The position numbers were made by a program, and so were the translations under genes. Positions 1 to 64,000 of a stretch of DNA of 64,000 bases are shown here, piece after piece (positions within the stretch are counted from its first letter, which is position 1; every line of letters starts with the position of its first letter). Origin of the DNA: Arthrobacter silviterrae (GTDB lineage Bacteria; Actinomycetota; Actinomycetes; Actinomycetales; Micrococcaceae); assembly GCF_011045165.1 (NCBI RefSeq), contig NZ_JAAKZI010000007.1:62001-126000 (forward strand). Reading direction: 5' to 3'. The notes beneath the pieces were generated by a model. That model saw only the letters and a program-made list of their open reading frames with translations, was not told the DNA's origin and ran no database searches.

Positions 1-167
1 ACCTGCGCGGCGGATTCAGCCACATGATCGCCGCCCTCGCCGCCAAGGGCACCTCCACCGTGACCGGAATTGACATCATCAGCCGCGGCTATGAGCGCTT
101 CACCGGCAAGCTGGACGCACTCGGCGCCGACTTCGACGTCCACGACTCCAAACAGGCGCTGGTGTAG
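1..167 (+). CDS. murA: UDP-N-acetylglucosamine 1-carboxyvinyltransferase, C-terminal end (partial)
   Basis: This is the 3' end of a gene that begins outside the window; the reading frame starts at base 3 and ends at TAG 165-167. The 54 visible residues begin LRGGFSHMIAALAAKGTS and continue through GIDIISRGYERF to a KLDALGADF block. This matches the last part of MurA, where the RGYE motif and the closing GA-D stretch are conserved. MurA transfers enolpyruvate from PEP to UDP-GlcNAc, the first committed cytoplasmic step of peptidoglycan synthesis. plsC starts 2 bp after the stop, so the two are probably cotranscribed. The active-site loop lies outside the window. Confidence 0.88.
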   Translation, partial: LRGGFSHMIAALAAKGTSTVTGIDIISRGYERFTGKLDALGADFDVHDSKQALV

Positions 168-169
168 GA

Positions 170-1006
170 ATGGCTGATCGCAAGCGGCCCTTCAAACCTG
201 CCGGAATGTCCCTGCGCACCCGCGTTTTCTTCGCCATCCTGGCCGGCGTGGCCCGCCCGGCCATGAACCTGCTCACGGGCAAGGAGTGGCACGGGCTGGA
301 AAAGCTGCCCGTGGGCGAGGGCTTCATTGTGGTGCCCAACCACTGCACCGAAATTGACCCCATAGTGGTGGGCCACATGCTCTACAACCAAAACCTCATG
401 CCCCACTTCCTGGCCAAGGACGGACTGTTCCGCACGCCCGTCCTGGGCGCCGTGTTGCGGGGTGCCCACCAAATCCCCGTTGAGCGCAGCGGCGTCGGGG
501 CGGGGAAGTCGCTCGAAGGCGCCGAAAGGGTGCTGGGTGAGGGCGGCGCCGTCGTTATTTATCCTGAGGGGACCTTGACCCGGGATCCGGGCCTGTGGCC
601 CATGAAGGGCCGCACCGGCGCCGCGCGGTTGGCGCTCAGCACGGGTGCCAAGGTGGTTCCGGTGGCCCATTGGGGCGCCCAGGAGGTGTTCCCCCGCTAT
701 GCCAAGGGCTTCAAGATTTTCCCCCGCAAGAAGACGCATGTGGTGGTGGGGGACCCCGTCAACCTGGATGAATTCATGGGCAGGACGGGCGACAAGGCCA
801 CGCTGGAAGCCATGACGGAGGTCATCATGGCGGACATCACGGCCCTGCTGGAACCGCTGCGCGGCGAGAGCGCGCCGGCCCAGCGCTGGGACCCCACGGC
901 CCACCACCAGTCAACCCACGGCCGCTTCGTGGAGCGGGGCGCCAAGGCCCACGGTACACCCGGCAAGGACGACGCCGGCACACCGGAAACAGGGGACCCC
1001 AAGTGA
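170..1006 (+). CDS. plsC: 1-acyl-sn-glycerol-3-phosphate acyltransferase (PlsC/LPLAT family)
   Basis: This 278-residue protein has the two landmark motifs of the family. The H-x4-D catalytic motif lies in NHCTEIDP near residue 58, and YPEGT near residue 128 binds the glycerophosphate. It should acylate lysophosphatidic acid to phosphatidic acid at the inner face of the membrane; a hydrophobic stretch near residues 18-35 could anchor it. The C-terminal ~50 residues after the fold are polar, low-complexity and probably disordered. The ATG follows the murA stop by 2 bp, and the stop overlaps the gpsA start by 4 bp (GTGA), giving tight coupling with the enzyme that makes its precursor glycerol 3-phosphate. 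Confidence 0.88.
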   Translation: MADRKRPFKPAGMSLRTRVFFAILAGVARPAMNLLTGKEWHGLEKLPVGEGFIVVPNHCTEIDPIVVGHMLYNQNLMPHFLAKDGLFRTPVLGAVLRGAHQIPVERSGVGAGKSLEGAERVLGEGGAVVIYPEGTLTRDPGLWPMKGRTGAARLALSTGAKVVPVAHWGAQEVFPRYAKGFKIFPRKKTHVVVGDPVNLDEFMGRTGDKATLEAMTEVIMADITALLEPLRGESAPAQRWDPTAHHQSTHGRFVERGAKAHGTPGKDDAGTPETGDPK

Positions 1007-2040
1007 GCTTTGTGGACGGCCTGGCACCGGCCAAGGTTGCCGTACTGGGCGCGGGAAGCTGGGGCACCACCTTTGCCAAGGTGCTCGGCGATGCCGCGGA
1101 AGGCACCGGCCGCAGCATTGTGCTCTGGGGTCGCCGGCAGGAAGTTGTCGACCAGATCAACAACCACCACAGGAATCCGCGCTACCTCTCCACCACGGCG
1201 CTGCCGGTCAACATCACCGCCTCCACCGACGTCCGGGAAGTCCTGGCCAGGGCCGAGCTGGTGGTGCTGGCAGTCCCGGCGCAAACCCTGCGCGAGCAGC
1301 TTCGCGGGTGGGCCGGCCTCCTGGCGCCGGACGCCGTCGTCGTGAGCTTGATGAAGGGGCTGGAGCTGGGCACGGACCAGCGCATGTCCCAGGTCATTGA
1401 ACAGGAACTGAACCTCACCCCGGACCGCGTGGTGGTGGTCTCCGGGCCCAACCTGGCCATGGAGATTGCGCGCCAGGAACCCACGGCATCCGTGGTGGCC
1501 TGCGCGGCGGAAAGCACGGCGAAGTGGGTGGCCGAGGTGTGCACGCCCGCATACTTCCGCCCCTACACCAATGACGATGTGGTGGGCGTGGAAATCGGCG
1601 GGATCGTGAAAAACGTGATTGCGCTGTGCGTGGGCATCTGCGAGGGCCAAAAGGTGGGCGACAACACCAAGGCCTCCGTCATCACGCGCGGGCTGGCGGA
1701 AACCACGCGGCTGGCGCTGGCCTTGGGCGGCAAGGCCGAGACCCTGTCGGGGCTGGCGGGGCTGGGCGACCTCGTGGCCACGTGCTCGTCCTCGCTCAGC
1801 CGCAACCACACCGCCGGTCGGATGTTGGGCGAGGGGCTGACGCTGGAGGAAGTCAACAACCGCATGACGCAGACTGCCGAAGGCATCAAGTCCGGGCGTG
1901 CCGTGAAGGACCTGGCCGCCAAAATGGGAGTTGAGATGCCCATTACCAACGCCGTGGTCGGTGTCCTCGAAGGTAAGCTGACTGTCGACGACCTCGGGCC
2001 GCTGCTGCTGGCCCGCCAACTGAAATCCGAAGGCGATTAA
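1003..2040 (+). CDS. gpsA: NAD(P)H-dependent glycerol-3-phosphate dehydrogenase
   Basis: This 345-residue cytoplasmic enzyme reduces dihydroxyacetone phosphate to glycerol 3-phosphate, the backbone of phospholipids. The N-terminal Rossmann motif is GAGSWGTTFAKVLGD. The GPNLAMEI block and the conserved GIVKNVIALCVGICEG segment, with the catalytic lysine, follow. The C-terminal helical domain carries AGLGDLVATC and RNHTAGRMLGEG, typical of GpsA. The GTG start overlaps the plsC stop, and the stop lies 3 bp before the ddl start. The order murA-plsC-gpsA-ddl is a conserved actinobacterial envelope cluster. Length is normal for the family. Confidence 0.95.
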   Translation: MSFVDGLAPAKVAVLGAGSWGTTFAKVLGDAAEGTGRSIVLWGRRQEVVDQINNHHRNPRYLSTTALPVNITASTDVREVLARAELVVLAVPAQTLREQLRGWAGLLAPDAVVVSLMKGLELGTDQRMSQVIEQELNLTPDRVVVVSGPNLAMEIARQEPTASVVACAAESTAKWVAEVCTPAYFRPYTNDDVVGVEIGGIVKNVIALCVGICEGQKVGDNTKASVITRGLAETTRLALALGGKAETLSGLAGLGDLVATCSSSLSRNHTAGRMLGEGLTLEEVNNRMTQTAEGIKSGRAVKDLAAKMGVEMPITNAVVGVLEGKLTVDDLGPLLLARQLKSEGD

Positions 2041-2043
2041 CGC

Positions 2044-3192
2044 GTGAGTACTCAAGCACCAGTTCCCGGCACGGCCACGCCCGGACGCATCCGGGTGGCC
2101 ATTCTGTTTGGCGGGCGCTCCAGCGAGCATGCCGTCAGCTGCGTCACGGCGGCAGGGGTCATGGGTGCCATTGACAGGACCAAGTACGACGTCGTCCCCA
2201 TCGGCATTGCGAAAAACGGCCAGTGGGTACTGGCTGGCAATGAGGTTGCCGGGTGGTCCCTGAGCGCCGGCACCCTGCCTGAGGTGGTGGCCGGGGACAA
2301 GTCCGTTTCGCTGTCCCACCTGGGCGGGGACCACCAGCTGGTGGTGTCCGAATCCAGCGCCGTTCCCGAGGAGCTCGGTTCCGTGGACGTCGTGTTCCCG
2401 CTGCTGCACGGGCCGTGGGGCGAGGACGGCACCATCCAGGGACTGCTGGAGCTGAGCGACACCCGCTACGTGGGAGCCGGGGTCCTGGCGTCCGCGATCG
2501 GCATGGACAAGCATTTCATGAAGGTGGTGTTTGAGGCCGCCGGCCTGGCGGTGGGCCCGTATGTTGCCGTGACGGACCGCGAGTGGACCGTTTCGCCCGG
2601 GCTGGTCCGGGAGCGCGTGGCCGCCTTGGGCTTCCCGGTGTTTGTGAAGCCCGCCCGCGCAGGGTCCTCCATGGGCATCTCCAAGGTGGATTCCCCGGCC
2701 GGGCTGGATGCCGCCATCGCGGAGGCACGCGAACACGACCTCAAGCTGGTCATTGAGGCCGGCATTGTGGGCCGTGAAATTGAAATCGCCGTCCTGGAGG
2801 GCCGGGGGAGCGCCGCGCCGCGCGTTTCATTGCCGGGCGAGATCGCCATGGTGGACGGCGCGCACCACCAGTTCTACGATTTTGAGGCCAAATACGTCCA
2901 GGGCGACGCCGTGAACCTCAGCTGCCCGGCCGACATGCCGGACGCTGACATTGCACGCGTCCGGGAGCAGGCGGCACGGGCTTTCGACGCCGTCGGTGCT
3001 GAGGGGCTCTCCCGGGTGGACTTCTTCTACACGGCTGCCGGGGAGCTCATCATCAATGAGATCAACACCATGCCCGGGTTCACGCCAAGCTCCATGTACC
3101 CGCAGATGTGGGCTGCCTCAGGCCTGTCATATCCCGAGTTGATTGACGAACTCCTCCAGCTGGCCCTGACCAGGAAGACCGGCCTGCGCTGA
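2044..3192 (+). CDS. ddl: D-alanine--D-alanine ligase
   Basis: This 382-residue ATP-grasp enzyme joins two D-alanines for the peptidoglycan pentapeptide. Visible marks are GGRSSEHAVSC at the N-terminus, the HGPWGEDGTIQGLLE substrate loop, FVKPARAGSSMGISKV in the ATP-grasp domain, and the Mg-binding ending EINTMPGFTPSSMYP. Length fits the DdlA type. It starts with GTG 3 bp after gpsA and closes the murA-plsC-gpsA-ddl run. The methyltransferase downstream begins 59 bp after its stop. Confidence 0.95.
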   Translation: MSTQAPVPGTATPGRIRVAILFGGRSSEHAVSCVTAAGVMGAIDRTKYDVVPIGIAKNGQWVLAGNEVAGWSLSAGTLPEVVAGDKSVSLSHLGGDHQLVVSESSAVPEELGSVDVVFPLLHGPWGEDGTIQGLLELSDTRYVGAGVLASAIGMDKHFMKVVFEAAGLAVGPYVAVTDREWTVSPGLVRERVAALGFPVFVKPARAGSSMGISKVDSPAGLDAAIAEAREHDLKLVIEAGIVGREIEIAVLEGRGSAAPRVSLPGEIAMVDGAHHQFYDFEAKYVQGDAVNLSCPADMPDADIARVREQAARAFDAVGAEGLSRVDFFYTAAGELIINEINTMPGFTPSSMYPQMWAASGLSYPELIDELLQLALTRKTGLR

Positions 3193-3251
3193 GCGCCGGC
3201 CAGCATGGCGCTCAGGACGGCGCCGCAGCAGTCACCTGGACGCAGGACGGC

Positions 3252-4346
3252 GTGGAGCGCACAGCCCTGTGGCGCCCGGCCTCGGGTGTGGCGGCGCCGA
3301 AGTCCGTGGAGACCGTGGATGATTCCCTCACGGCAGACCAGGCATACCGCTTGGCCGTGCAGGGCCGGGCCATGCTGTGGACAGGGGACTACCACAACGC
3401 CCGCCAGCTGCTGTCGGCCCTGGCCCGGCGGCTGCTGGACGGCACCACCGGGCGGAAGAAGCACGACGGCGGCGGCGTCGCGGAAGAGTTCTACCGGCAC
3501 CGGCAGGCCCGCTCCCAGCGTGCGCGGATTCTCGGGCTCCTGCTGGTCCCGCTCGAGGCCGGCCCCGCCGTGGCGCTGCGCCGCGCACCGGATGTTGCGG
3601 CCGCCTGGCTCGCGGCGTCCGGACCCGTGGAGGCGGCCGCCGTCGCGCCGCTGCAGGACGTGCTCGGAGCCATTGGGGCTCAGGAATGGCGCCGGAAGGG
3701 GCTCCGCGTTGAGGCACTGGACGCCGTCATCCACCCGCACTATGGCACTTTTGCCCCCATCCGGAGCGAGTACCTGGACCTCGTGGCACAGGCGGAGCTG
3801 CCTTCCACTGAACTGGCCTTTGACATCGGAACGGGGACCGGCGTGCTGGCGGCCATCCTGGCCCGGCGCGGCGTAAGGCGCGTCGTTGCCACGGACAGCG
3901 AGCCCCGTGCCATTGCCTGTGCCGAGGAAAATCTGGCGCTGCTTGGCCTCTCAGCCGTGGTTGAACCGGTGCTCGGCGACATGTTTCCGGCCGGCCGGGC
4001 GCCCCTGGCGGTCTGCAACCCGCCCTGGCTTCCCGGCACGGCCCATACGCTGCTGGACAATGCCGTCTACGATCCCAAAAGCCGCATGCTCCGGGCCTTC
4101 CTCAACGGCCTGGCCGCGCACCTGGAACCGGGCGGGGAGGGCTGGCTCATCATCTCCGACCTGGCCGAGCACCTGGGCCTGCGCACCAGGGAGCAGCTCC
4201 TCGGCTGGATCGCAGGGGGCGGACTGGAGGTGCTTGGCAGGCTGGACACGCCGGCGCAGCACCCCCGCTCCATGGACCGCGCCGATCCCTTCTTTGAGGC
4301 CCGTTCGCGGGAAGTGACGTCGCTGTGGAAACTCGGCGTGAAGTAG
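3252..4346 (+). CDS. Class I SAM-dependent methyltransferase (HemK/RsmC-like fold)
   Basis: The protein has 364 residues from GTG 3252. The N-terminal ~170 residues are of unknown function. The second half is a Rossmann methyltransferase with the SAM-binding loop DIGTGTGVLAAIL, an acidic ATDSEP ribose contact, and an NPPW catalytic motif. NPPY/NPPW motifs are typical of enzymes that methylate amide or exocyclic nitrogens, as in HemK/PrmC and RsmC. The target here (a protein glutamine or an RNA base) cannot be read from the sequence. GTG 3252 is the first ATG, GTG or TTG after an in-frame stop inside ddl, so an earlier start would need CTG 3189. The gene converges with the lipoprotein gene, 3 bp apart. 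Confidence 0.8.
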   Translation: MERTALWRPASGVAAPKSVETVDDSLTADQAYRLAVQGRAMLWTGDYHNARQLLSALARRLLDGTTGRKKHDGGGVAEEFYRHRQARSQRARILGLLLVPLEAGPAVALRRAPDVAAAWLAASGPVEAAAVAPLQDVLGAIGAQEWRRKGLRVEALDAVIHPHYGTFAPIRSEYLDLVAQAELPSTELAFDIGTGTGVLAAILARRGVRRVVATDSEPRAIACAEENLALLGLSAVVEPVLGDMFPAGRAPLAVCNPPWLPGTAHTLLDNAVYDPKSRMLRAFLNGLAAHLEPGGEGWLIISDLAEHLGLRTREQLLGWIAGGGLEVLGRLDTPAQHPRSMDRADPFFEARSREVTSLWKLGVK

Positions 4347-4349
4347 CGC

Positions 4350-4898
4350 CTATCCCTTCGCGGGGGCGGTGCTTGTTGGTGCGGTGCCTGTCGGCGCGGT
4401 GCTTGCCGCTGAGGGCGTCGTACTCGGGACCACGTCGCCGGGTCCCACGCAGCTGCGGACCTGTGGCAGCTTGGACACGGCACTGGACAATTGGGCCAGC
4501 ACGGTGCGGTCCGGAGTCTTTTTAGGGTCCAGCAGCACCTGGACGGCCGGATCACGGCCGTAGCTGGTCAGCGTCCAGACGGGGTCGCCCTGCTGGAGCA
4601 CCCAGTCCACGCCGTTGACCGTGGCACACGGATCGGTGGTCGGCCCGAGGGGTGGCACGCCGCACCGCAGGATGATCTGGGAGGGATTGCCCCAGGCGGC
4701 CGTGGCCTGGCTGGAGGTGGTGCGGCGCGCGGCGTCCGCCAGGGAATCGGGCAGGGCCACCATCATGGGTGCGCAGGCAGGATTGTTGGAGTCCTTGGCC
4801 GCGGACACCTCCACGGACGGGGCGCAGCCGGTCAGCGCGACCAGGGCGCCGACGGCAAGAGGCACAGCAATCCGCCAGGACAGGGAATTCAAAGGCAT
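4350..4898 (-). CDS. DUF3515-type secreted lipoprotein
   Basis: This 182-residue protein has a signal peptide (residues about 1-23) ending in a lipobox LTGC, so it should be lipidated at Cys24 and anchored outside the cytoplasmic membrane. The mature part includes PDSLADAARR and GNPSQIILRCGV and keeps several cysteines, as in DUF3515 proteins, a family of unknown role common in actinobacteria. The tail is a Pro/Thr/Ser/Ala low-complexity stretch. In related genomes a gene of this kind sits between ddl and thiL. Here about 10 kb of extra genes separates it from thiL. Confidence 0.75.
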   Translation of the reverse strand: MPLNSLSWRIAVPLAVGALVALTGCAPSVEVSAAKDSNNPACAPMMVALPDSLADAARRTTSSQATAAWGNPSQIILRCGVPPLGPTTDPCATVNGVDWVLQQGDPVWTLTSYGRDPAVQVLLDPKKTPDRTVLAQLSSAVSKLPQVRSCVGPGDVVPSTTPSAASTAPTGTAPTSTAPAKG

Positions 4899-5021
4899 GG
4901 ACCAAGCCTAGTCCGTGAAACTGGGAACACCGCCACCCAAGATCACCGCTTGAATACCGCGCAACTGCCCAGCACGGAGGAAGCGGAGGGAAAGCCATTC
5001 AACCGTTCTAACCGGGGTAAC

Positions 5022-6209
5022 TCAGTGTCCTGTCCGCAAGGGCCCGGACGCCCATTGGTCAATCAGGCCGTTGTGCTGGCCCAGCGTGGGGGCGGGGGAG
5101 GGTGCCACCGAACCGGTCAGGCGCAGCGGCGAGGCCAGGGTCCGGAAGCCGTCCGACTCCGTGGCCACCGTGCCTCGGTACTCCGAATGCTCGCTGTCCA
5201 GCGCCTCGTTCACGCTGTACACCTTGGACGCGGGCACCTGGTGGGCGGACATGAGCTCGAGGGCCTCGTCGTCGGTGAATTGGCTGAGGGCCTCCTCCAG
5301 TGCGGCCCGGAACTCCACCGGGAACTCGTTGCGGCGGGTTTGCTCGCTGAAGCGCTGGTCCTCCAGCCACTCGGGCCGGTTCAGCGCCTCGGTCAGGCGG
5401 GGGAACAGGCGGTCTCCGGCGATGGCAATCGCGATCGAGCCGCGCCCGGTCTGGTACGTGCTGAACGGCGTGGACATGGCGTGGTCGTTGCCGCACGCTA
5501 CCGGCTCCTCGCCGTGCAGGGCGCGCATGCCCACGGATTCCAGCACGGAGATCAGGCTATCCAGCATGGCAACGTCAATGTGCTGGCCCCGGCCCGTGGT
5601 GTGCCTCTCGTTGATGGCGGCCAGCGCGGCGATGGCCCCGTACAGGCCCGGAATGACGTCTCCGATGCTGATGCCGATGCGCGTCGGGTCGCCGCCGCGC
5701 AGGCCGGTGATCGACATCAGCCCGCTCATGGCCTGGGCGATGAGGTCGTACGCGGGCGCCTTCTGCAACGGCCCGTCCTGGCCAAAACCGGAAATGCTGA
5801 CGATGATCAGGCGCGGGTTCTCCTCCAGGAGTCGTGCTGGGGACAGGCCCAGGCGTTCCATGACGCCCGGACGGAAGTTCTCGATCACCACGTCGGAGCG
5901 CCGGGCGAGATCCAGCAGGCGGCCGCGTTCGGCTTGGTCCTTAAGGTCCATGGTGACGCCGAACTTGCTGCGGTTGAAGAGCCGGTAGTAGGCGGACTCG
6001 CCGTTATACCAGGGGCCGAAGTGGCGGGAGTCGTCGCCGTCGGGACTCTCCACCTTGATGACCTCGGCTCCCAGGTCGGCCAGGATCATGGCACAGAACG
6101 GGCCTGCCAGGACGCGGGAGAGATCCAGGACGCGTAGGCCCTCAAGCGAGCCAGGGCGCCCCAGTCCCAGGGCGGGGGAGTGGGGGTCTGTCGCGGAGGG
6201 GGAGGGCAT
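5022..6209 (-). CDS. Class III CoA-transferase (CaiB/BaiF family)
   Basis: This 395-residue protein moves CoA between carboxylic acids in the cytoplasm. Family marks are LRVLDLSRVLAGPFCAMILA, ADLGAEVIKVE, PGDDSRHFGP-like residues, the RSDVVIENFRPGVMERLGL segment, and IDVAMLDS in the region of the catalytic aspartate. Within the family it resembles acyl-CoA:carboxylate transferases such as formyl-CoA:oxalate, CaiB or glutarate enzymes; the acid cannot be fixed from sequence. An AAAGGA ribosome site lies 8 bases before ATG 6209. It is divergent from the iclR gene, with the palindrome at 6314-6327 centred about 112 bp upstream. The same palindrome precedes an acyl-CoA dehydrogenase, so the two probably act together. 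Confidence 0.85.
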   Translation of the reverse strand: MPSPSATDPHSPALGLGRPGSLEGLRVLDLSRVLAGPFCAMILADLGAEVIKVESPDGDDSRHFGPWYNGESAYYRLFNRSKFGVTMDLKDQAERGRLLDLARRSDVVIENFRPGVMERLGLSPARLLEENPRLIIVSISGFGQDGPLQKAPAYDLIAQAMSGLMSITGLRGGDPTRIGISIGDVIPGLYGAIAALAAINERHTTGRGQHIDVAMLDSLISVLESVGMRALHGEEPVACGNDHAMSTPFSTYQTGRGSIAIAIAGDRLFPRLTEALNRPEWLEDQRFSEQTRRNEFPVEFRAALEEALSQFTDDEALELMSAHQVPASKVYSVNEALDSEHSEYRGTVATESDGFRTLASPLRLTGSVAPSPAPTLGQHNGLIDQWASGPLRTGH

Positions 6210-6313
6210 GGTAGCGGTCCTTTAAGTAAGTGGCGGCCCGGCCGTCCGGGAGGGCTTACCCACTATCCGACCACCGAAACATGGGTCGCGGCACTTTACG
6301 TCCCGGCGAAGTA

Positions 6314-6327
6314 TCTGTGATCACAGA
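6314..6327. promoter_or_regulatory. Candidate IclR operator, site 1
   Basis: TCTGTGATCACAGA is a perfect 14-bp palindrome in the 142-bp gap between the divergent CoA-transferase and iclR genes. The same 14 bases recur exactly at 10997-11010, and a partly degenerate copy is at 12447-12460. IclR proteins often bind palindromes of this length near their own gene. The site is about 25 bp before the iclR ATG and about 105 bp before the CoA-transferase ATG, which suits autorepression plus activation or repression of the catabolic gene. Binding by this particular IclR is inferred. Confidence 0.72.
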
Positions 6328-6351
6328 CAAACGGCGCTGTAGCATGGTGTG

Positions 6352-7194
6352 ATGAACTCGCCCCAGCTGCCGGCGCAGGTCCCGGCCGCCAAGAACGTCC
6401 TGTCCGTGCTGCGCTACGTGGCAGCCCAGGCCGGCCCGGTGGGTGCAGCCGCCATTGCGCGCGACGTGGACCTGCCCCGTTCCACCACCTACCACCTGTT
6501 GGCGGCGCTGGTGGAAGACGGCTTCGTGGTTCACCTGCCGGAGGAGCGCAAGTACGCGCTGGGCGTGACCGCCCACGAGCTGGGCACGGGCTACTCGCGG
6601 CAGGCACCGCTGCAGCGCATCGCCCGCTTCCCGATTGCGCAGCTGGTGGCCCGCACCAGGCGCACTGCGCATCTGGCCGTCATGCACGGACGCGAGGTTA
6701 TCTATGTGATCGAGGAGCGTGCCAAGCGCCAAAGCGAACTGGTGACCGATGCTGGAGTGCGCCTCCCTGCGCACCTCACCGCCAGCGGACGGGCAATGCT
6801 GGCGTCCATGCCGGCGGCACAGCTGGCGGCGCTCTACCCGGGGCCGGAGGCGTTCCCCACGCGGTACGAGAACGGGGTCCATTCGGTGGAGGCGCTGAAC
6901 GAGCTGCTGGCCCGCATCCGCGAGCGTGGATTTTCGTGGGAACAGGACGAGGTGACGGACGGCTTTTCGAGCCTGGCCGTGCCCGTGCTGGACCGCAGCG
7001 GCTACGCGTTAGCCAGCGTGACGCTGACGGTGGCCAACCGGCCGACGCTGTCCACGGCGGCCGCCGCTCGCCATGCCGCGGAAGGCACGGTGCCGGAGCG
7101 CACCGTGCAGCTGGAAGACCTCGCCAGTCAGTGGCTGCCCGAGGTCAAGCGCTGTGCTGCGGAGATTTCCCGGAGGCTGCGGCCGAGCGGATAG
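6352..7194 (+). CDS. IclR-family transcriptional regulator
   Basis: This 280-residue cytoplasmic regulator has an N-terminal winged helix-turn-helix (AAIARDVDLPRSTTYHLLAAL, roughly residues 32-52) followed by the wing FVVHLPEERKYALG. The C-terminal IclR effector domain includes LPAHLTASGRAMLA and RERGFSWEQDEVTDGFSSLAV, which form the ligand pocket in this family. ATG 6352 is preferred; GTG 6349 directly before it is also possible, and neither has a clear Shine-Dalgarno. The perfect palindrome 25 bp upstream suggests autoregulation. Neighbouring targets sharing the palindrome are the CoA-transferase, the NCS1 permease, the acyl-CoA dehydrogenase and perhaps hutU. The effector is unknown. Confidence 0.9.
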   Translation: MNSPQLPAQVPAAKNVLSVLRYVAAQAGPVGAAAIARDVDLPRSTTYHLLAALVEDGFVVHLPEERKYALGVTAHELGTGYSRQAPLQRIARFPIAQLVARTRRTAHLAVMHGREVIYVIEERAKRQSELVTDAGVRLPAHLTASGRAMLASMPAAQLAALYPGPEAFPTRYENGVHSVEALNELLARIRERGFSWEQDEVTDGFSSLAVPVLDRSGYALASVTLTVANRPTLSTAAAARHAAEGTVPERTVQLEDLASQWLPEVKRCAAEISRRLRPSG

Positions 7195-7348
7195 AGTTTT
7201 TGGTGCACATGGTTTGTGTATGTCATCGGCAGATTCCGCGGCAGATGCGTGACATGCCGTCATTGGCCCGCGGCCGCTAGGTAGTGTGGCGATTACACCA
7301 CCCGCAGCGGCAGCCCGGCCGCGACCCTGGCCACGGAGGATTCCCTCC

Positions 7349-8717
7349 ATGACGGTTGCCAGCATCCAGGCCACTGCCCTTGAAGAACTGGGGGCCGCGC
7401 CAGGCGCCAAGGTCAGCACGGACTCCGAAGTTCTCGCGTCCCGCGGCCACGACAGGTCCCACCTGCCTGGGAGCCGCCCCTGGCAGTGGTGCGGTGCTCC
7501 GGCACCGCAGACGTGTCCGCAGCCCTGCGGATCTGCCACCGCCACAGCATACCCGTGGTGCCGATCGCAGCAGACACCGGCCTGGAGGGCGGCGCCAACG
7601 GCTCCGCGGGGACTGTCTGCCTGGACCTCTCCGGCATGGACAGGATCCTGCGGATCGGGGCGAAGGACTTCGACGCCACGGTGCAGTGCGGCGCCATGAA
7701 AAGCGCCCTCAATGCCGAGCTTGCCGCGCACGCGCTGGCCTTCCCCGTGGGGTCCGGCGTGGATGCCGGGGTGGGCGGCATGGCCTCCACGGGGCCAATG
7801 TCAGCACGGCGGTGCGCTACGGCACCATGAAGGAAAACGTGCTGGACCTGACGGCGGTCCCGGGCGCCGGAACCTTAATCACCGCAGTAGGCCCCTCGCG
7901 CAAGTCGGCGGCAGGCTACGACGTCACTCACCTCTTTGTCAGTGCCGTTGGAATGCTGGATATACTGACGGAGGTGACCCTGCGTGTCTACGAGATTCCG
8001 GAGGCAACGGCCGTGCCAATCTGTTCCTTCCCCGCGCTGGGGGACTGCACGGCTGTGGTCCAGGCCACCCTGGAACGCGGCGTCCCCATATCCCGGGTTG
8101 AGCTGCTGGACAGCGTCACGGTGGATTTAGGGAACCGCTATACCGGCTTGGGTTTGCCCGTCATGCCGACGCTCATGTTTGAATTTGAAGGCTCCCCGTC
8201 CAGCCTTGCCTAGCACGGCGCCGCCGTCCGCAGTCTCGCTGAAGTGCACGACGGCGTGGCTGGGACTATGCCGACACCCCCGAACGCATCGGCCGGATCT
8301 GGCGCGCCCGGCACGACGTCCTTCCCCCCTACGCCGCACAGGTTCCCGGACCCAGCACCTGGTCAACCGCTGTGTGTGCCCACCTCGCAGCTGACCAAGT
8401 GCATTGCCCTGACCCAGGAAGACACCGAAGTCCACGGCGTAATGGCTCCCATTGTGGGCCACGTGGGCGACGGCAACTTCCACCTGGCGTTCGTGCTGCC
8501 GCCGGGCGACACTGCGGGGGCCGCCGTCGACGCGAGGTTGGTAGAGCGGGCCCTTGCCATGGGCGGGACCTCCGCCGGCGAAAACGGGATGGGGCTGGGC
8601 AAGGTGGCCTCTCTTGCCAAGGAACACGCCTCGGCGCTGCCCGTCATGGCAGCGATCAAGAACGCGCTGGATCCCCGGGGAATTCTCAACCCCGGCAACG
8701 TGCTGGCCCTGCCCTAA
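7349..8717 (+). pseudogene. FAD-linked oxidase (GlcD / D-lactate dehydrogenase type), multiply frameshifted
   Basis: The remains of an FAD-binding PCMH-type oxidase are spread over all three forward frames. Frame 2 opens at ATG 7349. Homology moves to frame 1 near 7464 (RCSGTADVSAALRICHRH, then FPVGSGVDAGVGGMASTG) and to frame 3 near 7797 (TAVRYGTMKENVLDLTAVPG). It hits a stop at 8211-8213, continues in frame 2 near 8270 (PERIGRIWRARHDV), and returns to frame 3 in a TGTGTGTG run near 8371. The end (APIVGHVGDGNFHLAF, then DPRGILNPGN) is the typical C-terminus of 2-hydroxyacid oxidases. The span also looks short between 8190 and 8270. Several independent lesions make a working enzyme very unlikely. 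Confidence 0.88.
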
Positions 8718-8730
8718 TCGCGGGTGCTCA

Positions 8731-8776
8731 AAAAGCCGGGGCCGGCCCAGTGTGGACTGTGCCGGCCCCGGCTTTT
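8731..8776. terminator. Bidirectional rho-independent terminator
   Basis: A 16-base inverted repeat has arms at 8731-8746 and 8761-8776, a GC-rich core (GCCGGGGCCGGC) and a 14-base loop. It is flanked by an A run on the left and a T run on the right, so it can end transcription in both directions. It lies exactly between the decayed FAD oxidase (plus) and the decayed aminotransferase (minus). Confidence 0.85.
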
Positions 8777-8797
8777 GTGTTCTTCAGGCTCGAGCGG

Positions 8798-9388
8798 TTA
8801 GCGACCTTGGCCGGCGGCCAGCCATGCGTCCACGCCGCGAAGGACGGCCGCCTCTGCCTCCCGCGAGCCGACCGTGACGCGCACGCCCTCGCCCGCAAAG
8901 CAACGCACGCTCACGCCCTCGGCGAGACAGGCAGCCTCCAGGGAACCGGAGCCGCTGCCCACCGGCAGCCACAGGAAATTGGCTCCGCTGTGCGGCACAT
9001 CCAGCCCGCGCAATGCGAGTTCCGCGGAAAGCGCCGTGCGGACCAGGATGGGGTAGGCCTCATAGTTGCGCCAGGCAAACACCACTTCCGTTGCCGGACC
9101 CGTGAACGCCGCCAGCAGCTGCTGGAGCACGGCGAGCGAGCCGGCCCCCGCAACGGGCTGCGCCGGGTCCACGGCCAGACTGCTGGCCAGGGCGGCAATC
9201 AGGGGATCCCCCTGCAGCGTGGGGTATTGCTGGCACTGCCGGGCCGCCCGGTCCACGGCCGCAAGGACCGCGGCCGACGGCGGAAGGAAGGACTCGTTGG
9301 ACGACGCCCGCCACCGGGGCTGCTCCGTCCCGCCCGCCTTGGAATAGACGGGGGGACGGCCACGACCGCACGGGGTTCCGGCGTTTAG
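8798..9388 (-). pseudogene. HisC/Pat-like PLP aminotransferase with a large internal deletion
   Basis: The frame is open and ends at TAA 8798-8800, but it contains only the two ends of a fold-type I aminotransferase. The N-terminal part has RASSNESFLPPSAAVLAAV and the GAGSLAVLQQLLAAF cofactor segment. Right after AWRNYEAYPILV (near 9040) it jumps to ALRGLDVPHSGANFLWLPVG, which belongs to the last ~80 residues of histidinol-phosphate or aromatic aminotransferases. About 200 residues, including the PLP-binding lysine, are missing, so it cannot be catalytic. No good start codon or ribosome site is evident at the 5' end, and a REP-like element sits just upstream at 9397-9420. Confidence 0.82.
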
Positions 9389-9396
9389 CGGTCCTC

Positions 9397-9420
9397 GGTC
9401 TCGACAGGCTCGACCACCGG
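9397..9420. repeat. REP-like palindromic repeat (short form)
   Basis: The sequence GGTCTCGACAGGCTCGACC followed by ACCGG is imperfectly palindromic (GGTCgag / ctcGACC logic). It is the same family, in opposite orientation, as the three repeats inside recG at 18801-18901, whose longest copy ends GCGCGTCGAGACC. It lies between the 3' end of the NCS1 permease gene and the broken 5' end of the aminotransferase pseudogene. Short dispersed palindromes of this type occur in many Arthrobacter genomes. Confidence 0.6.
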
Positions 9421-9440
9421 ACGTGCCGCCGTTTGCGAGA

Positions 9441-10904
9441 TCATGCCGACGGGGAATTGACGGGTTCGGCTGCCGCGGTCTCCTCGATCGGGTAGACCAT
9501 CTCCGCGGGAGGGCGCTGGAATTTCCGGGCAACCGGGTAGTAGACCACGGCCGTGACCACCAGGCCCACCAGCCACGAGATGTCCGCGCCGCCCAGCAAC
9601 GGGGTGATGGGCCCGGTGTACATGGACTGTGCGAGGAATGGGACCTGGACGACCACGCCGAGCAGGTAGGTCAGCAGGGCCGGCACATTCCAGGCACCGT
9701 AGCGGCCCTTGGGGTCGTAGAGCGCTGGGACGTCGACCTTCTCCTTCGACACCAGCCAGAAGTCGACCAGGTTGATGGAGCTCCACGGGATGAAGACCAT
9801 CAGGAGCAGCAGCACAAAGTTCTTGAAGTTGGAGATGAAGTCCGCCGAGGCGGCAATGGCGATGATGACGGAAACGGCAATGAAGCCGATCACGTAGGCG
9901 AAGCGCACCCACGGGGCGAACCGCAACTGGCGGGTGAACGCGCTGACAGAAGTCAGGATGGTCATGTAGCCACCGTATGCGTTAAGCGTGTTGACGGTAA
10001 GCTTGCCCACTACAACGACCAGGTACAGCAGGATGGCAATGGCGCCGCCGCCTGACAGCTCGCCCACAAAGGCCACCTGCCCGTCCAGGAACTCGTGGCC
10101 CTTGGGCATGGCGATCGCGGCAAACAGTGCGCCGAGCGTCATGGACCACTGCGCGCCCAGCACGGAGCCGGAGAAGCAGGAAAGGAAGGTCCGGCCCGCC
10201 GGGGTGTTCGCCGGAAGGTAACGGGAGTAGTCCGCCACGTAAGGCCCGTACGTTAGCTGCCAGCCGGCGCTGAGGGAGATCGCCAGGAGGAACGTGGGGA
10301 AGGCGAAGCCGCCCACCCCCAGGACGGCAACGACGTCGTGCTTAAGGAACAGCTGGACGGCCAGGTAGCTGAAGCCGAGGATGCCCACGATCGTGGAGAT
10401 GCGGCCAAGGGCGTGGATGTACTTGTAGCCCAGCGTGGCCACGAGCACCGTCAGGGCGCCGAAGATGATGACGCCCACGGCCGGGTGGCCCGTGGGGATG
10501 ATCTGCCCCACGGCCTGCCCGGCCAGAACGGCGCCGGTGGCCGCGAAGCCCAGGTACATGATGATGACCAGGACGAGCGGGATGACGGCGCCGAACACGC
10601 CGAACTGGGCCCGGCTGGAGATCATCTGCGGCATGCCGAGCTTGGGTCCCTGCGCGGCGTGCAGGGCCATGACCGTGCCGCCGAGGATGTTGCCGATGAA
10701 CAGCCCGATGATGCCCCAGAAAGCGTCCGAACCAAAGATCACGGCCAGGGCGCCGGTAACGATCGCCGTGATTTGCATGTTGGCGCCGAACCACAGCGTG
10801 AACTGGCCAAACGGCTTGCCGTGGCGCTCACCGTGCGGCACGAAATCAATGGAGCGGCGTTCTATTACCGGCCCTGACTTCTTTACTGTTTCAATCCTTG
10901 ACAT
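9441..10904 (-). CDS. NCS1-family nucleobase/allantoin/hydantoin-type permease
   Basis: This 487-residue integral membrane protein has about 12 predicted helices and belongs to the purine-cytosine permease / NCS1 group. It carries the family's N-terminal block GERHGKPFGQFTLWFGANMQ, followed by helices such as AIVTGALAVIFGSDAFWGII. Members import nucleobases, hydantoins, allantoin, vitamins or related small ring compounds with H+ or Na+. The start is ATG 10904, because GGAGGAACCGC lies directly before it; an open frame continuing to 10934 lacks such a site. It is divergent from the acyl-CoA dehydrogenase gene, and both share the palindrome at 10997-11010. Its cargo is probably the substrate of this catabolic block; the identity is not visible. 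Confidence 0.85.
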   Translation of the reverse strand: MSRIETVKKSGPVIERRSIDFVPHGERHGKPFGQFTLWFGANMQITAIVTGALAVIFGSDAFWGIIGLFIGNILGGTVMALHAAQGPKLGMPQMISSRAQFGVFGAVIPLVLVIIMYLGFAATGAVLAGQAVGQIIPTGHPAVGVIIFGALTVLVATLGYKYIHALGRISTIVGILGFSYLAVQLFLKHDVVAVLGVGGFAFPTFLLAISLSAGWQLTYGPYVADYSRYLPANTPAGRTFLSCFSGSVLGAQWSMTLGALFAAIAMPKGHEFLDGQVAFVGELSGGGAIAILLYLVVVVGKLTVNTLNAYGGYMTILTSVSAFTRQLRFAPWVRFAYVIGFIAVSVIIAIAASADFISNFKNFVLLLLMVFIPWSSINLVDFWLVSKEKVDVPALYDPKGRYGAWNVPALLTYLLGVVVQVPFLAQSMYTGPITPLLGGADISWLVGLVVTAVVYYPVARKFQRPPAEMVYPIEETAAAEPVNSPSA

Positions 10905-10996
10905 GCGGTTCCTCCGATGGAATTTGTGGCGCAAAAGCTAATCCATCAATCTGAGCACGGCGGGCCGAGTCGCGGTGATCCAGGCCACTAATCTAG

Positions 10997-11010
10997 TCTG
11001 TGATCACAGA
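10997..11010. promoter_or_regulatory. Candidate IclR operator, site 2
   Basis: This is an exact second copy of the 14-bp palindrome TCTGTGATCACAGA; the match continues rightward through the bases CAAA. It lies in the gap between the divergent NCS1 permease and acyl-CoA dehydrogenase genes, centred about 100 bp from the permease ATG and about 110 bp from the dehydrogenase ATG. The distance to the dehydrogenase nearly equals that between site 1 and the CoA-transferase. Together with site 1 it argues that these genes form one regulon. Confidence 0.75.
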
Positions 11011-11113
11011 CAAAGCGGCAAATGGTGCCGCCCGGTCCATTTTGCCGGCGCGCGGCGGCTATGTTCGATGGACACCCCTTCCTCTCCCTTTTCTGTTCCG
11101 AAGGAGCACTCCC

Positions 11114-12292
11114 ATGAGCGAAACCCGTGCGCTGCCCTATGTTGACGGCGACTTCTTCTTCTTTGAAAGCCTGCTGCCCGCTGGCGAGCTGGCCCGCCTG
11201 AACGAGATCCGGGACTGGATGGAGGCCAATGTGCGCCCCATCTCCCGCGACTACTGGAACCGCAGCGAATTCCCCAAGCACCTGATCCCGGAGGTTGCCA
11301 AGCTGGACATGATCAGCCCGGTTCGCCGTCAGGGACACTCGCACCTGTTGGCCGGCATGGTCACCGCCGCCATCCACCGCGTTGACGCCTCCTTCGGCAC
11401 CTTCTTCAGCGGCCACGACGGCCTGTTCACCGGTTCCATCGAGCTGCTGGGCTCCGAGGAGCAGAAGGCTGCGTGGCTCCCCGACATCTACGCGCTGCGC
11501 AAGACCGGCGTGTTTGCCATCACCGAGCCGCTGGCCGGCTCCGACGTGGCGGGCGGAACACAGACCACCGCCGAGCGGCGCGGTTATTCGTGGGTCCTCA
11601 ACGGCCAGAAGCGGTGGATCGGCAATTCCACATTCTCCGACTACGTGATTGTCTGGGCCAAGGACGTGGCGGATGGCCAGGTCAAGGGCTTCCTGGTGGA
11701 AACCACCACGCCCGGCTTCAAGGCGACCCTGATTGAGAACCGGATCGCACTGCGCGCGGTCCAGAACGCCGACATAGTCCTGAAGGACGTCGCGGTGCCC
11801 CACTTCAACAAGCTGGCCGGGGCCAACAGCTTCCGTGACACCAACAAGGTGCTCAAGACCACCCGTGCCACGGTGGGCTGGCAGGCCGTGGGCATGCAGC
11901 TGGCAGCCTTCGACGTGGCCCGCAAGTACGCGGTGGAGCGCCACCAGTTCGGCAAGCCGATCGCCAGCTTCCAGCTGATCCAGGAGCAGCTCGTCACGAT
12001 GCTCTCCAACGCCCAGGCGTCGATGGGCATGATGGTGCGGCTGGCGCAGATGGAGGACGCCGGGACCACGCGCAACGAGCACTCCGCGCTGGCCAAGGCA
12101 TTCGTGACCAAGAGCATGCGCGAGACCGTGGCGCTGGGACGCTCCATCCTGGGCGGCAACGGCGTGTCGGTGGACTACGAGATGGCGAAAATCTTCTGCG
12201 ACGCCGAGGCCATCTACACCTACGAGGGCACCTACGAGATCAACACCCTCGTGGCCGGGCGCGCCATCACGGGGATCGCTGCGTTCGTGTAA
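11114..12292 (+). CDS. Acyl-CoA dehydrogenase, glutaryl-CoA dehydrogenase-like
   Basis: This 392-residue FAD enzyme oxidises an acyl-CoA at the alpha-beta bond. Marks include FAITEPLAGSDVAGG and NGQKRWIGNSTFSDY in the middle domain, and the C-terminal GRSILGGNGVSVDYEMAK then YTYEGTYEINTLVAGRAITG. That last block, with the glutamate base in YEGT, is closest to glutaryl-CoA dehydrogenases, but the acyl group cannot be fixed from sequence alone. The start is ATG 11114, behind GAAGGAGCACTCCC. A longer open frame begins at 11000 but would run through the operator. A class III CoA-transferase under the same palindrome probably supplies its CoA thioester. Confidence 0.88.
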   Translation: MSETRALPYVDGDFFFFESLLPAGELARLNEIRDWMEANVRPISRDYWNRSEFPKHLIPEVAKLDMISPVRRQGHSHLLAGMVTAAIHRVDASFGTFFSGHDGLFTGSIELLGSEEQKAAWLPDIYALRKTGVFAITEPLAGSDVAGGTQTTAERRGYSWVLNGQKRWIGNSTFSDYVIVWAKDVADGQVKGFLVETTTPGFKATLIENRIALRAVQNADIVLKDVAVPHFNKLAGANSFRDTNKVLKTTRATVGWQAVGMQLAAFDVARKYAVERHQFGKPIASFQLIQEQLVTMLSNAQASMGMMVRLAQMEDAGTTRNEHSALAKAFVTKSMRETVALGRSILGGNGVSVDYEMAKIFCDAEAIYTYEGTYEINTLVAGRAITGIAAFV

Positions 12293-12560
12293 CGGTGCCT
12301 CCGTGAAACAGCACGGCCGCAGTGACTGAGAAGCCCGTGGCACGGGACATCGCCACCCCGGCGAGGTTGAACAGTGCCGCTCCGCCTTCGACTGACGGCC
12401 GCCCAAGGAGGGATCCCGGCATCGTGCATCAACGGAGGGGCCATTGTCTTGAATCACAGACACCATGGTTGCCGCGGACCTAGGAATGCGGCGTCTGTGG
12501 GGGTTGGATGGAACTAAAGGAAACCCCACCGAACCCTATCGCTGACTAAAGGAACACATC
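12293..12560 (+). promoter_or_regulatory. hutU upstream region with degenerate IclR site 3 at 12447-12460
   Basis: This 268-bp gap holds no convincing gene. At 12447-12460 lies TCTTGAATCACAGA. It keeps the full right half of the palindrome found at sites 1 and 2 (ATCACAGACA including flank) and the outer TCT of the left half, with three changes between. Its centre is about 108 bp before the hutU ATG, matching the spacing at the CoA-transferase (112) and dehydrogenase (110). A ribosome site AAAGGAACACATC precedes hutU. Membership of hutU in the IclR regulon is inferred from this half-conserved site. Confidence 0.55.
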
Positions 12561-14240
<1,680 letters not shown>

Positions 14241-14250
14241 CCCCCCTGCA

Positions 14251-14320
14251 CCGACGGCGTGCCAAGCTGGCGGCGGCGTGTGAAACTTCACACGCCCCGG
14301 ACAGCCTGGCACGCCGTCGG
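14251..14320. terminator. Nested hairpin between convergent hutU and GNAT genes
   Basis: Outer arms of 18 bases (14251-14268 and 14303-14320, one mismatch, core GACGGCGTGCCA) enclose a second perfect hairpin (14275-14284 with 14287-14296, GGCGTGTGAA against TTCACACGCC). No strong T run follows. The position between convergent genes suggests a bidirectional transcript end. The nested arrangement is unusual and could also form a cruciform. Confidence 0.65.
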
Positions 14321-14368
14321 CGTTTCACGGCTCGGCACCGGCAGCCGCCCGGAGTCAGGGCCTTCGCG

Positions 14369-15157
14369 TCAGCGGGTCCATTCATACGGCGTGGTGGTGG
14401 ACACCTTGACCAGCCCGGAGCGTTCCAGGATGGGGCGGGAGAATTCCGTCGAGTCGCTGTGGACCAACGTTTTGCCCATGGCCAGCGCCGACCGGGCCCG
14501 GGCCGCCGTCAGCGCGCGGTAGATGCCGCGGCCGCGGAACTCCGCCAGCGTTGAGCCGCCCCAGACACCGGCGAAATCCGTCCCGGGCACCGGTTCCAGC
14601 CGGCCGGCGCTGACCATCCGGCCGCCGAGCTCGGCCACCCACAATTCCATGCCGTCGTTGCGGGCCAGGCGGGCCAGGAGGGAATCCGCCCTCCGGGTGC
14701 TGGCGGGCTCGCCAAATGCCTCGTCGGCCATGGCGCTCATGGCCCGGACATCCACCTCCGCGGAAACCTTGCGCAGCGTCACCCCGGCCGGCACGGGGGC
14801 GTCCGCGCACAGCCCCGCAAGCGGCCCAACCATGATGGATTCCGGCTCGCCGGGCGTGAATCCGTTGGCAAGCAGTGCTTCGTGCAGGCCCGGCGCCTTG
14901 TCGTGGCCGCGCGTTTTCCACTCGACTTCCGTGATGAACGGGTCCGCAACAAAGTGCGCCAGCGCGTCCACCACCAGGGCCGCGATTTCCATGCGGCCGG
15001 CGCCGGCGAAGTTCCGGTACGTAATAAATCCCTGGCCGCCGGCGAAAGTCACCAGCCGCAGCGGCCCCAGCTCCGTGACGTTCAGGGCGCTGGGTGTTTC
15101 CGCGTCCGTCCGGAGCTGGCTGTCATAGGCCTGAAGGTACCGCTGCGCATCAGTCAT
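14369..15157 (-). CDS. GNAT-family N-acetyltransferase
   Basis: The protein is 262 residues from ATG 15157, which follows GAGG at a suitable distance. The C-terminal half carries the acetyl-CoA fold: MVSAGRLEPVPGTDFAGVWGG, then the pyrophosphate-binding loop EFRGRGIYRALTAARARSAL (R-G-x-G-I/A). The N-terminal ~110 residues are more divergent and may set acceptor specificity. The substrate is unknown. The gene converges with hutU and stands alone; thiL starts divergently 110 bp away. Confidence 0.8.
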   Translation of the reverse strand: MTDAQRYLQAYDSQLRTDAETPSALNVTELGPLRLVTFAGGQGFITYRNFAGAGRMEIAALVVDALAHFVADPFITEVEWKTRGHDKAPGLHEALLANGFTPGEPESIMVGPLAGLCADAPVPAGVTLRKVSAEVDVRAMSAMADEAFGEPASTRRADSLLARLARNDGMELWVAELGGRMVSAGRLEPVPGTDFAGVWGGSTLAEFRGRGIYRALTAARARSALAMGKTLVHSDSTEFSRPILERSGLVKVSTTTPYEWTR

Positions 15158-15267
15158 CCCCCACATCCTCACAGCCCGGCGCACGTGGCGCAAGCAGGCG
15201 GCGCCCGTCCGGCAAATCCATCCTGAGGATGACAATCCTTGTCACACCCAGCCGCTAGGGTTAAACC

Positions 15268-16284
15268 ATGACCCTCACCGTGGACCAACTCTCCGAATCC
15301 GAGCTGCTGGCGCGCATTTTCCCGCGCCTTCCGGCCGGCACGTCCACGCTGCTTGGACCCGGCGACGACGCCGCCATCATCTCCGCCCCGGACGGCCGCA
15401 CGGTGATCTCCATCGACACCCAGGTCCAGGACAAGGACTTCCGGCTCGCCTGGCCCAACGGCTATGCCACCACCGGCTTCGACGTCGGCTGGAAGGCGGC
15501 GGCCCAGAATCTCAGCGACATCAACGCCATGGGCGCCGTGGCCACCGCCATGGTGGTCAGCCTCACCCTCCCAGGCACGACGCCGGTGGGCTGGGTTGAG
15601 GGGCTGGCCGACGGCCTGGGTGCCGCGATCGCCGCGCTGGGTGCGGAATCATGTTCGGTGGCCGGCGGGGACCTTTCCGGCGGCTCCGAAATAGTCGTGA
15701 CGGTGGCAGTCACAGGATCCCTGGAAGGACGGGAGCCTTTGCTGCGCAGCGGTGCACAGCCTGGCGACATCATCGCGGTGTGTGGAAACCTGGGTTTTTC
15801 GGCCGCAGGCTGGGCGCTGCAGGAAAGCAGCATCGGGGCCGGCAGCCAAACGACTGCGCTGCAAAAGGCCGCGCGGCTTTTCAACCGCCCGGAGCCGCCG
15901 CTGGAGGCCGGACCCGCAGCGGCCGCGGCCGGTGCCACGGCCATGATGGACATTTCCGACGGACTGCTGCGCGACGCCGCGCGCCTTGCCGCGGCCAGCG
16001 GCACCCGGCTGGACCTTAACGGCGTCGTTCTTGGAAGGGAAGCGGAAAAGTTGTCCGAATGCGGCCGGTTGCTTGGCCTTGACCCCCTTCAATGGGTCCT
16101 CACGGGCGGGGAGGACCACGGCTTGTTATCCACATTCCCAGCAAATGCCGTGCTGCCTTGCGGGTTCATTGGGATAGGCTCGGTACTGTCCGCAGGCGGC
16201 GGCCGCCCGGCCGTGTCCATCGATGGACGGAACTTCAAAAGCGTCGTGGACGGCGCCGTGGGATGGGATCATTTTGCAGTCTAA
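15268..16284 (+). CDS. thiL: Thiamine-monophosphate kinase
   Basis: This 338-residue ATP-dependent kinase makes thiamine diphosphate from thiamine monophosphate. It shows the ThiL/PurM fold motifs LGPGDDAAIISAPDGR, GWKAAAQNLSDINAMGA (nucleotide and metal binding), SVAGGDLSGG and MDISDGLLRDAARLAA. Length and order are standard. The following DAK2 gene starts inside its last codons, and recG overlaps that in turn, so thiL-DAK2-recG are translationally linked. thiC, for the pyrimidine half of thiamine, is 42 kb away under a TPP riboswitch; no riboswitch is seen before thiL. Confidence 0.95.
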   Translation: MTLTVDQLSESELLARIFPRLPAGTSTLLGPGDDAAIISAPDGRTVISIDTQVQDKDFRLAWPNGYATTGFDVGWKAAAQNLSDINAMGAVATAMVVSLTLPGTTPVGWVEGLADGLGAAIAALGAESCSVAGGDLSGGSEIVVTVAVTGSLEGREPLLRSGAQPGDIIAVCGNLGFSAAGWALQESSIGAGSQTTALQKAARLFNRPEPPLEAGPAAAAAGATAMMDISDGLLRDAARLAAASGTRLDLNGVVLGREAEKLSECGRLLGLDPLQWVLTGGEDHGLLSTFPANAVLPCGFIGIGSVLSAGGGRPAVSIDGRNFKSVVDGAVGWDHFAV

Positions 16285-17263
16285 GATTGCCGCAACCGCC
16301 CCCGTCATACTGCGCTGGCTCGTGATGGCGGAACGGACACTGGCCAACCACAGCGACCGGCTCAACGCGATCAACATTTACCCGGTGGCCGACGCCGACA
16401 CCGGAACCAACCTCTACCTCACGGTGCGTTCCGCCGCGCAGGCACTGGCCGCCGCGGAGCCGGGGGACGTGGGCGCCTCCATGGCCCTGGCCGGGCGTGC
16501 CGCCATGGAACAGGCCCGGGGGAATTCCGGGACCTTGTTTTCGGTGTTCCTCAGCGCCATGGCCGAACCCCTGGCCGGGGCCCAGCGCCTGAACGGCCCG
16601 CTGCTGGCCGCCGCCCTGCACCGCGCCCAACTGCGGTCCTGGAGCGCGTTGAGCGAACCCATGCCGGGCACCATCCTTTCGGTGCTGGAGGCGGCGGCAC
16701 GCGGCGCCTCCGACGTGGAATCCACCCTCAACGGCGACGACTCCAACGTGGCCCTGGTCCGCACCCTTGACGGCGCCGTCTGTGCCGCACGGCAGGCAGT
16801 GGCGCTCACGGAATCCCAATTGGACATCCTCACCAACGCCCATGTGGTGGACGCCGGCGGGGTTGGCCTGCTGCTGATCCTCGACTGCCTGCGCTCCGTG
16901 GTGGTCGGCGAACCGCTGCAGGAGGACCTCCTCGACGGCCTCTCCGGCTACAAGGTGCAGGACCCCAACATTGCCCTGACCATGCCGGAACAGTCCGGCG
17001 TGGAGGTCATGTGCACGGTCAGCCTGACACCGCTGGCCGCGGCGGGCCTGCGCATGCAGCTGGACGAGCTGGGGGACTCGGTCATCATGAGCGCAGTGTC
17101 CGAAGAAGCCGACGACGCCGGCGCCTACCCGTGGCGCGTCCACGTCCATGTGCCGTCACCCGCCACCGCGCTCGACGCCATCCAGGCCGTGGGTGATCCA
17201 AACAACGTGAGCATCTCCCAGCTGAGCCCAAACGCCACCGAAGACGCCCATGACCTCCTCTGA
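16274..17263 (+). CDS. DAK2 (DhaL-like) domain protein
   Basis: The N-terminal DhaL-type domain carries NAINIYPVADADTGTNLYLT, whose aspartates bind Mg-ATP, and MEQARGNSGTLFSVFLSA. The second part, from about residue 235, includes GVEVMCTVSLTPL and resembles the shortened C-terminal part of FakA/YloV-type proteins, which bind fatty-acid-carrier partners. A role in fatty-acid or glycerone-like phosphorylation is possible but unproven. The start is uncertain: TTG 16274 (330 residues) has GGATGGG just upstream and overlaps thiL by 11 bp, whereas ATG 16223 would overlap far more. The end overlaps recG by 14 bp. This gene is a regular member of the thiL-recG cluster in actinobacteria. Confidence 0.75.
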   Translation: MQSKIAATAPVILRWLVMAERTLANHSDRLNAINIYPVADADTGTNLYLTVRSAAQALAAAEPGDVGASMALAGRAAMEQARGNSGTLFSVFLSAMAEPLAGAQRLNGPLLAAALHRAQLRSWSALSEPMPGTILSVLEAAARGASDVESTLNGDDSNVALVRTLDGAVCAARQAVALTESQLDILTNAHVVDAGGVGLLLILDCLRSVVVGEPLQEDLLDGLSGYKVQDPNIALTMPEQSGVEVMCTVSLTPLAAAGLRMQLDELGDSVIMSAVSEEADDAGAYPWRVHVHVPSPATALDAIQAVGDPNNVSISQLSPNATEDAHDLL

Positions 17264-19538
17264 CCCCACTGCCGACCTCGGCCTGCAACTGTCCCGCCTG
17301 GTGGGGGCGGCCACGGCCAAGGCCGTGGAAAAGCACTTGGAGATCACCACCGTGGGGCAGATGCTCCACCAGTTTCCGCGGCGCTATCTGGCCCGCGGCG
17401 AACTGACCGACCTAGGCCAGCTGCAGCTGGACGAGGACGTCACCATCCTGGCCAGGGTGGTGGCGCTGAACACCCGGTTCATGCAAACACGCAAGGGCAC
17501 CATCAGCGACGTCGTCATCACCGACAACTCCGGCCGGCCGTCGTCGCTGGTGATCAGCTTCTTCAACGGCTTCAAGGCCAAGAAGGAACTTCAGCCGGGG
17601 GTGCTCGCCATGTTTTCCGGCAAGGTCTCCGCCTACGGCGGGCACAAGACGCTGACCAACCCGGGCTACGTGCTGGTGGCCGACGACGAACTTGCCGAGC
17701 ACGAGGCCGAAGTGCAGTCGGCGCGGCCCGTTCCGATCTACCCGGCCACCGCCAGTTTCCCGAGCTGGAAAACCGGCAAGATCATTGAAACCCTGCTCCC
17801 GGCCCTGGACCTGCACCGCATTCCGGACCCCGTTCCGGCCACGATTGCCGCCCGGGAACGGCTCATGCCGCTGGCCGACGCCTACGAGCAGATCCATTGT
17901 CCGGACACCATGGACGACTTCCCGCGTGCCAGGCAGCGCTTCCGCTACCAGGAGGCCCTGGCCCTCCAAACGGCCCTGGCCCAAAAGCGGTTTGAGGCGG
18001 TGCAGCAGGATGCCACCGCCCGGCCACCCGTGCCTGGTGCACTGCTGGACGCCTTTGACGCCCGCATCCCCTACACCCTCACCGCCGGACAGCAGGAGGT
18101 TGGCGATCTGGTGGCGGCTGAGATTGCGGGCGGGCACCCCATGCAGCGGCTGTTGCAGGGCGAGGTCGGTTCCGGCAAGACGGTGGTTGCCCTGCGCGCC
18201 ATGCTCCAGGTGGTCGACGCCGGGGGGCAGGCTGCATTCCTGGCCCCCACCGAGGTTCTCGCCGCCCAGCACCTCCACTCGGTCATGCTGCTGCTGGGCC
18301 CGCTGGGGCAGGGGCCCCTGCTGGGCGGCCCGCACGCCACCTCCGTGGTGCTGCTGACAGGATCAATGCCCGCGGCGGCCCGCAAGAAGGCCTTGCTTGC
18401 GGCAGCCTCCGGCGAGGCTGGAATTGTGATTGGCACCCACGCGCTGTTTTCGGACAATGTGCAGTTTGCCGACCTGGGGCTCATCGTGGTGGATGAACAG
18501 CACAGGTTCGGGGTGGAGCAGCGGGACACCCTGCGCTCCAAGGCCGCCAAGCCCCCGCACCTTTTGGTCATGACCGCCACCCCCATACCCCGCACCGTCG
18601 CCATGACGGTCTTTGGCGACCTGGAGGTTTCCGAGCTGACCGAACTGCCCCGCGGCAGGGCCCCCATCGCCACCCACGTGGCCCCGCTGGCCGAGCACCC
18701 GTCGTGGGAATCGCGGGTCTGGGCACGGGCCCGCGAGGAGATCGACGCCGGACACCAGGTGTATGTGGTGTGCCCCAAGATCGGCGACGGGGACGCCCCC
18801 GGTGGCGGGGCAGCGAGCTCTGCGGGTGGTCCCGGTGGTCGAGCAGCGAGCTCTGACGCCGCCGGTGGTCGAGCAGCGAGCTCTGCGAGCGCGTCGAGAC
18901 CAGGGGCCCCCGACGACGACCGTCCCATGGCTGGTGTGCTCGACGTGGTGCAGTACCTGAGGGGCGTTCCCGCGCTGTCGGGCAAGCGCATCGAGGCACT
19001 CCACGGCAGGCTCGATTCCGCCGACAAGCAGGGCACCATGGCCACCTTTGCCGAAGGCGGGATTGACGTGCTGGTGGCCACCACCGTCATTGAGGTGGGC
19101 ATGGACGTGCACAATGCCACGCTGATGGTGGTCCTGGACGCCGACAGGTTTGGCATGTCCCAGCTGCACCAGCTGCGCGGCCGGGTGGGCCGTGGCGGTC
19201 ACCCGGGCACATGCCTGCTGGTGACGGGGCTGGAACACGGGCACCCCAGCCGGAAGCGGCTTGACGCCGTCGCGGCCACCACCGATGGATTCGTGCTGGC
19301 CCGGGAAGACCTGGAACTGCGGCGTGAGGGTGACATCCTGGGCGCCAGGCAGTCCGGAGGGCGCAGCGGCCTGCGCATGCTCAGCGTGCTCCGCGATGAG
19401 GACCTCATCGGGCGGGCGCGTGCTGACGCCGCGGCCATTGTGGCCGCTGACCCGGAATTGGACTACCACCCGGCACTAAAACTTGAAATCGAAACTTACG
19501 TCAATGAACAGAATGAGGCCTTCCTTGAACGCGGCTAG
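17250..19538 (+). CDS. recG: ATP-dependent DNA helicase RecG, with repeat-derived insertion
   Basis: This 762-residue helicase remodels stalled forks and branched DNA. An N-terminal wedge/OB domain (residues ~50-170) precedes the motor. Walker A is GEVGSGKTVVALRAM near residue 305, the DEQH box is VVDEQHRFGVEQR, and motif III is MTATPIPRT. Motifs V and VI are ATTVIEVGMDVHNA and HQLRGRVGRGGHPG. Between the second-lobe strand VYVVCPKIGDG and the following MAGVLDVVQYL lies a ~40-residue Gly/Ala/Ser insert encoded by three REP-like repeats (18801-18901). The frame is kept, and the insert lies in a surface loop position, so function is probably retained. Start ATG 17250 overlaps the DAK2 gene. Confidence 0.93.
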   Translation: MTSSDPTADLGLQLSRLVGAATAKAVEKHLEITTVGQMLHQFPRRYLARGELTDLGQLQLDEDVTILARVVALNTRFMQTRKGTISDVVITDNSGRPSSLVISFFNGFKAKKELQPGVLAMFSGKVSAYGGHKTLTNPGYVLVADDELAEHEAEVQSARPVPIYPATASFPSWKTGKIIETLLPALDLHRIPDPVPATIAARERLMPLADAYEQIHCPDTMDDFPRARQRFRYQEALALQTALAQKRFEAVQQDATARPPVPGALLDAFDARIPYTLTAGQQEVGDLVAAEIAGGHPMQRLLQGEVGSGKTVVALRAMLQVVDAGGQAAFLAPTEVLAAQHLHSVMLLLGPLGQGPLLGGPHATSVVLLTGSMPAAARKKALLAAASGEAGIVIGTHALFSDNVQFADLGLIVVDEQHRFGVEQRDTLRSKAAKPPHLLVMTATPIPRTVAMTVFGDLEVSELTELPRGRAPIATHVAPLAEHPSWESRVWARAREEIDAGHQVYVVCPKIGDGDAPGGGAASSAGGPGGRAASSDAAGGRAASSASASRPGAPDDDRPMAGVLDVVQYLRGVPALSGKRIEALHGRLDSADKQGTMATFAEGGIDVLVATTVIEVGMDVHNATLMVVLDADRFGMSQLHQLRGRVGRGGHPGTCLLVTGLEHGHPSRKRLDAVAATTDGFVLAREDLELRREGDILGARQSGGRSGLRMLSVLRDEDLIGRARADAAAIVAADPELDYHPALKLEIETYVNEQNEAFLERG
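18801..18901 (+). repeat. Three REP-like repeat copies inside recG
   Basis: Three copies of a roughly 30-33-bp unit begin at 18801, 18834 and 18864. Copies 2 and 3 share GGTGGTCGAGCAGCGAGCTC exactly; copy 1 differs at two or three bases. Copy 3 continues through GCGAGCGCGTCGAGACC, giving the full palindromic form; the short element at 9397-9420 is the same family reversed. The repeats are translated as GGGAASS, GGRAASS and GGRAASSASASR. Confidence 0.8.
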
Positions 19539-19565
19539 CAACACCCCCCTGACTGCGGAACGCCC

Positions 19566-20144
19566 ATGAGCCGGATCGTTGCCGGGGCAGCCGGCGGCAC
19601 GGTGCTGGTGTCCGTCCCGGGCGATGCGACACGGCCCACCACCGACCGGGTGAAGGAGGCGCTTTTTTCGCGCCTGGAAGCTATGAACATGCTCTCGGAC
19701 TCCCGCGTGCTTGACCTGTACGCCGGCTCGGGCTCGCTAGGCGTTGAGAGCGCCAGCAGGGGGGCCAAGTCAGTGGAACTGGTTGAGTTCAACGAGAAGG
19801 CGGCCGGCGTGTGCCAGCGCAACGCCGAACTGGTCAACAAGGTGGTCGGATCCAAGGTGGTGAAGGTCCAGCGCTCGCGGGTGGAGACCTTCCTGGCCCG
19901 CGTGGCGGAGGCTGGCGTGGACCAGTGGGACCTGGTGTTCATGGACCCTCCCTACCCCCTGACGGAACCGGAACTCTCACTCGTGCTGGATTTGCTGGGC
20001 CCGCGGCTGAGCCCCTACGCCGTGGTGGTGGTGGAGCGGTCCTCCAGGACTCCCGAACCTGACTGGCCGGCGTCCATCGAACTGTTCGCGGAAAAGAAAT
20101 ACGGCGAAACCCGCCTGTGGTTTGCCGAACCTGCCGGGCAGTAG
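19566..20144 (+). CDS. rsmD: 16S rRNA (guanine(966)-N(2))-methyltransferase
   Basis: This 192-residue SAM enzyme modifies G966 of 16S rRNA in assembling 30S subunits. It has TRPTTDRVKEALFSRLE at the N-terminus, the SAM loop VLDLYAGSGSLGVESASRG, and catalytic DPPYPLTEPEL. These are specific to RsmD. It follows recG by 27 bp, as in most actinobacteria; coaD, its usual next neighbour, is displaced by about 3.9 kb of other genes here. Confidence 0.92.
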   Translation: MSRIVAGAAGGTVLVSVPGDATRPTTDRVKEALFSRLEAMNMLSDSRVLDLYAGSGSLGVESASRGAKSVELVEFNEKAAGVCQRNAELVNKVVGSKVVKVQRSRVETFLARVAEAGVDQWDLVFMDPPYPLTEPELSLVLDLLGPRLSPYAVVVVERSSRTPEPDWPASIELFAEKKYGETRLWFAEPAGQ

Positions 20145-20290
20145 GAAAACCACGCTCCAGGCCTACACATTCGGGTGCCTGCACCGGGTCAATTCCAAGC
20201 ATCGGCGCGTAGCGTTGATCGGATCAGGGCGGCCCGTTTCGGTGGAGGCGGACACCGTTAGACGTGCAGGACCTGGAAAGGAACGCGGTC

Positions 20291-21685
20291 ATGCAAATAT
20301 TGTTGGCATTCCTTCCCCTCATCGTCATCATTGCGGCGGTGGTGGTGCTCCTGGTGGTGGTCCGGGTGGCCGTCAAAATGATGTGGCAGGTGGCCGAGCC
20401 CAACGAGGCCCTGATCATTTCCGGCTTTTCCCGCGGCCGGCCGGCCACCTCCGACGGCATGGACTTTCGCATTGTGACCGGCAAGGGCGCGTTTGTAGTT
20501 CCCGGGCTGCAAACCGTCAGGCCCCTGTCCCTGACCTTGAACGAGACCGAACTGCAGGTCAACTGCGTCACCTCCCAGGGCATTCAGGTGGTGGTCCAGG
20601 GCGTGGTGATCTTCAAAATTGGGGACTCGACACCGTTCATCGCCAACGCGGCACGGCGTTTCCTCGGGCAGCAGGCCAAGATGGAAAGCCAGGTGTACAA
20701 CGTCTTTGAGGGGCATCTGCGCTCGATCATTGGCAGCATGACGGTGGAGGAGATTATTCGGGAGCGGGACAAGCTGGCATCCCAGGTCCGCAGCGCCAGC
20801 GGAACGGAAATGGAGAAGCTGGGGCTGGTGGTCGATTCGCTCCAGATCAAGGACCTTGAAGATCCCACGGGGTACATCCAGAACCTGGCAAAGCCGCACA
20901 TCGCCCAGGTGAAGATGGAGGCCCGAATCGCCGAAGCCACACGGAACCGGGAGGCTGCCGAGAAGGAGGCCGAAGCGGCGTCGCTCATTGCAGACGCGCA
21001 AAGCGTTTCCGCCATCAAGCAGTCCGCCGCCGCCGCGAACGCCGAACGCGCCCGGGCGAACGCTGCACAGGCGGGCCCGCTGGCGGACGCCACGGCGCGC
21101 CAGCAGGTGGTGGTGCAGGAGACCCAGGTGGCCAAGCTGGAGGCGGACCGCGAGGAGCAAAAGCTGCAAACCACCGTCCGCAAGCCGGCCGACGCCCGGG
21201 CCTACGCACAGCGGACCGAGGCCGAAGCCCAGAAGGCGGCGGACATCAGCGCGGCCGAGGCCCGCGCCCGGAAGACCGAAGTTGAGGCGCAGGCCAATGC
21301 GACGGCGGCGGCGGCCATGGCAGGCGCCACGCGCGTCACCGGCGAGGCCGAGGCGGCGGCGACGAAGGCACGCGGGGAGGCAGCGGCGTCGGCCATCAAG
21401 GCGAAAGCCCTGGCCGAGGCGGACGGCATCAAGGCCCGGGCGGAGGCGCTCGGCACCAACCAGGAGGCCGTCATTTCCCAGCAGCTGGCGGAAAACATGC
21501 CGGCCATCGTGGCCGCGGCTGCCGAGCCCTTCGGCCACGTGGGCCAGCTGACGGTCCTCAACGGCGGCGACGGGGTCAACGAGATGGTGGGCGGCATCCT
21601 GGCCCAGGTGGGCAGCTACCTGCCGGCCCTGACCGACTCCCTGAAGAAGGGCAGGGGCGATGGCCGGCAGCCGCCCCAGCCGTAG
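20291..21685 (+). CDS. Flotillin-like SPFH-domain membrane protein
   Basis: This 464-residue protein has an N-terminal membrane helix (residues 2-25, ILLAFLPLIVIIAAVVVLLV). An SPFH/band-7 domain follows (about 30-190, with GIQVVVQGVVIFKI and the conserved LGLVVDSLQIKDLEDP). Next comes a long Ala/Glu/Arg-rich coiled coil (~205-400) with many EAxA repeats, and the C-terminus is hydrophobic. Flotillins assemble at the membrane and organise fluid or raft-like domains. GGAAAGGAACGCGGTC precedes ATG 20291. A small OB-like protein gene follows within 4 bp; bacterial flotillins are often paired with NfeD proteins, and this may be a reduced version. Confidence 0.87.
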   Translation: MQILLAFLPLIVIIAAVVVLLVVVRVAVKMMWQVAEPNEALIISGFSRGRPATSDGMDFRIVTGKGAFVVPGLQTVRPLSLTLNETELQVNCVTSQGIQVVVQGVVIFKIGDSTPFIANAARRFLGQQAKMESQVYNVFEGHLRSIIGSMTVEEIIRERDKLASQVRSASGTEMEKLGLVVDSLQIKDLEDPTGYIQNLAKPHIAQVKMEARIAEATRNREAAEKEAEAASLIADAQSVSAIKQSAAAANAERARANAAQAGPLADATARQQVVVQETQVAKLEADREEQKLQTTVRKPADARAYAQRTEAEAQKAADISAAEARARKTEVEAQANATAAAAMAGATRVTGEAEAAATKARGEAAASAIKAKALAEADGIKARAEALGTNQEAVISQQLAENMPAIVAAAAEPFGHVGQLTVLNGGDGVNEMVGGILAQVGSYLPALTDSLKKGRGDGRQPPQP

Positions 21686-21689
21686 GGAC

Positions 21690-21920
21690 ATGGACCGGAG
21701 CCTGACCGGACGGATTGGCCGGGTGTCCGGCCACGTTGGCCCGGGGACTGTGGGGGAGGTGATGGTCCCGTTCCAGGGCGGCACCAGGGCGTTTTTTGCC
21801 CATCCCTATGACGGGTCCAGTGACTACCCCGTGGGGGAGCGGGTGCTCGTCATGTATTTTGAACCCCCGCAGACCGTCTACGTGGAGCAGCTCCCGGACT
21901 TCCTCCGCGAGGACGCCTGA
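21690..21920 (+). CDS. Small OB-fold-like protein paired with flotillin
   Basis: The protein is 76 residues from ATG 21690, 4 bp after the flotillin stop. ATG 21660, overlapping flotillin by 26 bp with GCAGGGGCG before it, would add 10 residues. The sequence LTGRIGRVSGHVGPGTVGEV and YPVGERVLVMYFEPPQTVYV has the beta-strand rhythm of the OB domain that ends NfeD proteins, but the membrane and protease parts of NfeD are absent. It may be a soluble partner of the flotillin assembly. It faces the spermidine-synthase-like gene with only 4 bp between stops. Confidence 0.6.
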   Translation: MDRSLTGRIGRVSGHVGPGTVGEVMVPFQGGTRAFFAHPYDGSSDYPVGERVLVMYFEPPQTVYVEQLPDFLREDA

Positions 21921-21924
21921 AAGC

Positions 21925-22698
21925 CTAGCCGGCGAGCCCGTCGAGCTCCAGGCCGCTGAGCACTGTGGCCGGGTGCGGGCCCGCCGCGACGAGTGCCTGG
22001 GACCATTCTTCCGGCCAGGCACCGTCGCGGCCCATCAGGATGATGTTGCCGGGAAAGCGGCGGCTAAACAGGCTGGTGGTGCCGTACGCCGCGACGCCGG
22101 CCATGGCCGAACGCAGTGCCCGCACTTGGCTGGAAACCAGCGTAAACCCGGGCTCGTCGCCCACATTGACCAGCAGCACCCCGCCCGGCGCGAGCACGCC
22201 CGCGGCCTCCCGGTAAAACTCCGTGCAGGCCAGGTGCGCGGGCGCGTCCGGTCCGCTGAAGATGTCAAGAATGACGACGTCGAACTCAAGTCCCGCGGGC
22301 AGCTCGCCGAGCGCTTCGCGGGCGTCGCCCACATGGCCGGTGAGCAACGTCCCGGCCGGCAGGGGGAGCTGTTCAAGGACAAAGTCAAGCAGTTCGCGTT
22401 CCAGCTCCACGGCATGCTGGACCGATCCGGGGCGCGTGGCCTGGATGTAGCGGGCCAGGGTCAGGGCACCGGCCCCCAGGTGCAGCGCGGCAACAGGCTC
22501 ACCGGCGGGCTTGACCAGGTCCACGGCGTTGGCAATGCGGCGCAGGTATTCGTAAAACACATCCCCAGGGTGCGCCAGGTTGACATGTGACTGCTCGGCG
22601 TTGTCGATGCTCAACACAAACGCATTCGCATGCCACGGATCGGGATCGATCGTGGCGTGGACGCCGCTGGCGCCCAGGAACCTGCTGGCCAGGACCAC
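21925..22698 (-). CDS. Spermidine-synthase-like Rossmann protein
   Basis: This 257-residue protein resembles polyamine-synthase folds. HLGAGALTLARYIQATRPGS is the nucleotide-binding loop, VELERELLDFV supplies an acidic ribose contact, and VVILDIFSGPDAPAHL matches the D-motif region of spermidine synthases. It is much shorter than the fused MFS-type versions and has no membrane helices. Whether it makes polyamines is unclear; many actinobacterial homologues have no assigned role. GTG 22698 overlaps the aminotransferase stop as TAGTG, with AAGGACAGG upstream, so it is translationally coupled. A longer open frame up to 22764 lies inside the upstream gene. Confidence 0.78.
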   Translation of the reverse strand: MVLASRFLGASGVHATIDPDPWHANAFVLSIDNAEQSHVNLAHPGDVFYEYLRRIANAVDLVKPAGEPVAALHLGAGALTLARYIQATRPGSVQHAVELERELLDFVLEQLPLPAGTLLTGHVGDAREALGELPAGLEFDVVILDIFSGPDAPAHLACTEFYREAAGVLAPGGVLLVNVGDEPGFTLVSSQVRALRSAMAGVAAYGTTSLFSRRFPGNIILMGRDGAWPEEWSQALVAAGPHPATVLSGLELDGLAG

Positions 22699-23894
22699 TA
22701 CAGCCTGTCCTTGAGGGTGGCGAGGCGTTCGGCGGCCTGTTCCAGCAGCGCTTCCTTCTTGCAAAACGCGAACCTCAGCAGCGAGCGCGTGCGCCGGGCG
22801 CCTTCGGGGTGGCAGAACACGGGGACCGGGATCGCCGCCACGCCCACCAGCTCCGGCAGGCGGCGGGCCAGCGCCGTGGCGTCGGTGATGCCCAGCGCGG
22901 ATGTGTCGGCGTTGATGAAGTAGGTCCCCTGGGGCAGGTACACGTCCAGGCCTGCGGCGCGCAGTCCCTCGGCCAGGATGTCCCGCTTGCGGGCCAAGGT
23001 GGCTGCGGCGCCGGTGAAGAACTGCTCATCCATGCGCAGGCCGGCGGCGATGGCACTTTGGAACGGCGTGCCGGAGGAGTACGTCAGGAACTGCTTGACG
23101 GTGCGGGCGGCGGCAACCAGTTCCGCAGGCCCCGACAGCCAGCCCACCTTCCAGCCTGTATAGGAAAACGTCTTGCCGGCGGAGGAAATGGTCAGCGTGC
23201 GGTCCGCGGCACCGGGCAGGGTGGCCACGGGTATGTGCCGGGGACCAAACGTCAGGTGCTCGTAGACCTCATCGGTGAGGATGACGGCGTCGTATTTGAT
23301 GGCAAGGCGCACCACCTCCGTGAGCACGGCCTCGGGGAACACGGCGCCGGTGGGATTGTGCGGGTTGTTGATGATGACCATCTTGGTGCGCGGGCTGAAG
23401 CTGTCTTCCAGGGTTGCCAGGTCCGGCATGAAGTCCGGGGCCAGGAGTGCGGCGGTGGTGTGGCGGGCGCCGCTGAGGCCGATCATGGCGCCGTAGGAAT
23501 CATAGAACGGCTCAAAGGTGAGGACCTCGTCGCCGGGGCCCGTCAGTGACAGGACGGCACTGGCAATGGCCTCGGTGGCGCCGGTGCTGATGATGATTTC
23601 AGTTTCAGGATCCGGCGTGAGGCCGTAGAACCGCTCCTGGTGTTCGGCCACCGCGGTGCGCAGCGACAGGAGGCCCTTTCCGGGTGCGTATTGGTTGTGT
23701 CCCGCAGCGATGGCGTCCTGGGCCATGCGGCCCAGCTCGGCCGGGCCGTCCTCGTCCGGGAACCCCTGGCCCAGGTTGATGGCGCCGTGGCGGGCGGCCA
23801 GCGTGGTGATCTCCTCAAAGATCGTCACCCCCAGGGAGCCGTCGGGGCCCAGAAGGTTGGCGCCCTGCGCGGTGCGCTGCCATGGCGTGCTCAT
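22698..23894 (-). CDS. Class I/II pyridoxal-phosphate aminotransferase (DapC/KAT-like)
   Basis: This 398-residue fold-type I enzyme begins MSTPWQRTAQG, with AAGGAGCAGCA just before ATG 23894. Motifs are NLGQGFPDEDGP, STGATEAIASAVLSL, NNPHNPTGAVF (cofactor ring and carboxylate contacts), ILTDEVYEHLTFG, and the Schiff-base lysine in SSAGKTFSYTGWKVGW. This set fits the branch containing N-succinyldiaminopimelate, methionine and kynurenine aminotransferases; actinobacterial members are often annotated as DapC. Substrate preference is not readable. It is the first gene of a two-gene minus-strand unit with the spermidine-synthase-like gene. Confidence 0.85.
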   Translation of the reverse strand: MSTPWQRTAQGANLLGPDGSLGVTIFEEITTLAARHGAINLGQGFPDEDGPAELGRMAQDAIAAGHNQYAPGKGLLSLRTAVAEHQERFYGLTPDPETEIIISTGATEAIASAVLSLTGPGDEVLTFEPFYDSYGAMIGLSGARHTTAALLAPDFMPDLATLEDSFSPRTKMVIINNPHNPTGAVFPEAVLTEVVRLAIKYDAVILTDEVYEHLTFGPRHIPVATLPGAADRTLTISSAGKTFSYTGWKVGWLSGPAELVAAARTVKQFLTYSSGTPFQSAIAAGLRMDEQFFTGAAATLARKRDILAEGLRAAGLDVYLPQGTYFINADTSALGITDATALARRLPELVGVAAIPVPVFCHPEGARRTRSLLRFAFCKKEALLEQAAERLATLKDRL

Positions 23895-24076
23895 TGCTGC
23901 TCCTTGCTGGCCGTGAGGCGGCGCGGCCGGTGAAAAGTCGCCTTCACCTGACAACGTTACCTGCAGCGCGCTGCGGGCCGGCGGCTACCGGCCCGTATGG
24001 TGGACATTGGCGGCCAATGCCGGGACATGGCTGGGGCCTGGTCGTCTTGGCGGGGTTCATCGGATAGATTCATGGC

Positions 24077-24592
24077 ATGCGACGCGCCGTCTGCCCAGGG
24101 TCGTTTGATCCGATCCACAAGGGGCACATTGAAGTCATTGCCCGTGCCACCGGCCTCTTTGACGAGGTGATCGTGGCCGTTTCCACCAACTATGCCAAGA
24201 CGTACAGGTTTTCCCTGGTGGAGCGACTTGAAATGGCGCGGACCACTTTCTCCGCACTGTCCGGGATTGTGGTTGAACCGATGGGCGCGGGGCTGCTCTC
24301 CGACTTTTGCCACTCGCACGGTGTATCAGCGATCGTGAAGGGCCTGCGGTCCTCGTCCGACTTTGACTATGAGCTGCCCATGGCCACCATGAACCGCCAG
24401 CTTTCCGGCGTGGAGACCGTGTTCCTGCCGGGGGACAGCCGCTACCTGCACCTGTCCTCCACCCTCATCAAGGAAGTCCACTCGCTGGGAGGGGATGTTG
24501 CCGACTATGTGCCGCGGGCCGTACTGCGCCGCTTGCAGGGCGACGTGGGTCCGGACACCCGGCCGGTGCCACTGGTTCCACCGAGCCTGTAG
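24077..24592 (+). CDS. coaD: Phosphopantetheine adenylyltransferase
   Basis: This 171-residue enzyme transfers AMP from ATP to 4'-phosphopantetheine, the fourth step of CoA synthesis. The nucleotidyltransferase motif is GSFDPIHKGHIEVI at residues ~8-21, and SSTLIKEVHSLGG is the C-terminal (I)SST motif. VKGLRSSSDFDYELPMATMN is also characteristic. Length is near the usual 160 plus a short tail. It is normally close to rsmD and ahead of yceD-rpmF in this group; the two-gene aminotransferase unit and the flotillin pair separate it from rsmD here. Confidence 0.95.
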   Translation: MRRAVCPGSFDPIHKGHIEVIARATGLFDEVIVAVSTNYAKTYRFSLVERLEMARTTFSALSGIVVEPMGAGLLSDFCHSHGVSAIVKGLRSSSDFDYELPMATMNRQLSGVETVFLPGDSRYLHLSSTLIKEVHSLGGDVADYVPRAVLRRLQGDVGPDTRPVPLVPPSL

Positions 24593-24754
24593 CCTGGTCT
24601 CCCCGGGACCAACTGCCGGTCGCAGCGCAGGCCGGCCCTCCGGCGTCGTGCATGGTGAGAGTTACATCACCCGGGACGCGGCACCGTCATGTCGACGCCC
24701 GGCCGCGCCCTGCAGTAGACTGGACAAGGCCGAATTGGCCCGGTGACGCACGTT

Positions 24755-24783
24755 TTGAAGCCTATGGTTATTCGCGATAGGAT
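24755..24783 (+). promoter_or_regulatory. Candidate sigma-70-type promoter for yceD-rpmF-rnc
   Basis: TTGAAG (24755-24760) and TAGGAT (24778-24783) are 17 bp apart, close to the vegetative consensus. Transcription would start near 24790. The -10 box overlaps ATG 24782, so if this promoter is used, yceD translation must begin further downstream than that codon. Confidence 0.5.
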
Positions 24784-25381
24784 GGTGCGTCGGTCCTATG
24801 TTCACTCAGGAGTTCTCATTAGCGCAACCACGTTGGGCAACAAGTCCAACCATGGCACGCCCCTCACCATTGGTGTCAGGGAGCTTGGGCGAAGCCCGGG
24901 CAGCATGTGGACCCTGAAGGAACAAGTACCTGTGCCGGAGGATTTCGGCACCCCGCTCATTGGCGCGACGCCCGGATCCGAATTGGATCTGGAACTCCGT
25001 TTTGAGGCCGTTCATGAAGGAATTCTCGTCTCGGGAAGCGTGTTGGTCGATCTGACCGGCGAATGCTCCCGTTGCCTTGAGGCCTTCGAGGAAGACCTTG
25101 AAGTCAATGTGCAAGAACTTTTCTTCTACGAGGAACCCGAACAGGGCCTTGACGAAGAGGAAGATCAGCAACGTTGGGTCGAGCACGATTCTATCGATCT
25201 TGAACCGGTGTTGCGGGACGCAGTGGTAACCGCCCTGCCGTTCCAGCCGGTGTGCCGGGAAGACTGTGAGGGCCTGTGTTCCGAATGCGGAATACGCCTT
25301 GCGGATGAGCCGGGGCACCACCACGAGATCCTGGATCCCAGGTGGGCTGCCCTACAGGGCTTAACCGGCGAAGAAAACTAG
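24782..25381 (+). CDS. yceD: YceD family protein (DUF177)
   Basis: This protein of about 190-200 residues has the family core [20 protein letters not shown] and the C-terminal cysteine set [13 protein letters not shown], which suggests a bound metal. YceD is nearly always encoded before rpmF (L32) and is linked to 23S rRNA or ribosome maturation, though its exact role is not settled. The start is unresolved. ATG 24782 is the best standard codon, but it overlaps a promoter-like -10 box. ATT 24818 lies just after AGGAG and would give [15 protein letters not shown] as N-terminus. A still longer open frame reaches 24743. Confidence 0.8.
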
Positions 25382-25440
25382 CAAATCAAGTTTTTTCGTG
25401 TTGGCACGTGCCGCACGTTATCGAGAGAAAAGAGTTTGCC

Positions 25441-25644
25441 GTGGCTGTTCCCAAGCGGAAGATGTCCCGTGCCAATACGCGCGCACGCCGTTCCCAGTGG
25501 AAGGCCACTGCGCCGAACCTGGTCAAGACCATCGAAAACGGCCAAGTTGTCTACAGCCTGCCGCACCAGGCGCGGGTTGTCACCGACTCCGCCGGCACCG
25601 CCCTGTTCCTGGAGTACAAGGGCCGTAAGGTTGCCGACGTCTAA
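25441..25644 (+). CDS. rpmF: 50S ribosomal protein L32
   Basis: This 67-residue ribosomal protein starts at GTG 25441 with [19 protein letters not shown], the invariant basic N-terminus of L32. It lacks the four-cysteine zinc motif near its C-terminus found in some L32 proteins, so it is of the zinc-independent type. It lies 59 bp after yceD and 61 bp before rnc, in the common yceD-rpmF-rnc-mutM order. Confidence 0.95.
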
Positions 25645-25705
25645 GACGTCCGTGCGGCCGGCCGGCCGCCCGTTCACTGGTTAACAATTTTTGCAGGAGT
25701 TGCTT

Positions 25706-26467
25706 GTGTCCTCAGACCCGGAATCCCCGAAGCTTGAGGACGGCCATCAACTGCTTTTGAAGCGTCTCGGTGTCACTATTGATGCCGGGACGCTTCGTCT
25801 TGCCCTGACGCACCGTTCCTACGCCTACGAAAATGGTGGCATCCCCACCAATGAGCGCCTGGAATTTTTGGGTGACTCCATTCTGGGCTTCTCCGTCACC
25901 GACGCACTGTACCGTGACAACCCCACACTTCCCGAGGGCGAGCTGGCCAAGCGCCGCTCCGCCGTCGTCTCCACCCGCGCCCTCGCCTCGATCGCCCGCT
26001 CGCTGGGCGTAGGCGAATTCATCTATCTGGGCCAGGGCGAACGCCTCACCAAGGGCCGCAACAAGTCCTCGATCCTGGCCGACACCATGGAATCACTGAT
26101 CGGCGCCACCTACCTCACCCACGGCATTGAGACCGCGCGCGAGCTGGTCATGCGCCTGGTGGGACCCCTGCTGGCGGACTCGGCCGTCCTGGGCGCCGGT
26201 ACCGACTGGAAAACCAACATCCAGGAAATTGCCGCAGCACGCCACCTCGGCACCATTGAGTACGAGATCACCGGCACCGGCCCGGACCACAACCGCTCCT
26301 TTTCCGCACGCCTGCTGATCGGCGGCCAGCATTTCGGCACGGGCGCAGGCCCTTCCAAGAAGGAGGCCGAGCGCTCCGCAGCCGCCGCGGGCTGGAACGT
26401 CCTGCAGGAGCGTTTTGCCGGCAAGGGTGGTGCCGCCGGTTCGGCGTCCGGAACAGCTGCCGGCTAA
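25706..26467 (+). CDS. rnc: Ribonuclease III
   Basis: This 253-residue double-strand-specific endoribonuclease processes rRNA precursors and structured mRNAs. The catalytic signature NERLEFLGDSILGFSVTDAL holds the Mg-binding acidic residues, and the second acidic site is DTMESLIGATYLT. A C-terminal dsRNA-binding domain (about 170-238) includes TDWKTNIQEIAAARHLG and GAGPSKKEAERSAAAAGW. GTG 25706 is chosen because AGGAG lies 6 bases before it; TTG 25691 upstream is less likely. The stop TAA directly abuts the mutM ATG. Confidence 0.94.
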   Translation: MSSDPESPKLEDGHQLLLKRLGVTIDAGTLRLALTHRSYAYENGGIPTNERLEFLGDSILGFSVTDALYRDNPTLPEGELAKRRSAVVSTRALASIARSLGVGEFIYLGQGERLTKGRNKSSILADTMESLIGATYLTHGIETARELVMRLVGPLLADSAVLGAGTDWKTNIQEIAAARHLGTIEYEITGTGPDHNRSFSARLLIGGQHFGTGAGPSKKEAERSAAAAGWNVLQERFAGKGGAAGSASGTAAG

Positions 26468-27481
26468 ATGCCCGAGCTGCCCGAAGTTGAGGTGGTGCGG
26501 CGCGGACTGGCACGCTGGATTGCCGGGCGCACCGTCACGGCCGTTTCCGTCCCGGACCCGCGCTCCATCCGCCGCCACGCACTCGGCACCGAGGACTTCC
26601 GCGGAAACCTGCTGGGTGCCACTGTCCTGGACGTGGTCCGGCGCGGCAAGTTCCTCTGGATGCCCCTGGCCGATTCGGCGCCCGGTTCCCAGCCGTACGG
26701 AGGTTCACTGCCCCACACCGCCCTGGTGGCCCACCTGGGCATGAGCGGCCAGCTCCTGGTGGAGTCTCCCGGGCAGCCGCATGAAAAACACCTCAAGGTC
26801 CGGATTACCTTCTCCCCGCGCGAGGATGCGCCCGAGGAGCTCCGCTTCATCGATCAGCGAATTTTCGGCGGCCTTTTCGTGACCTCGCTGGTGCCCACGG
26901 CGGACGGGCTGCCCGGCGGCGGCATTGGAACCCGCGGTGCCGCCGAAATAGGGCCCGACGTGAACGGACATGCTTCAGGCACCGGGTGGGCCCTGGTTCC
27001 CGCCGAGGCGGCCCACATCGGCCGCGACCCGCTGGACCCGCACTTTGACATCGAGGCCTTCCACCAGAAGCTGCGCGCCAGGAAGACGGGGCTGAAACGC
27101 GCGCTGCTGGACCAGGGGCTGGTCTCCGGCATTGGCAACATTTATGCCGATGAGGCCTTGTGGGCTGCGAAGATGCACTACGCGCGGCCCACCGACACCA
27201 TGCGGCGCCCGGACACCGAACGCATCATCCACGCAGCCCGCGACGTCATGGTCCGTGCCTTGGACGCCGGCGGCACCAGCTTTGATTCCCTGTACGTCAA
27301 CGTCAACGGCGCCTCAGGATATTTTGCCCGGTCACTAAACGCCTACGGCCGCGAGGGGAAACCGTGTCTTCGCTGTGCCGAACTCGGCCTGTCCACGCTG
27401 ATCCGCCGCGACACCTTCATGAACCGGTCGTCCTACAGCTGCCCCGCGTGCCAGCCACGACCGCGCAACGCCAGGCTGTAA
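26468..27481 (+). CDS. mutM: Formamidopyrimidine-DNA glycosylase
   Basis: This bifunctional glycosylase/AP lyase removes 8-oxoguanine and Fapy lesions. The N-terminus [14 protein letters not shown] supplies the catalytic Pro2 and Glu3. The helix-two-turn-helix segment is [18 protein letters not shown], and the C-terminal zinc finger is C-L-R-C ... C-P-A-C at the very end. At 337 residues it is somewhat longer than usual, with an inserted Gly-rich stretch near residues 140-165. ATG follows rnc's stop without a gap, so the two are cotranslated. Confidence 0.94.
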
Positions 27482-27669
27482 CCTTCCCGGCACACCCTAG
27501 GCGGAGGTTCGTGAGCGCTGGTGTTCGCTGCAGAATATGCTGATGTAGCCACCTGTTTCGCCACGGACTTCAGCAGTCAGGGTCCGGTTCGGCCTGAGGG
27601 ACGGCACGTTATCCACAGCGGACCCATCCGGTCTTGAACGTCCCACCCCTTTCTTACAGACTCAGTGAC

Positions 27670-28638
27670 ATGAATGAGTCCAGAATTCGGATGCACCTTG
27701 GGCAGCTGTGGCCAGCCGAGAGGTACGTTGCCACAGCGGCTCAGCTTGCGGATGCCGGCATGGATGCCCGGTTCGTGGCGGACGCTGTCCGTTGCGAGGC
27801 GCTATTTCGCTTGCGCCGCGGAGGCTACATGCCCATGCATAAATGGCGGGCCCAAAAGCCGTGGGTACAGGCCAAGAGCCGGCTCGCCGGCCATATCGCC
27901 GGGTCCCAAGGAAGACTTGCCTATACGCACTTCAGTGCCGCACGCCTGCATGGACAACATGCGTGGAATACCCCGGACCAGATACACGTCAACGTCCCCT
28001 ATGGCGCCTCCCTCGGCAAAGGGGCTGCTGATGTAGTCGTTCACCACATGGCCCTCGGCCCCGATGATCTGGTGCAAAAATACGTTCCGGGGGTCGGCAC
28101 AGTGACTATTACCAGCCTGGCCCGCACTGTTCTCGATTGTGCCCGTGTCGCCCCATTGGACTTGGCCGCTGTTATTGGCGACTCTGCGCTGCACAGGGGA
28201 TTGAAGCTGGCGGAGTTGGAAAACCTCGCGGCCAGAATGGCCGGCTACCGGGGCATCAAGCGTGCCGTCAAGGCCGTTGGAATGCTCAATGCCTTGGCCG
28301 AATCCGCCGGGGAAACGCGCACCCGGCTCATAGTCGCCCAACTGCCCCTTGAGCCGCCGGAACTGCAGGTCACACTCTACGTTGACGGCAAGGAATACCG
28401 TCCGGACCTGGCCTGGCGCGGGGTGAATCTGATTGTGGAGTTCGACGGCAACACCAAATACTTCGACTATGCAACACCGACGGACGAAGCGTTGGTGGCA
28501 GAACGCGAACGGGAAAGTGCCCTCATGGAGGAGGGCTGGCGGTTCATCCGCATCAAGTGGCGCCATCTCCAGCGGCCGGACGAGGTCAAGGCCCGCGTTC
28601 TGGCTGCCTACCTGTCAGCCTCGGAGCGTGCGGCCTGA
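27670..28638 (+). CDS. DUF559-type protein with AbiEi-like N-terminal domain
   Basis: This 322-residue protein has an N-terminal winged-helix-like region (about 15-60, AAQLADAGMDARFVADAVRC and LFRLRRGGYMP) of the sort seen in AbiEi-type antitoxin-like proteins. The middle part includes ITSLARTVLDCARV. The C-terminal domain from about residue 225 has VNLIVEFDGNTKYFD and EGWRFIRIKWRHL, which fit the Vsr-like PD-(D/E)XK fold of DUF559. Such proteins are common and multicopy in Micrococcaceae; their role is unknown and no AbiEii toxin gene is adjacent. ATG 27670 begins MNESRIRMHLG; no strong ribosome site is seen. Confidence 0.68.
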   Translation: MNESRIRMHLGQLWPAERYVATAAQLADAGMDARFVADAVRCEALFRLRRGGYMPMHKWRAQKPWVQAKSRLAGHIAGSQGRLAYTHFSAARLHGQHAWNTPDQIHVNVPYGASLGKGAADVVVHHMALGPDDLVQKYVPGVGTVTITSLARTVLDCARVAPLDLAAVIGDSALHRGLKLAELENLAARMAGYRGIKRAVKAVGMLNALAESAGETRTRLIVAQLPLEPPELQVTLYVDGKEYRPDLAWRGVNLIVEFDGNTKYFDYATPTDEALVAERERESALMEEGWRFIRIKWRHLQRPDEVKARVLAAYLSASERAA

Positions 28639-28749
28639 ACCCACTCAGTGAATGCTGGACTTGCTTGCGAGAACGGTGGTTCCGCAGGGCAATCTTGCAC
28701 ACAACTCCAGCGTTCGGGCCTGAAATGCAGGCAACTCCAGTGCTCGCCG

Positions 28750-29769
28750 TCAGTTGCCGTAATGCCGAGCCAGCAGGGCCAGGCCTTCATCCAGGGAGAT
28801 CGCGGGGGCCCAGTCGAGCACCTCGCGCGTGTGTCGCTGGTCGAACCAGTGAGCAGTTGAGAGCTGTTCGGCCAGAAAGCGCGTCATGGGCGGCTCATCG
28901 CGGACCCATCCGCGCGTTCCCGCAGCCAGCCAGGCCTTCTCAATGACCGAGCCGGCGCCGCGGGCCAACCAGCCCGGCACGGAAAAGGCGGGTTCGGGCA
29001 CGCCGGCGGCCCGGCAGATCCCGGCAATGAGCTCGCCCACCGGACGCGGCTCGCCGTTGGTCACCACCAGGGCCTGGCCGTGGGCGTGGTCCATGCGCTC
29101 CAGCCCGCGCACAATCGCCTCCGCGGCATTGTCCACATAGGTGGTGTCGATCAGCGCGCGGCCGCCGTCGAGCAGGGGCAGGCGGCCGGCGCGGGCGCGC
29201 TCCACCACGCGCTCCACCAGCTGTGTGTCGCCGGGCCCCCAGACGATGTGGGGGCGGATGGCCGCCACCCGAAACTCCGGGGAGTCCTCGGCCAGTGCCA
29301 GGTCCTCGGCGGCAGCTTTCGACCGGGCGTAAAAGCCGCGGGCGCGTTCAGGATCGGCGCTTCCCGCGCCCGCACCCACGATCGAGGAGCCAAAGTGCGC
29401 CACGGACGGGGAGGACACAAACACGAAGTCCCGCACTCCCGCATGCCGGGACGCCGCCAGCAGCTGGCGGGTCCCCACAATATTGGTGGAGACAAAGTCC
29501 GCCCATTCGCCGGTGAAAGACACCTTCGCAGCCAGGTGGATGACGGCGTCAACGCCTGCCGCGGCCCGCGCTGCAACGTCAGGATCGGCCACGGAACCCT
29601 GCACGGATTCCCACGGGTCGTGGACGGCGCGGCGCTGCAGCGAGCGGACGGACCAGCCCCGGGCGTGCAGGAGCCGGGCCACGGCGCGGCCCAGCAGCCC
29701 GCTGGTGCCTGTCACCAGGACGCGGCGGGACGGGCCCGGGGTGCCGGCTGCCGCCGTCGGGCCCGGCAT
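28750..29769 (-). CDS. oleD: OleD-type NAD(P)-dependent reductase
   Basis: This 339-residue extended short-chain dehydrogenase of the 3-beta-HSD type has the Rossmann loop VLVTGTSGLLGRAVARLL and the FYARSKAAAEDLAL segment, whose Y-x3-K is catalytic. In long-chain olefin synthesis OleD reduces the 2-alkyl-3-ketoacid from OleA to the beta-hydroxy acid. Context supports this over a generic epimerase: the ATG overlaps the oleBC stop (TGATG), and oleA lies at the head of the same unit. It is the last gene of the operon. Confidence 0.88.
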   Translation of the reverse strand: MPGPTAAAGTPGPSRRVLVTGTSGLLGRAVARLLHARGWSVRSLQRRAVHDPWESVQGSVADPDVAARAAAGVDAVIHLAAKVSFTGEWADFVSTNIVGTRQLLAASRHAGVRDFVFVSSPSVAHFGSSIVGAGAGSADPERARGFYARSKAAAEDLALAEDSPEFRVAAIRPHIVWGPGDTQLVERVVERARAGRLPLLDGGRALIDTTYVDNAAEAIVRGLERMDHAHGQALVVTNGEPRPVGELIAGICRAAGVPEPAFSVPGWLARGAGSVIEKAWLAAGTRGWVRDEPPMTRFLAEQLSTAHWFDQRHTREVLDWAPAISLDEGLALLARHYGN

Positions 29770-32480
29770 CAGGGCCGCCCCGGCCTGGCTCCGGCCAGCA
29801 TGCGCGACGCCCAGGCCGCCAGGGCTGCCCGGTCAATCTTCGAGTTGTGGCGCACGTCCGTGGGCATGGCGTCGATGACCAGAACGGCGGCCGGCACCAG
29901 CCCGGTCAGGGCCACGGCGGCGCGGACGTCTCGGGACAGCCCGGTGTCCGCCAAGCCGGAGCGCCGGGCGGCCGGCGCCGTCTCAACGATCGCCACAGCC
30001 ACCTGGGCCCCGGCCGGGCCAACACCGACGACGGCGGCGCGCGCCACCGCGGGCACCGATTCGGCGGCCAGCTCACCGGCCACCGGCGTCCGGACGCCGT
30101 TGGCCGTGGTCAGGACATGGGCCATGCGCCCCTCGACCCACAGGCGGCCTTCGGCGTCGAGGTGGCCCACATCGCCGCTGCGGTGCCAGCCGGGGATGGC
30201 GGCTGCGTGCTCCTGCGTGATCCAGAGGCGGTCGTAGCGTTCCAACACGTGCGGGGCGCTGACCAGGATCTCACCGGTCACGTGCGGTTCCGTGGTGGGG
30301 GCCAGGCTGCCGGTGCCATCCGCGCGCACTGGCGCAATTGCCACCGAGGCGCCGCTGACGGGCAGTCCCACGCACACGCCTTCGCCGGTCCCCGCCGCCC
30401 TGATGCCGGCCAGGTCAATGTCCGTCACCGGCAGTGCCTCGGTCATGCCATACGGGGTGTGCAGGGAGGCATGGGGTGCCAGTTCCTGGACCTGCGCCAG
30501 CAGGGGTTCGCCCAGGGGCGCCCCCGCGGAAAGGAAAAGTTCGACGCCGGCCAGCGCGGTTTTGCGGGCGGGCGGGAGTTCCGCCGCGGTCGCCACGACG
30601 TTGACCAGCGCGGCGGGGGAGGCGAAGACCACAGTGGCGTTGATGGCGGCTGCAGCGTCCGCCAGCGCCTTGGCCGTCAGGGTGCGCGGGGCCGTGACGT
30701 CCATGTCGGGTGTGACGGACGTGGCCCCGAGGGCCGGGCCCAGCAGGGCAAACGGGGCGAAGCCGGCCACGAGCGACGTGCCGGCCCGGAGCTTGTACGT
30801 GGCCTGCAGCGTGTCCCGCATGGCGGCCAGCCGCCGGTGCGTGTAGACCACGCCCTTGGCCGGCCCGGTGGAGCCGGAGGTGAACAGCACCGCGGCGTCG
30901 GCGTCGGGGTCCGGGACGGCGGGTGCGGCGGCCGTGCAGGCCAGGCGGAGCACGCGGCCCTTGTCCATGAGCTGCGGAACGGTGGCTGCCACTCCCAGCA
31001 GCCTGCGCCCGGCCCTGTCCGCGGCCGGGGTGGAGTCGCCGGCGCTGATTTTCACGCCGGGCCAGTTGTAGATCCGGGCACCAGCCAGCGCCCGGCCGAC
31101 ACCCACCAGATAGGCGGGACCGGCGCCCTTGATGGCCCGCCCCAGTCCCTTCGTGCCCAGGCCCGCATCGGCCACCACGATCACGGCACCCAATCTCAGG
31201 CAGGCGTAGATGAGCGTGGTGAGGGTGATCCCCGGCGGCACCAGCAGGCTGACACGGTCACCCGGCTTGACGCCGAGATCCGCCAGCCCGGCGGTCAGGT
31301 CGTCAATGTCTCGGGCAAGTTCCGCCCAGGTGAGGCTGCGAGCGGCCCCGCCCGCCAGCATGTCCACAATGGCGGTGGAGGAATCTTCACGCCGTGCGTC
31401 GACTTCGGCCAGCATGGGACGGAAGGCAGGCGCGGATTCTGGCTTCGGCTGGGCGGCACTGCCACCCTGCGCAGCACTGCCACCCTGGGCGCGGTGACTG
31501 GCGTCGACCTGTTTGGCCAGCCAGGCAAAGGTGGGTCCGGCGATGTCCCGGTCCTCCTGGACCAGGTGGCCGGCACCCTCAAAGCGGTGCACATCGGCCT
31601 GCGGCAGTCGTGTCAGGAGGTCCCGCAGGTAGCGGTCGGAGAACACGGGATCCTTCGGCCCCCACATCATGAACGCCGGCACGCCAAGGGTGCGAATGCC
31701 GGAGGACACCTCTTCGAGCGCGGCCCACGAAGGGTGGGCGGGGGTTGCCGGAATGTCGGCCACGAAGTTGCCCACCCCGGCGCGCCGCACCGCAGTGCGG
31801 TACGGGGCCATGAACGCGTCCCGCACGGAGGGCGCCAGTGCCGGCTGCGCCAGGGCGTGGGTCACCTTCAGGAACGCCGCGGTGGCCTTGGTGCCCCAGG
31901 GGTGCACGGCCGGGTGCAGGGCCAGCTTCAGGGCAGGGGGCAGGGTGAATCCCGCAGGGTGCACGGCCGTGTTGGTGAGGACCACGGCGGCCAGCTGTTC
32001 GCGGTGCCGCACGGCCCAGCCGAGGGAGATGATGCCGCCCCAGTCGTGCCCAACGGTGACCACCGGGCCGTCCAGTTTCAGGGCTGCGGTCAGGTCGGAG
32101 AGGTCGTTGATGCGGTCCGCGAGGCGGCGGAAGGTGCCGGTGCGCTCGGAGAAGCCCATGTCCAGCTGGTCCACGGCAATGACACGCCACGGTCCGCCGT
32201 CGGCCAGGGTTTCCTGGGAAGTGGCCGCGGCCAGCAGGCTGCGCCACAGGTATGACCACGTTGGGTTGCCATGCACGCACAGCAGGGTCCCGGCGGGCGC
32301 CAGGCCGGTGGCGTCGACGTCGTCCCGGTTGTCCAGAAAGTGCCACTCGCGGCGTGTTCCGGGGGCGTCCGCCGCCGACGTTGACGGCACGGACAGCGTC
32401 CGGCGCCAGGAGGCGCACACGCCGGGCCAGGGATCGGGGTGGCGGGAAGGGTCCTGCGGGGGCAAAGCGGCAGTTACCAC
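29769..32480 (-). CDS. oleBC: OleBC fusion: beta-lactone decarboxylase plus beta-lactone synthetase
   Basis: One 903-residue protein carries two olefin enzymes. OleB (residues ~1-315) is an alpha/beta hydrolase of the haloalkane-dehalogenase group, with CVHGNPTWSYLWRSLL, the nucleophile Asp146 in GHDWGG, and GAGHLVQED near the catalytic His. OleC (~350-903) is an acyl-adenylate-type ligase with LFTSGSTGPAKGVVYTHRRL. OleC closes the 2-alkyl-3-hydroxy acid to a beta-lactone and OleB decarboxylates it to a cis-olefin. The fusion is the known actinobacterial form; the linker contains a short AQGGSAAQGGSAAQ repeat. GTG 32480 overlaps the oleA stop by 7 bp; upstream open frame to 32828 is antisense-like filler inside oleA. 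Confidence 0.92.
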   Translation of the reverse strand: MVTAALPPQDPSRHPDPWPGVCASWRRTLSVPSTSAADAPGTRREWHFLDNRDDVDATGLAPAGTLLCVHGNPTWSYLWRSLLAAATSQETLADGGPWRVIAVDQLDMGFSERTGTFRRLADRINDLSDLTAALKLDGPVVTVGHDWGGIISLGWAVRHREQLAAVVLTNTAVHPAGFTLPPALKLALHPAVHPWGTKATAAFLKVTHALAQPALAPSVRDAFMAPYRTAVRRAGVGNFVADIPATPAHPSWAALEEVSSGIRTLGVPAFMMWGPKDPVFSDRYLRDLLTRLPQADVHRFEGAGHLVQEDRDIAGPTFAWLAKQVDASHRAQGGSAAQGGSAAQPKPESAPAFRPMLAEVDARREDSSTAIVDMLAGGAARSLTWAELARDIDDLTAGLADLGVKPGDRVSLLVPPGITLTTLIYACLRLGAVIVVADAGLGTKGLGRAIKGAGPAYLVGVGRALAGARIYNWPGVKISAGDSTPAADRAGRRLLGVAATVPQLMDKGRVLRLACTAAAPAVPDPDADAAVLFTSGSTGPAKGVVYTHRRLAAMRDTLQATYKLRAGTSLVAGFAPFALLGPALGATSVTPDMDVTAPRTLTAKALADAAAAINATVVFASPAALVNVVATAAELPPARKTALAGVELFLSAGAPLGEPLLAQVQELAPHASLHTPYGMTEALPVTDIDLAGIRAAGTGEGVCVGLPVSGASVAIAPVRADGTGSLAPTTEPHVTGEILVSAPHVLERYDRLWITQEHAAAIPGWHRSGDVGHLDAEGRLWVEGRMAHVLTTANGVRTPVAGELAAESVPAVARAAVVGVGPAGAQVAVAIVETAPAARRSGLADTGLSRDVRAAVALTGLVPAAVLVIDAMPTDVRHNSKIDRAALAAWASRMLAGARPGRP

Positions 32481-33499
32481 GCAATTTCCATCATGGTCGT
32501 GTTGAGTCCGGAACCCACGCCCATGCAGAGCACGCGGTCGCCGGCGGAGAGCGTCTGCGCCTCCTGCGCCAGCGTCATGGGCAGCGAAGCCGGGCCCACA
32601 TTGCCCCATTTCGGGAAGGTCACGGGCACCTTGCTGCGGACCAGGTCCACGGCCTTGATGATGGCGTTGGTGTAGGAATTGGACACCTGGTGGGTGACAT
32701 AGCGGTCCATCTTGCGCCAGTCCCAACCATCCGTGTGGGCCTCGTCCCAGGCGTTCGTGACCAGCTCCAGCCCGTTGTCCAGCAGGCCCTTGGTGTCGGT
32801 GAACATGCCGTCGGGGCCCCCCACGCACAGCTCATGGTGGGAGGTGCCGGCGCGGGAAACCCCGCCCAGGATGCGGTGCGCGCCGGGGTGGTCGCTGGCC
32901 GGGCCGATGACGGCGGCGGCCGCGCCGGAGCCCAGCGTCAGGGTGGCGAACTCCCGCAGGTAGTCCTCCCGGGTGGACGTTTCCGCGTTCAGCCGGCGGA
33001 AGGTGGTTTCCTGGGTGGCCTGGGCGTCCTCGCCGGCCACAATGAGTGCGTACTTGATTTGGCCGGAATCAATCATGTTCGCGGCCAGGGTCATGCCGTT
33101 GACAAACCCGAGGCAGGCGTTGGCCAGGTCAAAGTTCATGGCGGAGGAGGGCAGTCCCAGCCCGTTGTGGATCTTGACGGCAACGGAGGGCTCCAGGTTG
33201 CGCCGTGTCACCGAGGTGTTGATGAGCAGGCCGATCTGCCCTGCCTCAATTCCGGCCTCGGCCAGGGCCTTCGCGCCGGCCTCAATGGCGGCGTCGTCAA
33301 ACGCGGTTCCGGGCGCCCACCAGCGGCGTTCCTTCACTCCTGCAACACGTTCCAGCAACCGCTTGGACAGCCGCAACCGCTTCAGGCTCGGGGCCAGGCG
33401 CTCATCAAAGTCGGAGGAACTGACCACCACGGGCGCCTCCACGCTGGTGACGGCAAGTAAGGCAGTGTTGTGGTGACGAAAAGTCGCGTTGCCGATCAA
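32474..33499 (-). CDS. oleA: OleA, head-to-head acyl-CoA condensing enzyme
   Basis: This 341-residue thiolase-superfamily enzyme is related to FabH. The nucleophile is Cys129 in FDLANACLGFVNGM, the histidine is in YVTHQVSNSYTNAI, and the asparagine region is FPKWGNVGPASLPM. OleA joins two fatty acyl-CoAs by a non-decarboxylative Claisen condensation, the first step to long-chain olefins. It begins with TTG 33499 (IGNATFRHHNTALLAV) behind AAAGGCTGGAA. It heads the oleA-oleBC-oleD operon and is divergent from smc. Confidence 0.92.
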   Translation of the reverse strand: MIGNATFRHHNTALLAVTSVEAPVVVSSSDFDERLAPSLKRLRLSKRLLERVAGVKERRWWAPGTAFDDAAIEAGAKALAEAGIEAGQIGLLINTSVTRRNLEPSVAVKIHNGLGLPSSAMNFDLANACLGFVNGMTLAANMIDSGQIKYALIVAGEDAQATQETTFRRLNAETSTREDYLREFATLTLGSGAAAAVIGPASDHPGAHRILGGVSRAGTSHHELCVGGPDGMFTDTKGLLDNGLELVTNAWDEAHTDGWDWRKMDRYVTHQVSNSYTNAIIKAVDLVRSKVPVTFPKWGNVGPASLPMTLAQEAQTLSAGDRVLCMGVGSGLNTTMMEIAW

Positions 33500-33550
33500 A
33501 TTCCAGCCTTTGTCTTGTGTATTTTGTGGTGCCCGGCCGAAACCAACCGG

Positions 33551-33578
33551 TTAATATTCGCCGGGACAAAAGTGACAA
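33551..33578 (-). promoter_or_regulatory. Candidate oleA promoter
   Basis: On the minus strand TTGTCA (33578-33573) and TATTAA (33556-33551) are 16 bp apart, and oleA begins about 50 bases further on. The match to the vegetative consensus is reasonable. The rest of the 251-bp oleA-smc gap holds a 16-bp palindrome (33649-33664) and no gene. Confidence 0.42.
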
Positions 33579-33648
33579 AGGTGCGCTGTCCCTGTCCCGA
33601 CATTAAGCCTCAGCCTTAACTATGCACCTTCCAGGGAGGTTATCGCAC

Positions 33649-33664
33649 ATGCGCCCCGGCGCAT
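33649..33664. promoter_or_regulatory. 16-bp palindrome in the oleA-smc divergent region
   Basis: ATGCGCCCCGGCGCAT is a near-perfect palindrome (arms ATGCGCC and GGCGCAT around CC) between the divergent oleA and smc starts, about 100 bp from smc. It could be an operator or just a small hairpin; no regulator gene is adjacent. Confidence 0.35.
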
Positions 33665-33750
33665 ACATGCGGGCGGCTACCCTGCCAAACATGGAATTCG
33701 CGGTAGATTAACAACGGAAATAACGCCCCTGCGCAGGAGTATAAAACAGT

Positions 33751-36700
33751 TTGCATCTAAAAAGTCTGTCCGTGCGAGGCTTCAAGTCGTTCGCATCGGC
33801 CACCACCTTTGACTTTGAACCGGGAGTGACGGCCGTGGTTGGCCCCAACGGCTCCGGCAAGTCGAACGTGGTTGATGCGCTGGCCTGGGTCATGGGGGAG
33901 CAGGGCGCCAAGACCCTGCGCGGGGGAAAAATGGAAGACGTCATTTTTGCCGGCACGTCCGGGCGTCCCCCGCTGGGCCGGGCGCACGTGGCGCTGACCA
34001 TTGACAACACCGACGGCGCCCTGCCCATCGACTACACCGAAGTCACCATTTCCCGGACACTGTTTCGCACAGGCGGCTCGGAATACGCCATCAACGGCAC
34101 GGGCTGCCGGTTGCTGGACATCCAGGAACTGCTCTCCGACTCCGGCCTGGGCAAGGAAATGCACGTCATTGTTGGCCAGGGCCAGCTGGACAAGGTGCTC
34201 CATGCCACGCCCGAGGACCGTAGGGGCTTCATTGAGGAGGCTGCCGGCATCCTCAAGCACCGCCGCCGCAAGGAAAAAACCCTGCGCAAGCTCGACGCCA
34301 TGTCAGCCAACCTGGCCAGGCTCAGCGACCTGACGGGTGAAATCCGCCGCCAGCTCACGCCCCTGGGCAAGCAGGCGGCCGTGGCGCGCCGGGCCCAGGC
34401 CGTGCAGTTTGACGTCCGCGATGCCAAGGCCCGCCTGCTGGCCGACAGCCTGGTCACGCTGCGCACCGCCGTCGAAAAGGACGTGGCGGACGAACTGGCC
34501 CTCAAGTCCCGCCGTGCCTTGGCGGAGCAGGGACTTCAGGAGGGCCGCAGCCGGCAGGCCGAGCTGGAACAGCTGTCCGCCGCCGCGGCCCCCGTCCTCA
34601 CCGCGGCACGGGACACCTGGTACCAGCTTTCGGCAACGCAGGAAAAGTTCAAGTCCCTGGGCCTGCTGGCCGCCGAGCGCCAGCGCCACCTGGGAGCAGC
34701 CGAAGCCCCCGCGGATCCCAGCAGGGACCCGGACAGGCTGGCGGAGCAGGCCGCCCGCTTGCGCGGGGAAGAGGCGGAGCTGGACCTCGAATTGGAGGAA
34801 CGGCGGATCGCACTGGAGGCGGCCATGGAAATCAAGGACGACGTGGAAGCCTCCGTCCGGGCCGAGGAGCAGAGGGTCCGCGACGTGCTCCGGGCCACGG
34901 CCGACCGCCGGGAAGGGCTGGCGCGGCTGGCAGGCAAGGTTGCCTCGGCCAGGTCGCGGGTGGAGGCCGCGGAGGCCGAGATCGGGCGGCTGCACCAGGG
35001 CCGCGACGCCGGCGAGCAGCGGCATGCGGCCGCAGCCCGCGAGTTCGCGGCGCTGGAATCCCAGGTGGCCGGCGTCGAGGAGGGCGAGGAGCGCCTCGAC
35101 GCCGACTATGAGGAAGCCGCCCGGGCCCTGGCGGACATCGACACCCTCATGGAGGGCTTGACGGCGGCCCAGCTGGCAGCCGACAGGGAACGTGACTCCC
35201 TTGCCGCCCGCCGCGAGGCCCTGGCGGTGGGGCTGCTGCGCAAGGATGCGTCCTCGCACGTGCTGTCGGCTGGCCTGCCCGGCGTTCTGGGTGCCGTGGC
35301 GGAACTGCTCACGGTGGCGCCCGGGCATGAAACGGCCATTGCCGCCGCCCTGGGCGCGGCCGCAGGGGGAGTGGCTGTGGCCGATTCGGCCGCCGCAGTG
35401 GCCGCGCTGGAGCGCATCAAGGCGGACGACGGCGGCCGCGTCACACTGGTCGTTGCGTCGGCCGCGCCGGCCGGGTCTGAGAATGGACCACCCTCTGCGC
35501 GGGCAACCCTCGTCGAGAGTGCGGTGGCGGCGGTGGATGGCGTCGCGGCAGGGCGTGCACAGGTCACGGGGCCGGCGGAAATCGGTGCCGTGCTGGACGC
35601 CCTGCTGGACGGGGTGGTGCTGGTGCCCGACCTGTCCGTTGCGGTGCAGCTCCTGGACGGCTACCCGCACTTGACGGCCGTTACCGCCGGCGGGGATGTC
35701 CTGAACGCGTTCTCCGTGCGGGGCGGTTCGGCCACGGCGCCGTCGCTGCTGGAACTGCAGGCAGCCGTGGATGAAACGGATGCGAAGCTGCGGGCTGCGG
35801 TGGCTGACGGGGAGCGGGCCCGCTTTGCCCTGGCCGCAGCCGCTGCGCGCCGCCAGGCCGCCGCAGACGCAGAGGAGGCCAGCCTGGCGGCGCTGCACGA
35901 TTCCGACGCCAGGATCGCGGCGGTGGCGGAACGGCTGGGAACACTTGGCGCCACCCTGCGATCCGCAACGGGGGAGTCGGAACGGCATGCCCAGGCGTTG
36001 GGGCTGGCCACGGCCAACCTGGCGAAGGAACAGCAGGCCCTGGAGGAAGTGGCAGCCCGGCTGGCCCGCGCCCAGGAAGAGCCAACCGGCGCGGACCCGT
36101 CCATGGAGGAACGGGACGCTCTGGCTGCGCAGGCCACGGCCGCGCGTGCCGTCGAGATGGAGTCGCGGCTGGCGCTGCGCAGCACCGAAGAGCAGATGAA
36201 CGCGGTGCGGAACCGGGCCGCGGCGCTGGAACGGGCTGCCGCCACCGAACGCACGGCCCGCGAACAGGCCGCCAGGCGGGCGTTGCAGCGCCGCCGCCAG
36301 GCGGGGAAGGCGGAGGCGGTGGCGGCCGCCGTGGGGCAGGTCCTGCAGCATGTTGCGGCGTCGATCGAGCAAGGCGAGCAGGAGCGGGACGCGGCGGAGG
36401 AACTGCGCGCGCAGCGCGAGGTGGAGCTCATGGCAGTGCGCTCGGCAACGATGGAACTGGAAGTGGAGCTGGCCCGGCTGACGGACTCCGTCCACCGGGA
36501 CGAATTGGCGCGCGAGGCGCAGCGGCTCCGCATTGAACAGCTGGAAAACAAGTCCATCGAGGAGCTGGGGCTCAGCGTTGACCACCTCATCAACGAATAC
36601 GGCCCGGAGACGCTGGTCCCGCCCAGCCCCGGGGCGGGCGCCGACAAGTGGGCTGCGCTGCGGGTTGAAGTGGACGAAACAGGGGCGGAAGTCCCTGAGG

Positions 36701-37377
36701 GCACCCCGTTTGTGCGCGAGGAGCAGGAGAAAAGGCTCAAGAGGGCCGAACGCGACCTGGCAGCCCTGGGCAAAGTCAACCCGCTGGCCCTGGAGGAATT
36801 TGCAGCCCTGGAGGAACGCCACCAGTTCCTCTCAACCCAGCTGGAGGACCTGAAATCCAGCCGCAAGGACCTCATGGACATCATCAAGGAAGTGGACCAG
36901 CGGGTCGAGGAGGTCTTCACCTCCGCCTACGCGGACACGGCCGTGCAGTTTGAGCGCGTGTTCGGCCGGTTGTTCCCGGGAGGGGAGGGGCGCCTGGTCC
37001 TCACCGACCCCGACGACATGCTGACCACGGGCATCGAGGTGGAGGCCCGCCCGGCGGGCAAGAAGATCAAGCGCCTCTCGCTGCTGTCCGGCGGGGAGCG
37101 CTCGCTGACGGCCGTGGCGCTGCTTGTGGCCATCTTCAAGGCCCGGCCCTCGCCCTTCTACGTCATGGATGAGGTGGAGGCGGCGCTGGACGACACGAAC
37201 CTGGGCCGACTCATCACCATCTTTGAGGAACTGCGCGAATCCAGCCAGCTGATCATCATCACGCACCAAAAGCGCACCATGGAGGTGGCCGACGCCCTAT
37301 ATGGCGTGTCCATGAGGGGCGACGGCGTTTCCACCGTCATCAGCCAGCGGATCGACCGCGCAACCGCCCCCACCTGA
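33751..37377 (+). CDS. smc: Chromosome segregation protein SMC
   Basis: This 1208-residue ATPase compacts and segregates the chromosome with ScpAB. The N-terminal head begins HLKSLSVRGFKSFASATTF and has Walker A GPNGSGKSNVVDALAWVMGE. Two long Ala/Glu/Arg-rich coiled coils (~170-500 and ~660-1010) flank a hinge near 510-650 (GVLGAVAELLTVAPGHETAI). The C-terminal head holds the signature LLSGGERSLTAVALLVAIF and Walker B FYVMDEVEAALDDTN. It starts with TTG 33751, 11 bases after AGGAG, a rather long gap. Divergent from oleA. Confidence 0.96.
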   Translation: MHLKSLSVRGFKSFASATTFDFEPGVTAVVGPNGSGKSNVVDALAWVMGEQGAKTLRGGKMEDVIFAGTSGRPPLGRAHVALTIDNTDGALPIDYTEVTISRTLFRTGGSEYAINGTGCRLLDIQELLSDSGLGKEMHVIVGQGQLDKVLHATPEDRRGFIEEAAGILKHRRRKEKTLRKLDAMSANLARLSDLTGEIRRQLTPLGKQAAVARRAQAVQFDVRDAKARLLADSLVTLRTAVEKDVADELALKSRRALAEQGLQEGRSRQAELEQLSAAAAPVLTAARDTWYQLSATQEKFKSLGLLAAERQRHLGAAEAPADPSRDPDRLAEQAARLRGEEAELDLELEERRIALEAAMEIKDDVEASVRAEEQRVRDVLRATADRREGLARLAGKVASARSRVEAAEAEIGRLHQGRDAGEQRHAAAAREFAALESQVAGVEEGEERLDADYEEAARALADIDTLMEGLTAAQLAADRERDSLAARREALAVGLLRKDASSHVLSAGLPGVLGAVAELLTVAPGHETAIAAALGAAAGGVAVADSAAAVAALERIKADDGGRVTLVVASAAPAGSENGPPSARATLVESAVAAVDGVAAGRAQVTGPAEIGAVLDALLDGVVLVPDLSVAVQLLDGYPHLTAVTAGGDVLNAFSVRGGSATAPSLLELQAAVDETDAKLRAAVADGERARFALAAAAARRQAAADAEEASLAALHDSDARIAAVAERLGTLGATLRSATGESERHAQALGLATANLAKEQQALEEVAARLARAQEEPTGADPSMEERDALAAQATAARAVEMESRLALRSTEEQMNAVRNRAAALERAAATERTAREQAARRALQRRRQAGKAEAVAAAVGQVLQHVAASIEQGEQERDAAEELRAQREVELMAVRSATMELEVELARLTDSVHRDELAREAQRLRIEQLENKSIEELGLSVDHLINEYGPETLVPPSPGAGADKWAALRVEVDETGAEVPEGTPFVREEQEKRLKRAERDLAALGKVNPLALEEFAALEERHQFLSTQLEDLKSSRKDLMDIIKEVDQRVEEVFTSAYADTAVQFERVFGRLFPGGEGRLVLTDPDDMLTTGIEVEARPAGKKIKRLSLLSGGERSLTAVALLVAIFKARPSPFYVMDEVEAALDDTNLGRLITIFEELRESSQLIIITHQKRTMEVADALYGVSMRGDGVSTVISQRIDRATAPT

Positions 37378-37398
37378 TCCCGGCAGTCCGCCCCGCCC

Positions 37399-37482
37399 CG
37401 ACGCTCCATCACTTTTCGCGGGCTTTTCCCGGACCCTCTATCACCTTCTGCGGGTTTTTCCCCGACGCTCCATCACTTTTTT
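37399..37482. repeat. Tandem 32-bp T-rich repeats, 2.6 copies
   Basis: Units begin at 37399, 37431 and 37463, exactly 32 bp apart; the third is cut after about 20 bases. The shared core is GACGCTCCATCACTTTT in units 1 and 3 and ACCCTCTATCACCTTCT in unit 2, followed by GCGGG and a T tract. They fill the gap between the convergent smc and MFS genes. The T tracts could aid termination of smc, but there is no clear stem. Confidence 0.7.
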
Positions 37483-37492
37483 GACGGCGCGG

Positions 37493-38797
37493 TCAGGGCT
37501 GGAACTTGGTGTCCCGGGCGGAGAGCCAGAACACCGCGGCGAGCAGCGCCACGGCGGTGGCCATGGAAAACGCCAGGCCGAAGGAAAACAGGTCAACGAG
37601 GTACCCGGCCGCAATGGGGCCGATGATGGCGCCCAGGTCCGAACTCATTTGAAACGTGGCGAGCACCTTGCCGCCGGATCGTTCGTTGCCAATGACGTCC
37701 GCCACGATGGCCTGCTGCGCCGGTCCCATGAGGCCGCTGCCCAGCCCGGCAATGGCTGAGACCACAAAGAACCAAAACTCGTTGCCCGTGAACCCGAGGA
37801 CGCCCATCCCGATGCCGTTGACGGCCAGGCCCAGCAGGACCATCGGCTTGCGGCCCCAGGTGTCGGCAAGCCTGCCGGAAAACAGCAGGGCCACGCCAGT
37901 GCCGATGGCAAACACGGCCAGGGAAATGCCCGCCACCTCGGGGCCGGCACCCAGGGCTGCGGTGGCAAACAGCGGCACCAGCGCCATGCGAATGCCAAAA
38001 GCCGACCACCCGTTGGCGAAGCTCGAGACCAGTACGGCGCGGTATGCGGGAATGCGCAGCGCCGCACGCAGGGGGAGCGGCTCCCGCGACGCCGCCGTCG
38101 TGCCTTTCCCCGAAGCGCCGGGCGCGTCCGACGCCGGTCCCCCGCCTCCCGCGGGACCGCCGGCTTGCACCGCGGCCGGGACCGCGACGGCGGCGCTTTT
38201 CACGGCGGGCAGCATGGTGGCGACCAGCAGGGCCACCAGGACCAGCGCACCCGCGTACACCAGGAACGGCAGCTGCAGGCCGAAGCCAGCCAGGAGCCCG
38301 CCAATGGCGGGTCCGGCGATGTTGCCCAGCAGGAACGAGCCCGAATACAGGCTGGAAACACGGCCTCGCGCGGACGGTGGGGCCAGCCGGATCAGCAATC
38401 CCATGGCTGAGACGGTGAACATGGTGGAGCCGATGCCGCCCAGCCCGCGGTATATCAGCAATTGCCAATAATTCTGGGCGAAGGCGCACGCCGCGGAGGA
38501 CGCCGCGACAATCAGGATGCCCAGGATGTAGGTCCGCCGTTCGCCCAGCCGCTCCACAAGGACACCGCTGAGCGGGGCGAAGACGAGGCGGGTGAAGGCA
38601 AAGGCGCTGACCACAATGGCCGCGGCGCCCACGCTCACGTGGAAGCTTTGGGCAAATTGCGGCAGCACGGGCGCCACAATGCCAAAGCCGATGGCGATCA
38701 GGAAGGCGGCGGCCACCAGGACCTTGATTTCGCGCGGCAGCGTGACAGTGCGGGCGGCTGTTGGTGGTGGGACTGGGGCGGCGGCATTGGTGGACAT
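37493..38797 (-). CDS. MFS transporter (drug-efflux-like)
   Basis: This 434-residue membrane protein has 12 predicted helices in two halves, separated by a central Gly/Ala/Pro-rich loop (~205-245). The first half carries the MFS motif A-like PLSGVLVERLGERRTYILG, and the second repeats it as FSGRLADTWGRKPMVLLG. It resembles DHA1-type multidrug exporters; the substrate is unknown. ATG 38797 has no clear Shine-Dalgarno. It is divergent from ftsY with a 66-bp gap and converges with smc. Confidence 0.85.
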   Translation of the reverse strand: MSTNAAAPVPPPTAARTVTLPREIKVLVAAAFLIAIGFGIVAPVLPQFAQSFHVSVGAAAIVVSAFAFTRLVFAPLSGVLVERLGERRTYILGILIVAASSAACAFAQNYWQLLIYRGLGGIGSTMFTVSAMGLLIRLAPPSARGRVSSLYSGSFLLGNIAGPAIGGLLAGFGLQLPFLVYAGALVLVALLVATMLPAVKSAAVAVPAAVQAGGPAGGGGPASDAPGASGKGTTAASREPLPLRAALRIPAYRAVLVSSFANGWSAFGIRMALVPLFATAALGAGPEVAGISLAVFAIGTGVALLFSGRLADTWGRKPMVLLGLAVNGIGMGVLGFTGNEFWFFVVSAIAGLGSGLMGPAQQAIVADVIGNERSGGKVLATFQMSSDLGAIIGPIAAGYLVDLFSFGLAFSMATAVALLAAVFWLSARDTKFQP

Positions 38798-38863
38798 CAG
38801 ATTGAGTGTTTCACAACCGGGACCGGGCCGTGGCCGCCCGCGCCCCCGTGAGAGACTTGGACG

Positions 38864-40072
38864 GTGAACCAGACTCTTGCCATCATCCTGTACATCGTCA
38901 TTGGGCTGGCCGTCGTCGGCGGCCTCATCCCTGTCTTCTTGAAGGCCCGGAAGAACACCCAAAACTACACGGGGCCGCGCGACGCCAACGACCCCGCCCC
39001 CGTCGATTCGGCCGGAACCGGCACCCTGCTGGAGGACCGCCCGGGCGCCCAGGCGCCGCCGTCGGGCATGGAAACGTCCGGCCTGGAAGCGCAGGGCGTG
39101 GACACGGCCGAACCGGCCGCCCCGGCCGCCCCGGCCCTGGAAAAGCCGCTGCCCGTGGAGGGCCGGCTGGTGCGGCTGCGCGCGCGCCTGTCGAAGTCGA
39201 ACAACGCCCTGGGCAAGGGGCTGCTGGCGCTGCTGTCCCGCGACACGATTGATGAAAGCGTGTGGGAAGAGGTCGAGGAAACGCTGCTGCTGGCGGACAT
39301 AGGCACCGACTCCACCATGGACCTGGTGGACACCCTGCGCGAGCGCGTGAAGGTTTTGGGCGTGCGCAGCCCGGAGCACGTCCAGGCGATGCTCCGCGAG
39401 GAACTCATCAAGCTCGTGGACCCCACCATGGACCGCAGCCTGAACATTGGCCGCCATGACGGTCGCCCCGCGGTGCTCATGGTGGTTGGCGTCAACGGCG
39501 TCGGCAAGACCACCACGGTGGGCAAGCTGGCCCGCGTACTGGTGGCCGAGGACAAGGACGTGCTGCTGGGCGCGGCGGACACTTTCCGCGCCGCGGCCGC
39601 CGAGCAGCTGGCCACCTGGGGTGCCCGTGTGGGCGTGCCCACGGTGAAGTCCGACGTCGATGGTGCGGACCCTGCCTCCATCGCCTTTGAAGCGGTGAAG
39701 GCCGGGATTGAGCAGGAGGTGGACGTGGTCATGGTGGACACCGCCGGGCGCCTTCAAAACAAGGTGGGCCTGATGGACGAGCTCGGCAAGGTCAAGCGCG
39801 TCATTGAAAAGCAGGCCACCGTGGATGAGGTGTTGCTGGTGCTTGATGCCACCACGGGGCAGAACGGGCTGAGCCAGGCGAAAGTGTTTTCCGACGTCGT
39901 GAACATCACCGGCATCGTCCTGACCAAGCTGGACGGCACGGCGAAGGGTGGCATTGTCGTGGCCATCCAGAAAACGCTGGGCGTGCCGGTCAAGCTCATC
40001 GGCCTCGGCGAGGGTGCCGACGACCTGGCGCCCTTTGACGCGGAAAACTTCGTGGACGCGCTGCTGTCCTAG
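38864..40072 (+). CDS. ftsY: Signal recognition particle receptor FtsY
   Basis: This 402-residue GTPase docks SRP-bound ribosomes at the membrane. An N-terminal helix (residues 5-27, LAIILYIVIGLAVVGGLIPV) anchors it directly, as in many actinobacteria, followed by an acidic/Pro-rich linker. The NG domain has GVNGVGKTTTVGKLARVL, DTFRAAAAEQLATW, VDTAGRLQNK and TKLDGTAKGG. GTG 38864 is the start. Its partner ffh is 4 kb away. A strong terminator follows. Confidence 0.95.
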   Translation: MNQTLAIILYIVIGLAVVGGLIPVFLKARKNTQNYTGPRDANDPAPVDSAGTGTLLEDRPGAQAPPSGMETSGLEAQGVDTAEPAAPAAPALEKPLPVEGRLVRLRARLSKSNNALGKGLLALLSRDTIDESVWEEVEETLLLADIGTDSTMDLVDTLRERVKVLGVRSPEHVQAMLREELIKLVDPTMDRSLNIGRHDGRPAVLMVVGVNGVGKTTTVGKLARVLVAEDKDVLLGAADTFRAAAAEQLATWGARVGVPTVKSDVDGADPASIAFEAVKAGIEQEVDVVMVDTAGRLQNKVGLMDELGKVKRVIEKQATVDEVLLVLDATTGQNGLSQAKVFSDVVNITGIVLTKLDGTAKGGIVVAIQKTLGVPVKLIGLGEGADDLAPFDAENFVDALLS

Positions 40073-40109
40073 CGGTGTGCGGCCCGGCCCGTAACATGCC
40101 GGAAACAAA

Positions 40110-40144
40110 GGCGGCGACAGGATTTAACCTGTTGCCGCCTTTTG
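40110..40144 (+). terminator. Rho-independent terminator after ftsY
   Basis: A 12-base stem (GGCGGCGACAGG with CCTGTTGCCGCC, one G-T pair) and a loop ATTTAA are followed by TTTTGT. It sits 37 bp after the ftsY stop and insulates ftsY from the amtB promoter region, which begins at its last bases. Confidence 0.88.
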
Positions 40145-40181
40145 TAACTTAAACGAAATTATTGCCGCCCCATGCCGAAAC
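40144..40181 (+). promoter_or_regulatory. Candidate GlnR box before amtB
   Basis: The half-site pair GTAAC-n6-GAAAT (40144-40159) matches the actinobacterial GlnR pattern GTnAC-n6-GAAAC. Another GAAAC is at 40177-40181, exactly 22 bp from the first b-type half-site, as expected for a two-box operator, although the second a-type half-site (CGCCC) is poor. It lies 95-132 bp before the amtB ATG. amtB-glnB is a classic nitrogen-limitation target. A GlnR gene is not in the window. Confidence 0.5.
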
Positions 40182-40275
40182 ACTCCGGCGGCACAGTTGT
40201 AAGTGTCCTCCTTGCACCAGCCCCGACGACGCGGCACCGCAAAAACCTCACTTGCAACGAAAGGCCGGCAGAGCC

Positions 40276-41631
40276 ATGAATACTGGCGACACAGCGTGGG
40301 TCCTGGTTTCGGCAGCACTAGTGCTGCTGATGACACCGGGCCTGGCATTCTTTTACGGCGGCATGACCCGGGCCAAGGGCGTGCTGAACATGATGATGAT
40401 GAGTTTCGGGGCCATTGCCGTCGTCGGCGTCCTCTGGGTGCTGTTTGGCTACTCGGCAGCCTTCGGCAAGGACGTTGGCGGCGGGCTGCTCGGCAACCCG
40501 CTGGCCAAGCTGGGCCTGCAAGGGGTCCTGGACACCGGCAAGACCATGCCGCTGGTGGGCACCATCCCGGAAATTGCCTTCGTGGGATTCCAGGCCGTTT
40601 TCGCCATCATCACCGTCGCCCTCATCAGCGGCGCCATCGCGGACCGGGCCAAGTTCGGCGCGTGGATGGTGTTCGCGGCCATCTGGGTCACCGTGGTCTA
40701 CTTCCCGGTGGCGCACTGGGTCTTTGACTTCAACAAGGACGCCAACGGCAACAACACCGGCGGCTGGCTGGGCCAGGGCCTGGGCGTCATCGACTTTGCC
40801 GGCGGCACGGCCGTCCACATCAACGCCGGCGCGGCGGCCCTGGCACTGTGCCTGATCCTGGGCAAGCGCAAGGGCTTCGGCAAGGACCCGAGCCACCGCC
40901 CCCACAACATGCCGTTCGTGATGCTCGGCGCCGGCCTGCTCTGGTTCGGCTGGTTCGGCTTCAACGCCGGCTCCGCCCTGGGCGCCAACGGCGTGGCCGG
41001 GTATGCCTGGATCAACACGCTCGCCGCACCGTGTGCCGCCACCCTCGGCTGGCTCCTGGTGGAACGGCTCCGCGACGGCCACGCCACCTCGCTCGGTGCC
41101 GCCTCAGGCGCCGTCGCCGGGCTTGTCGCCATCACCCCCGCGTGCTCCGCCATCACCCCCATGTGGGCCATGGCCCTGGGACTGCTGGCCGGCGTGGTGT
41201 GCGCCATGGCTGTGGGCCTGAAGTTCCGCCTCGGCTTCGACGACTCGCTCGACGTGGTGGGCGTCCACCTGGTGGGCGGCATCATCGGCACCCTCTTCAT
41301 CGGCCTGGCCGCGGACCCCAACTCCCCGGCTGCCGGCCAGGGGCTGTTCTACGGGGGCGGCCTGGAACTGCTCGGCAAGCAGGCCGTCGGTGCCTTCGCC
41401 GTGATGCTGTACTCCTTCATCGTGGCCTACGTCATCGGCTGGATCATCAACAAGACCATGGGCTTCCGTATTTCCTCTGCCCACGAGTCCGCAGGCATCG
41501 ACATTTCCGTCCACGCCGAATCCGCCTACGACTTCGGCGGCCGCGTCTCCGGCAGCTTCCACCCGCTGGAGGAAAACCCCGCCTGGCAGCACGAAACCCC
41601 CGCCCGCACCGAATCCAAGGTTGACGCATGA
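40276..41631 (+). CDS. amtB: Ammonium transporter AmtB
   Basis: This 451-residue protein has 11 predicted helices. The family begins LLMTPGLAFFYGGMTRAKGV and continues with the conserved helix SAALV, the GAIADRAKFGAWMVFA segment, FAGGTAVHINAGAAAL (first pore histidine region) and LLWFGWFGFNAGSALGAN. It conducts ammonium across the cytoplasmic membrane and is gated by PII. ATG 40276 follows AAAGGCCGGCAGAGCC; an open frame from 40162 is not needed. The stop overlaps the glnB ATG (ATGA). Confidence 0.95.
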   Translation: MNTGDTAWVLVSAALVLLMTPGLAFFYGGMTRAKGVLNMMMMSFGAIAVVGVLWVLFGYSAAFGKDVGGGLLGNPLAKLGLQGVLDTGKTMPLVGTIPEIAFVGFQAVFAIITVALISGAIADRAKFGAWMVFAAIWVTVVYFPVAHWVFDFNKDANGNNTGGWLGQGLGVIDFAGGTAVHINAGAAALALCLILGKRKGFGKDPSHRPHNMPFVMLGAGLLWFGWFGFNAGSALGANGVAGYAWINTLAAPCAATLGWLLVERLRDGHATSLGAASGAVAGLVAITPACSAITPMWAMALGLLAGVVCAMAVGLKFRLGFDDSLDVVGVHLVGGIIGTLFIGLAADPNSPAAGQGLFYGGGLELLGKQAVGAFAVMLYSFIVAYVIGWIINKTMGFRISSAHESAGIDISVHAESAYDFGGRVSGSFHPLEENPAWQHETPARTESKVDA

Positions 41632-41966
41632 AACTCATCACCGCCATCATCCGCCCCGAACAGCTCGACGACGTCCGCGGCGGCCTGGAAGGCTACGGCG
41701 TGCAGGGCCTGACCGTCAGCAGCGCCCACGGCTACGGGCGCCAGCGCGGCCACACGGAAATCTACCGGGGTGCCGAGTACACCGTGGACCTCCACGCCAA
41801 GGTCCGCATCGAGGTCCTCACCTCCGACGAACGCGCCTGGGACCTCATGGACATCATCGTGGCCACCTCCAACACAGGCAACGCCGGCGACGGCAAGGTG
41901 TGGATGGTGGAAGTGTACGAGGCAGTCCGCGTCCGCACCGGCGAACGCGGCGTCGCCGCGATCTAA
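41628..41966 (+). CDS. glnB: Nitrogen regulatory protein P-II
   Basis: This 112-residue trimeric signal protein senses 2-oxoglutarate and ATP/ADP and blocks AmtB. The T-loop GRQRGHTEIYRGAEYTVDL keeps Tyr46 and Tyr51; Tyr51 is the residue adenylylated or uridylylated by GlnD in this group. The nucleotide-binding GNAGDGKVWMV is intact. It is coupled to amtB by a 4-bp overlap, as usual. The gene for the modifying enzyme GlnD, often next in line in actinobacteria, is absent here; a hairpin and the opposite-strand zwf follow instead. Confidence 0.94.
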   Translation: MKLITAIIRPEQLDDVRGGLEGYGVQGLTVSSAHGYGRQRGHTEIYRGAEYTVDLHAKVRIEVLTSDERAWDLMDIIVATSNTGNAGDGKVWMVEVYEAVRVRTGERGVAAI

Positions 41967-41994
41967 ATCGTTTCCCCGGACCGCTTTTCCAAGA

Positions 41995-42046
41995 ACGACG
42001 CCGGCACCCGGGTGGGTAGTGAATCCCACCCGGGTGCCGGCGTCGT
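41995..42046. terminator. Long perfect hairpin between convergent glnB and zwf
   Basis: Two 22-base arms (41995-42016 and 42025-42046) pair perfectly around an 8-base loop TAGTGAAT; the core is GCCGGCACCCGGGTGGG. There is no T tract right after it. The location between convergent genes suggests a bidirectional transcript end. Confidence 0.75.
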
Positions 42047-42113
42047 CGTGACTGGGTGCCGGCCCCGTCGAGGTTTGAGATAACCACGTCGGTTGTCTCA
42101 CCCCTCGCAGGTG

Positions 42114-43649
42114 TCAGTCGTTGCTCGTGGCCCAGCCGGACGGGCCGTTGGAGCCGGCCGCGTATTCCTCCATGGGCACGGATCCGGCCTTCCAGGCGGC
42201 AAACGCCGGCTCCACAATCCGCCAGCAGTCCTCGGCCGTGTCGCCGCGGACAGACAGCAGCGGGTCCCCGCTGAGCACACCCTCGAGCACTTCGCCGTAA
42301 GGCAGGAGCGGGTCGCTGGCCAACGCGGTTTCCAGTTGCACGCGGTCAAGGGTGAAGAGGTCGCCCGGCCCGTTGACGTCCAGGTCAAGGGTAAGAGTCT
42401 CGGGGCCGAAGCCGATGTGCAGGCGCGTGGGGGAGTCAACACCGGTGAAGCCGGCAGGCAGGTGCGGCACCGGCTTGTACGTCACCACGGCCTCCTTGCG
42501 GCCACGGCCCAGTGCCTTGCCGGAACGCAGGATGAACGGCACTCCCGCCCAGCGCCAGTTGTTGACGTAGACCTCCACCTCGGCCAGGGTCTCGGTGTCG
42601 TTGGCCGGGTCCACACCTTCCTCGTCAACATAGTTGGGCACCTGGCGCTCGCCGATGGTCCCGGCCGTGTACCGGGCCCGTCGGGTGGCGTCCGCCAAGT
42701 CCGGCTTGTAGGAGTTTCCGATGGTGCTGCACCGCAGCACGGCGGCAATGCTGGAACGCACGTCCTCCTGCCCCAGCGTGGCGGGGGGCTCCATGGCCAT
42801 GATGGCCATGATCTGCAGCAGGTGGCTCTGGATCATGTCCTTGCCGGCGCCGGCGTGGTCATAGTACCGGGCCCGGTTTTCCAGGGTCAGGTCCTCGTCA
42901 AAGACAATTTCCACCTTCTCAATGTGCTCACCGTTCCACAACGGTTCCAGCAGCCGGTTGGCGAACCGCAGCCCCATGATGTTCAGCACCGTGGACTTGC
43001 CCAGGAAGTGGTCCACGCGGTGGATGTGGTCTTCGGCCACCAGTTTGCCCAGCGTGGCGTTCAAGGCGTGGGCGGAGGCGGCGCTGGAGCCGAAAGGCTT
43101 CTCCATGACCAGCCGGGTGCCGGCCGGGAGCTCCTTCTTTTTCAGCACCTCGCACGCCTTTTGGCTGATGGCCGGGGGGAGTGCAAAGTACAGGGCCACA
43201 GGACCCTCCACGGTTGCCAGGAAGGCGCCCAACTCGCCCTTGGCCGTGACATTGAGCTGGTGGTAGCTGCTGTTGGACTGCACCGCCTCAAGGGCCTTGA
43301 TGCCCTCGGGGGTGGAATCCCCTCCCGGCGCAAGGGCGTCGGCGAAGCTGCCGGCCAGGCGCTCCTGCCACTGTTCGGCCGTCCAGTTGTCACTGCCGGC
43401 ACCCACCAGCGTGATGCCCGGGGCGCGCCCCGAAGCGATGAGGCGCCCGACGCCGGGCAGCAGCAGCCGGCCCGTCAGGTCGCCGGAGGCTCCCAGGATG
43501 ACCAGGGTCTTGATCCGCTCCGAAGCGGATGGCGAGCCGGGCGCGTGAGCCGGGGACCCGGCGTCGTGCGGGGCGCTGCCGGTGGCGGCAGAGGGCTTGG
43601 CGGGGGCAACTTTGGGGATCTGCGTGGTTTTCGTCACGAACCCAAGCAT
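42114..43649 (-). CDS. zwf: Glucose-6-phosphate dehydrogenase (standalone paralogue)
   Basis: This 511-residue enzyme oxidises glucose 6-phosphate to 6-phosphogluconolactone with NAD(P)+. The dinucleotide motif is LVILGASGDLTGR, the conserved substrate site is RVDHFLGKSTVLNIM with the catalytic His, and EKPFGSSAASAHALN is typical. A ~40-residue Ala/Pro/Ser-rich N-terminal extension precedes the fold. GGAAG lies 5 bases before ATG 43649. It is not beside opcA, tal, tkt or pgl, so it is probably a second, divergent copy. The active-site segment differs from the common R-I-D-H-Y-L-G-K-E, which may affect kinetics. Confidence 0.88.
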   Translation of the reverse strand: MLGFVTKTTQIPKVAPAKPSAATGSAPHDAGSPAHAPGSPSASERIKTLVILGASGDLTGRLLLPGVGRLIASGRAPGITLVGAGSDNWTAEQWQERLAGSFADALAPGGDSTPEGIKALEAVQSNSSYHQLNVTAKGELGAFLATVEGPVALYFALPPAISQKACEVLKKKELPAGTRLVMEKPFGSSAASAHALNATLGKLVAEDHIHRVDHFLGKSTVLNIMGLRFANRLLEPLWNGEHIEKVEIVFDEDLTLENRARYYDHAGAGKDMIQSHLLQIMAIMAMEPPATLGQEDVRSSIAAVLRCSTIGNSYKPDLADATRRARYTAGTIGERQVPNYVDEEGVDPANDTETLAEVEVYVNNWRWAGVPFILRSGKALGRGRKEAVVTYKPVPHLPAGFTGVDSPTRLHIGFGPETLTLDLDVNGPGDLFTLDRVQLETALASDPLLPYGEVLEGVLSGDPLLSVRGDTAEDCWRIVEPAFAAWKAGSVPMEEYAAGSNGPSGWATSND

Positions 43650-43874
43650 GTCACTTCCGGGTCAAAATATCAGGGCGGGCGCGGCCGCGGCGGGCAAATT
43701 TCCGGAAGGGGTGCAGCTGGCCGCCCGTCCGCCGGGAAGGGAAAAACCGTGTCCCCCACGGGCCCCGCCTCTTGATACCCTTGATAGTTGAGTCCTACAG
43801 GAAAGGGAGCGGGCCGGCCGTCACCGGCTGCCCGCCGTTCTCATCCTGCAATTCGAACGCCGCATCCGCAGCAA

Positions 43875-43902
43875 GCGGTTTGGCCGCCCTTGGCCAAACC
43901 GC
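43875..43902 (+). promoter_or_regulatory. Leader hairpin upstream of ffh
   Basis: GCGGTTTGGCC (43875-43885) and GGCCAAACCGC (43892-43902) pair perfectly around a 6-base loop, 42 bp before the ffh GTG. No T run follows, and no plus-strand gene ends nearby, so it is a 5' leader structure rather than a terminator. The rest of the 295-bp zwf-ffh gap shows no gene. Confidence 0.5.
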
Positions 43903-43944
43903 GCGGGTGATGGCATTTCCTCAGACGAAAGAAGTACACGGCGC

Positions 43945-45519
43945 GTGTTCAACTCCCTATCTGACCGGTTGACAGCAACCTTCAAGAACCTGCGCGGCAA
44001 GGGCCGGCTCAGCGAGGCCGACGTCGACGCCACGGTGCGGGAGATCCGCCGCGCCCTGCTGGACGCCGACGTTGCCGTTCCGGTGGTGCGCGAATTCACC
44101 GCCAAGGTCCGTGAACGCGCCCTGGGGGCCGAGGTCAACGAGGCGCTGAACCCCGCGCAGCAGATCGTCAAGATCGTCAACGAGGAGCTGGTGGCGATCC
44201 TGGGCGGGGAGACCCGGCGCATCAACCTGGCGAAGAACCCGCCCACCGTCATCATGCTGGCTGGCCTCCAGGGTGCGGGCAAGACCACGTTGGCCGGAAA
44301 GCTGTCCAAGTGGCTCAAGGCCCAGGGCCACAGCCCCCTGCTGGTCGCCGCCGACCTTCAGCGCCCCAACGCCGTCAAGCAGCTGCAGGTCAACGGCGAG
44401 CGTGCCGGCGTGCCCGTGTTCGCCCCGCACCCCGGCGTCAGCAGCGAATTTGAATCCGCCACCGGCGATCCCGTGGCAGTGGCCCGGGCCGGCGTGGCCG
44501 AGGCCAAGTCCAAGCTGCACGACGTGGTCATTGTTGACACCGCCGGGCGCCTCGGCATCGACGCCGAGCTGATGAAGCAAGCCGCGGACATCCGCGCCGC
44601 CATCAACCCGGACGAAGTGCTGTTCGTCATTGACGCCATGATCGGCCAGGACGCCGTCACCACGGCCCAGGCCTTCAACGAGGGCGTGAACTTCACCGGC
44701 GTGGTGCTTTCCAAGCTCGACGGCGACGCCCGTGGCGGCGCGGCACTCTCGGTTGCCTCCATAACGGGCAAGCCCGTCATGTTCGCCTCAACGGGTGAGT
44801 CGCTGGACGACTTTGAGCTGTTCCACCCGGACCGCATGGCCAGCCGCATCCTGGACATGGGGGACGTGCTCACGCTCATTGAGCAGGCGGAAAAGAACTG
44901 GGACAAGGGCGAAGCCGAGCGCATGGCGCGCAAGTTCGCCGACCAGGAAGACTTCACCCTGGACGACTTCCTCTCCCAGATGCAGCAGATCCGCAAAATG
45001 GGATCCATGAAGAAGATGCTGATGATGATGCCCGGCGCGGCAAACATCCGCCAGCAGCTGGAAAACTTTGACGAGCGCGAGATCGACCGCGTTGAGGCCA
45101 TTGTCCGGTCCATGACCCCGCACGAGCGCGTGGCGCCAAAGATCATCAACGGCTCCCGCCGTGCCCGCATTGCCAAGGGCTCCGGTGTGCACGTCTCTGA
45201 AGTCAACGGCCTGCTGGAGCGTTTTGGCCAGGCACAGAAAATGATGAAGAAGATGGCCCAGGGCGGCGGCATCCCCGGCATGCCGGGCATGGCCGGCCCC
45301 GGCGGCTTCAAGGGGTCCCGCAAGGGCAAGCAGGCACCCAAGAAGAAGGCCCGATCCGGAAATCCCGCCAAGGCAGCCGCTGAACTCCGCGCCGCCGAGG
45401 AAAGGGCCAATGCGCCCAAATCCCTTCCCACGGGCGCTGCGTTCGGGGCGGCCAACGAGGACTTCGACCCGGCCAGCTTGAACCTGCCCAAGGGCTTTGA
45501 GAAGTTCCTGGGGAAATAG
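43945..45519 (+). CDS. ffh: Signal recognition particle protein Ffh
   Basis: This 524-residue GTPase binds signal sequences and 4.5S RNA. The NG domain has GLQGAGKTTLAGKLSKWL, ADLQRPNAVKQL, VDTAGRLGIDAEL and SKLDGDARGGAALS. The methionine-rich M domain (from ~300) holds MQQIRKMGSMKKMLMMMPGA and the RNA-binding SRRARIAKGSG. A Lys/Ala-rich tail extends past the usual end by ~60 residues. GTG 43945 starts VFNSLSDRLTATFKNLRGKG. No 4.5S RNA gene was noticed nearby. Confidence 0.96.
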   Translation: MFNSLSDRLTATFKNLRGKGRLSEADVDATVREIRRALLDADVAVPVVREFTAKVRERALGAEVNEALNPAQQIVKIVNEELVAILGGETRRINLAKNPPTVIMLAGLQGAGKTTLAGKLSKWLKAQGHSPLLVAADLQRPNAVKQLQVNGERAGVPVFAPHPGVSSEFESATGDPVAVARAGVAEAKSKLHDVVIVDTAGRLGIDAELMKQAADIRAAINPDEVLFVIDAMIGQDAVTTAQAFNEGVNFTGVVLSKLDGDARGGAALSVASITGKPVMFASTGESLDDFELFHPDRMASRILDMGDVLTLIEQAEKNWDKGEAERMARKFADQEDFTLDDFLSQMQQIRKMGSMKKMLMMMPGAANIRQQLENFDEREIDRVEAIVRSMTPHERVAPKIINGSRRARIAKGSGVHVSEVNGLLERFGQAQKMMKKMAQGGGIPGMPGMAGPGGFKGSRKGKQAPKKKARSGNPAKAAAELRAAEERANAPKSLPTGAAFGAANEDFDPASLNLPKGFEKFLGK

Positions 45520-45642
45520 CAGGGCTGCCGGAATTTTTGAAGGTACCCAGACTTTCCCGGGAATGTGGGTCTAGAATCCAGCCTAGGAGCTGCGTGAGGA
45601 CCAAACAGATCTGCCGCCGCGGCTCCAGCCAGGAGGCGCATC

Positions 45643-47511
45643 ATGAAAAAATTGCGGACTCATGGGGGGATTCGGAAGAAGACCTTCCGGATTTTTGGAA
45701 GCATTGCAGTGGTTTTGCTGGCATTGACCGGTTGCTCTTCGGGAAATGGTTCCCCGACGGCGACTACGGCCTCAGGAAATGCCCCAGGGAAATCTGCTGA
45801 CACGGCAACCTTTGCCGATCCACCAAACACGGTGCCGAATTGGATTTGGCCTTTTTCGCCACTTGCCAATTTTTCGGTTTCCAATTCATCTGACCTGCAG
45901 TACCTGTTGTTCCGGCCAATGTACTGGTTTGGCAACAACGGCAAGGCGGAGGTCAGCGACTCGCTCAGCCTGGCCGCCGAGCCCGTCTACAGCAACGGCG
46001 GGAAGACGGTCACGATCAAGCTGAAGGACTACAAATGGTCCGACGGCACCAGCCTCACGGCCCAAAACGTGATGTTCTGGTACAACATGCTGAAGGCGGA
46101 AAAGAAGAATTACGCCGCCTACACGCCCGGCCAGTTCCCGGACAACATCGTCTCCGTGTCCACGCCGGATCCGAAGACGGTGGTGTTCACCACTGACAAG
46201 GCCTACAGCCAGCAGTGGTTCCTCTACAACCAGCTGAGCACCATCACGCCCATGCCGGATGCCTGGGACATGACGGCCGCCGGCACCAAGGGCGACTGTG
46301 CCACGAACGAATCCGGCTGCGCCGCCGTCTATGCGTACCTGGTGGCCCAGTCCAAGGACCTGCCCACCTACGCCACCAACCCGCTGTGGCAGGTGGTGGA
46401 CGGGCCGTGGAAGCTGTCCAAGTTCAATGCCGACGGCAACATCACGTTTGTTCCGAACCCCACCTATTCCGGGCCGGTGAAGGCCAGCCTCAAGCAATTC
46501 ATTGAGGTCCCCTTCACCACGGACGACGCCGAATTCCAGGTTTTGCGCGGAGGCAACACCATCGATGTTGGTTACCTTCCGACCCAGGACCTGGCGGCCG
46601 CCAAGTCTGCCACCACGGGACCGGCGGAAGCGGGGCCAAACCCGTTGAGCGCAAACTACCAGCTGGCACCGTGGTTTCTCTACGGCGTCAACTACTTCCC
46701 GATCAATTTCAACAACCCGACAGTGGGGCCGATCTTCAAGCAGCTCTACTTCCGGCAGGCACTGCAGTCAGTGGTTGACCAGCCCGGGGTGCTCAGTTCC
46801 GCAGCCAAGAACTATGGCGTGCAAACCACGGGCCCGGTGCCGCTCTACCCGGACAGCCCGTTGATCTCACAAACCGAGAAGAACAATCCCTATCCGTTCA
46901 GCATTGCCGCGGCAAAGAAGTACCTCACGGACAACGGCTGGACCGTCAATGCCGGAGGCACCAGCGTTTGTGCCAAGCCGGGAACGGCGGCCGGTGACTG
47001 CGGTCCCGGAATTGCGGCAGGGGCAAAGCTGGACTTCAACCTGCAGTATGCAAGCGGCCAGCAGACCATCACTACGGCCATGCAGTCGCTAAAGTCGAAT
47101 GCAGCCCAGGTTGGCATCACCTTGAACATCACCCCGGCCCCGTTCAACACGGTGACCGGAACAGCGATCCCCTGCTCGGGCAAGACTTGCACGTGGCAGA
47201 TGGGCAACTGGGGTGGCGGCTGGGTGTACGCACCTGACTACTACCCGACAGGCGAAGTCCTCTGGGAGACGGGTGCCGGCTCCAACAGCGGCAGCTACAC
47301 CAACCCGGCCATCGACAAGCTCATCATCGACACCACCACGCAAAGTGGCACGGCCGTGATGCGAGCCTACGAGGATGCCCTGGCGAAGGACCTGCCGGTC
47401 ATTTGGCAGCCAAACTACACCTACAGCCTCACCGAGGTGGCCAACGGGCTCCAGGGCGCAACGGTGCAAAACCCGTACAGCGCCATCAACCCCGAGGAAT
47501 GGCACTACTGA
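45643..47511 (+). CDS. ABC transporter substrate-binding lipoprotein (peptide/nickel family 5)
   Basis: This 622-residue secreted lipoprotein has a basic N-terminus, a hydrophobic stretch and lipobox LTGC (Cys at about residue 28). The family-5 fold shows KDYKWSDGTSLTAQNVMFWY, the domain hinge region VDGPWKLSKFNADG and C-terminal PVIWQPNYTYSLTEV. A strong AGGAGGCGCATC precedes ATG 45643. It should bind a peptide or similar ligand outside the membrane for the permeases and ATPase encoded next. The 123-bp gap upstream has a TAGAAT -10-like box near 45573 but no firm -35. The first ~80 codons use more A/T than the surroundings. Confidence 0.9.
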   Translation: MKKLRTHGGIRKKTFRIFGSIAVVLLALTGCSSGNGSPTATTASGNAPGKSADTATFADPPNTVPNWIWPFSPLANFSVSNSSDLQYLLFRPMYWFGNNGKAEVSDSLSLAAEPVYSNGGKTVTIKLKDYKWSDGTSLTAQNVMFWYNMLKAEKKNYAAYTPGQFPDNIVSVSTPDPKTVVFTTDKAYSQQWFLYNQLSTITPMPDAWDMTAAGTKGDCATNESGCAAVYAYLVAQSKDLPTYATNPLWQVVDGPWKLSKFNADGNITFVPNPTYSGPVKASLKQFIEVPFTTDDAEFQVLRGGNTIDVGYLPTQDLAAAKSATTGPAEAGPNPLSANYQLAPWFLYGVNYFPINFNNPTVGPIFKQLYFRQALQSVVDQPGVLSSAAKNYGVQTTGPVPLYPDSPLISQTEKNNPYPFSIAAAKKYLTDNGWTVNAGGTSVCAKPGTAAGDCGPGIAAGAKLDFNLQYASGQQTITTAMQSLKSNAAQVGITLNITPAPFNTVTGTAIPCSGKTCTWQMGNWGGGWVYAPDYYPTGEVLWETGAGSNSGSYTNPAIDKLIIDTTTQSGTAVMRAYEDALAKDLPVIWQPNYTYSLTEVANGLQGATVQNPYSAINPEEWHY

Positions 47512-47530
47512 ACAGCTGGTGCAAGGCATC

Positions 47531-48475
47531 ATGATTGGCTACATACTGCGCCGCCTGGCCCAGTCCATCCTGGTGGTCCTGGTGGTGACGGTCATTGTCT
47601 TCATCTTGCTGCACCAGCTGCCCGGCGGGGCGGCACGGGCCATCCTGGGGCCGCGGGCGACCGCGCTCCAGGTGGCCCAGTTCAACACTGCGAACGGCTA
47701 CGACCAACCCCTGCTGATCCAGTACTTCAGGCAGCTGGGCGAGTGGTTTACGGGCAATTTCGGCTTTTCCATCAAGCTCAACCAGTCCGTCAGTTCGCTG
47801 CTTGCGCAGCGGCTGCCCAAAACCATCGTCCTGAGCCTGCTGTCCCTGGTCCTGACGGTGGTCGTGGCCGTCCCCCTGGGCATTTACCAGGCCGTCAGGC
47901 GCAACCGCACCTTTGATTACGTCGCCACCGGCCTTTCCTTCATTTTCTATGCGGCGCCCACATTCTTCATCGGCATCATCATGATCGAGGTCTTTTCCCA
48001 GAACCTGGGCTGGTTCCCGCCGGAAGCGCCGCAATCAAACGGGGTGGGACCCATCTTCGAGCAGTTCGATGCCATGGTCCTGCCCGTTGTCACGCTGGCG
48101 CTGCTGAGCATAGCCGGGTTCTCCCGCTACATGCGTTCCTCGGTGCTGGACAACATTGACCAGGACTATGTGCGAACGGCCCAGGCCAAGGGGGCTTCGC
48201 CGCAGCGCGTGCTGTACCACCATGTTCTTCGCAATGCGCTGATCCCCATCATCACCTTGCTGGGGCTGTCGCTCCCGGCGCTCTTTGCCGGGGCACTGGT
48301 GACGGAATCGATTTTTAACTTCCCCGGCATGGGCCTGCTGTTTTGGCAGGCGGCCCAATCATCTGACTACCCGGTGGAGCTGGGTGTGGTCATCATCACC
48401 GCCTTCGCCACGGTGGCCGGCAACCTGCTGGCTGACGTGTCCTTGGCGATCATCGATCCGAGGGTCAAGCTATGA
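47531..48475 (+). CDS. ABC transporter permease (OppB/DppB type)
   Basis: This 314-residue membrane protein has six predicted helices; the first is RLAQSILVVLVVTVIVFILL. The conserved cytoplasmic EAA loop appears as YVRTAQAKGASPQRVLYHHV and contacts the ATPase. The N-terminal signature GYILRRLAQS is usual for the DppB group. ATG 47531 has AAGG close by. The stop overlaps the next permease by 4 bp (ATGA). Confidence 0.92.
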   Translation: MIGYILRRLAQSILVVLVVTVIVFILLHQLPGGAARAILGPRATALQVAQFNTANGYDQPLLIQYFRQLGEWFTGNFGFSIKLNQSVSSLLAQRLPKTIVLSLLSLVLTVVVAVPLGIYQAVRRNRTFDYVATGLSFIFYAAPTFFIGIIMIEVFSQNLGWFPPEAPQSNGVGPIFEQFDAMVLPVVTLALLSIAGFSRYMRSSVLDNIDQDYVRTAQAKGASPQRVLYHHVLRNALIPIITLLGLSLPALFAGALVTESIFNFPGMGLLFWQAAQSSDYPVELGVVIITAFATVAGNLLADVSLAIIDPRVKL

Positions 48476-49416
48476 GCGATCCAGGCAGGGCGCAGGTGGA
48501 TTCCCTCGGCGAAATGCCACCACCCGAACCGGCAGCGGCCGCCCCCACCGGGCTGCCCGTCGGCCAGGCCAAAAGCATGTTCCAGCTCGGCTTTGAGGTC
48601 TTCATCCAAAACAAGCTCGCCATCGTCGGCATGGTGGTCCTGGTCCTGGCGGTGGTGTTCTGCTTCGTGGGACCGCTTTTCTACCACACGGACCAGGTGA
48701 CCGTGAACCTGTTGACCACCAACCTCCCGCCGGGGCCCGGCCATCCGCTGGGCACGGATGAAACCGGCTATGACCAGCTGGGCCGGCTCATGGTGGGCGG
48801 GCAGGCTTCCTTGACCATTGGCTTTGCAGCCGCCATCATCGCCACCATTGTCGGAACGGTGTGGGGCGCCATCGCAGGCTTCTTCGGCGGCCTGGTCGAC
48901 GCCGTCATGATGCGCGTGGTGGACGCGATCCTCTCCATCCCCATCCTGTTTCTGCTGCTGTTCATCGTCACCATCGTCAGGCCCAGCATCCCGGTCATGA
49001 TCTTTGTGCTGGGGCTCACGGCGTGGCTGGTCCCCGCCCGCCTGGTGCGCGGGGAGTCCCTGACGCTTCGTGTTCGCGAGTACGTCCAGGCCGTGCGTGT
49101 CATGGGCGGCTCCTCGTGGCACTCGGTGCTCCGGCACATCATGCCCAATGTGATAGGCACGGTCATTGTCAACGCCACGTTCCAGGTGGCGGACGCCATT
49201 TTGCTCATCGCCTACCTTGGGTACCTGGGCCTGGGCATTTCACCGCCCGCCACCGACTGGGGCGGCATGCTCAGCAACGGCACGGCCTTCATCTTCACCA
49301 ACTACTGGTGGCTCATTTACCCTCCGGGGATCCTGATCATCGTGGTGGTGGTGGCCGTCAACCTGGTGGGCGACGGCCTGCGCGACTCCGTGGAGGTGAG
49401 GCTGCAGCGGCGCTGA
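48472..49416 (+). CDS. ABC transporter permease (OppC/DppC type)
   Basis: This 314-residue inner-membrane protein has a ~45-residue cytoplasmic N-terminus, a first helix (LAIVGMVVLVLAVVFCFVGPL), and a DppC-like extracellular segment HPLGTDETGYDQLGRLMVGG. Five further helices and the EAA loop YVQAVRVMGGSSWHSVLRHI follow. It pairs with the preceding permease to form the channel. ATG 48472 overlaps that gene. The ATPase gene begins 106 bp later. Confidence 0.92.
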   Translation: MSDPGRAQVDSLGEMPPPEPAAAAPTGLPVGQAKSMFQLGFEVFIQNKLAIVGMVVLVLAVVFCFVGPLFYHTDQVTVNLLTTNLPPGPGHPLGTDETGYDQLGRLMVGGQASLTIGFAAAIIATIVGTVWGAIAGFFGGLVDAVMMRVVDAILSIPILFLLLFIVTIVRPSIPVMIFVLGLTAWLVPARLVRGESLTLRVREYVQAVRVMGGSSWHSVLRHIMPNVIGTVIVNATFQVADAILLIAYLGYLGLGISPPATDWGGMLSNGTAFIFTNYWWLIYPPGILIIVVVVAVNLVGDGLRDSVEVRLQRR

Positions 49417-49522
49417 GAAAAAACCCCAGGGAACATGCCGGCGGCGCCCGGCCCGCCGGCGTCGTGCCTGGCAAGGAACCCGGCACGGAATTGGGCCCGG
49501 AAAATGTGGAAGGGAAGGCATT

Positions 49523-51712
49523 ATGGCACTGCTGGAGATCAGGGACCTGAGTACGGACATCGCACTGAGCAAGTCCGTGGTGCATGCCCTCGACCACGTC
49601 AGCCTGCATGTGGACGCCGGGGAAACGCTGGGGCTGGTGGGGGAGTCCGGCAGCGGCAAGACCATGACGGCCATGTCCATTGAGCGCCTGCTCCCGCCAG
49701 GCGGCCACATCACCGGCGGGGAAATCCTCTTCGACGGCGAGGACCTGGTCCAGCTGGAGGAACCGCGGCTGCGCGAAATCCGCGGCGGGGACATCGGCAT
49801 GATCTTCCAGGACCCCATGACCTCGCTGAACCCCGTCATTCCCGTGGGAGACCAGGTGGCGGAACCGCTCATGCTCCACCGCGGACTGTCCAAGGCGGAG
49901 GCCATGAAACGGGTGGTGGAAATGTTCGGCCTGGTTGGCATCCCCAGCCCGCTACAGCGCACCCGTGACTTCCCGCACCAGCTTTCCGGCGGCCAGCGCC
50001 AGCGCGTCATGATCGCCATGGCGCTGATCTGCCAGCCGAAGCTGCTCATCGCCGACGAGCCCACCACGGCCCTGGACGTGACGGTGCAAAAGCAGATCCT
50101 GGAGCTGGTGGACAGGCTGCGCCAGGAGTTCCACATGGCCATGATCCTGGTGACGCACGACCTGGGCGTCATCGCTGGCAGCGCCGACCGTGTGGTGGTC
50201 ATGTACGCCGGCAAGGTGGCCGAGATGGCGGACGTCCACACCTTGTTTGCCGCCCCCAAGCACCGCTACACCGATGCCCTGTTCGAGGCCCTGCCGGAGC
50301 GCGCGGCCGGCACGGGAGAGCGGCTGTACTCGATCCCGGGCCTGCCGCCGGACCTCGTGGAGCCGCCGCCCGCCTGCCGGTTTGCTCCGCGCTGCCGCTT
50401 TGCAGTGGACGCCTGCCGGGCCCAGGTGCCGCCCATGACCCGGATCAATACGCCCTACGGCCCGCAGGAATTTGCCTGCTTTGTCCCGCGCACCACGCCC
50501 TTGCATGAACCCGAGCCCATGGACCTGCGCACCGTGGTGCCGGAGGTTGCCCGGGTGGAGCCCGCGGAGGTTGGCGGGCGGGGCTGGGTGGCGCCCACCA
50601 CGTTCATCCCGGCCGACGGCGTGCCGATCCTTCAGGTGCAGGCCCTGGTCAAGGACTTCCCGGTGACGGCCGGGGCCATCCTGCGCCGGCACGTGGGCGA
50701 CATCAGCGCCGTCGCCGACATCACCGTCTCCATCCCCCGCGGGCGGACGCTGGGTCTGGTGGGGGAGTCGGGCTGCGGAAAGACCACGCTGGGACGGCTG
50801 GTGGTGGGCCTCGACGTGCCGACGGGCGGGAAGATCCTGTTCCGCGGCCGGCGCATTTCACAGCTCCGCGGCCGGGAGGCCAAGGAGGGGCGGCGGAACG
50901 TGCAGTTCATGTTCCAGGATTCCTACGCCTCGCTGGACCCGCGCATGCGCGTGCGCTCCATCCTGCGCGAGCCGCTGGACATCCAGCACGTGGGGACCCC
51001 CCGTGACCGCAATGAGCGGGTAGATGAGCTGCTGGCCGCCGTCGGGCTTCCCGCCCGCGCAGCCGAGAGATACCCGCACGAATTTTCCGGCGGGCAGCGC
51101 CAGCGCATCGGCCTGGCGCGCGCCCTGGCCCTCCAGCCCGGGCTGATCGTGGCTGACGAGCCCGTTTCCGCGCTGGACGTGTCCATCCAGGCCCAGGTGC
51201 TGAACTTGATGAAGGAGCTCCAACGCGACCGCGAGCTGACATATCTGTTCATCAGCCACGACCTGTCAGTGGTGCGCTACCTTTCCGACGTCATTGCCGT
51301 CATGTACCTGGGGCGGATGGTGGAGGTGGGGCCGGCTGCGGAGGTGTACTCGCACCCGCAACACCATTACACGCGCGGGCTGATCGACACCATTCCCATT
51401 CCGGACCCGGTGGTTGAGCGCCAAAAGGCCAAGCTGGGCGTGCGCGGTGAACTGCCCTCCGCCATGAACCCGCCCAGCGGCTGCCGATTCCGCACCCGCT
51501 GCCCCATGGCGCAGGACATTTGCGCGAGGGTGGTCCCGCCTCTGCAGCCCGGCGGCGGATCGGAGCCCATGGCTGCCGCCGAGGTTGAGGCTGCCGTGGC
51601 TTCCGCCGCAGCCCGCGGAACCGTTCCGCACATGACCGCCTGCCACTTTCCCATCAACGGGCACTCCGCCGCCGACACATTGGTTGAGGGAGCAGTCTCC
51701 CCGGTGGCGTAG
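49523..51712 (+). CDS. Fused dual ABC ATPase (DppD-DppF type)
   Basis: This 729-residue protein joins both ATPases of a peptide importer. Domain 1 has Walker A GESGSGKT (40-47), signature LSGGQRQRVMIAMA and Walker B LLIADEPTTALD. Domain 2 has Walker A GESGCGKT (~413-420), signature FSGGQRQRIGLARA and Walker B LIVADEPVSALD. Each is followed by the oligopeptide-type C-terminal extension with the cysteine pattern CRFAPRCRF... and CRFRTRCPMAQDIC. GGAAGGGAAGGCATT precedes ATG 49523. With the binding protein and two permeases it completes one importer; substrate unproven. Confidence 0.94.
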   Translation: MALLEIRDLSTDIALSKSVVHALDHVSLHVDAGETLGLVGESGSGKTMTAMSIERLLPPGGHITGGEILFDGEDLVQLEEPRLREIRGGDIGMIFQDPMTSLNPVIPVGDQVAEPLMLHRGLSKAEAMKRVVEMFGLVGIPSPLQRTRDFPHQLSGGQRQRVMIAMALICQPKLLIADEPTTALDVTVQKQILELVDRLRQEFHMAMILVTHDLGVIAGSADRVVVMYAGKVAEMADVHTLFAAPKHRYTDALFEALPERAAGTGERLYSIPGLPPDLVEPPPACRFAPRCRFAVDACRAQVPPMTRINTPYGPQEFACFVPRTTPLHEPEPMDLRTVVPEVARVEPAEVGGRGWVAPTTFIPADGVPILQVQALVKDFPVTAGAILRRHVGDISAVADITVSIPRGRTLGLVGESGCGKTTLGRLVVGLDVPTGGKILFRGRRISQLRGREAKEGRRNVQFMFQDSYASLDPRMRVRSILREPLDIQHVGTPRDRNERVDELLAAVGLPARAAERYPHEFSGGQRQRIGLARALALQPGLIVADEPVSALDVSIQAQVLNLMKELQRDRELTYLFISHDLSVVRYLSDVIAVMYLGRMVEVGPAAEVYSHPQHHYTRGLIDTIPIPDPVVERQKAKLGVRGELPSAMNPPSGCRFRTRCPMAQDICARVVPPLQPGGGSEPMAAAEVEAAVASAAARGTVPHMTACHFPINGHSAADTLVEGAVSPVA

Positions 51713-51763
51713 TGGGGGGTGCCCGTTCAATGCCCTGTCAGGCCCATCCGGTACCCTGCTTGA

Positions 51764-52549
51764 ATGACAAAACCCCGGATCGTGTTCGTGCACGGGATCG
51801 ACGGCTTCGGAGCGGCAGCCTGGCCGGTCCAACACCGCCTGGCCGGGCGCTACGATGCCCTCTTCCTCAAGCGCACCGGCTTCGACGCGGCGGCGCCTCC
51901 CGTGCCCACCGAATATGCCGCGGATGTACGAATGGTGCTTGACGCGCTCGACGGCGGCGCCCACCTGGTGGCCCACGCCCAGGGTGCCATTGCCGCTGTG
52001 ATGGCTGCCGTGGAGCAGCCCGGACTGGTCAAGTCCCTGGTGCTGGTGGAACCGGCACTGCTCTCGCTCACCACTGAACTGCCCGCCACCAGCGCCTATC
52101 GCGAGCACCTGGAACCGCTGTTTTCCCGGAGCGCCACGATGACTGACGCTGCCTTCTCCGCCGAATTCCGCAGGCTGACGGCGTCCATGGCAGGCTCGGG
52201 CGGTGCCGGACCCGGCATTTCCGGTGGCGGAGCGGGGCTGCCGGGCCGGCTCCCCGGTCCCGGACCGGTTGAATCCTCGGCGCGGATCGCCGCCCGCATT
52301 CACCTGCAGGCACCACTGTGGGAGGCCCCCGTGCACATTGTCCCCGGGGTGCCCACCCTGGTGCTGACCGGCGGGTGGGAGCCGCTCTATGAGGAGATTG
52401 CGGACTACCTCGCCGCCACCGGTGCCCGCCACGAAGTCACCGGCGGCGGGCACCGGCCGCAGGATTCCGAGACGGGGGCGGCCCTGATTGAGGAATTCAT
52501 CGCCGGCCTCGAATCCGGCCTCGAGGCCGGCTCCGGGGACGGCAGCTAA
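51764..52549 (+). CDS. Alpha/beta-hydrolase-fold protein lacking the usual nucleophile
   Basis: The protein has 261 residues. The oxyanion region VFVHGIDGFGAAAWPVQHRL and the strand LVLVEPALLSL fit the alpha/beta hydrolase fold. However, the nucleophile elbow reads HLVAHAQGAIAAV, placing Ala where Ser, Cys or Asp normally sits (G/A-H-Nuc-x-G). The late histidine may be in EVTGGGHRPQD. A central Gly/Pro-rich stretch (~145-165) is disordered. It may be a non-catalytic binding protein. It follows the importer by 51 bp and ends at the edge of the degraded island. Confidence 0.68.
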   Translation: MTKPRIVFVHGIDGFGAAAWPVQHRLAGRYDALFLKRTGFDAAAPPVPTEYAADVRMVLDALDGGAHLVAHAQGAIAAVMAAVEQPGLVKSLVLVEPALLSLTTELPATSAYREHLEPLFSRSATMTDAAFSAEFRRLTASMAGSGGAGPGISGGGAGLPGRLPGPGPVESSARIAARIHLQAPLWEAPVHIVPGVPTLVLTGGWEPLYEEIADYLAATGARHEVTGGGHRPQDSETGAALIEEFIAGLESGLEAGSGDGS

Positions 52550-52558
52550 GCGGGGGCC

Positions 52559-52911
52559 TCCGACTTGGTGTGGGATCTGGCTGATTTCCGTTTTTGATGA
52601 TGTGGTGGTTTTGGGCAGTGGTGGGGCCGGCCTTTCTGCCGGTGGTGATCCATGTTGGGTTCCTTGGCGGCTTTCGGGTTCAGTTCGGGGATGCGTCGCA
52701 CGACCAGCCGCCCGGGGATCCGTTCGGCCTTCGTCCTCGGGAGAACGGGGTGAACGGGATCTTGGCGACCTCGCGGCGCCCTTGCGCAGGCGCTGGGCGA
52801 TGATCACCGGTGCGGCGTCTTCCCCGAATGGTGTCCCGAACAAGGGCGCCGTCCGGCCCAGGCGCATCACCGGGACCAGGCCCGAAACCCACCGATGGAT
52901 CACGGCCAAGC
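52559..52911 (-). mobile_element. IS1380-type transposase remnant, copy A
   Basis: A ~330-bp segment is clearly related base-by-base to 55682-56062 (copy B). On the minus strand it encodes shifted scraps of a transposase, including VAKIPFTPFS; other frames give VPVMRLGRTAPLFGTPFGED. It lacks about 51 bp present in copy B (at ~52770) and the ~170 bp that copy B has before the shared CCCACCGATGGATCACGGCC at its outer end. No open transposase frame or terminal repeats can be defined. It is a relic. Confidence 0.58.
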
Positions 52912-53523
52912 GGGGCCGAAAACCCAGTGCACAGGTGCGCTGGCCACTGTTTGGGAAACAAGTTCTTCATCCAAGCCCAGCAGTCCCGGCATCAGGGCCC
53001 GCATCAGCAGCGGTCCCGTCAAAAGGTCGCAGGCACATTCAACGTCGGGGTTTGGAGGGATTTCGCCGCGCCCCGCCACGCGGAGGATGATCAAGCCGGC
53101 GCCGAACCGGCGTGGTGACAGGAACTCGTCCACAAAAAATGCGTCGCAGGTCCAGGTCGGTCTGCAATGAATGCAGGAAGCCGGCCATGCATCGCTTGAC
53201 CAGTGGATTTGAAAACAGGTCGAGCTTGACGCGCTGAATCGCTTCGAGGTCCTCTGGCAGGTTTCCCGAATTGAGGCTCCGGTCAAGGTCTATGGCGAAG
53301 CGGTCCGGCAGCAGGTTCAGGACCAGATGGGGAAATCCTTCAAAGCGGCGGTAATAGGCCGGCCGTGTCGTCTTGGCACATGAGGCAACACCTTCGACGG
53401 AAACGGCGGTGAAACCCCGCTCAAGAAGGAGCTCTGCGCCTTAAACAGGGCGGTGTCAAGGTTGGTGTTTCGCGGGCGTGCGACAGTTGCGACCGCAACG
53501 GTACACGGTGTAATGCTTCGCAA
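52900..53523 (-). pseudogene. TetR-family regulator, frameshifted
   Basis: Minus-strand homology to TetR regulators is split across frames. The start of the HTH domain is NTNLDTALFKA. The frame then changes near 53440 to AELLLERGFTAVSVEGVASC, TTRPAYYRRFEGFPHLVLNL and LPEDLEAIQRVKLDLFSNPL. It changes again near 53120 to FVDEFLSPRRFGAGLIILRV and the characteristic TetR C-terminal block CDLLTGPLLMRALMPGLLG. At least two indels break it, and its 3' end runs into IS remnant A. It was probably the regulator of the divergent oxidoreductase, which is also broken. Confidence 0.8.
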
Positions 53524-54400
53524 TGTACGACTACTTGCAGCAACGCGGAGAGGCGGCCGAAATTATATTGGTCTATGGTGCCGGTTCCATGGGAGCACGC
53601 ATGCGGCCCTGGCCTGCGAATCGGGAATGGACGTGACACTCGCCGGGCGGCCCTCGGCCCACCTGGCCAAACTGGGTCACAGCCTCGGGGTACCCTGCCG
53701 AACCGCAAGCCTGGACAACCCCCGCCAGCTGGACGCCATGCTCGTCGGCGTGCCGAATGTCGTCAACACGGTCGGCCCGTTCACCTGCGCTGCCCCTGTA
53801 CTGATGCGCGCCTGTCTCAGGAACGGCTGCAACTACCTGGACCCCTCCAACGAGGCTGCCACCTTCCTCGACGCGTGGTCACTGAAACAGGAGGCAGCGC
53901 AGGCCGGCGTGGCCGTTGTCACTGGAGCAGGCTTCGGCACGGCAGCCGCGGAATGTCTTGCCACACACGTCAGTGAAAGAATCCATGACCCATCCACACT
54001 GAATATCGTCCGCACCTCCAGCCACGAGGCACACACCCCGGGGGTGAAAGTGACCATGCTCGAACTGCTCATCACACCGGGGCAGGCGTCCGGGACGGCC
54101 TATGGAGTGCGCGCGGATTCAAGACTGCCGCATTCGATCTGCCGGAAGGACGGCGCACCGCAATACCGATCGCCGTCCTTCCGGCAGATTCGCATTTCCA
54201 ATCCAGCCACGGCCCTCACGGTCGGCAAAATCATCGGGCCCAAACAGATTCTGAACCTCCCGGGCATCACGATCACCGACCTCCAAGATCCGGACAAGGC
54301 GAAGAATGTCGAGCGGAAAAACACACTGACGCGAACGCCTTCCCGTGACTACTGCCGACAACACCCTCCGAACCCACGCTGATTCCCGTGCACCTCCTGG
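53523..54400 (+). pseudogene. Saccharopine-dehydrogenase-like NAD(P)-binding oxidoreductase, frameshifted
   Basis: The gene opens at ATG 53523 as MYDYLQQRGEAAEIILVYGA with a GAGSMG dinucleotide loop, but that frame stops after about 40 residues. Homology resumes in another frame near 53595 (HAALACESGMDVTLAGRPSA, then VVNTVGPFTCAAPVLM and GCNYLDPSNEAATFLDAW). These are typical of the saccharopine dehydrogenase / trans-acting enoyl reductase NAD(P)-binding family. After about 54110 the best-looking coding frame changes again and similarity fades. Divergent from the broken TetR gene. The stretch 54401-54534 shows no recognisable gene. Confidence 0.72.
54137..54189. repeat. 19-bp perfect inverted repeat within the oxidoreductase pseudogene
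   Basis: ATCTGCCGGAAGGACGGCG (54137-54155) pairs perfectly with 54171-54189 around a 15-base loop. It lies inside former coding sequence, near the point where the reading frame degenerates. It has no T tract and is not at a gene end, so it is not an ordinary terminator. Confidence 0.65.
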
Positions 54401-54534
54401 AACTGGCTCACCCGGCGATCCAGCATCGCTTCGCTGACGGGCGGCACACATTACGATCGTCCACAAGAAGGTGCCTCAGGGCACTGGCGCGCAGGAGTAA
54501 GCCGTGGCAGCGGTCGGGGGCGGGGGATCTGGCC

Positions 54535-55428
54535 TTAGCCGAGGACCAGCCTTGCGGCCTCGGCAAAGTTCGCGGCCGTCCGGTCATCATGAGCCTTGCA
54601 GTGCCTCCCCACCAGCGCGTCGACCGCTACCTGTACACGCCGAGTCTCTGCGGCGCGGCCGGGCCGGATGAAACCACAGCCATCCACAACAACGTAGCCC
54701 CATTCATGGAGGGTCTTGCAGCCAAGCGAGCAAGTGAGCATCGCGTTGGCTATGAAGTCCATCCGTTCCTGGTCGTCGGAATGGCTGCGAGGCTTGATGA
54801 GGGCGGCGCTCAGGAGCCGAGCGGACAGTTCCTCGCCGCAGATTGAGCATGGCGCACTTCGACGCTCGCCCAAGATGTTCCGGCGCAAAAACTCCTGCTC
54901 CAGACGGAGGTCGGAGAAGCCCTGTGTGTCGGGCTCCCCGGAGCCCCAAACATGGCCGGGGAGGCCGTGCAGGCTGCCCGCCTCGGCCTCCGGCACGCTG
55001 AGGCCCGCCGCCGCCAGCAGTGCGGCGCCCTCATCGTCGGCCAGGGGCGATAGGTAGCGCCGTTCCGGTCTTCCCGCCGCGGTGAACGGGCCTTGGGTGC
55101 CGGGCGACGTCAGCTTCGCCGCACGGTCCCTATGCACACGAAGCCCAGTCGCAATGGTATCGACGCGGACCAGCCAGCCGTCATTGCCCTGGCCCACCAT
55201 TGCCTCGTAGCCATCTGGGCGAGGATAGTCGTGCCATTCCTTGGCCACGAGGCTGACGGCCCGGACGTACGGCCCGAAGTAGTGGAAAACCACGTCCCCT
55301 TGTCGCATGTCCTTCAACGCGGTCAGGCCCCTCGTGAGGACGCCGTCGGCTGATGGGCAGCCCCACAGGGTGCCCTCCTTGATTGCTGTCTCGTAGTTCC
55401 GGCCGTGACTGGCCCACCAGTAGCGCAT
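54535..55428 (-). CDS. EVE-HNH protein, putative modification-dependent endonuclease
   Basis: This is a 297-residue two-domain protein. The N-terminal EVE/PUA-like domain (~1-120) starts MRYWWASHGRNYETAIKEGT and has DMRQGDVVFHYFGPYVRAVS, the strand typical of EVE domains that hold modified bases. The C-terminal HNH domain (~194-260) has CSICGEE, Asn228 in IANAMLTC, and a SLGC pair, giving zinc ligands Cys194, Cys197, Cys233 and Cys237. EVE-HNH proteins are known type IV restriction enzymes. As I recall the family, the metal-site histidine sits in an A-A-H-I-K motif; here it reads SAALIKPR (Leu210), so activity is in doubt. AGGAG precedes ATG 55428. The frame is intact although its neighbours are decayed. 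Confidence 0.75.
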   Translation of the reverse strand: MRYWWASHGRNYETAIKEGTLWGCPSADGVLTRGLTALKDMRQGDVVFHYFGPYVRAVSLVAKEWHDYPRPDGYEAMVGQGNDGWLVRVDTIATGLRVHRDRAAKLTSPGTQGPFTAAGRPERRYLSPLADDEGAALLAAAGLSVPEAEAGSLHGLPGHVWGSGEPDTQGFSDLRLEQEFLRRNILGERRSAPCSICGEELSARLLSAALIKPRSHSDDQERMDFIANAMLTCSLGCKTLHEWGYVVVDGCGFIRPGRAAETRRVQVAVDALVGRHCKAHDDRTAANFAEAARLVLG

Positions 55429-55681
55429 ATCCGGTTCTCCTAGCGTATAGCTGGTTCCCACCCTTGAACCCCCAGCGGATCCAAGACTCCCGCATCGGTG
55501 GCGCCACTTGTGGTGCCCCGAACACCAGTGTCAGGGGCACATGCTTAGAGATCTCTGAGAACCCCCAAAACAGGCAGCCGCTTTCCGATGGGACGCACAG
55601 TGCAGACGATTTTGGACCTACAGCGCAGTCGTCTTCGGAAAATGACAGCTTCACTGAAACTTCACTGCCTTGGCCTTGATC
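55429..55681. other. Non-coding stretch upstream of the EVE-HNH gene
   Basis: No supported gene, tRNA or strong hairpin was found in these ~250 bp between the EVE-HNH start and IS remnant B. The stretch is less GC-rich than its surroundings and should contain the EVE-HNH promoter, but no convincing -35/-10 pair stands out. Confidence 0.5.
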
Positions 55682-56264
55682 CACCGACCTGGTGTGGGGT
55701 CTGTCTGATTTCCGGTTTTTGATGGTGTGGTGGTTTTTGGGCAGTGGTGGGGCCGGCCTTGCCGCCGGTGGTGTTCCATGTTGGGTTCCTGGGCGGCTTT
55801 CGGGTTCAGCCCGGGGATGCGGCGCACGACCAGCCGCCCGGGGATCCGTTCGGCCTTCGTCCTCGGAGAGAACGGGGTGAACGGGATCTTGGCGACCTCG
55901 GCCGCTGACACCCACGCGTGGGCCTCTTCGCGTCGCGGGCGGGCAAGTTCGCGGCGCCCTTGCGCAGGCGCTGGGCGATGATCACCGGTGCGGCGTCTTC
56001 CCCGGACGGTGTCCCGAACAAGGGCGCCGTCCGGCCCAGGCGCATCACCGGGACCAGGCCCGGTCTGCGGCACCGGATTCTCCTGGTCAAAGGAAACTGA
56101 CAGGGACGCACGGCTGTGGGACATGTGCATCCGCGCGATGCCCTCTTTTAGGTACGAAGATTTGACCGTGGTAGCCGTACCTCCCTCTAAATGACGGGCA
56201 TTTCGTGTTTAAAACGCCGAGCAACCCCGCGGCCCACCGATGGATCACGGCCAAGGCGGGGGCC
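55682..56264 (-). mobile_element. IS1380-type transposase remnant, copy B
   Basis: On the minus strand a short N-terminal piece (HMSHSRASLSVSFDQEN, start near 56130) is followed after frame changes by VPVMRLGRTAPLFGTPSGED. It then jumps to a late segment AWVSAAEVAKIPFTPFSPRT and RIPGRLVVRRIPGLNPKAA, which fits the C-terminal half of IS1380-family transposases. The DDE core is missing, so this is an internally deleted relic. It shares 55682-56062 with copy A at 52559, and ~30 bp near 56233-56264 match copy A's outer end. The two copies bracket the TetR, oxidoreductase and EVE-HNH genes. Confidence 0.6.
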
Positions 56265-56381
56265 GCCCCCCGCCCGGGATGGTCCACCGTGGCGCCGGCC
56301 ACCTTGTTGCCCTGTCGCCGTTCGCCGCATGGCCGCAGAATGGAAGGACGGCAGCAGTGCGGCACTATCGAGGAGCAAACA

Positions 56382-56936
56382 ATGCGGAATGTCATCCTGT
56401 ACATGTCAATGTCCGTTGACGGGTTTGTTGGCAGCGTCCGTGAGCATCCGGGGATGGCAGTCCCCGAAGGCTCTGCGTTGAAGCAGTGGAAGCTTGAGGG
56501 GATCAGCAAGGCCGGTGCACATCTCATGGGGCGTGTCACCTACCAGGAGATGTCGTCGTTCTGGCCCACCTCGGAGGACCCCTACGCATCGCCAATGAAC
56601 GACATCCCCAAGGTCGTGTTCTCGGCCACGCTCCGCGACGACGAGGCCACGTGGCCGCAGACCAGGGTCGCGCGCGGCGACCTCGCCACCGAGATCGCCA
56701 CCATCAAGGCAGACCCGGGCCCCGACGTGATCGTCTGGGGAGGTGCCGGGCTTGCCGGCGGGCTCGCCGCTGCGGACCTGATCGACGAGTACCGCCTCCT
56801 GGTCCAGCCGATGGTCCTGGGGCGCGGCCAGGCCCTGTTCGACCGGCTTTCGGAATCACGGCATCTTGAGCTGGTTGGGAGCACCCCCTTCCCCAGCGGC
56901 GTCGTCGTCCAGGTCTACCGGCCGCTGAGGGGCTGA
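56382..56936 (+). CDS. Dihydrofolate reductase / RibD C-terminal-like reductase
   Basis: This 184-residue protein of the DHFR-like RibD-C family begins MRNVILYMSMSVDGFVGS, has LMGRVTYQEMSSFWP (the nucleotide-phosphate loop) and VIVWGGAGLAGGLAAADLID (NADPH-binding glycines). Such stand-alone proteins are common in soil actinobacteria; their substrates are mostly unknown and they are not the housekeeping folate enzyme. AGGAG lies 7 bases before ATG 56382. It faces thiC. Confidence 0.82.
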   Translation: MRNVILYMSMSVDGFVGSVREHPGMAVPEGSALKQWKLEGISKAGAHLMGRVTYQEMSSFWPTSEDPYASPMNDIPKVVFSATLRDDEATWPQTRVARGDLATEIATIKADPGPDVIVWGGAGLAGGLAAADLIDEYRLLVQPMVLGRGQALFDRLSESRHLELVGSTPFPSGVVVQVYRPLRG

Positions 56937-56998
56937 AGCGGGTCACCCACGTGGCGCGTTCGGAAGGCCGAAGCGGTCATCCAGCCCGGTCGGCGGCG

Positions 56999-58842
<1,844 letters not shown>

Positions 58843-58899
58843 GTCAAGATTGAAGGTACACGAGAAGAGGGTGTCGGTGTCAAGCCGTAGGATCGTTCC

Positions 58900-59412
58900 A
58901 TGCTGGAAATTCGTCCCGCGGCGCTGAGTGAATTCTCGCTTTTGCCTGCCCTGGAAGCGGACGCGGACCGGGCATTTGCCACCCTGGACCCGCCGTTCCC
59001 TCCGGGGGCGCCGGCGGACTTTCCGCCGCCCGGCACTGCGGAATCCTATGCGGGCGCGTTCCACATCGTGGTTGCCGGGAGGCCCCCCGTGGGCTTTGCG
59101 CGGCTGGAAATTGTCGATGGCCAGGCGCACCTGGCCCAGCTTGCTGTCAGCCCCGAGCACGCCCGGCAGGGGATTGGGCGGGCGCTGGTCCTGGCGGCCA
59201 AGGCGTGGGCCCTTGAGGCAGGATTCCGCGCGATGACGCTGTGCACCTTTGCCGAGGTGCCCTTCAACGGCCCGTTCTACGCCAGCTGCGGCTTTGCCGA
59301 GCTGGCCGACAGGGCGCTGGCCCCTGAACTGCGCCAGCTGCGCCGCGAGGAAGCAGCGCTGGGGCTCGACGCCATGGGCCGGCGCGTGGCCATGTCCGCC
59401 GAACTTCGCTAG
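58900..59412 (+). CDS. GNAT-family N-acetyltransferase
   Basis: This 170-residue single-domain acetyltransferase has IRPAALSEFSLLPALEADAD at the N-terminus, LEIVDGQAHLAQLAVSPEHA and the acetyl-CoA loop ARQGIGRALVLAAKAWALEA (Q/R-x-x-G-x-G/A). FYASCGFAEL closes the fold. The substrate is unknown. It is divergent from thiC, with its start ~60 bp from the riboswitch. Confidence 0.85.
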   Translation: MLEIRPAALSEFSLLPALEADADRAFATLDPPFPPGAPADFPPPGTAESYAGAFHIVVAGRPPVGFARLEIVDGQAHLAQLAVSPEHARQGIGRALVLAAKAWALEAGFRAMTLCTFAEVPFNGPFYASCGFAELADRALAPELRQLRREEAALGLDAMGRRVAMSAELR

Positions 59413-59519
59413 GAAATCCCCGCCCCAATTCCCCACGGCACAAATGGGTCATCTGCCCCATGCCACCGGGACGCCGCGGCCCTATGCTGGCCGGACCAGG
59501 GCAAAAAAGGGAGAGGGCC

Positions 59520-60275
59520 ATGAAGACAACCACACCACGGGAATGGGCAGAGGCGGCGGAACAGGCTGCCATCCAGCCGCCCGACACCGCAGAACACTTT
59601 GCCGGCTACGCGGTGGTCGGGGTGCCCTTTGGTTCCGGCCATTACCTGGCATTCCGGCGCTTCCCCACAAGTTCGGTGGGCCCGGGGTACCGTGCCGTAT
59701 GGCTGCGCACCCCCGCCGGACAGTGGACGATTTACGCAGATGCCCCGCCGGAGCTCAGCTGTGCCCGATACTTTGGCGCCGCCTTGGCGCGGGCCGCCAC
59801 CGCTCCGGTCAACGCCGAGTGGACCGGGCCCGCGGCACTCACGGTCCGCGTGCCCGGCGTGGTGCAGTGGGAACTGGAATTCGGCGCAACGTGGGTCACG
59901 CGGGCTGCAACGGCAACGGCCCTGCGATTTCCTGCCGCACTGTGGCGCCGGGACAGTGTGGTCAACGCCATGGCCGCCATGATGGGGCCCGCGCTGGGCG
60001 CGGGACGGATGAAACTTGCCGGGATTGTCCCCAACGGCCAAAGTTTCCAGGCCAGGCCGCTGCGGATTTGGGCCGTCACGCGCAGCCGTGCCGCCATTGG
60101 GGGCAAGGACGCGGGTACCCTGCGGCCGCTCCCCGGCCAGGCACGCCTGGGTGATTTTTGGCTCCCCCAGCGGGGCCTGTTTGCGGCGGACCTGGGCATC
60201 AGGTACCCATCCACCGCGGCACCCCACCACATACCGGATCATGAAAGGGCGGCGCAGCACCATGAGCATCATTGA
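59520..60275 (+). CDS. Protein of unknown function overlapping a CMD-like gene
   Basis: This 251-residue soluble protein starts at ATG 59520 behind GGGAGAGGG. I do not recognise a family. Visible features are a beta-rich N-terminal half (YAVVGVPFGSGHYLAFRRF, VWLRTPAGQWTIYADAPPEL) with aromatic residues, then TALRFPAALWRRDSVVNAMA, and a His-rich tail HHIPDHERAAQHHEHH that is encoded across the next gene's start. The 14-bp overlap with the CMD-like gene suggests co-translation. It has no signal peptide or membrane helix. Confidence 0.62.
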   Translation: MKTTTPREWAEAAEQAAIQPPDTAEHFAGYAVVGVPFGSGHYLAFRRFPTSSVGPGYRAVWLRTPAGQWTIYADAPPELSCARYFGAALARAATAPVNAEWTGPAALTVRVPGVVQWELEFGATWVTRAATATALRFPAALWRRDSVVNAMAAMMGPALGAGRMKLAGIVPNGQSFQARPLRIWAVTRSRAAIGGKDAGTLRPLPGQARLGDFWLPQRGLFAADLGIRYPSTAAPHHIPDHERAAQHHEHH

Positions 60276-60888
60276 AACCATTCCCGAATCGGCTGCCGCG
60301 GGACTCGTGGCACAACTGTATGCCGACGACCTCAAGGCCATGGGCTACGTTCCCAGCCACACCCGCGCCATGGCCCTGAATCCCGAGGCGCTTGCTGCCT
60401 GGCGGGCGCTGCAGGCGGCCATCGCTGGCTCGCTGGGCGTGCGGCGCTACGAGCTGGTGACGCTGGCCGCCGCACGCGGCCTCGGCTCCGCCGCATGCCT
60501 GCTGGCACACGGCCTCAAGGCCCTGAAGTTCATGCCGGCGGAGCAGCTGGAGCGCGTGGCACGCGACTACCGCACCGCCGGCCTCCCCGCGGACGAGGTG
60601 GCCATGATGAACTTCGCCCTCAAGCTCAGCACCGCCTCCGCCACCATGGACGACGCCGATTCCCAGTCCCTGCGTGACGCCGGCTTCAGCGACAGGGAGA
60701 TTGTGGACATCGCCCTGGCTGCCGCGGCCCGCAACTATTTCAGCAGGGCGCTGCACGCACTGGCAGTGGACGTTGACGTGCCTCCCGGACTGGCTCCCGG
60801 GCTGCAGGACGCCCTGCTCGCACCCGTGGGCGGGGCGGGGCGTCCGGCACTCCCGGCGGCCGCGGGACCGGCAGCGGCCGGCACTTGA
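60262..60888 (+). CDS. Carboxymuconolactone decarboxylase/AhpD-like protein
   Basis: This 208-residue helical protein of the peroxidase-related CMD group begins MSIIETIPESAAAGLVAQLY. YVPSHTRAMALNPEALAAW and ELVTLAAARGLGSAACLLAH are the family's landmarks. The usual C-x-x-C redox pair is reduced to one cysteine in ACLLAHG, although the histidine that normally follows is kept, so thiol peroxidase activity is doubtful. ATG 60262 overlaps the preceding unknown gene. The tail is Pro/Ala/Gly-rich. An HD-LuxR regulator gene follows 38 bp later. Confidence 0.78.
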   Translation: MSIIETIPESAAAGLVAQLYADDLKAMGYVPSHTRAMALNPEALAAWRALQAAIAGSLGVRRYELVTLAAARGLGSAACLLAHGLKALKFMPAEQLERVARDYRTAGLPADEVAMMNFALKLSTASATMDDADSQSLRDAGFSDREIVDIALAAAARNYFSRALHALAVDVDVPPGLAPGLQDALLAPVGGAGRPALPAAAGPAAAGT

Positions 60889-60926
60889 AGCCGGTGCGGA
60901 ACCTGCGCCCGCCGTAGAATGGGGGT

Positions 60927-62603
60927 GTGGCGGCACAGGATTTCGGCGGCTCCTTCCGGTCTCCCACGGCCCACGGGCCGGCGGGCGCAGTGCCGCGGCC
61001 CCCCGCCACGGCCAGGCGCGCCGAAGTGCTGGCGGCCCTGTCCCTGGCCATCGATCTGGGGCTTGGCCAGCCCATGGAGCACATGCTGCGCGCCATGCTG
61101 TTGGGGGTGCGGATGGCCGATCTGCTGGGGCTTGGGCCGGAGGCGCGGACCCGAACCTACTATGCCAACCTGCTGGCCTGGATTGGCTGCCATGCGGACT
61201 CCTTCGAACTGGCTGCCCGTTTTGGCGACGACATCGGCTTCCGCGCCGACTACTACCTCATTGACGCCCACGGGCTGCCCATGCTGTCGCTGATGCTGCA
61301 CCATACCGGCACAGAGCTGCCGCCACTGCGGCGCGCCGCCCGGCAGTCGCACTTCGCGGCAACGGCGGGCACGGCGGTCAGGAAGCTGATCCGTTCGCAC
61401 TGCCTCTCCGCCGGGCAACTCGCCGACAGGGTGGGACTGGACCCGGCCATGCCGGCGATCCTGCGCCATGCCTTTGAGCGCTGGGACGGCAAGGGACTCC
61501 CGGCGGGGAGGTCCGGCGTCGAAATTCCGCTGGAAATGCGCATCGCGCAGCTGGCGGACACAGCCGAGGTGTTCCTGCGGACAGGCGGCCTGCCGGCCGC
61601 GGTGGACATGGTCCGGCAGCGCCGCGGCACGCAGTTCGACCCAGAGTTGGCGGAGCTGTTTTGCGCACGGGCCGCCGGCCTGACGGCGGGGCTGCTGGAG
61701 GCGGACCCGTGGCCGGCAGCCCTCGCCGCGGCCCCGGGGGACGACGAGCTGACCGAGGCCGGCATGGATGCCGTCCTGGCCGCCATGGGGGACTTTGCCG
61801 ACCTGAAGTCCCCCTGGACGGCAGGCCATTCCCGGGCCGTGGCCGCCCTCGCGGCCCGCGCCGCCGAAGCGTACGGCTTTCCCGCGGACGGGGTGGAGCT
61901 GCTGCGCCGTGCCGGTTGGGTCCACGACCTGGGCCGCATGGGTGTCTCCAATGCGGTCTGGGACAAGGCAGCCGGGCTGTCCTCCATGGACCGGGAACGG
62001 ATGCAAATGTACCCGTTCCTCAGCGAGCGCATCCTTGGAAGGGTGCCCGGCCTGCGGCGGGTGGCAGCGCTGGCGGGGGCGCACCGTGAGCGGCTCGACG
62101 GCTCCGGCTATCCGCGGGGTCTCACGGGCGCCGGGCTCGATTCTGGCCAGCGCCTGCTCGCGGCGGTTGACGCGTACCAGTCGGCGGTGGAACCGCGTCC
62201 GCACCGGCCGGCAGCCGTGCCAGCGGATGCCGCCCGCAGGCTGCACGAAGACGCCGTCTCCGGGCGGCTGGACCAACGCGCCGTCGATGCGGTCCTGGCG
62301 GCGGCGGGTCCGGGGGCGGGTCATGGGACGGGTCGGGAGGCAGGCACGGGAGCCGCCCGTCGCCGCAGTCCAGCCGCCGGACTGACCGCGAGGGAACTCG
62401 AGGTGCTTTCGCTGCTGTGCCGGGGCATGAACAACAAGGACATAGCGGCCGCCCTGTTCATTGCCCCCAAAACGGCCCGGAACCATGTGGAGCACATCTA
62501 TGAAAAGACCGGTTCGGCCAACCGGGTGTCGGCCACACTGTTTGCCCTGGACCACGGCCTGTGGGACAGGGAAGGCGGACTGCCGGCCCCAGGCAAGGAA
62601 TAA
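60927..62603 (+). CDS. Tandem HD-GYP-like / LuxR DNA-binding regulator
   Basis: The protein is 558 residues from GTG 60927. Two HD-GYP-like modules are present. The first (~30-260) is degenerate but keeps FERWDGKGLPAG and IAQLADTAEVF. The second (~290-450) has WVHDLGRMGVSNAVWDKAAG and HRERLDGSGYPRGL, close to the full HD-GYP pattern. A LuxR helix-turn-helix ends the protein: LTARELEVLSLLCRGMNNKD and KTARNHVEHIYEKTGSANR. It may tie a nucleotide or other phosphoester signal to transcription. It is preceded by the unknown and CMD-like genes in the same direction, which it may regulate. Confidence 0.83.
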   Translation: MAAQDFGGSFRSPTAHGPAGAVPRPPATARRAEVLAALSLAIDLGLGQPMEHMLRAMLLGVRMADLLGLGPEARTRTYYANLLAWIGCHADSFELAARFGDDIGFRADYYLIDAHGLPMLSLMLHHTGTELPPLRRAARQSHFAATAGTAVRKLIRSHCLSAGQLADRVGLDPAMPAILRHAFERWDGKGLPAGRSGVEIPLEMRIAQLADTAEVFLRTGGLPAAVDMVRQRRGTQFDPELAELFCARAAGLTAGLLEADPWPAALAAAPGDDELTEAGMDAVLAAMGDFADLKSPWTAGHSRAVAALAARAAEAYGFPADGVELLRRAGWVHDLGRMGVSNAVWDKAAGLSSMDRERMQMYPFLSERILGRVPGLRRVAALAGAHRERLDGSGYPRGLTGAGLDSGQRLLAAVDAYQSAVEPRPHRPAAVPADAARRLHEDAVSGRLDQRAVDAVLAAAGPGAGHGTGREAGTGAARRRSPAAGLTARELEVLSLLCRGMNNKDIAAALFIAPKTARNHVEHIYEKTGSANRVSATLFALDHGLWDREGGLPAPGKE

Positions 62604-62618
62604 CTTGAAGCTTCAAGT
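62603..62618. promoter_or_regulatory. 16-bp palindrome overlapping the promoter of the VOC gene
   Basis: ACTTGAAGCTTCAAGT is a perfect palindrome starting right at the end of the LuxR gene. Its TTGAAG could act as a -35 box with TAGACT at 62626-62631, 15 bp away, so a bound repressor would block the promoter. TTGAA/TTCAA palindromes are common MarR-type operators. No MarR gene is visible in the window. Confidence 0.55.
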
Positions 62619-62658
62619 AGTTTGCTAGACTATGACCACCACAAACCTTGGAGCAGCC

Positions 62659-63549
62659 ATGACCACCCAGCACGACCTCCTCTCCGCCGACCTGCATATG
62701 GGCACCGTGATGCTCAAGGTGGGCGACATGCGCCTGATGGGCGACTACTACCAAAAGGCCCTCGGCCTGGACGTGGTTGCCGAAGCCGACGGCGGCCAGT
62801 ACCTGGGCCGCGGCTCCGTGCCCCTGGTGCACCTGCAGCCGGCCGGCGGGCTGCACATTCCGGGCCGGGGCGAGGCCGGCTTGTTCCACACCGCCCTGCT
62901 TTTCCAGGACCAGGCCTCGCTGGCCGCCACCGTGGCCAGCGCCGCCCAGTATGACCCCCAACTGTTTGCCGGCAGCGCAGACCACCTGGTCTCCGAGGCG
63001 TTCTACTTCACCGACCCCGAAGGCAACGGAATTGAGCTTTACTGGGACCGTCCCCGCACTGAGTGGTCCTGGTCCAACGGTGCCGTGGAAATGGACTCCC
63101 TGGCCCTGCCCCCGCAGCGCTACCTCCAGCAGCACCTGACTGAAGCGTCGGTGAGCGGGCAGCGGGACGCGGGCGCCGGCGTCGGCCATGTCCACCTCCA
63201 GGTAGGTGACGTGGCCACGGCGGAAAAGTTCTACGTGGACACCCTCGGCTTTGAAAAGACGGCCGGCTGGCACGGGCAGGCACTGTTTGTCTCCGCGGGC
63301 GGGTACCACCACCACATGGCCATGAACGTCTGGAACAGCCGCGGCGCCGGCCCCCGCAAGGACACGCTGGGCCTGGGCGAGGTGCTGATCACGGTCCCGG
63401 GGCAGGACGACGTCGGGGCGCTGGCAGAGCGCCTGGCCCGCCGTGGCGTCGCCATGGCCGACACCGGCGCCGAAATTGTCTTTGACGATCCGTGGCGGAA
63501 CCGGATTCGCGTTAGTGTTGAGGCAGAAGCTGCCGCAGCACACCGCTGA
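62659..63549 (+). CDS. Two-domain VOC protein, catechol-2,3-dioxygenase-like
   Basis: This 296-residue protein has two vicinal-oxygen-chelate modules. Module 1 (~5-135) has VMLKVGDMRLMGDYYQKALG and FYFTDPEGNGIELYWDRP. Module 2 (~170-290) has GHVHLQVGDVATAEKFYVDT and YHHHMAMNVWNSRG. The metal ligands of extradiol-type enzymes (His in the second module's first strand, His in HHH, and a late Glu) look present, so ring cleavage or related oxygen chemistry is possible. Such proteins are often called CatE or MhqO-like and respond to quinones. ATG 62659 has TTGGAGCAGCC before it; ATG 62632 would overlap the proposed promoter. Confidence 0.8.
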   Translation: MTTQHDLLSADLHMGTVMLKVGDMRLMGDYYQKALGLDVVAEADGGQYLGRGSVPLVHLQPAGGLHIPGRGEAGLFHTALLFQDQASLAATVASAAQYDPQLFAGSADHLVSEAFYFTDPEGNGIELYWDRPRTEWSWSNGAVEMDSLALPPQRYLQQHLTEASVSGQRDAGAGVGHVHLQVGDVATAEKFYVDTLGFEKTAGWHGQALFVSAGGYHHHMAMNVWNSRGAGPRKDTLGLGEVLITVPGQDDVGALAERLARRGVAMADTGAEIVFDDPWRNRIRVSVEAEAAAAHR

Positions 63550-63593
63550 GCGGCTCCGGCCCGGGCCGGACCAACCCACCGAAAGGCACCAGC

Positions 63594-64000
63594 TTGGCAA
63601 GCTACTCAGAATTCTTCATCGCGGACCACCACCAGGCCGTTGCCCGCGCCAAGGCCCGGGAAGCCGGAAAGTCGCCCGCCATTGACGTTCCCGTCCTGCC
63701 GACGCCGGGGCTCAGCGACTTTGAGATCGAAGTCCTGGGCGGGCTGGCCGTGAAAAAGGTGCATGCCACGGGAGTTGCTGCCGAACTGAGCCTGGTGGAC
63801 ATTGAACTGGACACCCTCTATGCCGTGCCGGATGCCCTGCTGGAAGTGTTTGCCGAGCTTGACAGCCTGGAGGACCAGGAGGACGTGTCCGAACTGGCTG
63901 CGGAGTGGGCGGCGGCGGAGGAAATGGAATCCACCCCGGAGGTCACCGAGCCGCTGGTGCGCGCCCTGGCAGCCATGTCCGTTGCAGCCGCCAAGGCGGC
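63594..64000 (+). CDS. Unrecognised protein, N-terminal part (partial)
   Basis: The frame is open from TTG 63594 to the window edge. GAAAGG lies about 7 bases before the TTG. The visible 135 residues start ASYSEFFIADHHQAVARAKA, then FEIEVLGGLAVKKVHATGVA, followed by an acidic region rich in Glu and Asp (AELDSLEDQEDVSELAAEW). No family is recognised. It starts 45 bp after the VOC gene and may be cotranscribed with it. Confidence 0.62.
   Translation, partial: MASYSEFFIADHHQAVARAKAREAGKSPAIDVPVLPTPGLSDFEIEVLGGLAVKKVHATGVAAELSLVDIELDTLYAVPDALLEVFAELDSLEDQEDVSELAAEWAAAEEMESTPEVTEPLVRALAAMSVAAAKA

Follow-up and report, generated by a model that had tools for sequence, protein, structure and literature searches.

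A window of 64,000 nt of the Arthrobacter silviterrae genome (assembly GCF_011045165.1, contig NZ_JAAKZI010000007.1, positions 62,001-126,000 of the forward strand) probably carries an accessory branch of the histidine-utilisation regulon, with an operator of the HutR type and a candidate pathway for imidazolepropionate; we put the probability of this overall reading at about 0.8. The branch would comprise an iclR gene of the HutR lineage and the operators, together with the only hutU gene and genes for an NCS1-type permease, a CoA-transferase and an acyl-CoA dehydrogenase (Table 1). The regulon, as predicted from sequence, is well supported.

Table 1. Genes, gene remnants, predicted operators and putative promoter elements in the window
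Feature	Position	Strand	Remarks
Family III CoA-transferase	5022..6209	-	395 aa; PF02515, 391 bits
Putative -10-like box of CoA-transferase, TCGGAT	6265..6270	-	53 bp from operator centre
Operator 1, TCTGTGATCACAGA	6314..6327	.	Separates CoA-transferase from iclR
Putative -10 box of iclR, TAGCAT	6340..6345	+	22 bp from operator centre; ATG 6 bases on
IclR-family regulator of HutR lineage	6352..7194	+	280 aa from ATG
GlcD-like FAD-linked oxidase remnant	7376..8714	+	Broken over three frames; tblastn with intact L079:9321-10838
HisC-like aminotransferase remnant	8801..9352	-	Residues ~131-282 gone; tblastn with intact L079:6180-7268
NCS1-type permease	9441..10904	-	487 aa; PF02133, 157 bits; under NCBIfam cut-offs
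Putative -10-like box of permease, TCAGAT	10949..10954	-	52 bp from operator centre
Operator 2, GTCTGTGATCACAGAC	10996..11011	.	Perfect 16-bp palindrome separating permease from acyl-CoA dehydrogenase
Putative -10 box of acyl-CoA dehydrogenase, TATGTT	11060..11065	+	59 bp from operator centre
Acyl-CoA dehydrogenase	11114..12292	+	392 aa; PF00441, PF02770, PF02771
Operator 3, TGTCTTGAATCACAGACA	12445..12462	+	Predicted hutU operator; palindromic outer arms, kept across genus
Putative -10 box of hutU, TAGGAA	12481..12486	+	30 bp from operator centre
hutU, urocanate hydratase	12561..14240	+	559 aa; TIGR01228, 912 bits (cut-off 375)

The predicted palindromic operator and its distribution

The initial annotation had reported two exact copies of a 14-bp palindrome, TCTGTGATCACAGA, and both are present, at 6314-6327 and 10997-11010. 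The third copy that it described, TCTTGAATCACAGA at 12447-12460, has three mismatches and an unchanged right half, as stated there. Three window matches at up to three mismatches were reached in 9 of 100 shuffles, on which no demand for two exact copies was placed, and this result speaks for chance. The evidence that the palindrome exceeds chance comes from outside the window: its conservation relative to control palindromes and its gene specificity in the genome leave a chance origin with a negligible probability.

A site with at most one mismatch was retained in 10 of 10 orthologous upstream regions of CoA-transferase/iclR, 9 of 10 of permease/dehydrogenase and 21 of 22 of hutU, as compared with means of 0.03, 0.06 and 0.07 (maxima 2, 2 and 3) for 231 GC-matched control palindromes in the same three regions. 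The core of operator 1 has no mismatch in any of the ten genomes that carry the CoA-transferase; the single exceptions for operator 2 (L086) and for the core of operator 3 (L085) have two mismatches each. G010 was excluded from the hutU counts because the close hutU copies there are split into fragments. The three-mismatch site 5' of hutU, which could be mistaken for a damaged one, is by its conservation in 21 of 22 genomes the ordinary predicted hutU operator of the genus.

In the genome of A. silviterrae itself, TCTGNNATNNCAGA occurs at six places, versus one for the reversed control. The initial annotation had proposed searching this and related genomes for the palindrome. All six places have hut-type neighbours: hutI and hutG, two copies of iclR, the permease/dehydrogenase pair and a hutH-like gene. 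Summed over the 23 genomes of the genus, the counts are 80 and 10 for TCTGNNATNNCAGA and its reversed control; gene specificity was determined in the A. silviterrae genome, and the genus-wide 80 is a count of sites that were partly placed relative to genes. At up to one mismatch, the 16-bp form is found at nine places in the A. silviterrae genome, eight of them preceding either hut-type genes or an ABC transporter for polar amino acids, and the ninth within an unrelated ORF. A second C14 place (77373) was dismissed as chance, as it is inside an ORF. The 14-bp core stands before hutU, hutI and hutG with at most one mismatch and before hutH with two, the true starts of hutI and hutG being taken to lie downstream of the longest-ORF starts. 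The description of the regulon as local was thus too narrow, since the site also lies elsewhere by hutI, hutG, the second IclR copy, the hutH-like gene and the amino-acid ABC transporter.

The motif published for HutR, in the accessible part of its source, is GTCTGWWATWCCAGAC (PMC8222616). Operator 2 agrees with it at 13 of 16 positions; the outer arms and the AT match, and the differences are confined to three inner positions. It is very likely that the palindrome is the operator type of a HutR-type IclR and that the regulon includes the window genes. The regulator that the initial annotation supposed to be shared by these promoters is predicted on two grounds, the conservation of the sites and their likeness to the HutR motif.

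The palindrome also contains TGTGA and TCACA halves, and elements resembling GTGA-N6-TCAC adjoin operator 2, both of which could point to global carbon control through a site of the CRP/GlxR type. The consensus for CRP is TGTGA-N6-TCACA, with its halves 6 bases apart. Here, however, the halves abut without that gap, and it is the outer letters, GTCTG and CAGAC, that are conserved, the inner GA/TC varying across hut promoters. A CRP-type operator was rejected because of the half spacing and the conserved letters; the sites in the A. silviterrae genome, moreover, adjoin hut-type genes, and we regard this alternative as very improbable.

The candidate IclR regulator and the promoter geometry

The IclR protein of the window matches PF09339 (49.7 bits) and PF01614 (81.5 bits), each above the cut-off. 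In a phylogenetic tree it nests with hut-cluster IclRs from other families of the order, with support of 97/99 at a fork of 23 rows, and stands apart from the HutR of Arthrobacter itself; several deep forks are weak, and long branches were flagged. The tree covered three Corynebacterium rows other than the HutR of Corynebacterium resistens, and these branch apart. Phylogenetically, this places the window IclR in the HutR lineage, as a paralogue. The genome holds two full HutR-type genes and a third, internally deleted copy; besides the window IclR, a HutR-type gene is found at C19:201051-201776, beside the intact hutH.

The sites could instead belong to that HutR-type protein on contig C19, with the window IclR as a passenger or as a redundant copy of minor importance. 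The C19 protein could bind the same sites, since one pattern fits those of both regulators. Sites of the same pattern (at most one core mismatch) lie at hutU in 10 of 10 genus genomes that have no window-type IclR (L114-L123), and 19 of 20 relatives (L094-L113) carry, upstream of hutR, a site with at most one mismatch. Against this, the window IclR has a conserved site and promoter of its own, is kept (83-96%) in all nine further genomes that carry the CoA-transferase, and is found just upstream of hutU in G004 and G017. An exclusive or dominant role of the C19 protein therefore seems unlikely to us. From the adjacency of the gene, the HutR-lineage phylogeny, and a site that is conserved and closely precedes a likewise conserved -10-like box, we infer that the window IclR is the regulator and controls its own gene, in agreement with the initial annotation.

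That annotation had also taken a constant distance from operator to start codon as the signature of a shared regulator. The measurements were confirmed: from site centre to start codon the distances are 111.5 bp for CoA-transferase (ATG 6209, minus strand), 110.5 for acyl-CoA dehydrogenase (ATG 11114), 107.5 for hutU (ATG 12561) and 99.5 for permease (ATG 10904, minus strand), and the iclR ATG at 6352 is 25 bases past the end of its site. The signature was nevertheless abandoned, because hutU distances range from 107.5 to 143.5 in relatives, which keep the distance to a -10-like box instead. This distance is nearly fixed for each promoter and differs between promoters. The -10 boxes were assigned on conservation as the sole basis, and the position of the CoA-transferase box in the window was read by hand. 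The putative boxes lie at 59-61 bp for dehydrogenase in 11 of 11 loci, at 52-53 bp for permease in 10 of 11, and at 21-22 bp for iclR in 9 of 11, with the ATG 6 bases downstream in those nine. For CoA-transferase the distance is ~53 bp, and 8 of 11 loci have a conserved block that begins at 40-41 bp. For hutU, a box at 30 bp with at most one mismatch to CCTAGGA is present in 17 of 22 regions and absent from 5. The eleven loci include L138 (Glutamicibacter), which stood outside the 10-locus control-palindrome test.

This geometry suggests how the regulator may act. The IclR would bind the three operators and sense an imidazole acid; the operators of iclR and hutU overlap the predicted -35 position, and there it would block RNA polymerase, whereas at the promoters of CoA-transferase, permease and dehydrogenase it would act from upstream, at about -60 to -70.

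The CoA-transferase/dehydrogenase pair and its candidate substrate

The CoA-transferase was found in 10 of 58 genomes, every one of them in the genus (10 of 23 genus genomes). The dehydrogenase, at 89% or more, is in the same ten, and all ten have a window-type IclR; three further genomes have that IclR but not the pair, namely G004 and G017 and, with a more distant form of it, G010. Outside the genus, the pair stands by hut-type genes in Glutamicibacter (L138), by a hutH-like gene and a HutR-like IclR in Leucobacter (L142, L143), and by hutG, hutH and hutU in Corynebacterium (L144), where a HutR-type site precedes the dehydrogenase. A Rhodobacteraceae MAG has a hut run in the order hutI-hutH-transferase-dehydrogenase-hutU, with another dehydrogenase. 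In two Corynebacterium species the pair and hutU are on different contigs, yet a site with one mismatch is retained; the examined flanks of the pair in C. pseudodiphtheriticum and C. propinquum gave no hut match. A hutU match is present in 8 of 8 named genomes examined, in one of them only as fragments, and hutU of the window is the only match in its own genome.

Further afield, the flanks of 67 more distant CoA-transferase loci contained a hut match (E <=1e-15) at one, L151, in a comparison that covered 80 of 182 CoA-transferase loci; in Alphaproteobacteria, hut genes are close to 2 of 5 such pairs. For the CoA-transferase at E <=1e-110, a survey of 394 genomes from the class of A. silviterrae returned that genome only, and is therefore uninformative on wider linkage.

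As to the enzymes themselves, no NCBIfam model was passed by the CoA-transferase at its cut-off. Its Asp155, in PAYDLIAQAMSG, aligns with the active-site Asp of YfdE and is invariant in 10 of 10 sequences; we take this residue to be catalytic. The dehydrogenase alignment retains the Glu of a YEGT motif, which is presumably catalytic as well, and the nearest solved structure is peroxisomal acyl-CoA oxidase 4.

The pair could in principle be a glutaryl-CoA dehydrogenase with a succinate-glutarate CoA-transferase, that is, a glutarate pathway joined to hut through C5 acids. The CoA-transferase does score 252.7 bits on the succinate-glutarate CoA-transferase model, and the solved structures nearest to the dehydrogenase include several glutaryl-CoA dehydrogenases; the score is, however, far below the model cut-off of 750, and the top structure match is acyl-CoA oxidase 4. 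Moreover, the dehydrogenase has Gly where 1sir, 3sf6 and 2eba, three entries named as glutaryl-CoA dehydrogenases, have an Arg (VDASFGTFF versus VDSGYRSAM in 1sir) that we assume to grip the distal carboxylate in the glutarate pocket. The glutarate pathway was rejected because this Arg is missing and the family score is low, and we consider it improbable.

We modestly favour imidazolepropionate as the substrate of the pair. It would be imported via the permease and loaded with CoA by the CoA-transferase; the dehydrogenase would then yield urocanoyl-CoA, from which the transferase would move the CoA to the next imidazolepropionate, releasing urocanate for conversion to glutamate via HutU, HutI and HutG. 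In relatives, imidazolelactate may be converted to histidine by a GlcD-like hydroxyacid oxidase and a HisC-like aminotransferase, and one Leucobacter may use an FMN-dependent hydroxyacid oxidase besides the GlcD-like one. A joint reading, to which we give even odds, is that of an aerobic system for imidazole three-carbon acids, in which a CoA-recycling route from imidazolepropionate to urocanate and an imidazolelactate route would come under duplicated control of the HutR type.

Relation to known systems

A 1973 paper, by its title, reportedly describes degradation of imidazolylpropionate by Pseudomonas. Our literature search found no gene for imidazolepropionate breakdown, and no paper joining histidine utilization, IclR and Arthrobacter. 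According to the accessible parts of the sources, imidazole propionate is a histidine by-product of gut microbes that is tied to type 2 diabetes, and a 2026 preprint deals with its production and with histidine use. If the substrate is right, the window offers candidate genes for imidazole propionate breakdown. It also presents a HutR-type regulator in two copies, an operator pattern extending to a new branch, and a promoter geometry at five promoters.

Three further known systems invite comparison. The HutR of C. resistens, as far as the accessible text of its source goes, is likewise of the IclR family and targets hut genes, and its motif shares GTCTG, the central AT and CAGAC with the sites described here. 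In A. silviterrae, by contrast, there are two full HutR-type genes and an internally deleted third, the hut genes are on several contigs, and sites also lie before the genes for the CoA-transferase, the acyl-CoA dehydrogenase and the NCS1 permease.

The carnitine system CaiB/CaiA likewise combines a family III CoA-transferase with an enzyme of the acyl-CoA dehydrogenase fold, and one CoA is cycled there between saturated and unsaturated acids. The proposed pair differs in that it would run oxidatively and with imidazolepropionate as the acid; the CoA-transferase scores 117 bits on the L-carnitine CoA-transferase model (cut-off 413), and the dehydrogenase 118 bits on that for crotonobetainyl-CoA dehydrogenase (cut-off 540).

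Urocanate reductase UrdA, in the portion of its published description available to us, makes imidazole propionate. Urocanate and imidazole propionate are the two compounds involved in both cases, but UrdA produces imidazole propionate, whereas the proposed pair would remove it.

Palindromic sites in the window, the genome and the genus

The initial annotation had reported two exact copies of a 14-bp palindrome, an altered third copy before hutU, and the distances from these sites to the start codons. All of these are recovered here, with the start codon 111.5 bp (CoA-transferase), 110.5 bp (acyl-CoA dehydrogenase), 107.5 bp (hutU) and 99.5 bp (permease) from the site centre, and the 14-mer proves to be the core of a longer palindrome. 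Within the window alone the matches are not decisive: three at up to three mismatches were also reached by 9 of 100 shuffles.

Sites and genes in the window, and matching places elsewhere in the genome
Feature	Location	Strand	Assignment or sequence
CoA-transferase	5022-6209	-	family III CoA-transferase (Pfam/NCBIfam)
Operator 1	6314-6327		
iclR	6352-7194	+	IclR regulator (Pfam/NCBIfam)
FAD-oxidase remnant	7376-8714		broken
Aminotransferase remnant	8801-9352		internal deletion
Permease	9441-10904	-	NCS1-type permease (Pfam/NCBIfam)
GTGA-N6-TCAC-like element	10975-10988		one mismatch
Operator 2	10996-11011		GTCTGTGATCACAGAC
Dehydrogenase	11114-12292	+	acyl-CoA dehydrogenase (Pfam/NCBIfam)
Operator 3	12445-12462		TGTCTTGAATCACAGACA; outer arms complementary
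hutU	12561-14240	+	urocanate hydratase; TIGR01228, 912 bits (cut-off 375)
TCTGNNATNNCAGA at hutG	contig C19		TIGR01227, 277 bits
TCTGNNATNNCAGA between hutI and divergent LysE-type gene	contig C1		hutI, TIGR01224, 303 bits
TCTGNNATNNCAGA before second copy of window IclR	contig C63 (L007:9076-12562)		
TCTGNNATNNCAGA before broken hutH-like gene	contig C63		
16-bp pattern before polar amino-acid ABC transporter operon	C14:73228 (L251:4379-7244)		one mismatch
16-bp pattern within unrelated ORF	own genome		

Across the 4.29-Mb genome, TCTGNNATNNCAGA occurs at six places, versus one for the reversed sequence used as control, and all six adjoin hut-type genes. Both exact window sites are among them, but the other four lie elsewhere, so that the regulon is not confined to this locus, as "local" had implied. 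At up to one mismatch the 16-bp pattern has nine places (the six exact ones, hutU, C14 and the unrelated ORF); at up to two, 65 versus 32 for the control. The longest ORFs of hutI and hutG start at or before the site; we assume that the genes in fact begin downstream of it. The intact hutH lies on C19 beside another IclR gene, hutR; the hutH and hutR sites both deviate from the 16-bp pattern at two positions, and from the 14-bp core at two and one, respectively. The C14 transporter perhaps serves histidine uptake within the regulon; Leucobacter has such a transporter and site beside a hutH-like gene. The second IclR copy, on C63, is 88% identical to the first over residues 1-188, but roughly 60 residues are missing from its effector domain; it is adjoined by an MFS transporter and by the hutH-like gene, which is broken by frameshifts.

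Searched in the whole genome, the palindrome lies near hut-type genes; in relatives it is conserved above controls. The 23 genus genomes together hold 80 places, not all located relative to genes, versus 10 for the control. In orthologous upstream regions, scored at up to one mismatch against 231 control palindromes, the CoA-transferase/iclR site is found in 10 of 10 genomes (control maximum 2), the permease/dehydrogenase site in 9 of 10 (maximum 2), and the hutU site in 21 of 22 (maximum 3). The hutU site is also present in 10 genomes without the window-type IclR, which argues that operator 3 is the long-standing operator of hutU rather than a copy in decay.

Promoter geometry

The near-constant distance to start codons had been read as the signature of a shared regulator. 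This reading is not supported, as in relatives each promoter keeps its own distance from the operator centre to a -10-like box. At hutU, 17 of 22 genomes have the centre of a putative CCTAGGA-type box 30 bp away, whereas the start codon is 107.5 to 143.5 bp away. Putative boxes lie at 21-22 bp for iclR (9 of 11 loci; the ATG follows six bases after the box), about 53 bp for the CoA-transferase (a conserved block in 8 of 11), 52-53 bp for the permease (10 of 11) and 59-61 bp for the dehydrogenase (11 of 11). Since the distance to the box is kept and that to the start codon varies, the near-equal values in the window largely reflect a coincidence of leader lengths.

With a -10 box taken as centred near position -10, the operator would cover the -35 region at hutU (centre near -40) and at iclR (near -32), whereas at the CoA-transferase, permease and dehydrogenase promoters its centre would lie further upstream, at about -62 to -70. 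From these positions we infer that the regulator may repress hutU and iclR and act from upstream at the other three.

The GTGA-N6-TCAC-like element, CRP/GlxR-like by consensus, is found in the window and in orthologous regions between operator 2 and the permease, some 22 bp from the operator centre; one-mismatch matches of this kind are frequent, the window having 29 where 20 are expected. In relatives, a GTGATC half lies on the dehydrogenase side, and both elements are about 30 bp upstream of -10-like boxes.

Identity of the regulator and distribution of the gene set

An IclR-family hutR is present in every corynebacterial hut cluster compared, according to the Corynebacterium resistens genome paper (PMC3350403), and the HutR motif of that species is GTCTGWWATWCCAGAC in a comparative paper (PMC8222616). 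In a tree of 55 IclR proteins, with weak support at several deep forks and with long branches flagged, the window IclR and its orthologues are separate from Arthrobacter's own HutR and group with IclR genes that other families of the order carry in their hut clusters. Because of this placement, the best name for the window protein is a HutR-lineage paralogue. Both kinds of site fit one pattern, and sequence does not assign them to one or other of the two proteins.

Among 58 genomes (own, genus, family and order), 10, all of the genus, have a CoA-transferase at least 85% identical to that of the window, and the same 10 have the dehydrogenase at 89% or more; other genus genomes have only dehydrogenase paralogues (at most 70%). 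In all 10 there is also a window-type IclR of at least 83% identity. This regulator also occurs in genomes without the pair, namely G004 (84%) and G017 (75%), in both directly upstream of hutU, and, more distantly, G010 (67%).

Of 182 loci matching the CoA-transferase in a scan of named genomes, 80 were kept. The 13 nearest (L134-L146) have the dehydrogenase in the fetched flanks of 12 and a hut-type gene in 8; against a wider link, the more distant loci other than that of the Rhodobacteraceae MAG below, 66 in number, had no hut hit in their flanks. In Glutamicibacter, three sites accompany hutI, hutU, dehydrogenase, permease, IclR and transferase. In Leucobacter (L142, L143), an ABC transporter preceded by a site accompanies a GlcD-like oxidase, dehydrogenase, transferase, HutR-like IclR and a hutH-like gene (36-41% identity, cut by the locus edge); hutU and hutI are elsewhere, and in L142 an FMN-dependent dehydrogenase and the aminotransferase follow a one-mismatch site. 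A Corynebacterium has hutG, a site, dehydrogenase, transferase, transporter and HutR-like IclR, then hutH and hutU; in C. pseudodiphtheriticum and C. propinquum the pair, with a one-mismatch site, is on a different contig from hutU. A Rhodobacteraceae MAG has, in a row, hutI, hutH, transferase, a different acyl-CoA dehydrogenase and hutU. Hut genes are near only two of five alphaproteobacterial pairs, and two of the remaining three adjoin, by eye, an aldehyde dehydrogenase-like ORF. A search for hutU in eight genomes gave a match in every one, in one of them only as fragments; one fragment lies at the end of what is, by length, the contig carrying that genome's dehydrogenase.

Between the ABC transporter and FAD oxidase of L143 (3748-6208) lie a large ORF, cytochrome P450-like by eye, and another ORF that carries 2Fe-2S and FAD-binding reductase domains. 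The record Sporosarcina beigongshangi REN13 (L134), whose CoA-transferase, IclR, permease and dehydrogenase are 84-91% identical to those of the window, is probably misnamed.

A candidate route into urocanate

The hutU match is the only one in the genome. The scores of the CoA-transferase, IclR, permease and dehydrogenase stay below every NCBIfam cut-off, and therefore no model names their substrates. From gene content, a transferase and a dehydrogenase beside HutU would supply what the conversion of imidazolepropionate to urocanate needs: the transferase would put CoA on the saturated acid, the dehydrogenase would bring in the double bond, and the CoA would be passed on, leaving urocanate for HutU. 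Alignments show that the catalytic active-site residues of both enzyme families are present. A glutarate alternative for the pair was rejected, the dehydrogenase being without the pocket Arg.

In the same cluster of some relatives, a HisC-like aminotransferase follows the permease and a GlcD-like FAD oxidase follows iclR, both intact, a gene content that would fit imidazolelactate to histidine; the window retains only broken remnants of the two genes, a side branch in decay. A hut-like operon in G009 and G010 (L092, L093), whose hutH, hutU and hutI share just 34-45% identity with the usual genes, is perhaps for another imidazole compound.

In the literature searched, with most subscription journals outside it, no account of a second regulator of HutR lineage together with a CoA-dependent feeder branch came up. 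A 1973 paper deals, by its title, with imidazolylpropionate degradation by Pseudomonas testosteroni, and HutR-type control itself is already known.
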